Shown here in pieces: positions 1-64,000 of a stretch of 64,000 nt of DNA. Origin of the DNA: Lineus longissimus (taxonomy: Eukaryota > Nemertea > Pilidiophora > Heteronemertea > Lineidae). The position numbers were made by a program, and so were the translations under genes. The notes beneath the pieces are model-generated. The model saw nothing but the letters and a program-made list of their open reading frames with translations. It ran no database searches and was not told the origin of the DNA. Position 1 is the stretch's first letter; the number at the start of each line of letters is the position of its first letter. The stretch spans positions 7,073,501 through 7,137,500 of the forward strand of contig NC_088310.1 in assembly GCF_910592395.1 (NCBI RefSeq). The letters are read 5' to 3'.

Positions 1-142
1 TATAAGTTCTAATATAAAACTAAACTCATGTTCAAAACCACAGTAACAAATATAAGTTCTAATATAAAACTAAACTCATGTTCAAAACCACAGTAACAAA
101 TATAAGTTCTAATATAAAACTAAACTCATGTTCAAAACCATA
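1..142. repeat. 50-bp tandem repeat, nearly 3 copies
   Basis: An AT-rich 50-bp unit starting TATAAGTTCTAATATAAAAC is repeated almost perfectly and may extend left of the window. A short direct repeat (CCATATTCGTGGTGTTAATT) follows at about 139-183. Confidence 0.9.
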
Positions 143-303
143 TTCGTGGTGTTAATTAATAACACCATATTCGTGGTGTTAATTGCTGTTAACAGTTAAA
201 CAGTAACATAATTCAACAACCCTTCCATTTATTAAATCACTCCGGGCCGGTATCACAACTTCTAAATGTGATGCCATCAAAACGTGAATTGCAAAGTCTC
301 CAA

Positions 304-471
304 TACAGGGTGTCTCTGAGAAAATGCATCGTGGTATTCTCTGCAGTACTGGTCACAAGTAACAGTCCTCATAGCACACAACATTCATGAAATGCAGCAC
401 ATAGTGGCAATACACCACATTATAGATGTTATAAGCTGTGAGGACCACAACTGTACCTGGGACACCCTGTA
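304..471. mobile_element. Mariner-like MITE with TACAGGGTGTC inverted ends
   Basis: A 168-bp element whose left end TACAGGGTGTC (304-314) is the exact reverse complement of its right end GACACCCTGTA (461-471). The TA at each end fits the TA target duplication of Tc1/mariner elements. It has no coding capacity and lies in the presumed spectrin intron. Confidence 0.75.
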
Positions 472-727
472 TAGGATGCTTCTTGGGTTACAGCAGCAGC
501 AAATCAAATCACTACCTAGAAGCACAATCTACTTTTCCTTAGCTGGTTAAATGACATATGGCAAAGCAAATGCAAAAAAATGTCTAGGAATGACCTTTGC
601 TAAAACTGGAGAAAACATGCCTCCATTTGCTTTGCTATTAAGCCAGGTACAGCCAACATCAATACCTCTTCACCCAATGTGATGCTTCAGAAAACTGATA
701 AGCAGCTGTCTAATGTGTGCCAATCTC

Positions 728-1205
728 TAATGGGAACCTGTGCCAATCTTTAATGGGCATATATCTCTAATGGGTGCCAATCTCTAGTGGCCATCAATCT
801 ATAATGGGCACAAATCTCTAATGGGCATCCATCTCCAATGGGTACCAATCTTTAGTGGCCATCAATCTATAATGGGCACAAATCTTTAATGGGCATCTAT
901 CTCTAATGGGTACCAATCTCTAGTGGCCATCAATCTATAATGAGCACATTTCTCTAATGGGCATCCATCTCTAATGACTTCAAATCTCAAATGTGCACCT
1001 ATCTCTGATGGGTAGGAATCTCCAATGGCCATCAATTTCTAATGGGTACTATCTCTGATGGGTACTATCTCTGATGGGTAATATCTCTGATGGGTACCAA
1101 TCTATAATCGCCATCAATCTAATGTATAATGGGCACAAATCCCTTATAGGCACCAATCTATAATGACCATCAATCTCTATAATGACCATCAATCTCCAAT
1201 CTCAA
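728..1205. repeat. Degenerate 17-bp minisatellite
   Basis: Units of the form ATCTCTAATGGGCACCA recur about every 17 bp, with a partial higher-order pattern of four units (68 bp): GGGCATC, GGGTACC, GGCCATC, GGGCACA. Internal indels are common. Non-coding. Confidence 0.85.
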
Positions 1206-2017
1206 ATGGCCACTACCAAGCCATGGAGAAAACTTTTGATGACAGCTAAAAACAACACCAAAATCTAATCACTATGACATCATGCATCGACCAATAAAAA
1301 AATCCCAGACAAAATACTCACAAGCTGGTTCGTCCTTATCAAGGGGCGCAACTAAATATTGAGGGAACTTTGGTGAGAAATCTGTAAACCTATGAATGAG
1401 GCTACAGCTGACCTCAGCTCATATTAAATCTGACGCGGTATGGTAGAGCTGAAAAGTTTTTTTATACCCTGTTGGATTTTCATAACCGTAGTATTGATCA
1501 AGTTTTTCAGCTTTGACTTTGCAAACCTATCTGCTAATATTAGCAATAGAACATGCTACAGACACAATTTTATCGCAGCCCTGCAATATTTTATTATTTT
1601 TCACCTTCAACAAGAACTGGCTGTGATGTGCAATAAATAACAAATCAACTGGATTTTATCGTACATTACAGCATTGACTGATATTGCCAGCAGGCTGGTG
1701 ATCTTATTAGTGTTCATCGCAGCGATAAATATTGCAAATCTCTGTGATAACAATTGCTAGTCTGTAGAATGTTTAACCAACAGCACACTCAACGAGATCA
1801 AGCTGACAATTTGGACTGCCATGCCGGTCTCAGTGGACATGATTTCAAAAGTGGAATATTTTTTATAGTAAACCAATAGCACCGAAGAAGGGTAGGCAAA
1901 CTAGGGTAAAGAAAGTCAAAACACTCGTCCCAAGAATAAACAGATAAAAGAGAAATCGGTTCCCAAGACAGTCGCTAAAGTTTTCCTATCTCAGCCGGGG
2001 GTGAAATGACGAAGACA

Positions 2018-2643
2018 AATGAAGATGTATTATTGTTTGTGTGCAGCCAACATGTCAAGAAACAAAATAAACCAAACCATGCTGAAATCAACAGAAACTT
2101 GACAGAAAATCACCCACTACTAAAGCACCCCGCAAATTAGATTTTTATTGCATGCGATAATTATCGTGGGTCAAGCAACAAAAATCACTTGTTTATGGGG
2201 CGCTTCAGAAAACACCTCCAAACCAAAAGACAGACAAAAGTAGCATGCAAATCAGAAGCACTGTTTCCCAAGTCAAAAGTCACTTCCAACATTTTTTAAT
2301 TGCAAAATCCAACATTCAAAGTTAAAACAAACAAATGAAGTTAAACAGTTGTTAATGCAAAACGAGGTTTGTTTCTGCATTTCAAGAACAAATTGAACCT
2401 GAATTAGCTCTCTGTGCAAATAAGATTGGCTCAGCAACAACACGTTATCAGTAAGCACAGGATTTCTTCGCCCTTCCTCACAGGCAATTGTGTGTATCGA
2501 AGCAGTTTCAAGGACACCATAAAATTCCAACTGGAGTCAACGTTGCCATTAGATCAATTTAGTACGTTGAAATGCAGGAACAAGGTGTAAACGAGCACAA
2601 ATGAAGACGTATGATTGTTTGTGTGCAGCCAACATGTCAAGAT
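2018..2643. repeat. Pair of about 45-bp dispersed direct repeats
   Basis: Near-identical segments ending TGTGTGCAGCCAACATGTCA occur at about 2018-2062 and 2598-2642. I infer remnants of one dispersed repeat family. Confidence 0.6.
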
Positions 2644-2751
2644 GCAAGGATACCTACCTCCTCTCGATCTAAATCATCACCCTGAAATTTTCAAACCCCA
2701 AGTTTTTGAGTGAAAAGGTAACATCGCAAGCTATGGGTACACTCAAGAATA

Positions 2752-2836
2752 AACAAGAGGCCCAAGCGTCTGGCGCTCAGCTGAAATACATGGGTACACT
2801 CAAGAACAAATAAAGACTAGTCTTTATTAATTCTTG
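2752..2836. repeat. Dispersed element with ACTAGT-centred palindrome, copy 1
   Basis: AACAAGAGGCCCAAGCG (2752-2768) is followed by a 36-bp near-perfect palindrome at 2801-2836 centred on AAAGACTAGTCTTT. The same palindrome recurs at 47186-47221, which supports a mobile or fold-back origin. Confidence 0.6.
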
Positions 2837-4452
2837 GTGTTCAGACGAAGGGCTTTACAACTGAAGATAACGCCGATTAAGATGACACCAGCATCTGTGA
2901 CGAAATTTGATTTGAAAAACCAGGTAATGTTTACCGAAAGCTTAAGTTTATAACATCAAGGTGGTGATTAACATTAAGTTACTGATTAAATTGTTTGCGA
3001 CGAGTGGCCCAAGCCCATTACTGTACATCAGATGAGTTACCCCAAGGGGATGACATCTTAAAAATATCCTAACCAAATAATTCAAGTTTGTTTTTCAAGT
3101 CAACCCATCGTTAGTGGCTGAAATGATAATCAGATAGAATGATTTAACCATCATTAGCAGTATTCCCCCATACGAAACCTTATATCGTAATGTGATAACT
3201 TATTGGCTAATTTGTTATTCTGCTAATCAAATTCTCACTTTATGATGAGTCTGTGACCAATTACAAGATGTCTCAAATCACAGCCACTACTGAATTATGT
3301 AATAAAATTTGCCATGTTTGCTGTTCCCATGTAATCATTAAGCATTAAAGCTATTAATAAATTGGCAAATAATTAAAAGCTAATTAGACAGACGGCAAAC
3401 TGTAACTGCTAATTGTGATAAAACGGCACCAAATTGGTGTCCATGACACCATAACTTGTAAATAATTTGTCACCCTGAGATTTTTCAATTACATCAATTA
3501 TACATGTATGTTTGCCCATTTTGGTCAGATTATCGTAATCAGAAAAATCTGTAAACATATTGTAACTTGATTTACAGATAATTTATGAAAAATCATGCAA
3601 AGTAATCAAAAAAGAAACCAGTATAAAACGAAAAATGTTCATCAAGTGTTTCCTTTCTGATATCCTACAGGTGTACCATCTTTTATCATCTTGGCTGTGA
3701 ACACTTGCTCAAAAACATGCGAGCTGACTAGTTCAATTCCATATCAAAACATACACTACAGGTAAACTCCTAAAATGTTAGCTTTAAACCACACTACTGA
3801 ACCTTATGCAGATATTCTGCTGGTATGTTTCGTTTAGTAAATCTCATGCAATTTACAATTGTGCAAGTTTGTACAAAAACAGTTGAGAACCTCGCTTCTT
3901 AGTCAAACTGAGAATGGTATGTTTTAGTTGTGAGTTCAGTACTGCATGCGGTATAAAAAACCTTTAGACGCACTCACTAGTCTGTATAGTTTAACAACTC
4001 AGATTTTAGTAGAATATTTAGTAATTTCATGCATTCTTTCCATAGACTATTTTACAATTTGAAGTTATCATGATAAAACCAGGCTGACAGTTTTAAGCCG
4101 TACTTTTGCAAAGAATAAAGGTAGAAGTCAACCTAAAACATCAATAAGTGGAACAGGTACATTCATAAAACCTCACTTTTAAAAGCATTGACGACATAAG
4201 TTAACCTAAAATATCAAAAGTCGAATTAACCCGAGTACAAGATTTTCATTAGGCAAATACACAAGTTGAAAACTATCATTCCTAAGATTTATCCAGTAAA
4301 GATTATTTCATCTCAAAACTGAAATTGAGTTGATCAAAGGAGTCGGTAGGAGACGTCCAATTTTGGCAAACTGACGAGGGTTTTAGGGTGAAGGATACGT
4401 TTTGATCAAGACGGAAACTTTAATCTTGCCTGTCTTCCATTTCTGAACTTAC

Positions 4453-4566
4453 ATTATGGACATTTCCCGCTTTCGTCATCAACGTCGAAAGTTCTTCCAA
4501 GCGTTTGATGTCGCTATCGTAGGCGTTGATCTCCTCCCCAAGATGGTTTTGACGCCGCAACAAAGC
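4453..4566 (-). CDS. Beta-spectrin exon, last one visible in window
   Basis: 38 codons, [20 protein letters not shown] then [18 protein letters not shown], joining the previous exon in phase 0 in the middle of a repeat. Donor AAT|GTAAGT. Reading through this donor meets a stop after 10 codons (stop at 4420-4422). No further spectrin-like exon was found down to position 1, so the gene continues outside. Confidence 0.9.
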
Positions 4567-7500
4567 CTGGAAAAGGAAAGTCCGGATATCAGAAACCGGA
4601 TTTTTGCCGAGCAGCAGATATACCATTAACTTAGCTGTGTGCTCTACGGTTGAGAAAGCCACCATCCCTGTAGAGCATAATTCTAGTTCCTCATGTGACA
4701 GGTCTGAACTCATTCTTACTTAAAATAGTCCGACTGTTATAAAACGCGGATTCCGCGGAAAAATCTAACTTGGCTACAGGGTGGCTACCTGAACCGCAGG
4801 TGAGAGTTTTTCATATTAGTAGTGTGCATTGTTGTGCGCATGAAGTACTCCTGGTGACAAGGTCTTTGGGAACCCCCTTTATATGGTGCGCTGTATGCGC
4901 CGTAAATCACAAGCACCTTGTAGATTGAAATAAACTTATACTCTAGACGGGCCGCGAAGTAAGTTTTTGTGATTGCTTAAAATAGACTCCAATGTGCAGT
5001 CGCATATGGTTGGTTAGGTTCGAGCTGCAAGGAGATTGTCCTAAAAAAATTCGTAGGCCAGAATTCAGTTCGTCATCGACTTATATTTGAAGGAGGCATA
5101 TACCGTAACGTACATCAATCCGGGCATCAATCACACTTGAAAGCAGCCCCGCAATGTGTTCCGTTAGGGAAAGAACCACGGTGGTGTCGAAGATAACATG
5201 CAAAGTTTATCAACACCAAGAAAAATAGAGGGAAGAGTCGATCGGAATGGCATGAATGGCGCTCCAGAGGATTAAAATCTGACCGATGAAATGTGCAGAT
5301 AACTGGTAGCTCTTGCCTCCGATTTATGATTTATGTTGTTATTTGTATAATATAATTATCATTCAATATTATGCGCGTATTTACTGGCGGCTTTGTGATT
5401 GAGGATTTTCGCGGAATACGCGTTTTATAACAGCCGGAAATAGTCAGTGCAGTGAGGCAGAGTTTCTTGTCAATGTTAAAAGGTAACTCGTGTCAAATTT
5501 CACCATAAATATAATGTATTAGCTGTTTTTGAAAAATGACTACGTCACTTTCTCATAAATCGGTAAGGTTTTCGAATCGAAATGCACATTTTCTAGAAAT
5601 TGTTGGTTTAATCCCGCCCGGACGGCTCGCTTCGATGCCGTTTTCGTTGATGACGTCACAACATGAACATTTTCGCAGTCCCGGTGGTTTACATTCAGCA
5701 ATTTTATAATAAATCTAATCAAATAATTGGAAAATTTGAGCTTTACATTTGTAATCAACAGTTAAAAACGGACGTATTTCCGCAAAGTTGTAAATCACAT
5801 CATAGTATCACTTTAAGTGAAGTCACATTCTACAAATAAGGGCCAAGGCTATTACTAGCATCTTGCAAGTTTAACCCTTTTGCTGCAGCAGCCCTTTTTT
5901 GATCGGCGCCAATTCTCAACTGGGCTGAAATATCCTTGAGTGTGGCTGCCCTTGGTTCTCCAGAAAGGTTAATACTGGATATGCTGGGTAATAATGTTTG
6001 CAATTGTAACACACTTTGAGACAGTAGATAATACTGTACATAAAACAAATAAAGAAATGTGATAAAACATTGATTTGGTTAAAGGCAATCAAACCAGATG
6101 GCACTGAATCTTACCCCGGCACTTGATTCGTCCTTCCCAAAGTCATCGCTACAAACTAATGGCATCTTCTCTTTGATCCATGACTCAGCTTCATCTGCAT
6201 CAGCATAATACTGAAATTGAAACAAAATCAAAATATTGAAGAGTTGGATGCAAAAGCTGCTGAAAGCCATTCAATATAATCTCAAATTTGGAAAAATAAA
6301 TCACAGCACCAAATCAGCAAACCAATTATACCAGAAAATTTCTAAGACCAACTAGACAATAAACCGAAGAAATTACAGTGAAATGTAGGTGCTGACAAAT
6401 TTTAAAGCGACAAATAATTCGGCCTCACTGGGGAAAGTATATTTGACCTGTCAGCTTGAATGAATTAGGCCTACCTGTTGTGCCTCCTCAGCATCTTCCA
6501 GCCGCTTCCTTCTCTTCTTCACCAAATCCTTCAATTTTTGCCAGTTGTCCTTCAAACTGCGGATATGGCCTCGGATTTCTTTCTTAGCGTAATGGTCCTT
6601 GCTGATCAGGTCGTTACCGGCTGTGCAGATGGTTTCGCAGTTTGGCCAACGCGCTTCCATCTCGGCTTCCAGTACCTGGATTGATAAAGAACAATTTGAG
6701 CTAGCCTCTAATAATGATATAGAGTAGAAAAACTATCACATACATGTAGCATGTAACGATCACCGACACTCTGCGATGGATAACAATAGCTCACATTAGG
6801 AAATCACACCACCACATACCTCATGCTGTTTCAGCTGACGAAGGACGGCCACTAGATCTTTCCCAGTTGTCAGAGACTTGGCCAGCCGCTGTTTATCCAG
6901 CAGCCAACTCTCTTCTTCTTCGGTGTCGCGAAGAAACTGGTAAAATTTCTGCGATTCGTCGAGTTGATTCTTCCTCGAGTTGCACAGGTTGTAAATACTG
7001 GAACAACACAAATACAAATTTAAGAGAACATAGACAAATTTTGTAGGATGTCCATGAAAACTTATAAGTATTCCATTATGATCTAAAATCTGTAGAATAG
7101 GGCCTGATGTGAAGTAACAGAATACAGCAGAACCTGTCTAATAAGGATACCCTCGGGACTGACAAGTGCTGCCCTTAATAGAGAGGTGTCCTGATATTAG
7201 AGAGGTCAAAATGAATAGAAACAACCGCATTGGGACTAAAACTAGTGTCCTTAATAGAGAGGTTGTCCTTACTAGAGAGGTGTCCGCTAAGGGAGGTTCC
7301 ACTGTAACACAATACAGCTGAACCTGTCTAATAAGGATACCTTTGGGACTGACAAGTGCTGTCCTTGGCTTAATAGGGAGTTGTCCCGATTACACTAGGT
7401 CAAATTGTAAAGAAATGTGGGACCAAAATCACTGTCCCTTATAGAGAGGGGTGTCCTCCCAACAAAGGTGTTCACTAATGGAGATTCCACCGAACATGTA

Positions 7501-10500
7501 TAAAATTTTACTTACTTTTCAAAATTTTCATTGAGATCGTCCAGATTACTGCTCAGAATATCGCTACTGGGATGATCCTCGTCCATGAGTTCTTGAGCTT
7601 TCTTGTTCAGGCCCGCTACCCTGCGACCCATGTTATTAACCTGGGCGTCGACCAGGGAATGCTGGTGGAGCAAGTCCTCCACTGCCATCAAGTGTTTGCC
7701 GTAGTCTTCCGATTTCAATGGCCCCTAGAAGACAATATGTAGCATTAGTAGATTCAAACTTACAAAGATTTTCAAACTGAAAAGTGAATTGCAGGAGCAG
7801 ATTCAGACCTAGCTAAGGTACAACTATCTTTAGAGGCGACAACTCTAAATTCTGATTTTGGTATCTGGTTTTTGAGATGTCCATATGTTCACCTCTATAT
7901 CCTTCATTTCAGCCTGCAGACTCTCAATATCCCTGAACATGCCCATCAGGTCGTAGTAGCCCAGTAACGTGTGTTTCTTGTTCTTGAGCTCTTCAATCAA
8001 AGCCTTCCACTTAGCTGTGATCTCCTGCTCCCTGGAAATAAAAATTCGAAAACGTAAATTTCATGTTATTCTCAGGGAGTTCAGTGGCAGAGTGGTTAGT
8101 GTGCCAGACTTATAACCAGGAGGTCATAGGTTCGACTCTCAGACGGATCAGCACTGTTTCATCTTTGTATCCTTGGGCATGGCAGTTAACCCTACGTGCT
8201 TCTCTCCAACCAGGAGTAAATGGGTACCAGGCTCACCTGGGAAGTTAACCTTGGATAGACCAGCATCCCAGTCAGGGGGAGTACTAAATACTTCTTAATG
8301 CTATAGAAACCGAGATAAGCTACGTCTGGATGAGCCGGATAAATTTGTATCATTCAGGTCACAGTTTCTGAGTGAAGGCAGCTGTTATCAATATCTTTTT
8401 TTCAGGAAACAAAGCATGTAGCAACGGATAGTAACAGATTTGGAGAGAGCGTGAACAAAATAGTTTGGCAATAGTCTTTCTGCTAACTCCAAAACAAGCA
8501 GAAAAGCCTTCAAGAGTCGTCATGTTGTTCAGAACAACATGTACAGCTGACTAAGTTCAGAATCATTATAAAGAGCATTAGCTTCTTTATACAAATGCTT
8601 TTACTTGGCAAAAGATACTGCAGCTGTGTTCAAGACAGATATAATCACAGAAGTCTTTCAAGCAGGTCGAGTGAGAAAGTAGATTTCAAACCTGTCCACC
8701 AGTCTGCTTTAAGTAAAGTAAGTCAGTTGTATAAATGGGATACAAAAGGTTGCGTATCCATTGCCTATTCACTGGTGCAGTTTTTTCCCTGTTTCGTGTT
8801 CGCCTGTGAGCTTGTGACGCACCCACACGCAAAATGGTTGAATTATTCGACGTTCCCATTGGTTTTGACAGGGAGCAAGCAATGGGGACCATGGGAATGA
8901 CGCCAGAGGTTCACAAGCTCACAAGATCACAGTCTATGGACATGCAGTCTAAGAAAGGGCACAGTTGTGTGGCGGCATCGAGGTTGAACCAGAAGATCTC
9001 ACCAGTGAAAAGAGGACGGCAATAATGACAGTTGGTACTGTTTTATCAAATCCTTGGGACAGAAGTCGACACAACCCTTTGGAATTGTCATTCCATTCAC
9101 TGAAAACCTGTAAAAATCATCACATGCCTAGCTATTAAAAGGTACTGGTTGACCATTAAGGTCTCTCTCTATCTCTTATTGACTCATCACCAGGGAGTAG
9201 TCAACAAGACCTTCTACAACGGCCAAATTTGTGATGTGGCTCATGACTTCACCGAACATGACTCTTATGACTAGAGCATATGTTGAACCTCACACAATAT
9301 GACTTCAAACCTCAGGCAAATTATGACATCATTATTCGACATCATATTCTTGGCAGTCTATTCTACAGTAGTTAGACCTACTTTTGTTTTGTCTTGTCCT
9401 TTCCGTGATAATTCCCGTGCACCAGTTCTCTGGCGATGCCCGACAGCATAGCAAATCTGTCTTTCTGCAATGAAGGGAAATAAAAGAATGAGACATTCCA
9501 TCCAAGCAAAAGACTTGCTTTACTACATGCATTTTCAATTAAAATTCAAACAAAACTTTCTACAATCGACAAAATTTGCAAAATTTGAGAATCGCCTCGG
9601 ACATGGATTAAAATTATGCACTGTAAAGTTCTAATGACAAATACAGTTTTAATGCATATGTGCCGAGAAGTATCGTATTATTTTTGTTTCATGCAACTTA
9701 TCATATTATGCGACTAATCAAAACATCAACGACAGTGGTAAAACTACCAATAGTTCAGAATTTACAACAATTTGATTTAAAAGCGTTGACGTGGCCAATG
9801 TTGACCACGATATCATTGAATTGAAGCAAACACCACGCCACGTACCCTAGACAAAATGTCTGCGCTGATGGCCTCATGTTTCTTGAGAGCGGCCTCCACT
9901 TGTTGGGAGTTCTCACCAACATTATGGTCATGTAACACGTTTGCCATGTCATTCAGCCATGTCTCGCGTAGTGTCGCCTTCCTCTCGAACTTCTGGGCTA
10001 ATTGTTCTAGTCGCTCTTGTCTGAAAGAATCAATACAAAAAGGAATAAGTTCTTATATTCTTCTACTTCTTCATCATCTTCTACGTTAGTCCTTATGTTC
10101 AATTGTTGGCATGACAATGATTGGCGCTAAATTGGTTATTGACTACATCCGTAGATCTAAACAGACGTTTTAATTGCCATGACATATACCCAAAAGGTTG
10201 GATGTCCCCTTCAAAGACCCATGTGAAGAGCCAGGACTTGTTTCAACATATCTGGCTTGTGAAGAAAGCAGCAGCAAGTCTGGTGAGCCTCGAACCTCTT
10301 CAGTTCTCTTCTAAAAATACCAGTGATGCCTTCTGATAAAACGGACTTGACATCAGAAGACACCTCCCTTAGGGGACACCCTCTCTATTAAGGACACTAG
10401 TTTTGGTCACAAATCAGTTGCCCCCATTCACTTTGACCTCTTTAATCAGAACATCTCTCTATTAACACGATTAATGACAGCATTTGTCAGTCCTGAGGGT

Positions 10501-13500
10501 ATCCTTCATAAGGAGGTTCTACTGGATTAGGTACCTCATAAGCTCCTCCCTGAGTGCAATCTCTCGGCCATGCTCAGCCTTCTCCAGGTTCATCCAAGCA
10601 CTCTCTATGTCGTGAATCAGCAGGCCTTCAGGTGGGATGAACATGCGCTGGTGGTTGGCCTTCTGTTTGGCGTAAATACTGAATAATAACGCTTCGACGT
10701 TACCTCGTTCTTTGTACCTGAAAAAAGGAGAGAGATGGTCAGAAAATTACAAAGTCTTTATCAAGAACATAAATAATGTCATCAAATCGCTCAAACTTAA
10801 AGGGTGCCAGCTTGTTATGTAATCACTTGCCAGTCCCTCCATTTGCTGCAGAAACATGATAAAGAAAACATTAGTCTGAAGAGGGTTAATCAAGTATCAC
10901 TGCTGACCTCAACCTCATGTCAAAAGCATTCTCATATCATTCACCGCAGAGATTAAAATGTGTGCCTAACGTAATCTGAGCCACAGGGGAGCAAATATTG
11001 CCGGGACATTAAGGCAATAAAAGTGAAGCTTAAAGTAAACAATCTTCCTATGACAAGAAGTTTATCTACATTGGCTCCAGTGTGGTTGTCGTTTCGATCC
11101 CCCACGGACAGTCAGTGGTTTAAGGACAGCACAACAGAGTTTTTACCGGGAAGGAATCAGAATAACCATAATGAAAGTATAACATCATAATGTACATGTT
11201 AAGTACAGGATAACCTTCAAGGTCCTCCTTCTATTATTTAAGGCCCTCCAGGGTAATGCCCCTCAGTGCCTGGTTGATATGGTCAAAGTCAGGCAACCAT
11301 TGTCTACTCGCAGACTCCGTAGCGACTCAGATTTACTACTTGTGGTACCAGCTACGTGCTGCGTAACTTTTGGTGACCGGACGTTTCGCTCGGCTGCCCC
11401 CAAGCTATGGAACAATCTTCCATGTAACATACGTTTGGCAAGTAACATCGGCCAGTTCATCTTTTTAGGGAGTGTTTTGCATTGTAAAGCGCTCGAGAAT
11501 ATGCCTTGCACAATTCGAGCGCTAAAGAAATTCTCTTATATATTATTATCATGTACATTTTAACACTAGCCACTATTCTAGACAGTCACTGAGGAACTCT
11601 TGGGACATCAATCCTTGTCACTATGATAATAAATATACTACATGTATTAGACATTCATGGTATATTCGGAAGAAATGAGTGTCCAACAGATCATTTATTT
11701 ATTCTGGCCTTAAATTTGTGTATCAGTGTACTACCAGTAGATATTCATGTGATAATGATCTATAGACTTTATCCCTCATGGTATTCAGGTTAATCTCTTG
11801 AGGATTTCAAACATAAGCCGCACTTACACCACCTGAAAATGGACCACCAATCTTGGTTCGGGAACCAATGCCGCACCATCGAAAATCCACCAAGCGCTTA
11901 CACCAGCGCTGCAGCTAGTTATAAAATCCGGCTACAGATGGCGCGCAAACAATAAGCAGAACGCGGAAAGCCTTGGCAGAAAGCGCCATTTCGAAAGCGC
12001 CGCCTGGAGCCGAACCATCTAACTAGCTAATTGCCGATCCATTTGCGCTTACACTACGACAAAGCCGAACTTTTAACAAGCCGGGCGAATTTGGACCATC
12101 AAGCTTGGTGGGACAAATTCGCGCGGCAATTTGTATCGGCAATGGATTGCCGAACCAATTTGTCGCGGCAATGTGGTGGTGTAAGTGCAATTGGTCCACC
12201 AATATTTCGTGGTGTAAGCGCAGCTATAATCCCAAAGAATCAACAATGAGTTCTTCATGACCAAAGCAGATAATTTAATCGTTATAATTTCTCATGTAAA
12301 CAAAATTGAAAGTGAAGAAAAGTAGCACCTTTGAAGTTTTATTTGCAATAAATAATGCCTTAGGCCTACAATGACATGTTAAGGTGAACCACTCCGAACA
12401 GACTAAAGTTACTGTTAGTTTTAGAAAATGCAGCTTTTAAGTGTAAAAACACACTTGATATCGCTGATCACACAACCACAATGATATCTCCAGCTACTCG
12501 ACTTACTTTGGTGGTTTCTCACAAGTCCTGTAGTCCTTGAACTTGGCAAGTTCTCCTTGGATCTCATCGAGGGCGTTGGGGAAGTTTCTGTCCGACAGCG
12601 CCTTGATCGTGGCGTAGATCCAGTTCAGCAGTTTCTTCACCTGGTCTAAGTAGTCTTCTGTCATGTCGTCAATGTCCATCAAGGCGTTCATAACCTGAAG
12701 GGAAACAAAATCGAAATATTTTGATTGCAAATTTTTTCATCATTATCACAGTGGCCCTTTGCCTGTGGGGTAAGCAGGGTATCATTTCGATCATTTCGAG
12801 TCAGTGGACCAAGACTTTTTAATGCGATTCCAGATCCCATGAAGGACTTAGAGCGTGTGTCAACTTTCAGACAATCACGTAAAACCCATTTGTTCCGCGA
12901 AGCCTTTAGTTGGTAGCTACATAGACTTATATTCCGAATGTGCCATCTATGTTTTAGAGACTCAATTTTTTTTAATCAATCTGTTTTACCACTATCAAAC
13001 TGTTTTAAATCCAAATATTTGCTTCTAACTCCACTGTAAAGTGCCTTGGAGCATGCTTAGCTTGTACAAGGCACTATAATATCCGGAATTTATTATTATT
13101 ATTATTATTATATCTGGTACTGTCTGTTTTCTCTCTAAAAGCGGCTATGTGACTGATGGAATGTTGTAATGTCTTCCTCCCATCTGCCTTGGGAGTGCCA
13201 CAGCCCAGAGGAGCTCCTCCACCTATGGGTTGAAGCCAATAACAATTGACCACTAGGCCATAATCATGACTTCCACAATAATCACCACTGAGGCATGCTG
13301 CAGGGACATTGTCGTAAGATGCATTCCTGCTGAACCTACCTTGGCAATTCTCTTTCCACCAGTCTTCTCATGCTTCATTTTGGCAAAGTAATGGTAGTAG
13401 GCCGAAACATACGTCATGATGGACTTATCATCAGGTTTCTCCACATTGACGTCTGCAATAAAAGCAAATAAAAAACTTGATGACACTGTAGGGTATAATC

Positions 13501-16500
13501 CACAAAGGTAAACAGATGTGGTCCAGGTTATTGTATCTGAAGTCAGAGGACTGTCGCAAAAGTGGTAGAATGTATATTCCTCTTGTCAATATTTTCAGTC
13601 AGCGTGAGGAGATTGACTTTGCACAGATTTCCTCTTCAGTTTTTGATCTGAATGCTTCTTTTCTAAAGGGGCATCCAAGTTTGTGATGTGTTTGTGTTGC
13701 AAAACAGATACATTTAACACATGTACCAGTCACAGACAACCTATCCTCACCTCCACCCCCATGGCATCTACGATAATACACTTTACACAGACTTACCCTC
13801 TGCGTCCAAGAGGGGATGGATCCCCAGCTCATTTTGTGCAACTGAGAATGCGTTGTTCAAATTTTCGATATGTTCGGAGGGAATCAGCTCATCATAGTCA
13901 ATCAAGTCGGGTCTGAAAAAAGATTATAAAAGCTGATGTCGGAACAAAACATTGAACAAAGGTGGTTTTGTTTAATTATAAGAAGGCTGAACACTGGTTA
14001 AGGATATAATTTACAACTCAGGACTCACAATTTCATAAGGTCTAGGATGTCAGTTTTGGACATGTTGTGACATCAAACACAATAAACATCACCAATAAAG
14101 TCGCAGGGTGGGGGGGGGGTCACCTATGATATCAGACTACTTGTCTGTTTGTAGCAATTCCAGTGAAGTGTCTTGCCTAACTTCGGCGCTTTCCCTCGAC
14201 TTACCTGTGAGCATGAACGAGGGCATTGAAAGCCATACCATTCCTCCAACTGGAGCTGAAGTTGTCAATCTTGACATGTGGATACCTGAAGACAGAAACC
14301 ATTGGTAATTACAAACAACTTGTGCATTCGCATCTCAAAACTTAATCACAGATGCCAAAATCTGTTCTGCCAAATTCTGCTAGTTAAAAGAGACGTCAAG
14401 ATTGACTAAACAAAGTTAAGTCTAGATGAATATCTAGCAAAGCCAAAATACTACAATGGGTGGGGGTGAAAGGGAATTACATTGTGCTTTCTAGGAAGAA
14501 AACAAGAATTATCAAAATGCGATTCTGGATTCCAATATTATTATTAGGTTTTTTTTGCATTTAATCAAGGACTACATATAACAGAGATCACAAATTCACA
14601 AATACTAAAGGGAATTTAATGGAAGTGTACTTGACCTAATTATAACTGGAACTATACTGATACAATACATATTGTGAAGGGAGGGGGAAAAATACTGAAT
14701 TGAAAACGATAGCTAACATTTAGACTGGTCAAACTTGGGTCATCATTGTATTACCTATTGAGCCTTTTATTGCAAAAAAATTAAGTAAACTGATGACGTT
14801 GATATACTGAAAAGACCATATCTCTGCCTCTTAAAATTCGCAGTGAGTCAGTTCATAAGAAATGGTGCTTGAAAAAATTACTCAAAAATAGCAACCTCTT
14901 ATTATTACAAGTTGATAACATTTAGGTGGAGGAATTCTAGATTACACCCCCACATCTTGATGGCCCAGCCCGCTATTGACACAGACAACAATGTCTTATT
15001 ACTTGACATAAATAGCTCATCTGAACAGATATAGTTTCATTTCTTGAAAATGGATGCATGTTTGAATGATAGATCAACTGATCAATGTGAAAAATATCAA
15101 GGTGATTTCTACATGTGGATTCTTTGCTGTGCACATCACAGACAGAAATGAAACAATCCTTACCCAGCGGTTTTTCTCTGGCACCAAAGAAGCAAGGCTT
15201 CCTTCGCCGATTTCTTCTCACTGCTTTCATCTTCCTCATCCTGAAAGATACGAAATTGGTCTCATTAAAGTGTGCAAACGGGATTGATTACTTGAACAAC
15301 CATCAGCTTTTTCATATTTCAGAGATACCATTATTCTGAGGCCTGTCCCAATCAACTGCTCATATCAAGTCATGTCCTTCTCAAGGCTCTCAGGTCCCCC
15401 CCAGTTGGCACAGTTGTCCCCTTGCATTTGGTTCAGAAGGACAACAGAGGATAGATGGCTCGCACAGACAATATATCGCAATCCAAGTCAAGGGACTACA
15501 CTCCCCCCTTTAGTACATTTTCTTGAGAATTTCAGTGGAACCTCCATTACCAGACACCCCTCTAAAGGACAACCTCTCTATCAAGGATGAAGGATTTGGT
15601 AACAAATTGGTCGTTTCCATTGAATTTGACCTGTGTTATCAAGACACCTCTCTATTCAGGACAACATCGGTCAGTCTCAAGGGTGTCCTTTATAGAGAGG
15701 TTCAACAGTAAATGCACAGTCCCTCATGTCATGTTGCCTTATGTTTACTTCATTTGAGCGAGGTGTACAGACTTTCCTCTCGACTCTGATATTGTTTGCA
15801 TACAAGGCCCTTCCGTGTTAACTTCTATGTACCCTTCGGGCGATTTCTCAATATAGATCAAGCCTTCATTCAGTAGGCCTACATTAAGGATTGCACACAG
15901 TGGAACATGTTCCAAAACAGGCAACCCTAGGCCTATCCCATCAACATTGAGTGGGCGAGTGTACACACAGTAGGCCTCGGACAATGGCAAGAAGCCAGCC
16001 CTTTAGTTGACACACCACTGAAGCAGAAAGTTAGAAGGCATTCCTCAATCAAGTCAAAGGTATGCTTCGAACCCACACTGAGAAATTCCCAGCGGTGATT
16101 TAGGAAAAAGAGATCCGCATGTACACCAATGTGAACAAATAACATGTTTTCATAGAAATAATCTAGGTCAAAGCCCCAGACATTCTTGCACTTTTTGACA
16201 GAGGGCCGCAACTGGGTCCATGGTAAAATTTCTCTAAAGAATTTTCACCGATAGACATTTCGGCAACATTGAAGCTTCAATTTCACCATATGCACTGTGT
16301 CAACTTTGCCAATGGAATGTAAATAACATATTCTCGCCATATATAGCCAGCTTTTTGGCGGTGCTATAGTCGGGTTTCACACTACCCTGGGAGCCTGTCC
16401 CGAGGAATTCAGAAAATCAACGACAAATGTCCAAGATATAATATTTGCGCAGTGGGAAGACTAGCGAGACTTACAATTTCAATCTGAATATCCTGAATTT

Positions 16501-18697
16501 GAAACCTCAGAATTATTGTCCAGATAAGACCGAGGATAAGACGGGGGTTACCATCTACGATATCTTCAGCACCAATACTTTCGACACGGACCTGAAGGCA
16601 AAGAAAAATGAAATTGGATTAACAATGCACTCTCGTTCTTGTTCTTCCCCTTCTTTTTCTTCTTTGCATCTGCGAGGGAGTCACTCTCAAAAATGTGACA
16701 GTATATGCAACAGGAGATTCAGCACTGACCAGTAGACGAAGTTTTGTTTTGCAATTTCTATCAACTTTTAAATTCTAATCAATCAAATTGATTCGATTTA
16801 ATCAAATGTTAACCTTCAAGGTAGTGAATTTCAAGATTTTGTTTAGATTTCCTGAAAATCGCTGCTTACCTTCGAGGCGATAAATTTCAAGCTTTTGTTG
16901 AGATTTTCTATCTTCTGCACCTTTAGCCGGCCCGCGTTCAGTTTGCCAAGTTTTTCACCCGATATAATCTCTAGAAGTTTCAGCAGCATTTTGCCATCTG
17001 CGAGGTCTTTGAAGAGGTCCTCGACTTTCAGGTTGACCTGTAAAAAGATCGTAAAATAAAATATGTCAGGTATCACCAAATCAAAGTACTAATAGCACTT
17101 TTTTAATCAATGACAAGGTCAACCAAGACGAATTATGATACAGTTTTTGGTAATTAGAGAACATTGCCCATAACATGAATGAACACAGGAATTTTTTAAT
17201 GAGCAAACCATTGGGAAGCTATCATAACATTGGTGGACTACCTCAATCATGTCAATGAATATTTTACGATGATTGATTACTGCATGCTACACCTTGCTCA
17301 AGTATTAGGCAGGGTGTTTCAACAAAGGAAATATGATTATTATTTGATGTGTTACAGTTGTAGAATAATACGATGATGAAATATTTAGGAGTTTAGAAGC
17401 ACGACGCAAGGCCAGGGACCCTCCAACATGTTTGTTAACTGAAGCGCCATACAAATGTGAGATTTTTATTGCAGTGACCCATGACGATAATTATCGCCAT
17501 GAAACCTCTTGCACCTAAGTGCATCGATGCCAGTGAGAGTATTAGATCCAACATCGATGGACATGAGCCTAAGAAGGCAAACACGAGCAATATTTTCCTT
17601 CTCTTTCTGTCTCCTGAGAAGGAAAACAATTTTTCACAACCTCGATTCTTCAGTGACATCTGACAAGTTCTGCAAGCAAGCGGGCTGCCCCTCAGACAGC
17701 CTCAACCACCTAAACAACGTCAACATAGTATTTCAGTCTTGGTCTTGCAAGGGCAGCACAAAACTAGTCTGCATGAGATTCAAACAATTCATGGTAACAC
17801 TACTCTGTAGTATGTTGGTGTCAAATCTAAACAGCGTCAACATAGTATTTCAGTCTTGGTCTTGCAAGGGCAGCAGAAAACTAGTCTGCATGAGATTCAA
17901 ACAATTCATGGTAACACTACTCTGCAGTATGTCGGTGTCAAATCACGATTCAAACAATTCATAGTAACACTACTCTGTAGTATGTCGGTGTCAAATCACT
18001 TCCAGAAAAGATTAATTCTACGTCACAAATCGAAACATACAAACAACATTACCCTGTTAGCGATCGATAAACTACAGCATAGTGCACACCGGCATCCTCA
18101 GAGAACGGCAACTAAATGCTTTTTTTCTGTCAATGATGAAGAGATATTGGTTCCATGACTCATGAGATCCTGGATGTGGTCATCGCTTCAGAAAAGCGAC
18201 GCTGTGTCATTGAGAAGACATTTGTAACTGAAAGGCGCTTTTTGCTTTACCATGAAGAGGAGACCGAGAGGAGAAATCACGATGCCTGTTGCACGAAGTC
18301 ACCATTTCTCTAAAGTTTTGGAATGTCTAGTCAAACGAAGTTAGAATGTCCCGACTTCAATGGTTAAGAAGGAGTATCCAAAGTATTAACAGGAATCATT
18401 TTCTCTCCCCACTTTCAATTTGGTTGCTCACCAAACGGTGTTATCGACATTTCACCCAAAATCTTGGTTGCCAACTTGGTTTTGGCCAATGTTTTAGCGG
18501 TGTTTTTCAACAACTAAATGTACACAGTGACCATCCTCACCAGCAAGCAATCTTCTACCCACCTTGTCCAAGAATGAGTTCATCCATTTTGTAAATGTCT
18601 TCTTCTGAATGCGAACCCGCTCCTCCTGAAGGACCTTGATGCGGCCCTTCTCAAACTCGGCAAGGCCGTCCCCCTGCCACAACTTGGACATCTTTCA
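4453..18697 (-). CDS. SPTBN5: Beta-spectrin, heavy (karst/SPTBN5-like) type, 5' part: 17 coding exons, partial
   Basis: Beta-spectrins pair with alpha-spectrin to form the sub-membrane actin-linked skeleton; the heavy form acts mainly at apical epithelial membranes. Seventeen exons join in phase into 789 residues. CH1 spans about 31-138 ([10 protein letters not shown] at 31-40, [16 protein letters not shown] at 109-124). CH2 spans about 150-260 (LLLWCQRKT at 154-162, [11 protein letters not shown] at 176-186, YYHYFAKM at 248-255). A linker follows, then about four spectrin repeats to residue 789 with W-centred heptads such as [13 protein letters not shown]. The first ATG (18689-18691) lies 6 bp downstream of a good 3' splice site, so a 5' UTR exon must lie further right. 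The heavy assignment rests on the [19 protein letters not shown] style of CH1 and is an inference; beta-spectrin family membership is firm. The heavy form has about 30 repeats, so most of the gene is outside the window. Confidence 0.88.
4567..6114. other. Spectrin intron, no gene assigned
   Basis: The spectrin phase is continuous across this stretch (SSAG joins ALLRRQ), so no exon is needed. A minus-strand open stretch at 5830-6048 was considered and rejected. I see no recognisable transposon. Confidence 0.6.
6115..6210 (-). CDS. Beta-spectrin exon, spectrin repeat start
   Basis: 32 codons, [20 protein letters not shown] then [14 protein letters not shown]-x-x-D-x-D-E-A-E-S-W-I-x-E-K is the most conserved spectrin-repeat motif. 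Donor GGG|GTAAGA, phase 0. Confidence 0.93.
6475..6675 (-). CDS. Beta-spectrin exon, spectrin repeat
   Basis: 67 codons, [20 protein letters not shown] through [17 protein letters not shown], phase 0 at both ends. It holds the helix B-C part of a repeat ([12 protein letters not shown]) with a basic KKRRKR stretch. Confidence 0.92.
6820..6997 (-). CDS. Beta-spectrin exon, spectrin repeat
   Basis: 59 codons after a split Asn: [40 protein letters not shown] and [18 protein letters not shown]-x-x-K and L-K-Q-H-E are spectrin signatures. Phase 0 donor GAG|GTATGT. Confidence 0.93.
7123..7306 (-). mobile_element. Pogo-like MITE (TACAGT..GAACCTC ends), copy 1
   Basis: About 184 bp, bounded by TACAGCAGAACCTGTC and its inverted partner GGAGGTTCCACTGTA. 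The interior repeats the motif CTTAATAGAGAGG. The same element recurs at least seven times in the window. TA-flanked CAGT ends with GAACCTC resemble pogo/Tigger-type elements; this family call is an inference. Confidence 0.75.
7313..7492 (-). mobile_element. Pogo-like MITE, copy 2 (tandem to copy 1)
   Basis: A more diverged copy directly beside the first and in the same orientation, starting TACAGCTGAACCTGTC and ending GGAGATTCCAC. The last bases of the end are mutated. Confidence 0.7.
7516..7724 (-). CDS. Beta-spectrin exon, spectrin repeat
   Basis: 69 codons plus 2 nt: [20 protein letters not shown], then [13 protein letters not shown] and [26 protein letters not shown] is a textbook repeat boundary. 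Donor AA|GTAAGT. Two tandem MITE copies start 24 bp beyond the exon. Confidence 0.92.
7893..8031 (-). CDS. Beta-spectrin exon, spectrin repeat helix
   Basis: Completes Lys, then [38 protein letters not shown] and [12 protein letters not shown] is the repeat helix-C landmark. Phase 0 donor GAG|GTGAAC. A SINE sits in the upstream intron only about 0.05 kb away. Confidence 0.9.
8074..8365 (+). mobile_element. tRNA-derived SINE
   Basis: Pol III box A-like TGGCAGAGTGG (8085-8095) and box B GGTTCGACTC (8129-8138) have tRNA spacing. They are followed by a non-tRNA body (AGTAAATGGGTACCAGG at 8214-8230) and a tail. The body motif is familiar from marine-invertebrate SINEs. The cloverleaf is imperfect, so this is not a functional tRNA gene. 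It lies in the spectrin intron. Confidence 0.78.
9382..9464 (-). CDS. Beta-spectrin exon, spectrin repeat helix
   Basis: 27 codons plus 2 nt, [20 protein letters not shown] then GKDKTKQ. A short exon found from splice sites (TTGCAG before, AA|GTAGGT after) and phase. R-x-x-x-L-x-x-x-A-x-E-L-V is repeat-like. Confidence 0.85.
9846..10020 (-). CDS. Beta-spectrin exon, spectrin repeat
   Basis: 58 codons after a split Arg: [20 protein letters not shown] then [13 protein letters not shown] and [18 protein letters not shown]. The W-L and A-L-K-K-H-E-A motifs are standard spectrin-repeat landmarks. Ends in phase 0 before GTACGT. Confidence 0.92.
10360..10525 (+). mobile_element. Pogo-like MITE, copy 3
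   Basis: Starts CACCTCCCTTAG, carries CTCTCTATTAAGGACACTAG and GTTTTGGTC, and ends AGGAGGTTCTACTGG. It is worn at both tips and ends about 10 bp from a spectrin exon, inside the donor-side intron flank. Confidence 0.72.
10535..10717 (-). CDS. Beta-spectrin exon, first spectrin unit
   Basis: Completes Lys, then [37 protein letters not shown] and [11 protein letters not shown] in IESAW is the usual helix tryptophan. A MITE copy ends about 10 bp beyond the donor (AG|GTACCT). Confidence 0.92.
11210..11570 (+). mobile_element. 5'-truncated CR1/L2-like LINE, reverse-transcriptase C-terminal tail
   Basis: An open frame encodes [20 protein letters not shown], later [18 protein letters not shown] and [14 protein letters not shown]. 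This is the typical C-terminal end of a non-LTR ORF2. After it, a short hairpin made of GTAAAGCGCTCGAG and the distal CGAGCGCT ends the element, as in CR1/L2-type 3' ends. It is a dead fragment in the spectrin intron. Confidence 0.82.
11816..12224. mobile_element. Non-autonomous element rich in inverted GGTGTAAGCGC motifs
   Basis: GCACTTACACCACC on the left (about 11820-11833) faces GGTGGTGTAAGTGC (12175-12188) and GTGGTGTAAGCGCAGC (12209-12224) on the right. Further copies in both orientations lie at 11893 and 12048. It is GC-richer than its surroundings and non-coding. I infer a fold-back or MITE-type element; superfamily unknown. Confidence 0.6.
12507..12694 (-). CDS. Beta-spectrin exon, linker helix after CH2
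   Basis: 62 codons plus 2 nt, from [18 protein letters not shown] to CEKPP. This is the helical linker and first partial spectrin unit; [13 protein letters not shown] across the junction matches the conserved E-KPPKY-E motif of beta-spectrins. Donor AA|GTAAGT. Confidence 0.92.
12770..13111 (+). mobile_element. Second CR1/L2-like LINE 3' end with ATT tail
   Basis: The frame [34 protein letters not shown] ends in a stop at 12914-12916, resembling LINE ORF2 C-termini. A 3' UTR with TGTAAAGTGCCTTGGAGCAT and a partly inverted GTACAAGGCACTATAAT follows, then an (ATT)n tail at about 13092-13111. Structure and tail are typical of the CR1/L2 clade. Heavily 5'-truncated. Confidence 0.82.
13340..13452 (-). 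CDS. Beta-spectrin exon, end of CH2
   Basis: Encodes (D)[19 protein letters not shown] followed by [28 protein letters not shown] is the diagnostic end of a spectrin-type CH2 domain. Donor AAG|GTAGGT, phase 0. Confidence 0.93.
13797..13912 (-). CDS. Beta-spectrin exon, CH2 part
   Basis: Encodes (R)[18 protein letters not shown] then [20 protein letters not shown], the CH2 helices that follow HxHRPDL. The 116 nt splice 2-1 on both sides without a frame break. Donor GAGG|GTAAGT. Confidence 0.92.
14205..14285 (-). CDS. Beta-spectrin exon, CH2 part
   Basis: Gly-completing base, 26 codons and 2 nt: [20 protein letters not shown] then ALVHAH. This is the conserved CH2 segment F-x-x-S-W-R-x-G-x-A-F-x-A-L. 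Donor CACAG|GTAAGT. Confidence 0.92.
15164..15240 (-). CDS. Beta-spectrin exon, CH1-CH2 linker and CH2 start
   Basis: 25 codons plus 2 nt: an acidic linker ([13 protein letters not shown]) and the CH2 opening [12 protein letters not shown]. Donor GG|GTAAGG leaves phase 2 and completes a Gly codon in the next exon. Confidence 0.9.
15533..15710 (+). mobile_element. Pogo-like MITE, copy 4
   Basis: Bounded by CAGTGGAACCTCC and GAGAGGTTCAACAGTA, about 178 bp, in the spectrin intron. The interior is more diverged (TATCAAGGATGAAGG). Confidence 0.75.
16475..16591 (-). CDS. Beta-spectrin exon, CH1 C-terminal part
   Basis: 39 codons with the family signature [19 protein letters not shown] and LRFQIQDI, read from the reverse complement. 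Donor ATT|GTAAGT, phase 0 at both ends. It is too fragmented by neighbouring stops to appear as a long ORF. Confidence 0.93.
16870..17037 (-). CDS. Beta-spectrin exon, CH1 middle
   Basis: 56 codons, [16 protein letters not shown] through KFIASK: the CH1 core including the actin-binding helix region. Acceptor TTTTTACAG, donor AAG|GTAAGC, phase 0 at both ends. Confidence 0.92.
17714..17999. repeat. 117-bp tandem duplication, about 2.5 copies
   Basis: The segment starting GTCAACATAGTATTTCAGTC occurs at about 17718 and again 117 bp later. A third partial copy (from GATTCAAACAATTCATAG) ends at 17999. It lies in the first coding intron of the spectrin gene. Confidence 0.9.
18563..18697 (-). CDS. 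Beta-spectrin exon with start codon
   Basis: The coding part is 18563-18691, 43 codons from ATG to FLDK. It holds the basic leader and the KTFTKW start of CH1. An acceptor (pyrimidine tract then CAG) ends at 18698, leaving 6 bp of 5' UTR in this exon. The donor is AAG|GTGGGT, phase 0. Confidence 0.88.
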
Positions 18698-19930
18698 CTG
18701 CAAAGACAAAGAGTTTGAAAGGTTTACTCTTCATAGGACAAACATAGTTTCAGAAACTCCATATAAAATGACTCTGAATGCTGGAACAGAAATGTGAATT
18801 CCTAAAGTTGGCTCATCATGCAATAAAAGCCCAACATACAGAGAATATCGGCTAATCACAAATGCTTCGACATGTTCGAACCTCCAGGAAAAATCTGAAA
18901 AAAAGTGTGTACATGCCAGGACAATCATCAAATCACTTACAAGGACAGATCATTTAGGAAGTCTAACTGAGGTAATCACCATAAACATGCCTAATTCCAC
19001 CAACTTTTATGGTTTCAATGTCATGTTTATGCATACAAACTAGTCAAGATTGGCCATCCATTTTCGAAGAATTTTAATAACCAAACATTAGACCATCACA
19101 CGGTGACAGAAATCCAAGCATTGATTTGTCTGCACTCAGGTATTCAGGATATCATCTCAATCAAACTATTTGAAATTCCAATCAACACTCAAAGAGGTCA
19201 ATTTGCTTAAATTGGCACGGCTGCATGCATATTAAATTAAGAGAATGTGGGGATTAGAATGTACATTAGTCTCAAGAAGTGGGCTAGAGATAAAATAGAG
19301 CACCACTCTATATGCCATTCAAATAAAGGTAAACTAACATAATTTTTTCGGTTTAATTGATCGAAATTCCTGCGAGATTGTGCACACCAAAAGTATTCCC
19401 TCTGCAAGTACATCCAAATCATCAGAAATTAAAGCCAGGCATGCACCATTTTATTTCAAATTCACAATATCTATCTTTCACCACAAGTGCGGAGTTTGAA
19501 ATCAAGGAGTTGGTCTTCATACAATATCTCAGCCGGGAGCAAAAGAAATCACTTAAGGTCCTTTTATCAATGTTAACCGAAGTCAATCCAATGTATTGAT
19601 CACTAAACTTCCCATTATCGAGTAACTGCAATGTACATTTTTGATAATCGAGGCCACCCACATACCTCCGCAATCTATTCTGAGATGTGTGCATTTTGTA
19701 AACCCCAATTATCAAAACCAATACTGGCTTCAACTTTCTTGATCGATATACCATGTTGTTCCATATAGCTTTGGATTTGGAGTGGCTCAAATAAAGACAG
19801 TTTTAACCCTTCAGATTCTATTACTACACTTGGGACTTCCTACTTATGTAAATGCAGTAGCTTCATAAAACTGCCAAACCACGATGTATAAATCATACCC
19901 ACAATTCATAGCAAGCACCTACAATAGAGG

Positions 19931-20107
19931 TACAGTGGAACCTCCGTTAGCAGACACCTCTCTATTAAGGACAACCTGTCTTTTAAGGACACTAGTTTTG
20001 GTCCCAGACTGGTTCTTTCCATTCAATTTGATCTCTCTTATCAGGATACCTCTAAAAGGACAGCAATTTTTAGTTTCAAGGATGTCCTTACTAGAGAGGT
20101 TCTAGTC
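19931..20107 (+). mobile_element. Pogo-like MITE, copy 5
   Basis: Begins TACAGTGGAACCTCCGTTAG and ends AGAGAGGTTCTAGT, with the internal CTATTAAGGACAACC and ACTAGTTTTGGTCCCAG signature. It lies upstream of the spectrin start codon. A further broken end (AAGGGAGGTTCTACTAT) is visible at about 20560-20576. Confidence 0.78.
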
Positions 20108-23100
20108 TACTTTATATCATAGTTTTGCCACTGATGATAGCCTTTGAAAGACCCTATTCAGGCTTCAGTGTGTCAACAACACTCAGTGTGTATATGAAAA
20201 AAAACCTAGAGGCGTGATGTGGTTAAAGTAACATCACTGTGTGACCTGGGCAAAAGAATTTGCTTCTAGTCATCAAGATAGCCGGGTATAATGGCATGAA
20301 TGGTATTTAGAGGGACACATCGAAAACTCCTTGGAACTAGAAGGAGGAAACACCGTCATTTCGAGAACCAGACTTCTTGGGGGTTCAACTTGATCAATGG
20401 TGACAACCTTGGACCAAATATGTGTCTTCATAGAGGGGCTTTACAAACTCTTTGTAGGTCTCGCTAAAGGACACTTTATGTACAGTATAGCTCCATGAAG
20501 TTGTGCTATAGTATCATACCAGCTAGTAGATGAGAGGACTCCATATAACGGCTTCCATTAAGGGAGGTTCTACTATCTATCAGGGGCCTCCAAAAAAAGT
20601 TATTTAATACCTTAAATGCCTTATCACAGATAATGAATAACTGCTCGACCATTATATGATGGGACAGTTCCTCAATTGAATGACATTGAATTCATTACAT
20701 ACCATAGCAGTTAATTGCGTACTTGACATAGTTAATTAGTTCCTGAATACTTCCATTTGATAATTGTCCTTGTCGGTTCATGGTTAAGACTTTTAAATGT
20801 TAGAATGCCTGACTCAAGCAGAACACTAGCCAATTTGCTTACTGCATGGTTAGGTGTGAATGTTTTGAACGAGAGACCATAGGAAACAGAGTCTATCATA
20901 CTCGGATAGGCAGAGCGTTACTACTATAAAACTTAAGGGTATGAGAAGTTGATGGAGAGATTGTCACCTGAGAGGATTACTGATGAAACAAAGACCATCT
21001 GACCTATCCAGTTCCTCAGACAAAACCAGCAGGTTTGCCAAAAAACTTCACAAACAAAATTATGATTTAAGCAAGAATCTTCGGTACCTAACCCACATGC
21101 AATGACCAAAAATGCGGAATTTGATGACAAACTCAAATAATTTATTCATCGATCTAGTTGTTTATGGTGTGACCCCATTTTGAGGTGAATCATTTGTGCC
21201 CATTCCCAAAATCACTGAATTGTACTCTAACCTGTCTTAACAATACAGTTATTTTTTCATAACCACATTTTGAGATACCGTGGTGATTTTCAGAGCATGA
21301 CGATGTTTTGAGATGGTGATGAACCATCTTGTGCTTGCCAGGCCACTGAAAGTTGATGTTGTGGTTCTCAGTTGCACTTAAATTTTGACTGCACTAAAGC
21401 TGTTCATCTTGCTGATGACAATTTTCCTGCGCCTGATCAACTTTTCAGTTTTCTAATTTCAATTTAATTTGTTTTAAAATTCTGGAACATTGTAGTTTTA
21501 CTGATGACGAAAGTTTTAGGAAACACTCTTCAATTTCCTGAAAGTGGCTGGCAAGAAACAGGAAATTAAAGTTCTCGGCCCTATTCCTCCCTGTGTTCCG
21601 TGGGATGGAGCATGGAGGAGGGTGGGGTTGACCCAAATATTACATTCATGGACAGCTTTTTTTACAAGATTTCTAAAAATGATGGTAAATGGGATGAGGT
21701 GAATTGATGGCAAAGCCAGGTTTCAGGATATCTTTTTCAAGATCTTGTTTCATTCTAACTGCAAATGAACTGAGTCAGACTAGAAAAAATATCATTTGAG
21801 TCTTACATCACCTGAAGTCAAAGAAGTGACCATTACATAACCCCCTCTCCATGGTACCATGCTTAAAAATAACTTCTACAAAACAGATGTTGAACAGTAA
21901 CAATTTGTTCCATTGTGTTTTGAAATGTTTGCTGATGCCACCCTACTCTATAGTCTGAAGTCTCAGGTCAAAAATAGACCATAATGGATCAGATGTTTGG
22001 ACCCTTTCAGCACTGTTGTAAAGAGACAAACGGGCAGTGTTTAAGGTTGGCATAGTTGACTCAGGTGATAAATGATGATGGTGAAGTGAACTATTTCAGA
22101 AAACAAAATGTCAAGGAGACAAGCTGCAACATGAATGTGATGCAACTTATGATTTTCAAGAAATGTTACCCAAATCAAGGAAAATCTCTTTGCTCAATGC
22201 ATGTAACTCTTCTGAAATACACACATGAATTGCAGCATGCAATGGATATGAGGGAAGAACCATGGACCAGAGATAGAGTACAATATCCTCATCCCCTAGT
22301 CCTAAATTGGTTGACCAAAGGTCTATACAACGCAGAAGATGACGGCCAAATACATAGTGGCATCGTTATGACGACTGAGGATGCTGGGAAGGAGCATCAT
22401 CACTAAGCCAGACAATGTACACCCGTCTGACTACACCCAATTACCTGATCAGTCACAACATCGAATGCGCAGACCCGATCTATCACCGTATCTTCCCTTT
22501 CACCCGATACCAAAAGCAGAATGGTTGAAAACGGGAATACATCACAGGGTCCACGGAACAGAAGTACCTACCGAATTTAACCGCTGTATCCGTTTTTAGA
22601 TGTCTTGATCATTACATGATTCACGCATCTCGACACTACGGCAAAACGTAAACAATACACTCTGACAGATCAGAACCGGAACACCGCCAAACGACCTTGA
22701 ACCCTGGCAAACTCTCAGACACAAAGACCGGCTTTGACTAATCAATCGCCAAGCACCTCACAATGCAGCGCAGTGTATTACAGTGAGTATCACACCTTAC
22801 ATGTGGTACAATACAGGTGGACCACAGTTTGTCGGCGCTGAAGAGCGCTCTTATTTCATTAGATACGCTAAGATTACAGGGTTTGCAAGATTTCATGCCG
22901 TTTTTTCAATTGATAATTGGCATTCCTTAACGCTTCAACATGGTTGGTAAATTAGATAAAATCATAATGAATTGTATGCCAAAGACTACAGGGAAAAGGA
23001 CTTCAACATTGAATTTTGGCTATGTCCCTTGTGGTGTATATAGACTTAATTTATCATTTCAAATAAAATTATACCATGAAAGTCGTCTGAAGTGGCAGTT

Positions 23101-26100
23101 GAATTTAGTCCTTTTTTTCTAGTGACGAAGATGATTACTGAGGGATTATAGGTCATATAAAGGTCTTGTTTTCTTTCCGAAGACTTTTTGGATAGGGCTG
23201 ACTGGTCAACAACTAAGGCAGCTCTCTTTGAAGACGGGTAATAATCGGCAAGATGACAGCCTGACCAAGTAGTTCATCCTTGGTGAAAGCAACCACATGG
23301 ACTCATTCTGACCTCGGGCAAGTCACTTATGACTTACCTCAACTAGCTAATGTCACTACAATGTATAGTATTTATTTTGCAACTTTCCACGTTTAATTTG
23401 TCACATCAGGTCATAAGACAACAAAATGATATGAGCAATGGGACCGTGTTTATCAGGAAGGAGACTGGGGCAGCTGCTCAACAGGAAAGCGCTCCTTCAT
23501 GCAGAATTTTTCCCAAAAGTTGTTTTTGGAAAGCTATTTGGTGATAGCCAAAATACGAGCTGTCGCCACATATTAAGCAGACTTTGAATTATACTACAGT
23601 GCATTGGTATTGCCAATTCTGGAACTTCATGAAAGTGCACTGCTACTTTCGCACTGGGTTATCGATTAGTCTGAAATAGTTCACTTCAACAACCATGACA
23701 GAACATTCGTAACACTGTTCACCAGACCCTTCTGTTGTAGCACACATGTATGTGTGCATGTAAACTATTCACTTGAGCAGCGTTGAGAATATCTTTTTCA
23801 GATAGAGTAGCAATTTTGGTTTGTTTGAGATCATTTGACCAAAAGCTGCTTTTATTCACATGAACTATGAAGGCATTGAAAACTCATTTTGAGAAAGCAT
23901 TTTACGCAGCCTGTTGTCAAAATTGTCCCTTTAATTGGCCCTAAGTTTCATGGGTTAAAACTTGTATTAATGCCTAACATTGTGATACAAAGCTCCCAGC
24001 AAGAATAATTCTCTTCTGATGAGATTACCTATTTTTACCCTCAGGCCTACATGTAATCAGCTAATGGAGTCACTGCTGCTCCAGAACAATGGAATGTCAT
24101 TGCTTGGGAGTTATTACCAGGTTGATCCACTTACAACATATGCATCGCTATTAGCAACTTGGAGACATCTTATCACAAAGATGCCTTTCTTTATCCACCC
24201 CAATTGCCTGGGATGTGATAGGAACTGCCAGGTTGGGGTACAGGGCAGGGCCATCTTTTATGGCAAGGGCAGGGGGCAACTTCCTCCTGGATGTCTCAAA
24301 AAATGTCTTTTTCATGCAGATAAGGGACAGATTGGTGTTATTCCCCCCTCTAGAGAGTGGGGTGTGACTTCTTTTCCCTTTTTTTGAATTTTGATTTATC
24401 AGCCATACTGCTGGGTGCAACCTGGTGTTTCTAGCCTAGTTTTTAGTCTATGCAGCAAGGGAGAATCCAACACACACATATTGTGATGTGCTTGTACCCC
24501 ATATCATCTTCGACACACCAAGCATGTTCATCTCGAGTGGAGAGTGAAAGTAAATTTAGACTTCATAGCCAGATTGACCACTCAGCGCAATATATCAAAT
24601 GATCATGATTTCATTGATTTCTCATTATCAGCATAGACCACATGGTCACTGGATTGATTAAGAAAGGTCGGAAGATGAACGGGGTCAAAAACTAGAAAAC
24701 AAAGTACAAATAATTCGGATTCAAAAGTCGAAAGCACTGCATTTGAAAAGCTCTCTGCAAACAATAATTTTTTATCACTGTGACCTGTGATAATCAGCAA
24801 TGCATGACAAGAACACAAAGAGACTGCTTAGCTGCTGGGTTTGATATTAATTGCAGGTCGTGGTGCCAACTGATTCTTGTCACAGGTAGCTGCAACCAAT
24901 GCAAGTGAGACATTTGTTGCATGTGCTAGTTGCTGCAACAGAAAACGCTTGTCTGCGGGGTGCTTTAGTCGAGTTAGCTTACCCTTTTGGGTTCTTTCTA
25001 TCAATTCGTCTACTTTGAAATTTCTGTTGAACACATTGTGAAGGCTCTTTAATACGATTCAGTTACCAGGACTCATGTACACCACACTTTGCATGGGTAT
25101 TGCTCTTTTTACAATTCACGTCACGCAGACCAAATATGTACACTGTACATGTAGGTGGTAGCTCAACACACTCGAAAACATTCCAGGACGAGCTTGAGAA
25201 TTCGCCCAAATAATGGAATTGATTTCTCCCATACCTTGAAAATAGTCGTACACTACAATGCAATCTAGGCTACCTCATCAGTATAGTACTAAATTATTCC
25301 ACAGGTGTATGGGTAGAAAATTAGGCAGAGAGGGTGATCAGAAACAAGTCCCATAACTTTGTGTAATGTCACGGTAATTTGTAATGAGTTCACAAGGACG
25401 GGCTAACATAAATCCGAAAAAACTAGCACAGAATTTTTCAGACCAGATCATTTTTTGTGCGCATTCACACGGCCGACCAATCTAGACTAACTTGGGTGAT
25501 GTAGTCTAGGCAAGTTTGGTCCTGTTTATAAATGGTCCAAATGATATCTAAACATATAAAAATGCCAATCCCCCCCCTAAAATAAATAATCATTCGATAT
25601 CGATCTTGTACAAAACTGGAAGTGGAGAACTTCGAATAAACGGAAGTCAACGGTACACAAATCACAATGCTTTTAGTGAGACATAATAATATTGCTAATG
25701 TGGAACTGCCACTTGCCTTATTATTTGCTATCAGGTGATCAACAATTAATTATCGCTCAATCACAGAATATGCAATTACGATCGTGTATTATAAAGGCAT
25801 TGATTCCGGGGAAGAGAAATGACAGATTTCTGAGCAATTGCCGACTTTTTGCATTATATTTTCATAGTTCAAGACTAATATGAAGGAGAATCCAACCTAT
25901 TTAATATATCCATGACATTTGTCGGGTAATATTCCAAGTCTAATTTCACAATGGAAATTGGAAATGTTTAGGTTTCCATTTGAATTAGATTTGAAACTTC
26001 TAATGTGATACCAGGTAGAGGTATTGCATTCACTATATATTGGAATGTTAGTTGCTCGATCTGTGATCGAAATAACAAAAGGTTCTGTGTGGTATATTTC

Positions 26101-29100
26101 CAGGCAAATTAATTCAGCAAATGAAGTGGCAATCGAGAAGGGGTCCAAACTCTGAATGCCAGCAAGGTCACTGGCATTAAATTTTCCAAACAATATTTCC
26201 CGAACTTGCCATAGGACAAGCGCAACTAGTCTAGCACAAAGACCCTAAATTGCTGCACATGAATGAAGCAATACATCTGATGTGCACTGTGCAAGACTCA
26301 TAATAGTGAACTTTTGTTCCTTCCGAACCATTTCAAGGTTGAATTTTTTACAGCACATGCACAACACTGAGGAGTCCGGGCCCAATAGCAGAGACCTCCC
26401 CCACCCCTATTCGATCTGGCTCAGAACCAAGAGGGTTAAAACTCATCCCCCCCCATAGCATGCAATGAAACAAATTTAAGTTGTTTCAGCTCAGTTCATC
26501 TGTAAAATCTATCAAATGAGAACTGAGGAAGAGATGTGCTCACTCGCGCGATTCACCAATTATGGGAATTTGCCGACTTCTCTTCCTGATGCCAGTGAGG
26601 CACTAACGAGAATCAAGGGATCAATAAAGCATCGCTGAATTAAAACATGAACAATAATTTCTGCTATCATAATTTTCACAACACCTCTTATTGCCAACGG
26701 AATCTCTTTCCAATGAAATGGAAAGAGTGCACTCTGACTCATTCACGATGCCCAATGCAGCAATAAAGATGTCGACATCTGGATGAATCCAAGCTTTCTT
26801 TTCTACAATAGATGACATACTTCGACACAACTCATCTTGAATGCAGGATATTTTCTGCACTATCATTATGATGGAGCACTTGCAAGTATTGCTGAGTGAG
26901 TGTCTGAAGTGAACAACCAAATTCTAATTCTAAGTTAGAGTATGCATTTAATGCATAAGCATTTAGTATTCACCAAAATGTACACATCGAATTTCTGTAC
27001 TGTTCCGTGATCTGATAAGAAAAGATATTCATTCTCACACACACAACCGATTTCCACATTTGTATTGTAAAATGGAATGTCATCATTGATAGTTTGAAAT
27101 CATCAGAGTGACAACAATGTCAATTGTGACAATAATTTTATGACTAGATTTCCCAGAGTGGAGAATTATGCAGAATAATTGAATGACATTCATACGCTAG
27201 AGTGAGTTCTCGTATCGTGGGGTGGGTGTTGCTAAAATCTGACCTGACAGGCCCAAAAGGTGAAAACAGAGGGATAAAGAGGAGTGCCCTATGTATGATA
27301 GATCACAAATTCTTGAAATATCCATGTGTCATCTTTAAATTTTATTACCAGCAATTAAAATGGTGGTTAAGGGTAAAGGTCAGTCAACGTTTGAAAAGTT
27401 ATGCCATAGTAGGAACAAAATTTCAAAGCGTTGTTCTGGCCTATTATTTTGACTTAACTGGCTATCATAGGCCTGGTACATGTACATAAGAATAATAGTA
27501 GACATGTAGTATTGTCAAAATATAGGATCCTCGGGCCTTGGGAAGGATTACTTAGTCAGCGTTAAAAAATTTAGATTCCAGCAATACATGACACTGTCCC
27601 AGAGCATTGGAGAAATTCAATACATTTTGTTAAGGTGTGTGAACTCATGGTATGGACATATTTGGTAAGCTCATACCACCAAGTGTACATACGGGAGGGA
27701 ACGGTTATATCATTGAACACAATACAATCATTAGAAAGGAATGTGTGCGATTACCTGGTAGCTTATTATGGTCAGCGAAAACTAGGATATGGATCAGCAT
27801 GGAAAATACTGGGCTCGGGACCCTATTGCGTCAGATTTGTTGACACTTTTGTCAAGGGACGTATGATCTGTTTTTAAAGAGACTCAGAACTCATATCATT
27901 ATTTAGTTGGAATGCCACAACAGCCATAACAGTGTTAACCGCCTTTGATAATAATCTATCGATCGAATATGAAAATCAAACATTTATTGGTGTTGATAAC
28001 TTGGACAGCCTAAAAACATCATCTTTTCCAAAAATTTTCACTATCACATGATCTGCTCATTTCGACTATCATCAGTCATCCAGATCTACAAATGGCAGAA
28101 TTTCAGATGTGACTCACACTAAGAGGATCAGAAATTGTGCCCAAGGGTACACTTGCTTGAAAGTTTTACAATTTTTGAAATGAGACACGAATATAAACAG
28201 CCATGACCCAACCTTTTCAAAACTGAAAACTGAAAAAAAGATGTTGGTGCCAATTCTATCTAGTGTTATTTTCTCAATAATTTCTCGAATAAAGTAGATG
28301 TTACGCAATACATGACTGCATGACATGAATATAGTTGTATGACATGTACCGGTAAATAGATGGACATGTATGACAGTGCCCAACACTCTCTTGAGCAACC
28401 CAGCTCAGCCAAGTTGAATAGCAAATCTACAACCCAACCCAGCCAAGTCATAGCAAATCCAAAGAGGCAAAGACTCCAGCTGAACTTTAGTAAGTCTTCC
28501 TCTGAGCACTTGCACTAACCAGCGACCCACTAGACAGTGGTGTACAAGAGAATTGACATACCTTCAATACTTGGAGTGTCGCTCGAATCAAATTGTAAAT
28601 CCTATGTCCAAGAGAATGAAACCATATCCTGGAGAAGAAAGAGGAAGAGTTAGCTAATGTTTTGCAAGGGTTGGAACAGGCAACACAGACATGACACTTG
28701 ACAGATGTCATAATGTACTTTCAATGGTATGATCTAGGCCTACTTCACTCTGTACTCAAAATGACTGTCCTGTCTTTGACATAGCAGTGGTGAGACAACA
28801 GATTTTAAGACATGGAGGAAAAAGGAATTCATCAGATTGTTGTGGTAAAAATAAACACACGAACACAAATACAGATGTGACACACAATACTGATACAAAC
28901 AATGGTACTTATTTGACAGATGTCATGATTGTGACGACTGAGAGCAAGGACGAGATGACTGCTGTACAAATCACTGTACATAATGTACACTGTACATAAT
29001 GTACAAGTGGGTGGGTACCTACAAAAATGAACCAACTTTTCACCTTTCTAACAAAAATTCAACGCATGTCATTCCAATTTCATGAATTGTAAATGTTTAA

Positions 29101-29120
29101 CCATACAGTATTTACCAATA

Positions 29121-29591
29121 TCAAATGTAAGAAAGCGGCTTAAATTCCGGCATGCCAGCGAAAAATCTAATTATCCACCGAAAGACACAGTGATTTCCAA
29201 CAAAATTCAGATTTTGGCTGGACGTTGTGGTAGTCGTTGAGAATATCTCAAGCACAATCCGTACTTGCCTTGGCTCTCTCCTCGGTTTGCTAGCGACAAG
29301 ATTTTTGTCTTCGATTGGATGATTGTTCTTGATTGCTGGCGGAGCGGAAATATATAGCACATTCTTAGGGGCATCCGTAGGACCTTTGAGTTTGTCCCAG
29401 CTATGGTATGAGCTGCGGTAGTGCCATTGATAATAACCATGTCTTTGAGGATAGGTTTTAGGACATAGCTCAGGAGTGGATTTGAGATAGTGGTTGACAA
29501 GGTCTTCTAAGAGGGTTGTGCTATTGTCGTCTTCATGCCCATATAGAATCCGTTCTGGCAATGTTTCTGCACATAAATTAACTCGAATCAT
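29121..29591 (-). CDS. Orphan ORF of 156 codons, function unknown
   Basis: This minus-strand open frame is less AT-rich than its flanks. It encodes a polar protein with aromatic clusters (HGYYQWHYRSSYHSWDKLKG, about residues 50-69) and APKNVLYISAPPAIKNN. I recognise no domain, signal peptide or membrane helix. A possible acceptor (TTATGTGCAG) lies just inside the 5' end at about 29572, and an AAG|GCAAGT GC-type donor is present at about 29266. It could therefore be a single internal exon of about 300 bp rather than a complete gene. It could also be a chance ORF or a transposon remnant. Confidence 0.3.
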   Translation of the reverse strand: MIRVNLCAETLPERILYGHEDDNSTTLLEDLVNHYLKSTPELCPKTYPQRHGYYQWHYRSSYHSWDKLKGPTDAPKNVLYISAPPAIKNNHPIEDKNLVASKPRREPRQVRIVLEIFSTTTTTSSQNLNFVGNHCVFRWIIRFFAGMPEFKPLSYI

Positions 29592-30120
29592 TATTTTTCA
29601 AAACGTCTGTCCTCAGGTCATCATGTCACAACCAGTCGCCTACCATGCAGCTGGTGCTTCCACCGCGTGTTTGTCGTTGGAACTGCTAAGGGCGGTAACT
29701 CACCAGTGACACGTGGTCAGAGGTGTGTGTAGTAAGCGAAATACATCCGTATCAGAACAGATGGAGCTGTATGCAATAGGATATGATTTGTTACTGCTAC
29801 ACGAGCGTCTATATCATTTTGGTTGGCCAACTTTATAGCTATGGTTAGTATTAGCAAAAGCAATCTCATGATTTTGGGACTTGATGGATTGGTAGCTATG
29901 GTGACAGATGCTCACCACTATTTAATTCATTCTACTGGATCTTCGTATTTGATGAGATGGCCCTTGGGGTCCTTGCTTGGGGTCCTAAGTTCAAGGCGGT
30001 TATTCTCCTCTACCATAATTTTTCAACATACTGCAAGTGCAATTCGCCACCCTCCCCCATTGGGTATTCCATACTGCAAGTGAGTTATGTCGGTGTCCAG
30101 GGACATATTTAACTTTTCAG

Positions 30121-30310
30121 TCATGGGGGGGGGGGGGCAGGAAAGTACATAATATCGCAGGGTGTAGAGGGGAGGGGGACAGGGGGCAATTGCCCTGCAG
30201 AAGTCACCAAAAACGAGTTTTTGACCATGGTTTTGGCTGAAAATATTCAAAAAGTGTCATTCTCCCCCCCCCCCTCCCAGGGAAGCCTTTTGCCCCCCCC
30301 CCCCCTTGAT
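30121..30310. repeat. G/C homopolymer-rich segment
   Basis: A run of 13 G (30125-30137), G-rich text to about 30187, then runs of 11 C (30264-30274) and 13 C (30293-30305). The runs could pair as a long hairpin or form quadruplexes. Probably a degraded repeat. Confidence 0.7.
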
Positions 30311-31399
30311 AAAAAAGCTAGCTATGCCCCGTGTGGACCAACCAACCTCAACAGTAAATCTCACTTGCAGGGTAACATATTGCAATGCCCAGCTGTCGGT
30401 ATGGGAAGCACTTGGCAGGAAATGGGACATAAAGAGTTAATCTGTGTGCCTGCCATCATAAACAGATAATTTGACACAAGACATCTTCCCCAACCCATTT
30501 TTCGGCTGGTCCCTAACCAGGTAGCTGCGTCAGCATCGATGTCATGTGATCGTTCTGCTCAGTATCATGTAGCCATTTTACAGGGCGCTGTTCAAGACGG
30601 TATCGCAGCAAATTCAAAACGGCGTAGAAAATTCGTTCGCTCATGGTTTATTGCATAATTGATGTGATGTGCATAATAATGCATGGTTTTGTCTCAAGGA
30701 GAGAAGTTCTTCTTGCAGTGTGTGAATTTGCGTTCAACTTGCCTGGTATTTCATGTTCAAGTGTGATAGTGAAAACTCCCAAATTCATAGAAAATCTTTG
30801 AAATTGACCATGAAATTTTGGAACACAGTAGAAATTTTGATGAGAAATGCTGATCCACCCCTAATTATAATTACCCCTCTTATCTCCTACAGACAAGGCC
30901 AGGCAGTTGATAAAATCAAGAATTAAAATATGAGAAGACCAACAGCAAAACAGTTTATAAAACATCACTAAAACATGTGCAGAAAAAGTAGCGGTATTAT
31001 GATATCACTGCCACCACCATTGTCGCACCTGTCACTTGAACAATGACATCACTACCTGCGCCACCTGGTCCCATGGGACCCAACCACAAGGGCTCTCATC
31101 CACTTTATCATTGTATCAAAGCTCACTTTATCAAGAAATTACTTGGAACATGTTGTCAAAACAGTTGGGCAGTTGGCCAATCTAGAATGAGTTACTCGCA
31201 TTGGGCCTCAGAGTAGCGCAGGATTCAATAGCGAATTCCCTGGGACAACTTTGATAACTTTACCTGATAAAAGGATAGCGAAAGTGGAAATAAAGATACT
31301 GTAAATGACCTAACATCTGTGCGTCTACAACAGGCATTTTTCACTATATTCAGCCTGAATGAAAACTATGGCTTTTGTGACAATGTTTATTTTTTCACC

Positions 31400-31582
31400 A
31401 TGACGACCAAATGCGGATATGTGTACCAAACTTTGTGGTTTGTGGTATTTTTCAGTTTTCAGTGTTTTGCACAAATTAAGGAGTACGAATGGCAGGAAAA
31501 TTTGAAAGAACGGGATTTACATATGAAAAGTCAGTTTTGCCAGGCAAGGTGTTTAGCAAGATGCAAAGATTTAGGGTTCCTG
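31400..31582 (+). CDS. RTK exon 1: signal peptide and first Cys pair
   Basis: 61 codons from ATG at 31400. The hydrophobic core TLWFVVFFSFQCFA is a signal peptide with likely cleavage after Ala24. FCQARCLARCKDL follows. There is no in-frame ATG upstream before the frame's earlier stop. Donor CTG|GTAAGT, phase 0. Confidence 0.75.
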
Positions 31583-34500
31583 GTAAGTACAACTGATTAT
31601 TTTTGTTGTTTTTTGTTTGTATTGTAGTTTTTCAAAATTTGTTATAATATTGTTGGTTTGAACAGATGGGCCGTCCCTTTCAAGAGAAATTGGCATTGTA
31701 CAGGAAAAAGGCCATTTGACAACAAAAGACATCTAAGAGTGGGGAGTCTTCTTGTCTTAAGGGTTGACCACTGGATATTTTGGCTAGAACTTTAAGTCCG
31801 AAAGCAATTAGAAGTCTTTCAAAATGAAGCGGATGCCAATTTCAAGGGTGCATGGAGTTCATATTTCTATGTTTTCCTGAAAACAGACTCCCACCCTTGA
31901 AAGTGAATTGGAAGGAGTTCTAATTAGGATTTCAAATTCTAGCAAAAAAAAGTGCAGGTACCTTCAGTCAACCCTTAATCAACAGGATCCAGGGAAGAGT
32001 GGTCTGCCTAGGCCTGCCAATTTAGCCTTCATTGGACAGGGCAGAGTGTTTTCCCTATGGAATATCATACACCTTCATTCTTCCAGACAGTTTATGCTAA
32101 CATTTCTGTCCAGTTTTATTTTTACAACATCTCATAAAAACTTCTCACAAAAGTTTTATGGTGATAAAAGCACTTGTATGACTTTCCAATTGACTAAACA
32201 GAAGTATGCTCAACAAGGTATGGTGTGAAATCAAACTCTTCAACATACTTTGTTCATATTTGCCAATCATGAACGTGCCGATTCAAGAATTTCTCCTATT
32301 CTTTTAAAATGAAATTCGATATAAAATCAACTTTGCCAAAGGCCCAGAGCACATAGAATAGAAAAAAAACAAAAAATCTTTTGCTTTGAACATTTATTAG
32401 GAGTTTATGGATTTTGGTGGTGTATTTTTAAGGTATTAGGATGGAGGAGTAAGACATTCCAATGCTTTCTTTTGCCTTAAAATGTATCCCTATTCTGAAA
32501 AAGGAATAGAGGTGCATGTGAGGTTACCCCTATTCTGAAAAACGTACCCCTGTTCTTGAAAAAAGGTTTTAATGCTCCTTTTGGTACATATGTGTTATCT
32601 GAAGATAATTAGCTTGTGTTCTTAAAAGTGCTCTTTTAGTCCTCCAAAATAGTTTTTAAACTTTTATCGATTTTCCAGGTCTGACTTTGTCAAGAATCAA
32701 ACAATGCCCATTTTTGACTCAAACTACCTCCTATCTCTTTTTTTATCCTCCTGCTCTTGAAATTTCAAACTCCAGGCTAAGTGTTTGTTTTTGTCATGGA
32801 TTTAAAGCTTGGATTAAAAGTCCAGTGGGTTTTAGAGTTCAAGTTCAAATCTGAAGAGTTGAATCCTTGAATTCAGGGAGTAGGGTCAGGGCTTAAACTC
32901 TATCTCTTCGGTAGAAGATGGCAGTTTCTGATTGCATCATTAAATGTACACAAATATTCCAAAGGTTGTTCAAGTATACATGTATTGTAGGATGGGTGTA
33001 TGTTGCGCCCTCTATTCAGGAACTTTGTTTCTATAATGCTGGCCAAGCATATCTCTTACTCCACATTCAAAAGTAGAGAGCCTTGAAATAATTCCTAGCC
33101 TGCACTAAAAAGTTAACAGATTTCCCATGAAGGTGGCACTACAGATAGACCAACATGCACCGTTTCTAGAATGTTTGTGAGCAATTTTGTATGCATCACA
33201 GAACAACCCCTTATACAGGAGATGAGCAAGCTTTATTTATCATCGCTGCCCAAAGGTGATGGCGAACAGTAGAATAGTTGCCCACATTTCATGAAAATTC
33301 ACATAAATGTGTTATCGAACCCCTAGATAACCTTATTTTTTCTGAATTACACTTATCAGTGATAGTGCCTAGATTTTGAGGACTAGGATGCTTTCACGCA
33401 GATACAATTTTCACTATTTCATGGAAAAGCGTTTTAACAGATGTGGCAAGTTTCATCAGAATCGTTGGAAATCCAGGTGTAAAAGGACCATGACTTCAAC
33501 TACTCAAAATCATTATATTTCACATTGTCCACTCTATAGTACAAAACATTTTAGATTGACAGTAGGCCAAGTTTTGTCTGACGGCCTGATCATTCTCAAG
33601 CTATACATGAACAAAATTGAAATATTCAACAACAAAAATCTATAGGAAAACCTAGAAAATTGGTAAATCAAAACTCTGGTAATGACTCCAAAAGGTTTGT
33701 AATTTGATTTTTGATCAAATGTACAATTTCTCTTTCAGCCTTTTTTTCAAGCAGCAGTAAACATTAAGCTCACTAAAACATCAACTCAAATGCATCAATC
33801 TTTACAGTTTGGCTGCAAACATGGAATTTAGTCTGCCACGAAATGAAAAGGAGCACAAACAGTTGGCTTCACAAACATTACCGTAATTTTCCAGTATTCA
33901 CATAAGGTAGAATGGGGTATTTGTAGCCCTGGTTTATTTGTAGCCCCTGCATTGTTTGATGCATGGGGATATCAATCAATATCATAGGCAGGGGCTACAA
34001 TTAAACCAGGGCTACAATTACCCCATTCTACCCTATATTTTGCTGAAAGTGGATTCAGTTGGTTGGCGATACTGTAGGACAAACCACTATGACTTTGTCC
34101 ATCCCTTCTCTCCACAACTATAATAAATTGAGTGAGTGCTAATTGCCTGTCTTCATCTAGGCATCTATCAGTGTAACATCATGGCAACTTTAATCAAGTG
34201 AAACAGATTGACTGTGACACCAGAGCCATTTACACTGTCATGTGTCAATTTCATGAATTTTAAACACTTGGTCGGAATGAGCTAGCCATCTAAGCCAAGA
34301 CAACTGATGCCCATGCAATATTGCACAGCAGTAAAATGACATGTACCAAAAGAAAACTGGAAATTTTTCGGAAAAGGTTTTTTATAATTTTTTGTGATGA
34401 TTTTGGATCAAATCAAAACAATAGCTGGCACGCAAATTGCCCATCAAAATAAGGTTTCATCATGAGGAACTCACTCAAATGCAGAATTTAAAACTAGAAG

Positions 34501-37500
34501 AGTTTTTGAGATATAACCAGCACAATAGAAGTTTAAAGAGTTCCTTAAACTGTCTAAAGTGCACAGTTTAAACAGGGTGATAGTGCCCTCTACATGGGGA
34601 CACGGTAAAAATCATAAGTGCCTACCAGCATCGAGCTACCTCCTTCAACAGATGAGAAATGGTGATGATTCTAATACACTTCAAGTTCCATTTCACTTAA
34701 AGGAGGACTAAGGGCAAGGCTGTATGTGGAACAGAATATGTTTGGGGGTAGTAAGAAGGAAAGGGTTATTGTCAACACTTTTAGGAGTATGCTGTCTGGC
34801 ATACGTCCAGACGCATTTTCTCTGGCAGAGCTTTGCTGCCCAGATTGCCAGCTTGATCATATCGGACCAGTTTGCTGTGCGGGACAAACAATCCTCACTG
34901 CCACGTGCATTGTTTCATTGCCCATACAGAAAACATATCTGAGGGGACATGGGCAACTCTGGGCAACTGGGCAATTCTCTAAATCCATGTGAATGTGGTC
35001 ACTGTTCATGAAGACTTCGTTTTAGGACTGCGTCGTCACCAATGTAAGCCTGGGTCATCAGGAGTGGGAAAAATGCCATTTGGAACAGATGATTATCAAA
35101 TTGAATAATTTGATAACTTATACTAATAATGTCCACATTATGCAAACATAAAAGCATAACAATATTTAGAGCGTTTACAGCCATACTACGCATGATGGGG
35201 TGTACAACAGGTGGTAACCCAACGTTTTAGCAACAAGGGCGAGATGCTGGGCCTAGCTGGTCTTGGAGAGATGGACCTCAGAATTAAGTTAGAAAACTAA
35301 AAAAGTTGAAATCTTAAAAGAGTCCAATACCAACTGGCACTATCGGAATTTCTAGACCTCACCTGATGCTGACATACTGGAACCTCCCTGAGCAAATCAT
35401 CCTGAAAATCATGGTCTATACTCCCTTTAAACGTAGCCGTGGTATTGATGAGATGCAAAAACCTTGGTGGTCAAGATGTTAGGAGATATACTCTATACTA
35501 ATAGTCTGTTCTAACCATGTCTTTAAGTTCCATAAAAAAGTATGCACTGAATGTCTTATAATGATGAAACAGCTGAGATTCTGCTATTCAAGCAGGGACA
35601 GAACAACATCATCGATACTTAGAGTTCCTGCCATGCGCAAGGAGGATGACATATAATAACACAGATGATAAGCCAGAATTCACATAGATTTACATTTTAA
35701 AACTTCACTCAATATTCAGCCCAGAGGGCATTTATCATGTTTCTAAGACTGTAGTTTGATCGCTGCCTGACATGAAATATTATGTGTATTTTCCCTGACT
35801 TCTACGCTGATGAATATCTTGGATATTTTCCTTCAAGAATCCCAGATCAATCAGTTTGTTTTGTGCATATTCAACTCGCAGTCTATTTCGGTCACCAATC
35901 TCAAATCTAGATTTGATGCCTTGGGCAAAAGTGCAATCAAGATTAATTTGCATTGTTATGAACTCGAAATCAACTTGAAGTTGTTACAGATAATTAAACT
36001 GTGTGTTTCCAAAACAAAAACTCTTGAGTCCAAACTACCAGTGCCAATCACAAAGGTTAAGTTACTTACCTCAATTTTGAGGATGCCCGGCTTTGAGATG
36101 CATCTGAAAAGGAACGGTAACATTCTGCCAACTGTCTATGTACAGTTTTGACTGTGCAGTCTAGATTCACCATCAAAAATTACTATGAAGTCAGCACGTC
36201 CAGAGGTCAAGCTGAAAATCCAACCTTATGGGAAAACAGAAGAAAAGTTTGGCGTCATCTTGCACCCCCTAAACTGAAGTGGTAAGGTTTCATTGAAGGT
36301 AACATTACATTTTAGTGACCCTCGTGCTGTTTTGGCCCAGCGTGCTGAGGCATTTTCAAGGGAACACCCTGACTACAGCAAATAATTCAGATTAAAGAAG
36401 AAAGACAAATGTTTGCGGCTAGATGCTAACTATGGTACATTTCCAACTTCTTCCAAGCAATGCTCATTTGTACTATTACTACGGCATAGTATGAATTGCT
36501 TTCTGTGCACTGGGAATCTCATGGATGGCTAGCCCCGCATCGTTTTTCGCGATGTGATTACCGCCCAGTGACCCATTGGATGTACCCCGGTGGACCTCTA
36601 CCTTCCTGTGTTCGCCATATGTAACCTGAAACTGGTCTTAATCTGGTGGGAATTGGCCGATTTGACTGTGGCAATTAATAATTAGAGTCGTTATACAAAG
36701 CAAATAATCTGTTAATGAGGTAATGTCTTAGACTTGGGCGCTGAGCGGTACCAAGGCAAATTGATGCATTACTTATGCATAGAGCTGCTGAATCACATTG
36801 ATAAACACATAGCCAGAGATTTACCCGTGCCGATATTTACTAAAAATGTATCAAATTTTTGAGGGGTGAAGAGGTCCTCGAGAAGAGGTGGTCAGAGTTG
36901 AAGAAAACATTTAGGTTATTCTTAATCGTACCAGTACCCTGCCGTTCTTACAAAACCCTTAATCAGACACAAATATTAGCATCACTATGCCCAGGTAATT
37001 TTTCTCCCAGGAGAACCTTATCCTGAGGAAATCAGTTTGCCTCTCTTGCCCTGCACATAAACCACCTAGAGTAAGACATTACCCCTCACTGGCTGCAAGC
37101 CCTAGTACCATGCAGAGCAATTGCACCCAATCAGGGCGATGCTGGCATTTGATTTGAGGAATTGAATCAATGCTTTTGCAACGATATCCAAACACAATTT
37201 CTTTGTTTGTTGTATCTTGAAAATGAGTCCTCATGTCAAAAAGAGATGACCAAAAAAGGGGAGAATAGAACACTCAGAACCTTGGGTTCGCATTCAGTGT
37301 GCCAACTCGAAACTCATCGCAGTGTTCCGTTATTTCATTGCCTAGCGGCAATACAGTTCAAAATCCTCAACCTAATGTTAAGTTCATCAGAGATGTTATC
37401 AAAGATTTAAGTTGCCTTCAGCATGTTTATCATAAATAAGTGGTATAACTTGATTTTAAAAACAAGAGTCAAGATATTTAGCATCTTGTGCATTGATAGA

Positions 37501-40500
37501 AATAAAATAATTATTCATGGCCATTTTATTTCACATTTTAATGAAATAGCAACACAAGCATACCGGTGGAATTGGTCACAACTCCCCGAATTCTCAACAG
37601 CACTCAAAATGGGGATTTTTCCTGAATGGTGAATCTCCACTACATCTTAGCTGTCACCATCCATAGTATCATTTTCCACTATTTTGTGGTTGCGGCCCTC
37701 TCAAGTGGCTTTGAGTGCTCTTGAAAATTAGAGGGGTCATGTTTTCCCTCACTGTTGGCTTTTGTGGACGAGAAATCTAGTAGTCGCATTCCTGCAATGA
37801 TGCCAGTTGACCATTTCAAATGGTCCTTCAAATGCTTGTAATTTTTCACTTTGACACTCTTGGTCCTAATTTCAGAATTATTGAATTTGAAATTTGGATA
37901 CTTATAGAACTGATATATAGCTATTGACCAAGATAAAAACAGTTGTCACTAATAGAACTGCAGATGGCCAAATTCTGACCTCACTGACCAAGATAACAAC
38001 AGTTGTCACTAATAGAACTGACAGCCAAACTCTGACCTCACTGACCAAGATAACAACAGCTGTCACTAATAGAACTGTTGACCAAACTCTGACCTCACTG
38101 ACCAAGATAACAACAGCTGTCACTAATAGAACTGTTGACCAAACTCTGACCCCACTGACCAAGATAACAACAGCTATCACTAATAGAACTGACAGCCAAA
38201 CTCTGACCTCACTGACCAAGATAATAACAGGTGTCACTAATAGAACTGAGAGCCAAACTCTGACCTTACTGACCAAGATAACAACAGCTGTCACTAATAG
38301 AACTGTTGACCAAACTCTGACCTCACTGACCAAGATAACAACAGCTGTCACTAATAGAACTGTTGACCAAACTCTGACCCCACTGACCAAGATAATAACA
38401 GCTGTCACTAATAGAACTGACAGCCAAACTTTGACCTCACTGACCCAAAGATAACAACAGCTGTTACTAATAGAACTGACAGCCAAACTCTGATTGAACT
38501 GACCAATAGCTGTCACTTCTACAACTGACAGCTAAACTCAGACACTTATAGATCTCTGCAACAGTGGTGCCCTCATGCACCGCTGGCCTCTGTAAACTCG
38601 CTCTAGTTATGGGCAATTTGAGGTAAAGAGCTTCTCAGACTGAGGATCACTCGCGCTTGCAAGACCAGACTAGGGTTTGAACCCATGACCCTTTGTTTGA
38701 GAGTTTACACCACCGCTGCGCACCTTGATAAAGAAGAAGATACAGGCAACTCAATACAACAGTCTTCTTCCAAGTAGACCTTAAAAATTCCTCTGACTTT
38801 ACTCATTAGAGACTTGGTTGCTCTTGCGACATGGTATGTAATGAGGGGGATGGGGAGAAATTGAATTATAAACCTCTTCATTATGGATCCCTGGCGTTAA
38901 TTTGATTACAAATGGTAAAATTCTACATAATAGCACTGGCAATAAAATGCATTTAACATTACATGCATTGAGAAAACAGCCACTTATGAATAGCTAAGAC
39001 AGAGTCATTTTGGACTTCAATGGATGTAAGGTATACTGGGTGTTTCAAAAAAAACTTTACACTTCTAGCTGATATTTTTTACATCAAAGGTATCAAATCT
39101 GGCATAGTATTCTAGTGTAACAGACATCAGAAAACATTCTTGTCTTTTATATAATGGACAATCATTTCATACACACAGGATATTTCCGGACTTGATCAAT
39201 GCCAATTATGCAATCATTTTGCTCCAGAAATGTTGATGATGTCGGCTCCTATACTACATGTAGGTTTGATAATAATTGCACTTCAGCATATATGTGTGTG
39301 TATAATATATACGTGTATAACTGCATTTCTATTTTCCTGATCCACTATTTGATAAACACTGCATACCCTTTAACACAATGGCATTCAGTACCCTTTAACA
39401 CAATGGCATTCAGTACCCTTTAACACAATGGCATTCAATACCCTTTAACACAATGGCATTCAGTACCCTTTAACACAATGGCATTCAGTACCCTTTAACA
39501 CAATGGCATTCAATACCCTTTAACACAATGGCATTCAGTACCCTTTAACACAATGGCATTCAATACCCTTTAACACAATGGCATTCAGTACCCTTTAACA
39601 CAATGGCATTCAGTAAACAACAACTTTCTTGACAGGAGCGATGCTGATTAAGTCAACCCAATTGACCGCAGATTTTCTTCAGATGCACGTGTCCTTCCCG
39701 AGGAATTCAATTAAACTTTAATCAGACCTTCTTGTGGGTGGGAGACAGAACTGCAGCAATTTGCATCCGTGTGATGGATAGATGGTCTTCTTTATGCGCA
39801 TCAAGACAGTGTTCGATGCGAGTTTTCTCGAGGAAAAACTTCAAACTTGTAATCATACTGAGTCTTTGGTAGCTAGTAATTAAAACATTTACGGAAATAA
39901 ACTTTTTCGATGAAATTTCCATTAGATTAAACACGAGTAAGAAATTAGTACTTGCAGGATTGGCTTCATTCATTTATCACAAGAAAGAGTTTGAAGTGAT
40001 ATTCCAGAAAAATCTTTCGGGAGAAAAACAAGTTTGTCAAATTCATTGCTTCAGACTATCTAATTTATGACTGAGAGGGTTAATGGTGCTCATGAGAGGC
40101 TTATTTTGGCCATTCACCAAATTCGTTACCAACGGAAGTTTCACTCAACTGGTCATGGGATATTCCAGATTTTGTGACCAAGTAAAATGACGACAAATTT
40201 CCTGTACCGTGTTATTAACGGGTGTCAGACTACCAGGAAATGACGCCTTGTGTTTGATTTTGGCGCGCTTTTCTTCCTTTGTCTTGAGAACAGTGCTGTT
40301 TTGAGTACTTTTAACCAGTATGTTATGACCCTTTTTGAACCGCAGTAATTTCTACAACAAACTTCTTCTAAAAAGCTTCTCGTGATTTCTGAAAAATCTT
40401 TGAAATTGGCCTTGAAATTTCTAGATTACGAAATGATCTTTGAATTCTGTGAAATTTTGAGAAGTGATGGTCCTGTTCCCCATCATACTCTGAATTATGG

Positions 40501-43500
40501 ACCCCTGCACTTTACAACACCGAAAAGAAATGCGCATCTATTTCTACTGAGGCTAGAAGCGGCAGGACCAGAGTTGTTATGCTGAGGTGTTGCCTTGGAT
40601 TGCTAATCAGGCTAGCGTACGCATGTGAATCACGCGTCGAGAGAAACATTGTGTGCGGTCACTACCGCTAAGGGTAGCAATAGCTAACTACAAATTGAAT
40701 TAATTCCCTGTATCATCAGATGGAGGGAAACTAGATTTGACAATCAGCAAGCACAAATTAAATTGCGCGCAGCAAGAGTTGCGGTTGTAAGAAGGTGAAT
40801 CGTGTGCATGCGAGGCGTCCATTTGCCTGTTATTTTCGCACTGATTTATCATTAATTGATAAATGCAAATGCAAAATGAATTAGCCAATGAAAACTCTTT
40901 CTGTGTTACCCTAAAACACCATGTCTTCATGTGCTAATGAATTTACTGCAAGTTTGGCATTGCAAAAGATACTCTTTTTCCACCGATCTGAGATGTTTCT
41001 GAATATTCAAGTTAGGCCCAAAAATGTGTACACATGGTCGTTCCATATGCCATTTAACATGTTTTTTTTGTGTTGCCAACCCATAAACTGAGCGTCCAAA
41101 ACATTATTTTTTTCCTGTTGGGATTTTTGGAGGTAAGGCTAATCCGAACACCTAAGTCTTGCTTTACTAGCTAGAGGCATAGATAGGTCAGGAAATAACA
41201 CAGAATACGCCAAAGTTAATATCCAGTGTTTGGCTGTATCTGCTATCTGAAACTGTTTTTGCATGCATCCCAAATTTTAGCATCCATGACTCCCATCACT
41301 GTACTGAGCTGTTCTACATCAGTGTCCAACAACTGGCTTCAAAGCTATAATGCTAGTGCATATTTCAAAACATTTCATCAACAGGAAAACGGGTAGTTCA
41401 CCAGGAGCCGTTTAATGACATTTCTATGAGATCTTCCATTTAGTCCCGCAATTGCTGCAATCGTTGCTACTTTCATAGATTATATAATTCATTTCCTCTA
41501 TTGGGAAGAATCAGCCTAGAGGGAGATTATCACCTCAGGAACACTTTAGGTCATCGTTGGTGTTACTACCCCACGGCAGTGATAAGTCTTTTGAAATCAA
41601 CAAAGAGGACGAAAGTCACTGAGACAAAAGTTATAAAATCGTTGACCAGAATCGCAATTTAGGTTGCAGCTCATTGTTAAAGAAGTCAAGCGCCTTATGG
41701 TTAAGACCATTGAACTTGAAGCTTGAATGGGCAGAGAGAGAGTTTGTTTTTGTTCTTGGACATCATATGGTTTACAGGGTGATGCTGACTTTTCCTCCTT
41801 TTAGGGAGAAGGAGACTCAAGGACTGACGCACGATAAACTGTCGTGGTTTTGTCACCTTTTCTTACTTTTAAATGAATTGCGTTGATGATTCTTGCTAGG
41901 CAAATATCTCGTGAGGTTTTTCCGTGCATAAATTTTGACTACAAAAGTCTAGCTGCAAAAGCTAAATGCTCATGCCAACACCCACAGCCATCTTCACTAC
42001 CAAAACATAACGATACATTTCCAAGCTGACTTCTTCCTCTTCAGTGTTTTAAATTTTACGGTGCATGGTATAGTTACTGTGACATTTTCGGTAACGGAAT
42101 ATGGAGCACAAGAGTTTTGTAGTTATAGTTGTGCTCTGTGTCATTTGGCTAGTATAATTCATCTATGTTCTTCACCTGGGGTTCTTCAGGAGCAAGGCCT
42201 TAAGCAGAATCTCACTCATTCCTGTAAATCTTAAATTCCTTGATGTTCTTCATCAAGGATCAGGCCTGACGCAAAATCTTGCTTATTCGTGTGAATCTTC
42301 TTCTATTTCCAGAGAGACTGCCCTCATAAATGTGAAGTATTCACTGGCGACAAGTGGCTACAAGAATGTGTGAGTTTCTTTAAGGGACACTATAGGGTGG
42401 AGCTTGAGGGTCAAATTGGTATAGTCTTTAGGTGACTGGAATGCACAGTTGGGGGATTAAGTTGTAAACTTAAAATGTCCCAGTGGAAGTGTAGTTTGTT
42501 AGCATCTGCCTGAAGTAAATACAGGTTACAAAATGAATAGAGTTTTGATAAAATTGCAAACGCAAGTATGGCCTACTCAAGTTTCTGAGAATAAACTGTA
42601 ATTTTGTTGTACTGAGGATCGATTGAGTATAGGCCAGACCTATGCTGTTCTTTGGGTCAAGGCCAAAACAAGAAAAACCTGTATTCAAGTATGTGTCGGC
42701 GCTAATTGCTTGTTAATTACATTTCTAGGGAAAATCAGCCGAGTGTGTGTCCACATGCAACCATCTGACAAATGCTACCGGTAAGTTGTTCTCCTCAAAG
42801 ATACAAGTTGCTGGTGCTAATGTGCTGACATAGCGAATCATTTCTCACAATAGCTTTGGTTATGCAGTATACTCCTGATGCAGTCACGAGTATGGGAGGT
42901 TTTCCTACTGTGAATTCTACCTGCAGTCTCCCGCATTGCAGTATAGGAGTTTTTCCAGTAACCGTGTATTTTGCAAACAGCCTAAACGCATAAAGGACTT
43001 AGGCAATTTTATCCAAGATCATTTTATGGCAGAGTGACAACAGCCATGTGGATACTCTCTCAGGCATTTTGACACGGTGTGATAAGGCAATACCACTAAG
43101 AGGTGGATAGGGAAAATAATGCTTCATTACCAATCACTTATGATATCTATTACTCTAATCATTGTTCAAACAAAAGAAATTAAATATCATGACAATTCTG
43201 CCCATTCGCGCTCTTTTCAAACAATGGGTCACAGTTTCTGGATGACAACAGTTTGTGAACACTTCAGGATGACTCCTCCAGTGCAAGTTTTACAGTGCAT
43301 AAGTAATGTATTTTGGACGGCTGCAGCCCTAAGGACATAAGCTGCAAAATGAGACATGATAATATGAGAAAAACGCTGCAATTCGCTTAGTTACACAAAT
43401 GCGCGGAGCACCAAAAAAAGGGTTCAGTCCTCAGAAGTTTCATAATCAACAGGCAATTCCAACAAACGCACTTCGCTCAGCAATTCAAATCCTTCGGAAA

Positions 43501-46500
43501 CACTTCAACATTCAAACTCCTGCTCTTTCAAAATGTATGTCACCTCGTGGCACGATTATTAATGCTGTTAGACAATATCGTGATGTTCACAGAGAGTTAA
43601 TTTCCTGTTTTCGGTTGGTCTTTGAACTTGTCGAGGAGGGCTGAAGTGATGGTGTGGCACACGGCGTTATTCTTCAACGCCTCGTGACTCACCTATTGTC
43701 AGCTGTCTGTTCTGTTATGATCGCTGTTGGAGGAACTCTCATCTATATCTAACCGCATCCTGAAGTTATCCTGAGCCTCTTCAAAGCAGATGTTCCAAAT
43801 TCATGCCTGTTGCAACAATATTAAATATATTTCCATGTAAATTGTGCTTTTTTAAAACTTCTTTCCTCGAGTTGGAAACAGCACAATCAGAAGCCTGAGT
43901 TTTGTGACCTGTTCAAAAAAATTTTAATCTAAAAGTAAGATTAAAATTGTTGCAGTCTGATTTATTGGGCAACAATGACTGAATATCCTGCGACGGCATT
44001 TCTGGAAAAGCATAGCAAGCAGAATAAGAAGGCCTTTTTTCATCTGTCATGTTATTTCAACATGTCCTCCAGATGATCTGTCCTTTCTCCCTAATCAGCT
44101 CCTGTATCCACCCCTGCAAGGAGACTGCATAATCGTATCCTGGACATTTTTAAAACAACATTGAAATTTGCAATGCTTGTTTGTTTCTGTTATCAATATG
44201 CCAATTGTTGAAAACAAATCAACAAGCGTCACCTACGTGTTTGACTGGATCACTTCAGCCTACCCCTAGTTTAAAAACCATACTAAGAATCTGAGGTTTG
44301 CCATGTGCTGCAATGTGTCTGAAGGGTAGCCATTTGAAATATCGAGAGGTGGAGTGTATTGAAAACACTTAGTTATACAATGATGAAAGGTATTAGGCAT
44401 TGTGTGGTCCTCTTTGTCACAGGATGCTCTCACCTGTCCCTCGTGGACACAGACTGTTGGAAAGTTATACTCATGGAGCTATGCCTTGTGTCTGAAAATG
44501 TCAAGAACCGTTTTAACTTAAAATGAGAGCCATCTCCCAAATTTCCTGTCTAAAGTGCTAAAAATGGTACGGCGGCACACAACTTCAATCCTTTGTGGTT
44601 AACCACATGCGTAAGTTGCAAAATCGTTCTTCTTTCAAAGCCACAAAGTACTCTACTCTTGTAGTAAATTGTTGTAGTATTCCAAAAAACTTATCAAGGC
44701 TGTGAAAGTAAATTGCAACGTAAAATAATTTGAACAGCTAATTTCTTTGATTCGATTACGGAAAACTGAACATGGCAATAATGAGAATCCATGCAAAAGA
44801 CGTTTGTTCTCAATGGAAAGTGACGAATCACTTTCTGTCATATCTTTTTTACGATTCCCTGATGTGTTGTGGACTAATGGATTGCGAGATTTTTACACTT
44901 CCTGCTGTACACTTTAATGCATTATCCTCAGTGTCTTGTGAAGATGATAGAGCAGCATGAGGAACAGTCAAAATTCTGAGTGTTTCCTTCTTATTAATTC
45001 TTTGTGGGGAATTAGGCCAGTAAGGGTCTTTCAGTTATCAAATATCAATAACAGTCACAGTTCTGTTCAGTCAATCAATCTAGACTAAGGATATCCTCGG
45101 GACTGACAAGTGCTGTCCCTAATAGAGAGGTACTTGATAGAGAGGAGTCCACTAAGGGAGGTTTCACTGTATGTGATAATCTGAAGTTTACTGGTAAAAA
45201 GATTAGCTCGATATGAAGCATTATAGTACGATACAATGCAAGTTTGGTATTTGCACTGTCTACACAACATGTTTGATATATACTAAGCACTGCGCTGAGT
45301 GCGCATTTACACAAGAAATTTAAAATTCTAGTTAAAATTTTCAACTTTTTGAACTAACAGAGTCTTCTCTGGGATGGTCATAAGTCCAAGGTGTAAAGGG
45401 TTAAAGTACAGTAGCCTTCTCTCTGGTGCGATAAATGAGGGATTGGTATGGACAGTTAATTAACCAGTTAACGTAATGTCCGTCATTAAATGCAGCATAG
45501 TATCCCTGTGCTCTACGCTGTGCTCATTGATTTTGAAAATTGAATTACGGTAATCTATTTCATTGTTACTTGGATGACGGTTTCTTTTAGACAGAGGGAG
45601 AGAGGAGTGGTTCAGTGGTATCTTTTGGTAGCAAGAAAATTTGGCACTGCTCTCCTGGACGCACCTTAAAAATTGCACTGTCAGATTTACAGTAGTTTCA
45701 TGATGAAAAGAATATCAGTGCGATATTCGTCCACCGAATCTGAGTCACTATACATAACCACTTGTTGTGTGAATCTTGATACCTTTGAGGATGGAATGAT
45801 CTTCTGTTAGTTCCCAATTCAACAAAGGACACATGTCTGACATATAGTAACAAAGGCTTGAAGTGGCCCAATTAGGTCAACATGCAGCTCACCGAAGGTC
45901 GAGTATACTCTTCTTTCATTTATACAAGGTCAATGGCAAGTGTGCACTCCTTACTCTACCATTGTCAGGAGTGTTTGGCCAGAAACTTACCTTATAAAAT
46001 TAAAAGTGAAAACACAGTATTAGTATAAACCATTGTTCAAATTCAAGACTCCAACTCAACTTGGCGTATTTCTCTGTGCATTTCAGGCATACCGCGATTA
46101 AACAATGCACTATCTTCAGCCAATTTCTGTCAACATTTCTTTCTCTCTGATAAAGGCAAGACATTTGAAACCCTGATATTGATTGAAATATAACCTTAAT
46201 TGATGACGCCCCCAGGAAACATATTTCCTGCTGCATGGGTGCTCATGAATAATGCCCCAGTCATGTCTTAAGGTCCATAACTTGATATTTCCCTTTGTGA
46301 CAGTGCATTTTAAGACCTGTTCGGTCAAGTTTGAGTGTGAATCTGTAGGGGTTGCTAGGGGCTGGATCGGCCAGACAATTCTTAACCTATAGAGATACAT
46401 GTTTTATCTTTAAAAAAACACTGATATTCATTTTCGATGAATATTTGCATGACAGGAAAGGACACTTTGTGGAACAATTGAGAAGGCTGGCACTCAACCA

Positions 46501-49500
46501 CGAGCTGAAACCCAGTCGCCTAGACAGAACAGATTGGTTTATGAATATTTTATATTCAATTTATGCCAAAAACTTATTCTGCATGTAAGAAAGATGTCTT
46601 ACATAACTTAATATATCTTTACCAGGTAATTTTTCCAGGTAGGTGGTAATTACAGCCTGATTCAATTTGAGTGCATGTCCCTTTGATATTCATAGAATGG
46701 TGTGATAGTCACTTGAGGACATCTGCCAGCAGTGAGCTCATCACCAGGCCAATTACCCACTCTAGTCCAGATGAAAAGAAGATCTCAATAGGCCTGCATT
46801 CGATTGACAAACAGACTTCCTTTAATCAAAAGATAAATCTCTTTTATTAAAGAATGACATGAATTTTTAAACAACTGTTTTTCATCTAAGTAACATGTGG
46901 CAATTAGTTTGACTGATGTTCATAATTTATGAGTCACTTTGCTCACAAATGAGAGTAGTGGCATCTGGTGAAAAAATTACAAACTAGACAACAGCTGTAT
47001 CATCTCAAATCGTCCGTTTATTGTAAGAAATCAAATGATATTTTTCTATAACACCATATCAGCACCAAGGGTCTCATCCCCTCCCCTCAAAAGAAAGTTG
47101 TGCCACTAACATTTGAATTTCCTTCCCTATACTCTCTGTTGGCTAATGATTACGCTTATTAATATCTTAATGAATTGCCTTTTAGCAAGAATTGATAAAG
47201 ACTAGTCTTTATTAATTCTTGAATTTGTGTGGTAATACCAATCTCAGGTGCCTGGGCATGCGATTGATCATTTTACGCCATTATATTGACTTGAGGTAAT
47301 AGTTCCTAATTACTGATTACATGTATCTTGCTTACTGGATACATTTCAGTCATATTAGTATATTGCATCAGTAATGGCATCAATGGCCTCTGAATTCAAT
47401 GCCACATGGCAGAGGTACCCTGCTAATGATGTTAAGTGAAAATATTTATTTTATTGGGGCTGAAATAAGAAGTACAGTGCAACCTCCCTTAGCAGACACC
47501 TCTCTATTAAGGACAACCTCTCTATTAAGGACACTAGTTTTGGTCTCAAATTGGTAGTTTCCTTTCAATTTGACCTCTCTAATCAGGACACCTCTCTATA
47601 AAGGATAGCACTTGTCAGTCCCGAGGGTGTCCTTAATAGAGAGGTTCTACTGTAGTTAGGTGCAGAACCAAGGAGGCACCTGATGCACCAGACGCACACC
47701 CCTCTCCCTGATTTATGAAAAATCTTTGAATTAGACTGAAATTTTGGAATGCACCAGGAATTTGGATAAGAAATGCAATGCACGCCCCTCTTGTTCTTCC
47801 TGGATCAGCCGCTGGTAGTTCTAAGCCTCTCGCGGAGAGGGCCATGAAGATTTGTTGCTCTGGAACGAAAACGTCAAGGGGTGCACACCTCATGTAGTTC
47901 CACCCCATAAAGGTGCAAGCCTCAAGCCTCAAGTCTCATGCGCCACTCCTAAACCTGCCACTGCCCCGTACTACAAAAGCAGAAGTTAACCGCAAAGATT
48001 TTACGCCAATGTTGCAATAAATAACCATCGCCCCTTTGTACTGTTAATTGGTTGGAGCGAAATCCATCGATTTACCTCTTCACGGGCTCGTTAAGTTAAT
48101 TAGTCAGGCTAGGTGATTATATACTACGTTATATCATCATGAACTATCCTATTCTGAAGAACAAATTAAACTCAGGGGGATAAGCCCCTTGGACACAGAC
48201 AATGCTCAGGTTGCTAAGTCTTTTGGAGACATCGTTCTGACGTGATTGTCATTTCTCTTTGATGAGGTAACTCGGGTACGTTGGCTGACATTTCCAAATT
48301 TAGTAAATGCAAAATTGACAAGATTAAGGTAGTGGTGATGAAAGGAGATGAAAGATAGAGATCAAATTATCTGAAACCAACGACGCACCTTGATGACGAT
48401 GAGGACATCATGGCCTGTGACCTAGGGAACGTCAATATACTTTTGAATTCGGCGTTACAAATAGTTCGGGATCTACATAATAGAAAATAAGCGTATATAT
48501 AAGTTTGCAATGTATCTACTTCAAGGTATTGTCCCCGCAGCTCCAACTGCACCCAGGGTCCATCCATCAGGCGTCCACAATGTTGACATATCGTGGAGTG
48601 CGGATGATGCGGACCAGTCCAATAGTTCGTTGATATTTGTGATAGAATTCAGTTCTGGTGCTGGTAGTACGTGGAGCATTCTGGCTAAGGTGAGTGGGTT
48701 TTTAGGTTCTCTAGTTATTGCGGGACGGCACCGAAACCTTGGCAACAACTCCAGAAGAAAATATACTTGATGCTTCTGACAGCCGCAGCCTGTGCCACAT
48801 TCTTGGGGTCAGATGGCATCACACTGGTGCTGACATGCTCTATGTATGGAAGAAGACGGACTCCCAAAGAGGCTACTAAACTGGTGCCTGGAACGAGTTG
48901 GTGGCAAAAGAACAAGGGCAGGACACATGTAAGATGGCTTGATGGCCTCTTCTGTGCCCTGCAAGATGATATTTGGAGGCGTTCCTGTGGCTCTCATGAC
49001 ATGGCCGAACAACCTCAGCTTTTCTTCTAGGCAATTGTTAGGAGGCTGTCATGATGCCCATTGTATTGGACGACGGTGCAGCTCTCTTACTCTCTAACCT
49101 ATCCTAGCTCCCACCCAATGTGTCCCAGTAACATCTTAAAATCTAAGTGTGTTGCCTTGCAATTGTACTTCAGACCTGGCAGCAGCATTATGAAGCCAGC
49201 AATCTTGATGTGTGTCAGAGGTACCACTATAGGATTGCTGCGGTCAATCGATTTGGACAATCAGGCTACTCCCCGGTGGTCAGCAGGACTGACGCTATGC
49301 TTCCTAGGCCCGGACCAATCCATAGCCCCACCTATATCACCGGGCCGTACTACGATGCGATGAACAGAAACGTCGGGCAGGTTGGATACTTCAAGGCTGT
49401 GATCACGTGGAAATCGCCAATAGGTTGGTTGCATTTATTTGATTTGCAAATATTTTTGAAAAGTGTTGAGTCGAGAGCACGTGAGTTAACTAATGGGTCA

Positions 49501-52500
49501 TTATTGGCTCTTTAGACAATATTTGAGTAGTTTGTAATGTAGGAGGAACCCAGCAATTTTTAACTGGCCCTGTGGAAGGTAATGATACATGTATGATTGC
49601 AAGATGTAAAGATGTGATATCTCATTTGCTTTCATCTTTACCACTAGGTTGGAATGATACGACCGAGATATCAAAGTATTCTCAACCAACATCGAGTAAG
49701 ATCTGTAATTCAACAAATCACAACTCGGTGATCGGTATACCATTGCCATTGGTGAACTATCAGGTAAGCTTCTTTATCTTTTGATTTGGAGCAACTGGAT
49801 TTAACTGCGCATTTAGGCTGTTGGCCATATCCACAGAGAATTTTACTCTGCCCCCCAAAATGTTGACAAAAATTAAAAAACCAAGCCTCTTCTTCGACTT
49901 GGCCCATGGCCTAATAGCTACAGCAAACTCAGCATGGAATTATTGGGGCGAACTTGGTCCATGTTGAAGTCTCAATCTGAACATTTTGGATGTCATACCT
50001 GTAATGGTCACATCACTGATTTGTGGCAATTGGCAAGTCTCTTATCTGGATTTTTTTGACCTGGTTTTGAGAGAAACCAAATTCTCCTGCAAAAAGCTCT
50101 CTTATATAAGGTTATGCATTGTATTTCAGTCAGGCAGCAAGAATGTCCTTGAGGTGAAGGTGTTATCTAAAGCATTTGGGTGTCGGTTTGAGTTCAAGGT
50201 GCATGCAGTCACAAGATGCGGGACAAAGGGTCAAGAAGGGTCGTTCATTCTTGACTTATCAGGTGAGGATCCTCTACAGTTATTACAGATGTGTTATTGA
50301 AATATACCTCATGATAGACCAATTAATATTGAGCTGAGAGCTTTTCTACTTTCAAAAACTTCAATTTATTGACTTCCCCACACTCACATTTCCTTGCCAT
50401 CCACGGTCACCCACATTTACACTAAAGGTTTACATTCTGTCCACGTTCTTCTCCAGATTGCAAGTCCATCGACAATTATCATCCATGTCCAACACCAATG
50501 GGATGTACGTATACTTCAATCAAGTTCAAATTTTCAATCAAAAAAAATTTTAACCACAGCGAAGACAGATACACAAATATTGAAAGTACATGTACTAAGT
50601 TTCAGCAAATTTGCATGCATAATTACTGCACTGTAGCATTGTGTATCTCCATTTTCCTGAGCCACAATCAAATACAATGCACATCAATGGCATACCCCTT
50701 TACAGAGATTAAACTGACAGATCGATCTTCTCTCTACATTGATATGAGTTTCCTTCTGGTGCAAAGGGAAAGGAAGGAAAAGTAATCGTAACTTTTCGTT
50801 TAATTTTCGTGTTGTAGCCATTGACCCAGACCCTGTGCGGGGTGTGATGCCAGTTCCCATCAACAATACTCTCGATGTCGAGATATCGTGGACGCCACCC
50901 GTCAATCTTGGGACATCCCGGTTCCTTCTTGAGTATCGCCTGCAGTGGGGATTGGTCAGCCCGATAATCTTTTTACCCGCCCTCAAGTCGGTGGAAAATG
51001 AAACAGTTGTGCCTGCTGTAAGTTGACACTTTTTATCTGTTGATTGTTTAGTCCAATCTTCTTATCCTGCATTTTGTGGTAATGCGAATCACTGCAGTTT
51101 TTAACTAAGAGACAAGTCCTAGTGACTCCATATTTGCCCTTACTGATGAAAAAGAGGTGTAACTGTCCCAAAGTCTCCTTATAAAAAGGTCCAAACTTAA
51201 ATCCGACCAGCAATTTTGGCAAATCACAGCACTTATTCTCCTTGAACTTTCCCCAATCCCTCTCAATTATGTGGGGTCTGCCCCAGAAACCTGGCTGGTT
51301 TTTGGTCTATCCCATCATCCTACAAAAAGACCATTCCCCATATTATTTGAAGGGCTTGAGGCAACCTGTTTCACCCTGCCCCTACTGTGGGAGTGTGGCC
51401 CAGAGCAGCTGATCAGTTGTGTGTTATCATGGATACGTCTAAGAAAATTTCACATATTTTCCAGAATACAACCAAGACTGTGATCACTGTCAACCACGGA
51501 GGCAGGGAATATGGTGTCCGAGTAAGTTATACAGTTATTATCATAAACCTGAAAGTGAATGCAATGAAATCTTTAAAAGATAGTAAAAAGACTTGGACAA
51601 AAGCAGCCAAGTCCCGCATTGCAACTCACAAGATTATGTGGCCCATTATGGCCACTTACTTATTCTGAACTAGACCTAGTATGATGAAGTATGAAAATAC
51701 TCACTCTGGCTACTCTCTTCAAAATTCTGTTATTTTGGCATTTCAGATTATCGCCATAGGAAGCGATTCCAAGCCAGTGAAGTGGGGTTTGCTGGCTATA
51801 AAGACATTTATGGTGCCAGAACCAAGTAAGTGATTTGCCGAGGTCATTTTGATATTGATCCTACTTTTGGGGTTGGAATACCCCTTCGTTACACCATGAT
51901 GAAAAATTGAGTGTCACTTTAGTTTCAGTTTCCCATCACTAGATCACCATACCCTTTCTATTTCAGTTTTCCAGGTGAGGAAAGATGAAGAAGATGAACC
52001 AGTGAAATCGACAACGAAGCTCCCCGCCACGCCGACCCAGCCTCGATTCCTAGTGACCCTGAACACCACAGAGCACTTGTCTCCTTACATATCTGACACA
52101 GATGTGGCTGTGCCAGGCGAGCTGAAAGAGACAGAACCACATCCAAAGTCCGAGGGTAAGAGCCTCTTTCCTGTTTCGCGCCCCTTGTCGTGGTGCTCTG
52201 TTGTGGGGGAACAAAATGGCCAACTCATTTGATGTTACCAACAAGACATTGGTCAAAACTTGCCTGATGTCTCTGAAAAACATGTTGTTTACGTGGGGTG
52301 ATCTTGCTTGTGTTGTAACAAAAAGTGATATTCTGCTACCATATTGCTCCACGAGGACTAAAAAGTTAAATACAGCCAAGAAATTTTAGCAATGCAGACA
52401 GGCTCCTTCAATACTGTCAATGGAAAAGGATGTAATATTTATTTTCTCTGATGGGTCCCCTATAGTTCCCTCAAGTCCTTCTACCTGCATATTTGTCATG

Positions 52501-55500
52501 ATATTTTTTGACTTCTCCATCATTCAGCAGCTCACGATGGAGACAACAGTCGAGGCGAGAACATTGCTATCTACATCTCCATCCCGATCTGTGCGATGGT
52601 GGTCCTAATCGTTGGCACCATCTATGGTATAAGACGGCAGCGAAAGTTTTTCCATCTCGAGCAGCAGGGGTCAGCTTTTACGGAATCGTACAATCTGTAC
52701 AATCAGGTCAGGATAGTTGAGGAGAGGTCAGTAACTTAAGGATACCATAAGCCGGGGTGACATTGGTTCAGAGTGGGGTGAAGTTGTCCAATATGCAGTG
52801 GAACCTCCCTTAGCAGACACCTCTCTATTAAGGACAACCTCTCTATTAAGGACACTAGTTTTGGTCCCAACTTGGTTGTTTCCATTCAATTTGACCTCTC
52901 TAATCAGGACACCTCTCTATTAAGGACAGCACTTGTCAGTCCCGTGTGTGTCCTTAATAGAGAGGTTCTACTGTATTTTAAACTCTACAGCTTAAACCAC
53001 ACATTTGGGTCTCAATGTTTTTATTGTCTATGTAATGACATGTATTGGTCCACTTCAATGGATTATATACTGATATCAGCTCATTGCTCATTTTTCATTT
53101 GCACAGAAATTTTGCACTTTTCTTCTAAAAGTTTTTTTTCGAATTACTGAGCATGCATGAGTTCCATAACCAAACAGGCAATCTGTTGGTGTCAATCCTG
53201 TATAATAATCTTGCCCTTGTTTTTCAGCCCTCCAGCTTCCCCAACCAGGGCCGTGCCCTACACTGACAAGTGGGAGATACCCTATGGACTACTGTACTTA
53301 CAAGATGAACTAGGTGAAGGTGCATTCGGCCATGTCTATATGGCCACGTTGAGATTCTGTGATGTTCAAAATGACAGTGTGACGTTGCTGCCGTTTGCCA
53401 AGGATTTGGCAACTAATGGCTGCTCAGAGATGACTGTGGCTGTGAAAAAATTGCATGGTAAGAATAAGACAGTGCGGAGTAGATCTCTTACATTATTTGA
53501 TACACCACTGGCATTGACATTATCAGTTACAAATTCATACACCACTGGCATTGACATCATCAGTTACAAATTCATACACCACTGGCATTGACATTATCAG
53601 TTACAAATTCATACACCACTGACATTGACATTATCAGTTACAAATTCATACACAACTGGCATTGACATTATCAGTTACAAATTCATACACCACTGGCATT
53701 GACATTATCAGTTACAAATTCATACACAACTGGCATTGACATTATCAGTTACAAATTCATACACAACTGGCATTGACATTATCAGTTACAAATTCATACA
53801 CCACTTGCATTGACATTATCAGTTACAAATTCATACACCACTGGCATTGACATTATCAGTTACAAATTCATACACAACTGGCATTGACATTATCAGTTAC
53901 AAATTCATACACAACTGGCATTGACATTATCAGTTACAAATTCATTTTCTTTCAGAATACGCCGACAAGTGTCAGAAGCAGGAGTTCCTCCGCGAGATCC
54001 ACTTGATGAAGACACTGGGCAGCCATCAAAATGTTGTGAATATGATCGGGTGCTGTACGATAGAGGAGCCGCTGTGTCTCGTGGTCGAGCACATGCCCAA
54101 TGGCGACTTGTTACATTATTTGAGGAAGCACAGGAACTCAATGCAGGGGGTAGGTCATCTCAAAATTACCCATATCATCATTCAGCATTGTTTTGACGTC
54201 CTGATCTAAATTTGATGAGGCCTCTGCCTCCTCAATGTGGGGGCGAACTCGTGAATCTTGCATTCTCGTTTCAAGTGTGCATGTTGCTGTCAAATTGTTT
54301 TAATTTTGTCCCTATAAGGACACCGGCTGTCCCTTCATCAACCCAAACTGTGTGGTCCCTGTTCCGATCTGAGACAAAGCCCAAATTCTCACAGTGCTAC
54401 TGACGTATCTCACTTTTCATTTTGCAACGGAACGAGAGATGGCAGCACTACATGTTTCAGCATTTTGATCGAGGAGTCTGATGAAGTGTCTGATATATCG
54501 CAATGTATATGCATTATGTGACCCATCACACTAAATTTGGTAGTAAGTAGCCAGGACTAGTATTGAGCAATCACTGACAATATAGAATTTATGCCGATTT
54601 TGATTGTTTTAACAGGAGGGTGTTCAGGATGGTGATATTTACTATGAGGAGGACCGACTCAAGTATCAAGACTTGTTGTCCTTCGCCAGACAGATTGCTA
54701 AAGGAATGGTAAGGGCTCTTTCACCAGACTCTTTTAGCAAACCTTTCATGGCCCCCCCTTTGGATCTGTAACTGGCAACTCAGACCAAAACAATCTATAA
54801 GACTACCCAACTGCTGCAGATACACTATTGTGACAATATGGCCTTGATAATTTCGATTCGGAATGAAAGATGACTACTGGGATTGAAAACATACTTTTGT
54901 ATCAACATTCAAAAAGTAAAGGAAAGGAAATGGCGTCTTGTATCATGCATCCATTCCAAGTGGCCAAGCTCATTATGCCCTTAACTTTCTCCTTTCAGGA
55001 ATTCCTCTCCCAGAAGGGTTTCGTTCATCGCGACCTCGCGTCAAGAAACATCCTCGTTGGCGAGAACAGAATGGTGAAAGTCAGCGATTTTGGATTGACG
55101 CGCTATGTATATGATGATAAAGTTTATGTAAATAGAAAAGGGGGAAAACTACCGCTGAAGTGGATGTCGATAGAGGCCATTTTTGATTTGACGTTTTCAA
55201 CAGCTAGTGATGTGTAAGTGTTATAGTGACCCATTCATTTTTACTATGTCGGTGTTCACATGCTCATTGGCAGTTGACTTATATGGGCTTTGTGTTATGT
55301 GATGTGGAAGAACATCTCACCTACTCCACAAGGGCTGATTTAGAAGGCCTTAGCAGTCTGCTGACCTTATACTCTTTGATCTTGACGATAGACAAGATTA
55401 GTCACCAATCTAAAGGTTTAAATTTGTTTTTGTCTTTCAGGTGGGCATTTGGAGTTGTGTTGTTTGAAATTATAACACTAGGTGGCACTCCATACCCGAT

Positions 55501-58500
55501 TATCTCAAACAAGGACTTGCTGCGAGAGTTGAAAATGGGCTACAGGATGGAAAAGCCAGACAACTGTGATGATGAATTGTAAGTAACAGGGATGAGATAT
55601 TATCGATTTTTGGAGAATTTCCATTTTTTCCCCTCCCAAACATAATTTGTGACAGCAGAAATGGAAAGATGTATACCTCAGCTGTCCGTAGAACTTTGAA
55701 TTTTTGAAATCGAACAAAAAACAACAATTTTAGAGGCTTATTTTGAAGTTTTTCATATTTTGCATTTTCACATGAATGCTTGTTTTCATTTTTTTTGCTC
55801 AGGGCACTGCCATATCCCTGTACAATATACTCAAAATCTGTCTATATTTCTTGAAAATTTAAGGAAACATATGGATTTATCTTGACATAAATGGCACTGT
55901 TATCATCAGAACATTCTCAATAACAGCTTTCCATCAGATGATCATGAAAATGTTTTTGACAGTTTTCACTCTGGGGGCAAATTCTGTGTCCTACACTTTG
56001 CACCAGATGTCAGCACCAGTGCGTTAGAAAGTGTGAAGTGTTGGCGGTTGCAAGATGGCCAGGGTTGTCCATGGGTTTAGTTCTTCCCACCATTTTGAGA
56101 GGGCAGTTGTGCATATCGGGTTAGTTCAGGGAATATCTTCATTGGAATTGCTTTTGAATATACCCAGCAGACATCCAAACAGCCCCACATATATTCCTGG
56201 GGCGGCCAAATTCCTTTTCCAACCAAATTTGTTGAGTTCAAAAACTGTCATATCACAATCAATTGTCCTTAATAGGGAGGGTGGTCACTTAAGTCTGTTG
56301 AGGGAGTATTTATTACAAGACATTACAGAAACAATGTACTTGAACAACAAAGGGCCTAATGCACTTGTTTTACCCAATGGTTAACATTTCGATGTCTCTG
56401 ACTAGGTCTTAACACATTTTATGACAAATTTACTCAGAATACTAAACGACGCTTGATTTTCAAGATAAAATCAAGTCATAATTCTTCCTAACCAACATGA
56501 AAGGATTTCATCTGATTGAAAAGTGTGAACACGAAATGTGGCCCAGTTTGTCTTCAGTCTACCGTCTGCTTTGAGCCTCCTTGCAAGTCTATCTGTCACC
56601 CCCTTTGTTGTCGGGATGTTTGACATTAACCAGACCTCCGCCATAAAGTTCTTCGACAAGCCGAGAGGACATGGTGCGTAAGCAAGAAAGGCAACCGCAC
56701 AAAAGTAGTGCAAAAACACCGCGGCGGCAAGTTCAACATACTGTTTCATGTAGGGAACTTGTCAAGATTGTGATAAAGACGCATTTGGTTTGCTTTTCTG
56801 AACATGCAACTTTGAACTGAAACGCCAGGGTCCATGCTGCGAGGTTCGCCAGACCGCGTGCTGTTGTTGATAATCTGCTGAACCTAGCTTTGCTGAAATC
56901 TTTGAACTGGGACTCCTGCAAAAAACACCACTGCACATGATAAGTGCAGAAGCAACATCTCGGTGGTTGGCAACAACAAGTTTTAAGTTTCTAAGTCATG
57001 TGAGCATGGCCAAAGGATCTCCATTTTGCAAGTTCTCGCCAGTTCGGGGAGTTGGAAATACCCCAACCTGACCAGAACTGGTGACAACCCCATCGAACCT
57101 TTCTCATTTGACTAGGCCATGAAAAATACCAGGGCATAGATCTAGGTCAAGGCAGAAGTAAGGCAGAAGTAGCAACAACTTGCAAAACGGTGATCCTTGC
57201 CAGACTGGTGAGTGGTCGAGAAACGTAAAGGGGCAAAAACTTTTTGGAGGTAGGGGTGTTGAAACGTAGGTAGGAAAGAGTGAAAAATGTCCCCTCTTAA
57301 ATGCCAAGCGAGCAGGCTTGGGTATTTCTGTGTCAGAAAAAACAGCGGAAGGCACGATTCTTCACACATTTTGCTCACAAACTACGCAATTACGGAGGAA
57401 TTCGATGTATTCCTTAGTATTTTACCGATTCTTTGGATAACACGCAAACGTGTCATAATGTGGTGAAATATCCAGCTAAGTTTTGAAGAAATTTCGCGCA
57501 TACGTCTTTATTTCAACATCCCACACACCCAATCATGTCACCTTCCCAGAACACCATCTTGAAAACAACCCAGCAGAATTAAAAACGTCTAAATGTTCAC
57601 CGGAAAACGTCCATTCAGCGTGAAAAGTATTTTGAATGTTATCGGGAAATCTTGAACAATTTTAAAGATAACATCTCGAACTATCCAGTGTGTGACAAAG
57701 AAATTATGACGAGGTTTTGCTACATGGCTCACCCAAGCTTTGCTCTTTAATGGCTTAACAATGTTTGTGGGTTATTAGCCTTCTAGGCGAAACACGCCAA
57801 CTTGGCACACATTTCTCAATTTGCAAAATTTTTGACAAATGAGTAATCTTGGTTGAAATTTGAGAAGGTGGTGAATGTTTCTCGTTTTTATGTAAGAAAC
57901 ACAGATTTCAATTGGTTCTTTAATAAAGCAGTGAACCAGGAGGATGCTACATAGAGCTCCTTTGCTAAGACTTGGGACTGTAATAGGACACTGTAATGAA
58001 AAAAATAAATATAGACAAAGAGTTTTTGGAGAAAGGTATTGAATCTGGGGTCATGGGGAATGGAAGTTGTAATTTTAGGTTGTTGAGCCTAGGGTAGGGC
58101 ATTACTGGGCAGCAATCTGTAATTGGAACCCAGTTTTGGTCGTGAATGCGGAGAGGGTACCAGCATTGGAAACGGCACACCACAGGGTGAACTGATCGTA
58201 TCAGTCGAAGACCACCAAGGCACCATAATGTTCACGAAAACCAACACAATGAGCTAGTCAAACTAAGTGGGATAATTCATGAAATATCGCTTGGATCGTT
58301 CCTGTTCAAATTGTGGTTGAAAATGGGAAACTGTTTCATATTTTCAATCCTTATTCATATTTGGTATTTCAATTAGTGTTGCCAGATTTGAGCGAATTCA
58401 GATCATATTGTCAGCCTTCAGCTGTCAGTTTAACCCTTTCTCGGCTAAAGGTGACATCTCCACCTTGGGAAATTGTCCTAAAATTGTAAGATTTATAAAG

Positions 58501-61500
58501 TTTGGAACACATTAAAACCAGTTGACATGACACATCGTTTAAAAGCTCAAAATGAGCTCTTTCTGTGATGATAACATTATGTGTCTTGTTATTTTGGAAC
58601 TCTTGTGGCATTGTTGATAGTTGAGCTTCCAAAGGGTTGTAACTTTCTTTGTCCATTGTCAGCCCTCAATGTTAGAAACGCGTCAAAACCAGTTGACAAG
58701 ACACAAAGTTAATAGCAACATGTCAAAACCAGTTGACAAGACACAAAGTTAATAGCAACACGTCAAAACCAGTTGACAAGCCACAAAGTTAATAGCAACA
58801 CGTCAAAACCAGTTGACAAGACACAAAGTTAATAGCAACATGTCAAAACCAGTTGACAAGCCACAAAGTTAATAGCAATACTTCAAAACCAGTTGACAAG
58901 ACACAAAGTTAATAGCAACATGTCAAAACCAGTTGACAAGACACAAAGTTAATAGCAACACGTCAAAACCAGTTGACAAGCCACAAAGTTAATAGCAATA
59001 CTTCAAAACCAGTTGACAAGACACAAAGTTAATAGCAACATGTCAAAACCAGTTGACAAGACACAAGGTTAATAGCAACACTTCAAAACCAGTTGACAAG
59101 ACACAAAGTTAATAGCAACACGTCAAAACCAGTTGACAAGACATAAAGTTAATAGCAACATGTCAAAACCAGTTGACAAGACACAAAGTTAATAGCAACA
59201 CTTCAAAACCAGTTGACAAGACACAAAGTTAATAGCAACACGTCAAAACCAGTTGACTTGAAACTCATTTGAAAGGTCTCAGTGAGCACTTTCTAATGGT
59301 AGCATATGTGTCTTTTTATTTTGGATTGAGTATTTCATAGTCTTGTGGCAGTGTTTATGGTCTAATTTTCAAAGAGTTAACTTTGTCCATTACTTACAAA
59401 CTACCACAGGTTAGCATAACAACCAGCCGATGTTTGTTTAAAAGTAATGCTTTTTAGAGGTTTCCCAGAACAGCGTCTTTCGGACAGGTGGTGAGGAAGG
59501 CCAGACCCTCACAGCATTAAAGCAAACCTGTCAGCAAAAATCACCAGCCACTCTAGCTAACTACATTTTTATGACTATGAGGAAAGCTAATGTTTTCATA
59601 GTGGTTTGCTCCAGGTAACCGAGCATGAAAAGAGCAATCTTTTGAGTATACAGCCATTAGCCAGAGGGCCACCTGCTTCTCAAAGATGGATGCCCTGCCG
59701 CCTTCAAAGGAAAGCAGTGTTTTTGAATGAAACCAGCGCCACTGTCACGGCAGATCTACCTCAATCAGTTGAGGTTTTCCAATGGTTTGTCATACTTGAA
59801 CATTTCCTTTTCCTGGATTTGCCTCAAATACAAGATGGTCACCCAAAAATGCAAAATGGCCGCTTTGTGACAAAATAACCGTATTCTAGCAAATGACATT
59901 ATGCACCACTGTTAGGCAGACCAGAGCCGAGGAAATTCTATACTTTAGACATTAACTTTTTCTCAGTGGTTTCATCCCCTTTGAAATAGCTTTCTTTGGA
60001 TGATTCTGGATTTTGCCTGGAATCCAAAATGGCTACTTATATTAAAGCCAAAATGGCTGCTAGATTACATGATATGTTTTTTTCAGCTATACCCCCATTC
60101 AAGCAGAAGTAATTTCAGTGTGCTGTTTACGAGAGACCCCTATTGGTTTACTTGGTGTAACTTAATCTGTCCTACCTGGAGCCTCCCTATACACTCAATT
60201 TAAAAAAGCACTTTCTGTGGAGAAAAAAATTATGACAAGTTAATTTCCATCCTCATTGTTTTGGAGGCAGACTTGCTCTAGAATGAATTTGCTGACATTC
60301 TTGGTGCTGTGGGTTTTGGACGGATGAATGAAAGGTTGCACCAGATAATGGCAGCAATATTTCACGAAAATATCACCCATCTTGTACTCAGGCCGGTTAA
60401 AACATCCTGGTCATGATGCAAAGGAAAGCAATTTGGCTTTTACCATTCACCTGTCTGTGGAATATCATTCACTACTTTCCATTAAGAAATTTTGTCAAAA
60501 AGGACATATTCCACTAGACAAGAAGCTTTAGGAATTTCTTCCTAGAAAAATACAGTTTCTGAAAACCAGTTGCTCACAATGCTATCATCGGCTGAGCTGC
60601 CATCATAGACAGTTATTAGGAGTTTGTTCAAAGATTTGTTTCATAAGGAGAACATCATCATGTCAGTTTTAAAATGTCGTAGATGAAAGGTCAAAGCAAA
60701 GATTTGTAAGAGAACCTTACCAGCAATTTCAAACTTATTGGCTCTTCCTTCATGAATACAACACCCTACCCCCAAATGCACAATAATGCATAGTAATACG
60801 TGGCTGCATTGTACTCGCATAGGTAAAGTGCATTACTATGCATAAGTTCAGAATCACTAAAAAGCTAACTTTGCTCCTGGTCTCCCCTTACAACATTATC
60901 TTTCATTGATTTGCTCAAAAGGTACAAAAAGGTCTGGAAGGCCTCTCATTTCAGCCTTAGGAATCAAATAGTTACTTTTTGAGCCATGATGGAATCGAAG
61001 TAATCCAAACGTGGCCAAGTTCTTTGAAATGAACAAGCTGGTCGCTGCGTGATTAAGTGATAAAGTCCTCCTTGTAGGACTACTTGAACCACACTTAGCT
61101 GATTGCCGATTTCAAAATATTTACTTTGGGCAGATAAATTGTTTTGATACTTTAAATTGTACATAGAGGCCTCTAAATTACCGGTTAAACCTTGTTATTT
61201 GTTGAGCGTTTACTAGTGAAAGTTTGTTTGACATGTAGTGTAGTTGTGACATTTAGGGCCCCTTAGTGAAAGTTAACAAGTTAAGTAGCCACATATCTGG
61301 ATATGACTATCTTGTTAGTAAGTAAGGAGGATCAAAGCTATCATCTTCAGAGATTTGTTGAAAATATGATAAACAGTGAATCAACAGCTTAGATTTATCA
61401 GCACAAACAGAAAAGTCATTAACCCTCACACACACTGTTCATAAAAAGCTGGAATTTATATTCAGTATACTCGATTGGAAATTTTTGAATTTGGAGTCAA

Positions 61501-64000
61501 ATGCCCACATTTTTCTCTCTTCAGGTATTATATGATGTTGGATTGCTTGGGTCAATGCCTACATTTTTCTCACTTCAGGTATTACATGATGTTGGATTGC
61601 TGGAGTCAAATGCCCACATTTTTCTCTCTTCAGGTATTATATCATGTTGGATTGCTGGAGTCAATGCCTACATTTTTCTCACTTCAGGTATTATATCACA
61701 TTGGATTGCTGGAGTCAATGCCCACATTTTTCTCACTTCAGGTATTATATCATGTTGGATTGCTGGAGTCAATGCCTACATTTTTCTCACTTCAGGTATT
61801 ATATCATGTTGGATTGCTGGAGTCAATGCCTACATTTTTCTCACTTCAGGTATTATATCATGTTGGATTGCTGGAGTCAATGCCCACATTTTTCTCACTT
61901 CAGGTATTATATCATGTTGGATTGCTGGAGTCAATGCCTACACTTTTCTCACTTCAGGTATTACATGATGTTGGATTGCTGGAGTCAATTGCCCACATTT
62001 TTCTCACCTCAGGTATTATATCACATTGGATTGCTGGAGTCAATGCCCACATTTTTCTCACTTCAGGTATTATATCATGTTGGATTGCTGGAGTCAAATG
62101 CCCACATTTTTCTCTCTTCAGGTATTATATCATGTTGGATTGCTGGAGTCAATGCCTACATTTTTCTCACTTCAGGTATTATATCACATTGGATTGCTGG
62201 AGTCAATGCCCACATTTTTCTCACTTCAGGTATTATATCATGTTGGATTGCTGGAGTCAATGCCTACATTTTTCTCACTTCAGGTATTATATCATGTTGG
62301 ATTGCTGGAGTCAATGCCTACATTTTTCTCACCTCAGGTATTATATCACATTGGATTGCTGGAGTCAATGCCCACATTTTTCTCTCTTCAGGTATTATAT
62401 CATGTTGGATTGCTGGAGTCAATGTCCACATTTTTCTCACTTCAGGTATTACATGATGTTGGATTGCTGGAGTCAATTGCCCACATTTTTCTCACCTCAG
62501 GTATTATATCATGTTGGATTGCTGGAGTCAATTGCCCACATTTTTCTCACTTCAGGTATTATATCATGTTGGATTGCTGGAGTCAATGCCCACATTTTTC
62601 TCGCTTGCTGGAGTCAATTACATTATTCAAATATTCAACAAACATTGTATGCCTTTAAACAGATTTTTAAAAACACCTGCGACACAAACAAATGAGGAAT
62701 GTGCTATGGTCCGTCCCCAATAAGTTAGTTGAATTCCCGACATGCAACTTGCGACAATTTACTTTGTTCATGCCAATAATCAGAAAATGACTGGTGTATT
62801 TTAAAAATAAATACCATGTAATTACAGGAACAGACCCTGAAAAAAGTGGTTTAACAACATGTAATGTCTACATTGTTTGCATACAACAGGTAATACAGTT
62901 TGCATGACCTCTTCAATATTATTAGTTCTGTATTTTGTCTCAAGATGGCAGTGAGCCCACAAATACCCATGTCAAAATTAAATCGCCAACTATGAAAGTT
63001 CACAATATTTTGTAGTAGAATTACTAAGTTCAGGATGTTACGAAATTTAAAGATTAAACTTCTCTCATGTTTTAGGTATCATATGTTGGATTGCTGGTGT
63101 CGGAGCTCTTTCTTATTAGGTATAAGATAAGATGTTGGATTGCTGGAGTCAATCCCCACATTTTTCTCCCTTCAGGTATTACATCATGTTGGATTGCTGG
63201 TGTCAATGCTCAAATCGTTCTTGCTTTATATATGATGTTGGATTGCAGGAGTCAATGCCCTAATTTTTCTTGTTTTAGGTATTATATGATGTTGGATTGC
63301 AGGAGTCAATGCCCTAATTTTTCTCACTTTAGGTATTATATGATGTTGGATTGCAGGAGTCAATGCCCTAATTTTTCTTGTTTTAGGTATTATATGATGT
63401 TGGATTGCAGGAATCAATGTCCTAATGTTTTCTCGTTTTAGGTATTATATGATGTTGGATTGCAGGAGTCATTGCCCTAATTTTTCTTGTTTTAGGTATC
63501 ATATGATGTTGGATTGCAGGAGTCAATGCCCTAATTTTTCTTGTTTTAGGTTTTATATGATGTTGGATTGCAGGAATCAATGTCCTAATGTTTTCTCGTT
63601 TTAGGTATTATATGATGTTGGATTGCAGGAGTCATTGCCCTAATTTTTCTTGTTTTAGGTATCATATGATGTTGGATTGCAGGAGTCAATGCCCTGATTT
63701 TTCTCACTTTAGGTATTATATGATGTTGGATTGCTTGAATCGATGTCCTAATGTTTTCTCGTTTTAGGTATCATATGATGTTGGATTGCTGGAGTCAATG
63801 CCCCAATGATCGACCAGACTTTACGGACCTGAAGCTGCACCTGGACATGATGATCGAGAAGCTGTGTAAGACTGACTACTTGGATATCGATCTTGAGAAT
63901 ATGAAGGCGTACTATAATGCTCCGATCATGGAAGAGGATGATGACGCAGGAAATGAGGATGTGGGGGATGATTTTGAGGATATCTTTGGAGCAGGTGTTG
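31400..64000 (+). CDS. Receptor tyrosine kinase with Cys-rich N-terminus and three FN3 domains (Torso-like layout), 18 exons, 3' end missing
   Basis: A single-pass receptor tyrosine kinase expected to bind an extracellular ligand and phosphorylate itself and adaptors. Eighteen exons splice without a phase error into at least 922 residues. Parts: signal peptide 1-24; Cys-rich region about 49-97; FN3-1 about 98-185; FN3-2 about 186-313; FN3-3 about 314-425; stalk; TM helix 501-523 followed by RRQRK; kinase about 570-870. Kinase residues: GEGAFG 584-589, VAVK Lys628, helix C Glu645, HRDLASRN with Asp739, DFG Asp757, activation-loop YVYDDKVY 763-770, WAFGVVLFEI, LGGTPYP. The kinase insert is short, unlike arthropod Torso. 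FGFR and Ret share the GGTPYP..RMEKPDNC style, so the exact family is uncertain. The tail has YLDI and KAYYNAP tyrosines. The link between the first three exons and the FN3 exons is inferred from phase and domain logic. Confidence 0.85.
33905..34034. repeat. Long hairpin (palindromic MITE-like), about 130 bp
   Basis: The left arm AGGTAGAATGGGGTATTTGT then AGCCCTGG..TAGCCCCTGC is mirrored by a right arm GCAGGGGCTACAATTAAACC then AGGGCTACAATTACCCCATT. Arms of about 46 bp with few mismatches surround a loop of about 37 bp. It lies in RTK intron 1. Confidence 0.88.
37927..38540. repeat. 57-bp minisatellite, about 10-11 copies
   Basis: The unit contains ACTGACCAAGATAACAACAG and CTGTCACTAATAGAACTG, with alternating TTGACC and ACAGCC variants suggesting a higher-order pattern. 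Because 57 is divisible by 3, both strands stay open for 176-204 codons. There is no start context, splice site or homology to suggest coding. RTK intron 1. Confidence 0.93.
39363..39615. repeat. 25-bp minisatellite, about 10 copies
   Basis: Near-perfect tandem copies of a 25-bp unit containing ACCCTTTAACACAATGGCAT, with a G/A variant (TTCAGT or TTCAAT) scattered among units. RTK intron 1. Confidence 0.95.
42313..42369 (+). CDS. RTK exon 2: Cys-rich segment
   Basis: 19 codons, RDCPHKCEVFTGDKWLQEC. Acceptor CTATTTCCAG, donor TGT|GTGAGT, phase 0 at both ends. C-x3-C and a distal C continue the pattern of exon 1. Too short for ORF detection; found from splice sites. Confidence 0.68.
42729..42780 (+). 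CDS. RTK exon 3: Cys-rich segment
   Basis: 17 codons plus 1 nt, GKSAECVSTCNHLTNAT. Acceptor ACATTTCTAG, donor ACCG|GTAAGT. C-x3-C plus an N-glycosylation sequon (NAT). The phase-1 end fits the next exon exactly. Anosmin, ROS and Torso also have such Cys pairs before FN3 domains. Confidence 0.68.
45087..45171 (-). mobile_element. Pogo-like MITE, truncated copy 6
   Basis: AAGGATATCCTCGGGACTGA and GCTGTCCCTAATAGAGAGG are joined directly to CTAAGGGAGGTTTCACTGTA. The central half of the element is deleted. RTK intron 3. Confidence 0.72.
47186..47221. repeat. ACTAGT-centred palindrome, copy 2
   Basis: A 36-bp near-perfect palindrome centred on AAAGACTAGTCTTT with CAAGAATT and AATTCTTG ends, matching the one at 2801-2836 though the flanks differ. 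RTK intron 3. Confidence 0.7.
47473..47654 (+). mobile_element. Pogo-like MITE, copy 7 (nearly intact)
   Basis: TACAGTGCAACCTCCCTTAG to AATAGAGAGGTTCTACTGTA, 182 bp, closely matching the copy at 52794-52975. Terminal inverted repeats and TA at both ends are preserved. RTK intron 3. Confidence 0.82.
48541..48689 (+). CDS. RTK exon 4: FN3-1, first half
   Basis: Encodes (A)PTAPRVHPSGVHNVDISWSA, then FVIEFSSGAGSTWSILAK. P-x-A-P-x-V and D-I-S-W are the FN3 strand A and B landmarks. Acceptor TTGTCCCCGCAG, donor AAG|GTGAGT. Confidence 0.88.
48750..49030. mobile_element. Possible degraded LINE remnant in an RTK intron
   Basis: The plus strand shows SRSLCHILGVRWHHTGAD and, in another frame, KGRTHVRWLDGLFCALQDDI. 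The minus strand shows LRLFGHVMRATGTPPNIILQ. All recall the C-terminal part of non-LTR retrotransposon ORF2, but they lie on opposite strands. I infer a rearranged relic and am unsure. Confidence 0.35.
49174..49423 (+). CDS. RTK exon 5: FN3-1 end and FN3-2 start
   Basis: 83 codons plus 1 nt. CQRYHYRIAAVNRFGQSGYS is the FN3 strand F-G motif (Y-x-Y-R-I-A-A-V-N-x-x-G). FN3-2 then begins near LPRPGPIHSPTYITG and reaches FKAVITWKSPI. Phase 1 donor. Confidence 0.92.
49648..49763 (+). CDS. RTK exon 6: FN3-2 middle
   Basis: Completes Gly, then WNDTTEISKYSQPTSSKICN and HNSVIGIPLPLVNYQ. Contains NDT and NST sequons. Low similarity alone, but phases 2 and 0 and both splice sites (CCACTAG, CAG|GTAAGC) fit. 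Confidence 0.85.
50130..50262 (+). CDS. RTK exon 7: FN3-2 end
   Basis: 44 codons plus 1 nt: SGSKNVLEVKVLSKAFGCRF then EFKVHAVTRCGTKGQEGSF. F-E-F-K-V-H-A-V-T-x-x-G is the closing FN3 motif. The two Cys may pair. Donor CAG|GTGAGG. Confidence 0.9.
50818..51017 (+). CDS. RTK exon 8: FN3-3, first part
   Basis: Completes Ala, then IDPDPVRGVMPVPINNTLDV, EISWTPPVNLGTSRFLLEYRLQW and ENETVVPA. E-I-S-W-T-P-P and L-E-Y-R-L-Q-W are clear FN3 strands. Sequons NNT and NET. Donor GCT|GTAAGT. Confidence 0.93.
51465..51521 (+). CDS. RTK exon 9: FN3-3, short exon
   Basis: 19 codons, NTTKTVITVNHGGREYGVR, phase 0 at both ends. E-Y-G-V-R starts the strand F motif that continues as IIAIGSDS in the next exon. Confidence 0.88.
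51747..51825 (+). CDS. RTK exon 10: FN3-3 end
   Basis: 26 codons plus 1 nt, IIAIGSDSKPVKWGLLAIKT then FMVPEP. Acceptor GGCATTTCAG, donor CCAA|GTAAGT. Confidence 0.88.
51967..52155 (+). CDS. RTK exon 11: extracellular stalk
   Basis: Encodes (I)FQVRKDEEDEPVKSTTKLPA, PTQPRFLVTLNTTEHLSPYI and VPGELKETEPHPKSE: a polar, Pro/Thr/Glu-rich stalk with one NTT sequon. Length and phase fit. Donor GAGG|GTAAGA. Confidence 0.85.
52528..52726 (+). CDS. RTK exon 12: transmembrane helix and juxtamembrane region
   Basis: IAIYISIPICAMVVLIVGTI plus YGI (501-523) is a single membrane span. RRQRKFF follows as stop-transfer, then a juxtamembrane stretch with FTESYNLYNQVRIVEE. Donor GAG-AG|GTCAGT. Confidence 0.93.
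52794..52975 (+). mobile_element. Pogo-like MITE, copy 8
   Basis: A near-complete copy of 182 bp: CAGTGGAACCTCCCTTAGCA at the left, AATAGAGAGGTTCTACTGTA at the right. It lies only 67 bp after the transmembrane exon donor. The left TA is mutated to TG. Confidence 0.82.
53228..53457 (+). CDS. RTK exon 13: kinase N-lobe start
   Basis: Encodes YTDKWEIPYGLLYLQDELGE, GAFGHVYMATLRF and MTVAVKKLH. It holds the glycine loop GEGAFG and catalytic VAVK lysine. An unusually long insert (CDVQNDSVTLLPFAKDLATN) separates beta-2 and beta-3. Donor CATG|GTAAGA. Confidence 0.95.
53490..53950. repeat. 37-bp minisatellite filling a kinase intron
   Basis: About 12 copies of a 37-bp unit containing CACTGGCATTGACATTATCA and TTACAAATTCATAC. 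The array occupies nearly all of the 498-bp intron between exons 13 and 14. Its last partial unit runs into the real polypyrimidine tract and CAG at 53955. Confidence 0.95.
53956..54149 (+). CDS. RTK exon 14: kinase helix C to hinge
   Basis: Encodes (E)YADKCQKQEFLREIHLMKTL, GSHQNVVNMIGCCTIEEPLC, LVVEHMPNGDLLHYLRKHRN and SMQG. Helix C Glu645 and hinge V-V-E-H-M-P-N-G-D-L are clear RTK features. Phase 0 donor GGG|GTAGGT. Confidence 0.95.
54616..54708 (+). CDS. RTK exon 15: kinase insert and helix E
   Basis: 31 codons: EGVQDGDIYYEEDRLKYQDL then LSFARQIAKGM. The kinase insert is short and holds a YYEE tyrosine pair. L-L-S-F-A-R-Q-I-A-K-G-M is the conserved helix E of RTKs. Confidence 0.95.
54999..55213 (+). 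CDS. RTK exon 16: catalytic loop and activation segment
   Basis: Carries FVHRDLASRNILVGE, VKVSDFGLTRYVYDD, KVYVNRKGGKLPLKWMSIEA and FSTASDV. Catalytic Asp739 and DFG Asp757 are intact, predicting an active kinase. SIE replaces the usual APE, as occurs in some RTKs. Donor AT-GT|GTAAGT, phase 2. Confidence 0.96.
55441..55578 (+). CDS. RTK exon 17: kinase C-lobe
   Basis: Encodes (V)WAFGVVLFEIITLGGTPYPI, ISNKDLLRELKMGYRMEKPD and NCDDE. Ends with 2 nt (TT) of a Leu codon before GTAAGT. It must join an acceptor followed by G, which the last exon and every 54-bp array copy supply. Confidence 0.96.
58681..59256. repeat. 40-bp minisatellite, about 14 copies
   Basis: The unit contains GTCAAAACCAGTTGACAAGA then CACAAAGTTAATAGCAACAC, nearly identical across copies with a few phased variants (GCCACAAAG, ATACTTC). 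It lies in RTK intron 17. A single ancestral-looking unit (AAAACCAGTTGACATGACAC) sits upstream at 58514. Confidence 0.95.
61500..62615 (+). repeat. 54-bp array A: about 20 copies of the last kinase exon's 3' splice site and first codons
   Basis: Each unit reads ...CACATTTTTCTCACTTCAG|G then TAT TAT ATC ATG TTG GAT TGC TGG AGT CAA TGC CC, i.e. pyrimidine tract, AG, and 12 codons YYIMLDCWSQCP that match the start of the real terminal exon (YHMMLDCWSQCP). The unit is 54 bp, with occasional 55-bp units (extra A or T before GCCC). The array is open in long frames on the plus strand, a by-product of the unit length. It ends in a deleted copy at about 62600. Confidence 0.95.
63070..63767 (+). repeat. 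54-bp array B: about 12 further decoy copies running into the real exon
   Basis: Same element as array A but mostly with TTGCAGGAGTCAATG and with GCCCTAATTTTTCTTGTTTTAG upstream of the AG. The earliest units (63070-63240) are degenerate, one lacking the AG. A three-unit block (gaatcaatgt/cattgccc/atcatatg variants) is duplicated. The last decoy (acceptor at 63711) is followed by the true acceptor at 63767. Confidence 0.95.
63768..64000 (+). CDS. RTK exon 18: kinase subdomain XI and C-terminal tail, open at window end
   Basis: G completes Leu, then YHMMLDCWSQCPNDRPDFTD, LKLHLDMMIEKLCKTDYLDI, ENMKAYYNAPIMEEDDD and an acidic tail. C-W-x-x-x-P-x-D-R-P-x-F is the invariant RTK subdomain XI motif with its Arg. 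YLDI and YYNAP are candidate phosphotyrosine docking sites. No stop codon before position 64000. Confidence 0.95.

Follow-up and report, generated by a model that had tools for sequence, protein, structure and literature searches.

In the 64-kb window (the whole stretch of Lineus longissimus DNA analysed, 64,000 nucleotides), the 3′ splice site and the first codons of a receptor tyrosine kinase exon are repeated as 33 extra copies in one 8.2-kb intron. We consider it probable that a minisatellite was born across this exon edge, that it is homogenising with the real acceptor, and that it is mostly ignored in splicing.

The Receptor Tyrosine Kinase Gene

The features described below lie on the + strand unless stated otherwise. 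The kinase exon located 5′ of the array-bearing intron (55441..55578) has GT-AG joins and an open frame, corresponds to residues 208-253 of the predicted database protein P0001, and ends with ...PDNCDDE and 2 nt of the following codon. The 8189-bp intron (55579..63767) starts with the donor GTAAGT and ends with the acceptor TTTTAG, whose AG lies at 63766..63767. The next kinase exon (YHMMLDCWSQCPNDRPDF...) occupies 63768..64000 and continues beyond the window end; past its window-matching part, P0001 has 125 further residues. The join from 55578|55579 to 63768 proposed in the sequence-only reading was upheld, as EL|YHMMLDCWSQCP leaves the kinase frame open. No stop was found in the reading frame of the joined kinase exons, and P0001, the single kinase protein listed for the locus, was 100% identical over 90% of the joined-exon query; its sequence connects 55578 with 63768 and leaves out all array copies. 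The tyrosine-type kinase domain is intact (PF07714 match, 311.6 bits), and EGFR (a two-domain entry) came first among the 60 PDB matches listed out of 2536, followed by FGFR and RET.

Upstream, the nine exon joins tested for P0121 (Lineus longissimus LOC135484623) all fit GT-AG introns of the window. One receptor gene is seemingly split into two database proteins, P0121 for the ectodomain and P0001 for the kinase (window 31523-64000): P0121 continues beyond an exon until it meets a stop at ~52229, and the starting Met of P0001 lies at 53340. By eye, positions ~52530-52720 encode a transmembrane-like segment (IAIYISIPICAMVVLIVGTIYG) that could link both proteins. Three ectodomain translations gave no Pfam family match; P0121 nevertheless has a precomputed FN3 domain.

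Two Arrays of the Exon Edge Precede the Genuine Acceptor

Array 1 (61492..62606) is made of 20 copies of a 54/55-bp acceptor-plus-exon-edge unit with a higher-order period of 488 bp. Array 2 (63060..63767) has 13 upstream copies, 12 of them with AG|GT, that run into the genuine acceptor with a higher-order period of 163 bp (54+54+55), and it covers about 63060-63807 when the genuine exon edge is included. The TRF program reported a period of 54 for both arrays, with 20.5 copies at 61492-62606 (93% matches, score 1931) and 12.6 copies at 63127-63807 (86% matches, score 985). By anchor counting, array 1 has 20 copies, and in array 2 the genuine exon is preceded by 13 copies, the first of which is degenerate and lies 5′ of the TRF start. 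Units are spaced by 54 or 55 bp, with two 49-bp spacings at the 5′ end of array 2. TRF and anchor counts confirmed the proposed unit, a pyrimidine tract, AG and about 12 codons from the 63768 exon (YHMMLDCWSQCP). The copy numbers first estimated were about 20 for array 1 and about 12 for array 2. It had also been said that the second array ends at the genuine exon; array 2 in fact takes in the genuine acceptor and exon edge as its last member.

The spacer between the arrays (62607..63059) is unique and matches only itself within the window. A repeated mobile insertion was considered as its origin and rejected, no second copy being present in the window; the spacer may still have arisen as a single-copy insertion. 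Outside the arrays, no exact unit anchor was found in the 64-kb window, and the inexact anchor matches (25 before 61000 and one in the spacer) each carry 1 or 2 mismatches in 10 bases. The lack of an exact anchor elsewhere in the window argues against a dispersed satellite that ends by chance at the 63768 exon, as does the fact that homologous coding sequence runs on in the unit beyond the exon edge and that the unit takes in the genuine acceptor; such a satellite is an extremely improbable origin.

Tandem arrays are error-prone in assembly, and one of the amphioxus exon-edge repeats known as mirages was aberrantly assembled in a draft genome (PMC3087553). However, the copies described here differ at many positions and unique sequence separates the two arrays; an assembly error could alter the copy number, but would hardly produce diverged units. 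It is thus very improbable that the arrays are an artefact with fewer copies in the reads.

Many Copies Resemble Usable Acceptors

The AG|GT was kept in 32 of the 33 copies (20/20 in array 1 and 12/13 in array 2), which are referred to below as decoys. Acceptors were scored with a small matrix built from the 14 other acceptors of the gene, for which leave-one-out scores ranged from 1.0 to 14.9. The genuine acceptor (63766-63767) scored 7.8 with this 14-acceptor matrix, and 14 of the 32 decoys reached at least this score with the same small matrix (4/20 in array 1 and 10/12 in array 2), as did 2 of the 448 other AGs of the intron. The proposal that the intron contains many potential 3′ splice sites is therefore well founded, with AG|GT in 32/33 copies and a score matching the genuine one in 14/32. 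As so many decoys score as high, acceptor score, by this measure, fails to explain the exclusive use of 63768.

The AG|GT found in nearly all copies would also suit recursive splicing, in which each copy would act as a joined acceptor and donor and the intron would be removed stepwise through the array. A recursive (ratchet) site has a strong donor directly behind the acceptor, and this was not what was found: scored as a donor, CAG|GTATTA of the typical unit gave −1.0, whereas 14 real donors of the gene had leave-one-out scores from 3.7 to 10.7; among the 3481 GT sites that were scored across the window, CAG|GTATTA ranks near the middle, at the 55th percentile. We regard stepwise removal as scarcely credible.

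All 32 decoy paths reach a stop before 63768, and thus no decoy yields a full-length kinase. In array 2, the stop of 10 of the 12 decoys is a TAG inside the acceptor of a later, 55-bp-spaced unit (63439, 63602, or 63765, of which 63765 belongs to the genuine acceptor); all nine array 2 decoys from 63279 onward stop in this way. Decoys could be used at a low or regulated rate, giving a kinase cut before the end of the C-lobe with an array-derived tail of 18 to 390 aa, a receptor product that would probably be inactive and possibly dominant-negative. The many decoys as strong as the genuine acceptor in the small matrix are in line with such use, as are the stops met by every path and the TAG within acceptors of array 2. 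However, a search with array peptides (three units per array, entry-frame tails, proteins of ~200-630 aa) matched no protein except P0001 (1 of 89 candidates, E up to 10), and hence no tailed protein, and conservation of the AG columns does not exceed that of neighbours that lack a splicing role (see below). Low-rate or regulated decoy use is therefore unlikely. For the splicing effect implied by the word "decoy" in the sequence-only reading, nothing direct was found: the predicted P0001 skips the copies, and the array-peptide search gave no other protein. A further hypothesis, which we hold to be quite improbable, is that the arrays form an acceptor sink dependent on copy number, where some transcripts would end and make inactive truncated receptors, so that array length would tune receptor signalling; if so, array length should differ between individuals.

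The Exon-Derived Part Varies as if Neutral and the Genuine Edge Shares in Homogenisation

When 30 of the 33 copies were compared with the genuine codons (three were left out as gapped or misaligned), 13 distinct changes were counted over ten codons, 1 of them synonymous and 12 non-synonymous, where 8 of the 90 possible single changes are synonymous. The exon-derived part thus appears, from these small numbers, to vary as predicted without protein selection. The Trp codon, which is near-invariant in kinases, was lost in 11 of the 33 copies. The two AG columns were kept in 33 and 32 of the 34 rows of the alignment, one row being misaligned, and the GGATTGC columns, which have no known splicing role, in 34/34, so that conservation is no higher at the AG columns. 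Several frames of the 54-bp unit are open, and the arrays were also considered as a coding repeat; this reading was ruled out by the 55-bp spacings, which shift the frame, by the stop of all decoy paths before the genuine exon, and by the neutral-like variation.

Mean identity was 92% among array 1 copies and 78% among array 2 copies, three poorly alignable copies included; between copies of the two arrays it was 78%. Two array 2 units, those with anchors at 63454 and 63617, share 95% identity with the unit that holds the genuine acceptor and exon edge, which indicates that the genuine edge takes part in the homogenisation. Unit 63188 has a mean identity of 89% to array 1, versus 78% to the array 2 units 63291-63725, and because it is closer to array 1, array 1 may descend from the 5′ part of array 2, which would be older. 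By eye, the first array 2 copy is flanked on its left by sequence of its own, a feature compatible with an ancestral acceptor at that place. The unit junction was located, also by eye, where the exon CCCCAATG resembles the intron CCTAATG, a likeness which suggests that the first duplication was microhomology-based.

The preferred reading, a minisatellite born across the exon edge, can be laid out as follows. A short tandem duplication would have taken in the last ~18 nt of the intron and the first ~37 nt of the exon, and slippage or unequal exchange probably expanded it into two minisatellite arrays, with 20 extra copies in array 1 and 13 in array 2, which still includes the genuine acceptor. 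The copies are intronic and give no sign of protein constraint. In normal transcripts, the spliceosome would join 55578 to 63768 and ignore the decoys in the RNA; the last copy alone is attached to a full exon and is probably chosen by exon definition.

Other Minisatellites of the Window

The window contains nine array loci with a period of at least 25 (the kinase arrays being counted once), and the kinase gene has 29 exon edges. If these arrays were placed at random, the probability that at least one array unit spans an exon edge of the gene would be 0.16; since the stretch is so rich in minisatellites, an exon-edge array is not very improbable in itself. The striking part is the copy number, together with the tolerance of the gene for these copies.

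The intron of the kinase arrays also holds a 40-bp minisatellite of 14.6 copies (58673..59257); with two copies as a query, it had no match in the window beyond the neighbourhood of the array. In another kinase intron, most of the sequence is filled by a 37-bp × 12 minisatellite (53500-53945), which stops 10 bases before the exon at 53956 and, by eye, includes no exon sequence. A 57-bp × 10 array (37925-38493), open in both the forward (177 aa) and the reverse (209 aa) direction, sits between the P0121 exons 31582 and 42313. The 18-bp unit ACCTCTCTATTAAGGACA forms short tandem pairs at 19956-19991, 47498-47533, and 52819-52854, a pattern reminiscent of a small dispersed element. Elsewhere, at 4423-7137 on the minus strand, open frames resemble spectrin repeats by eye.

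Comparison with Known Exon-Edge Repeats

Tandem repeats of intron-exon boundaries, named mirages, are described in amphioxus for Adh3 and for the globin genes BflGb6 and BflGb9 (PMC3087553), and further mirages are reported for TnC and PGBD5 (PMC3902484). According to these accounts, normal splicing is undisturbed and the copies evolve in concert (PMC3087553, PMC3902484). Like mirages, the kinase arrays consist of minisatellite-like tandem copies across an intron-exon boundary, many of which keep AG/GT (32/33 in Lineus longissimus), and, as in BflGb6, the 3′ end of the intron and the 5′ part of the exon are copied (PMC3087553). Two differences emerge from the description of BflGb6 (PMC3087553): its two haplotypes have 6 or 3 repeat units, versus 33 extra copies in the one Lineus longissimus haplotype, and its cluster-boundary copies are said to escape homogenisation, whereas in the kinase gene two inner units share 95% identity with the genuine edge. 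Unlike the amphioxus mirages, the arrays described here belong to a nemertean and to a receptor kinase gene, and are two and separated. The cephalochordate host was treated as the place where mirages were seen rather than as a defining feature; in cephalochordates, such repeats have been suggested to be common. On the structural features compared, the Lineus longissimus case looks like a mirage.

For human segmental duplications, internal tandem repeats located at exon-intron boundaries reportedly change splicing and give rise to novel introns in transcripts (PMC2812944). Like the kinase arrays, they are tandem and of minisatellite size, the human variable repeats at all positions averaging 30 bp × 4 (PMC2812944). 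Given the amphioxus and human precedents, the first view of exon-edge amplification as unusual is not supported in the form in which it was put (PMC3087553, PMC2812944). Unlike the human repeats, with their novel introns in transcripts, the kinase arrays are known here from the genomic sequence and a predicted protein. The minisatellite of IFI6 (6-16) reportedly supplies multiple splice donor sites; it resembles the kinase arrays in that a minisatellite gives many splice sites, on the donor side in IFI6 and on the acceptor side here. A literature search of limited reach returned no report of such repeats in nemerteans, and an earlier report is possible.

Boundary repeats have been proposed as seeds of new introns (PMC3087553, PMC2812944). 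The intron also amounts to a natural experiment on 3′ splice-site choice, with 32 similar acceptors set apart from the used one mainly by the sequence behind them; should the last acceptor alone be used in RNA, exon definition would be favoured as the cause, rather than acceptor strength or transcription order. The exon-edge minisatellites of amphioxus and human are thereby extended to a nemertean, with more copies than in the amphioxus globin case.
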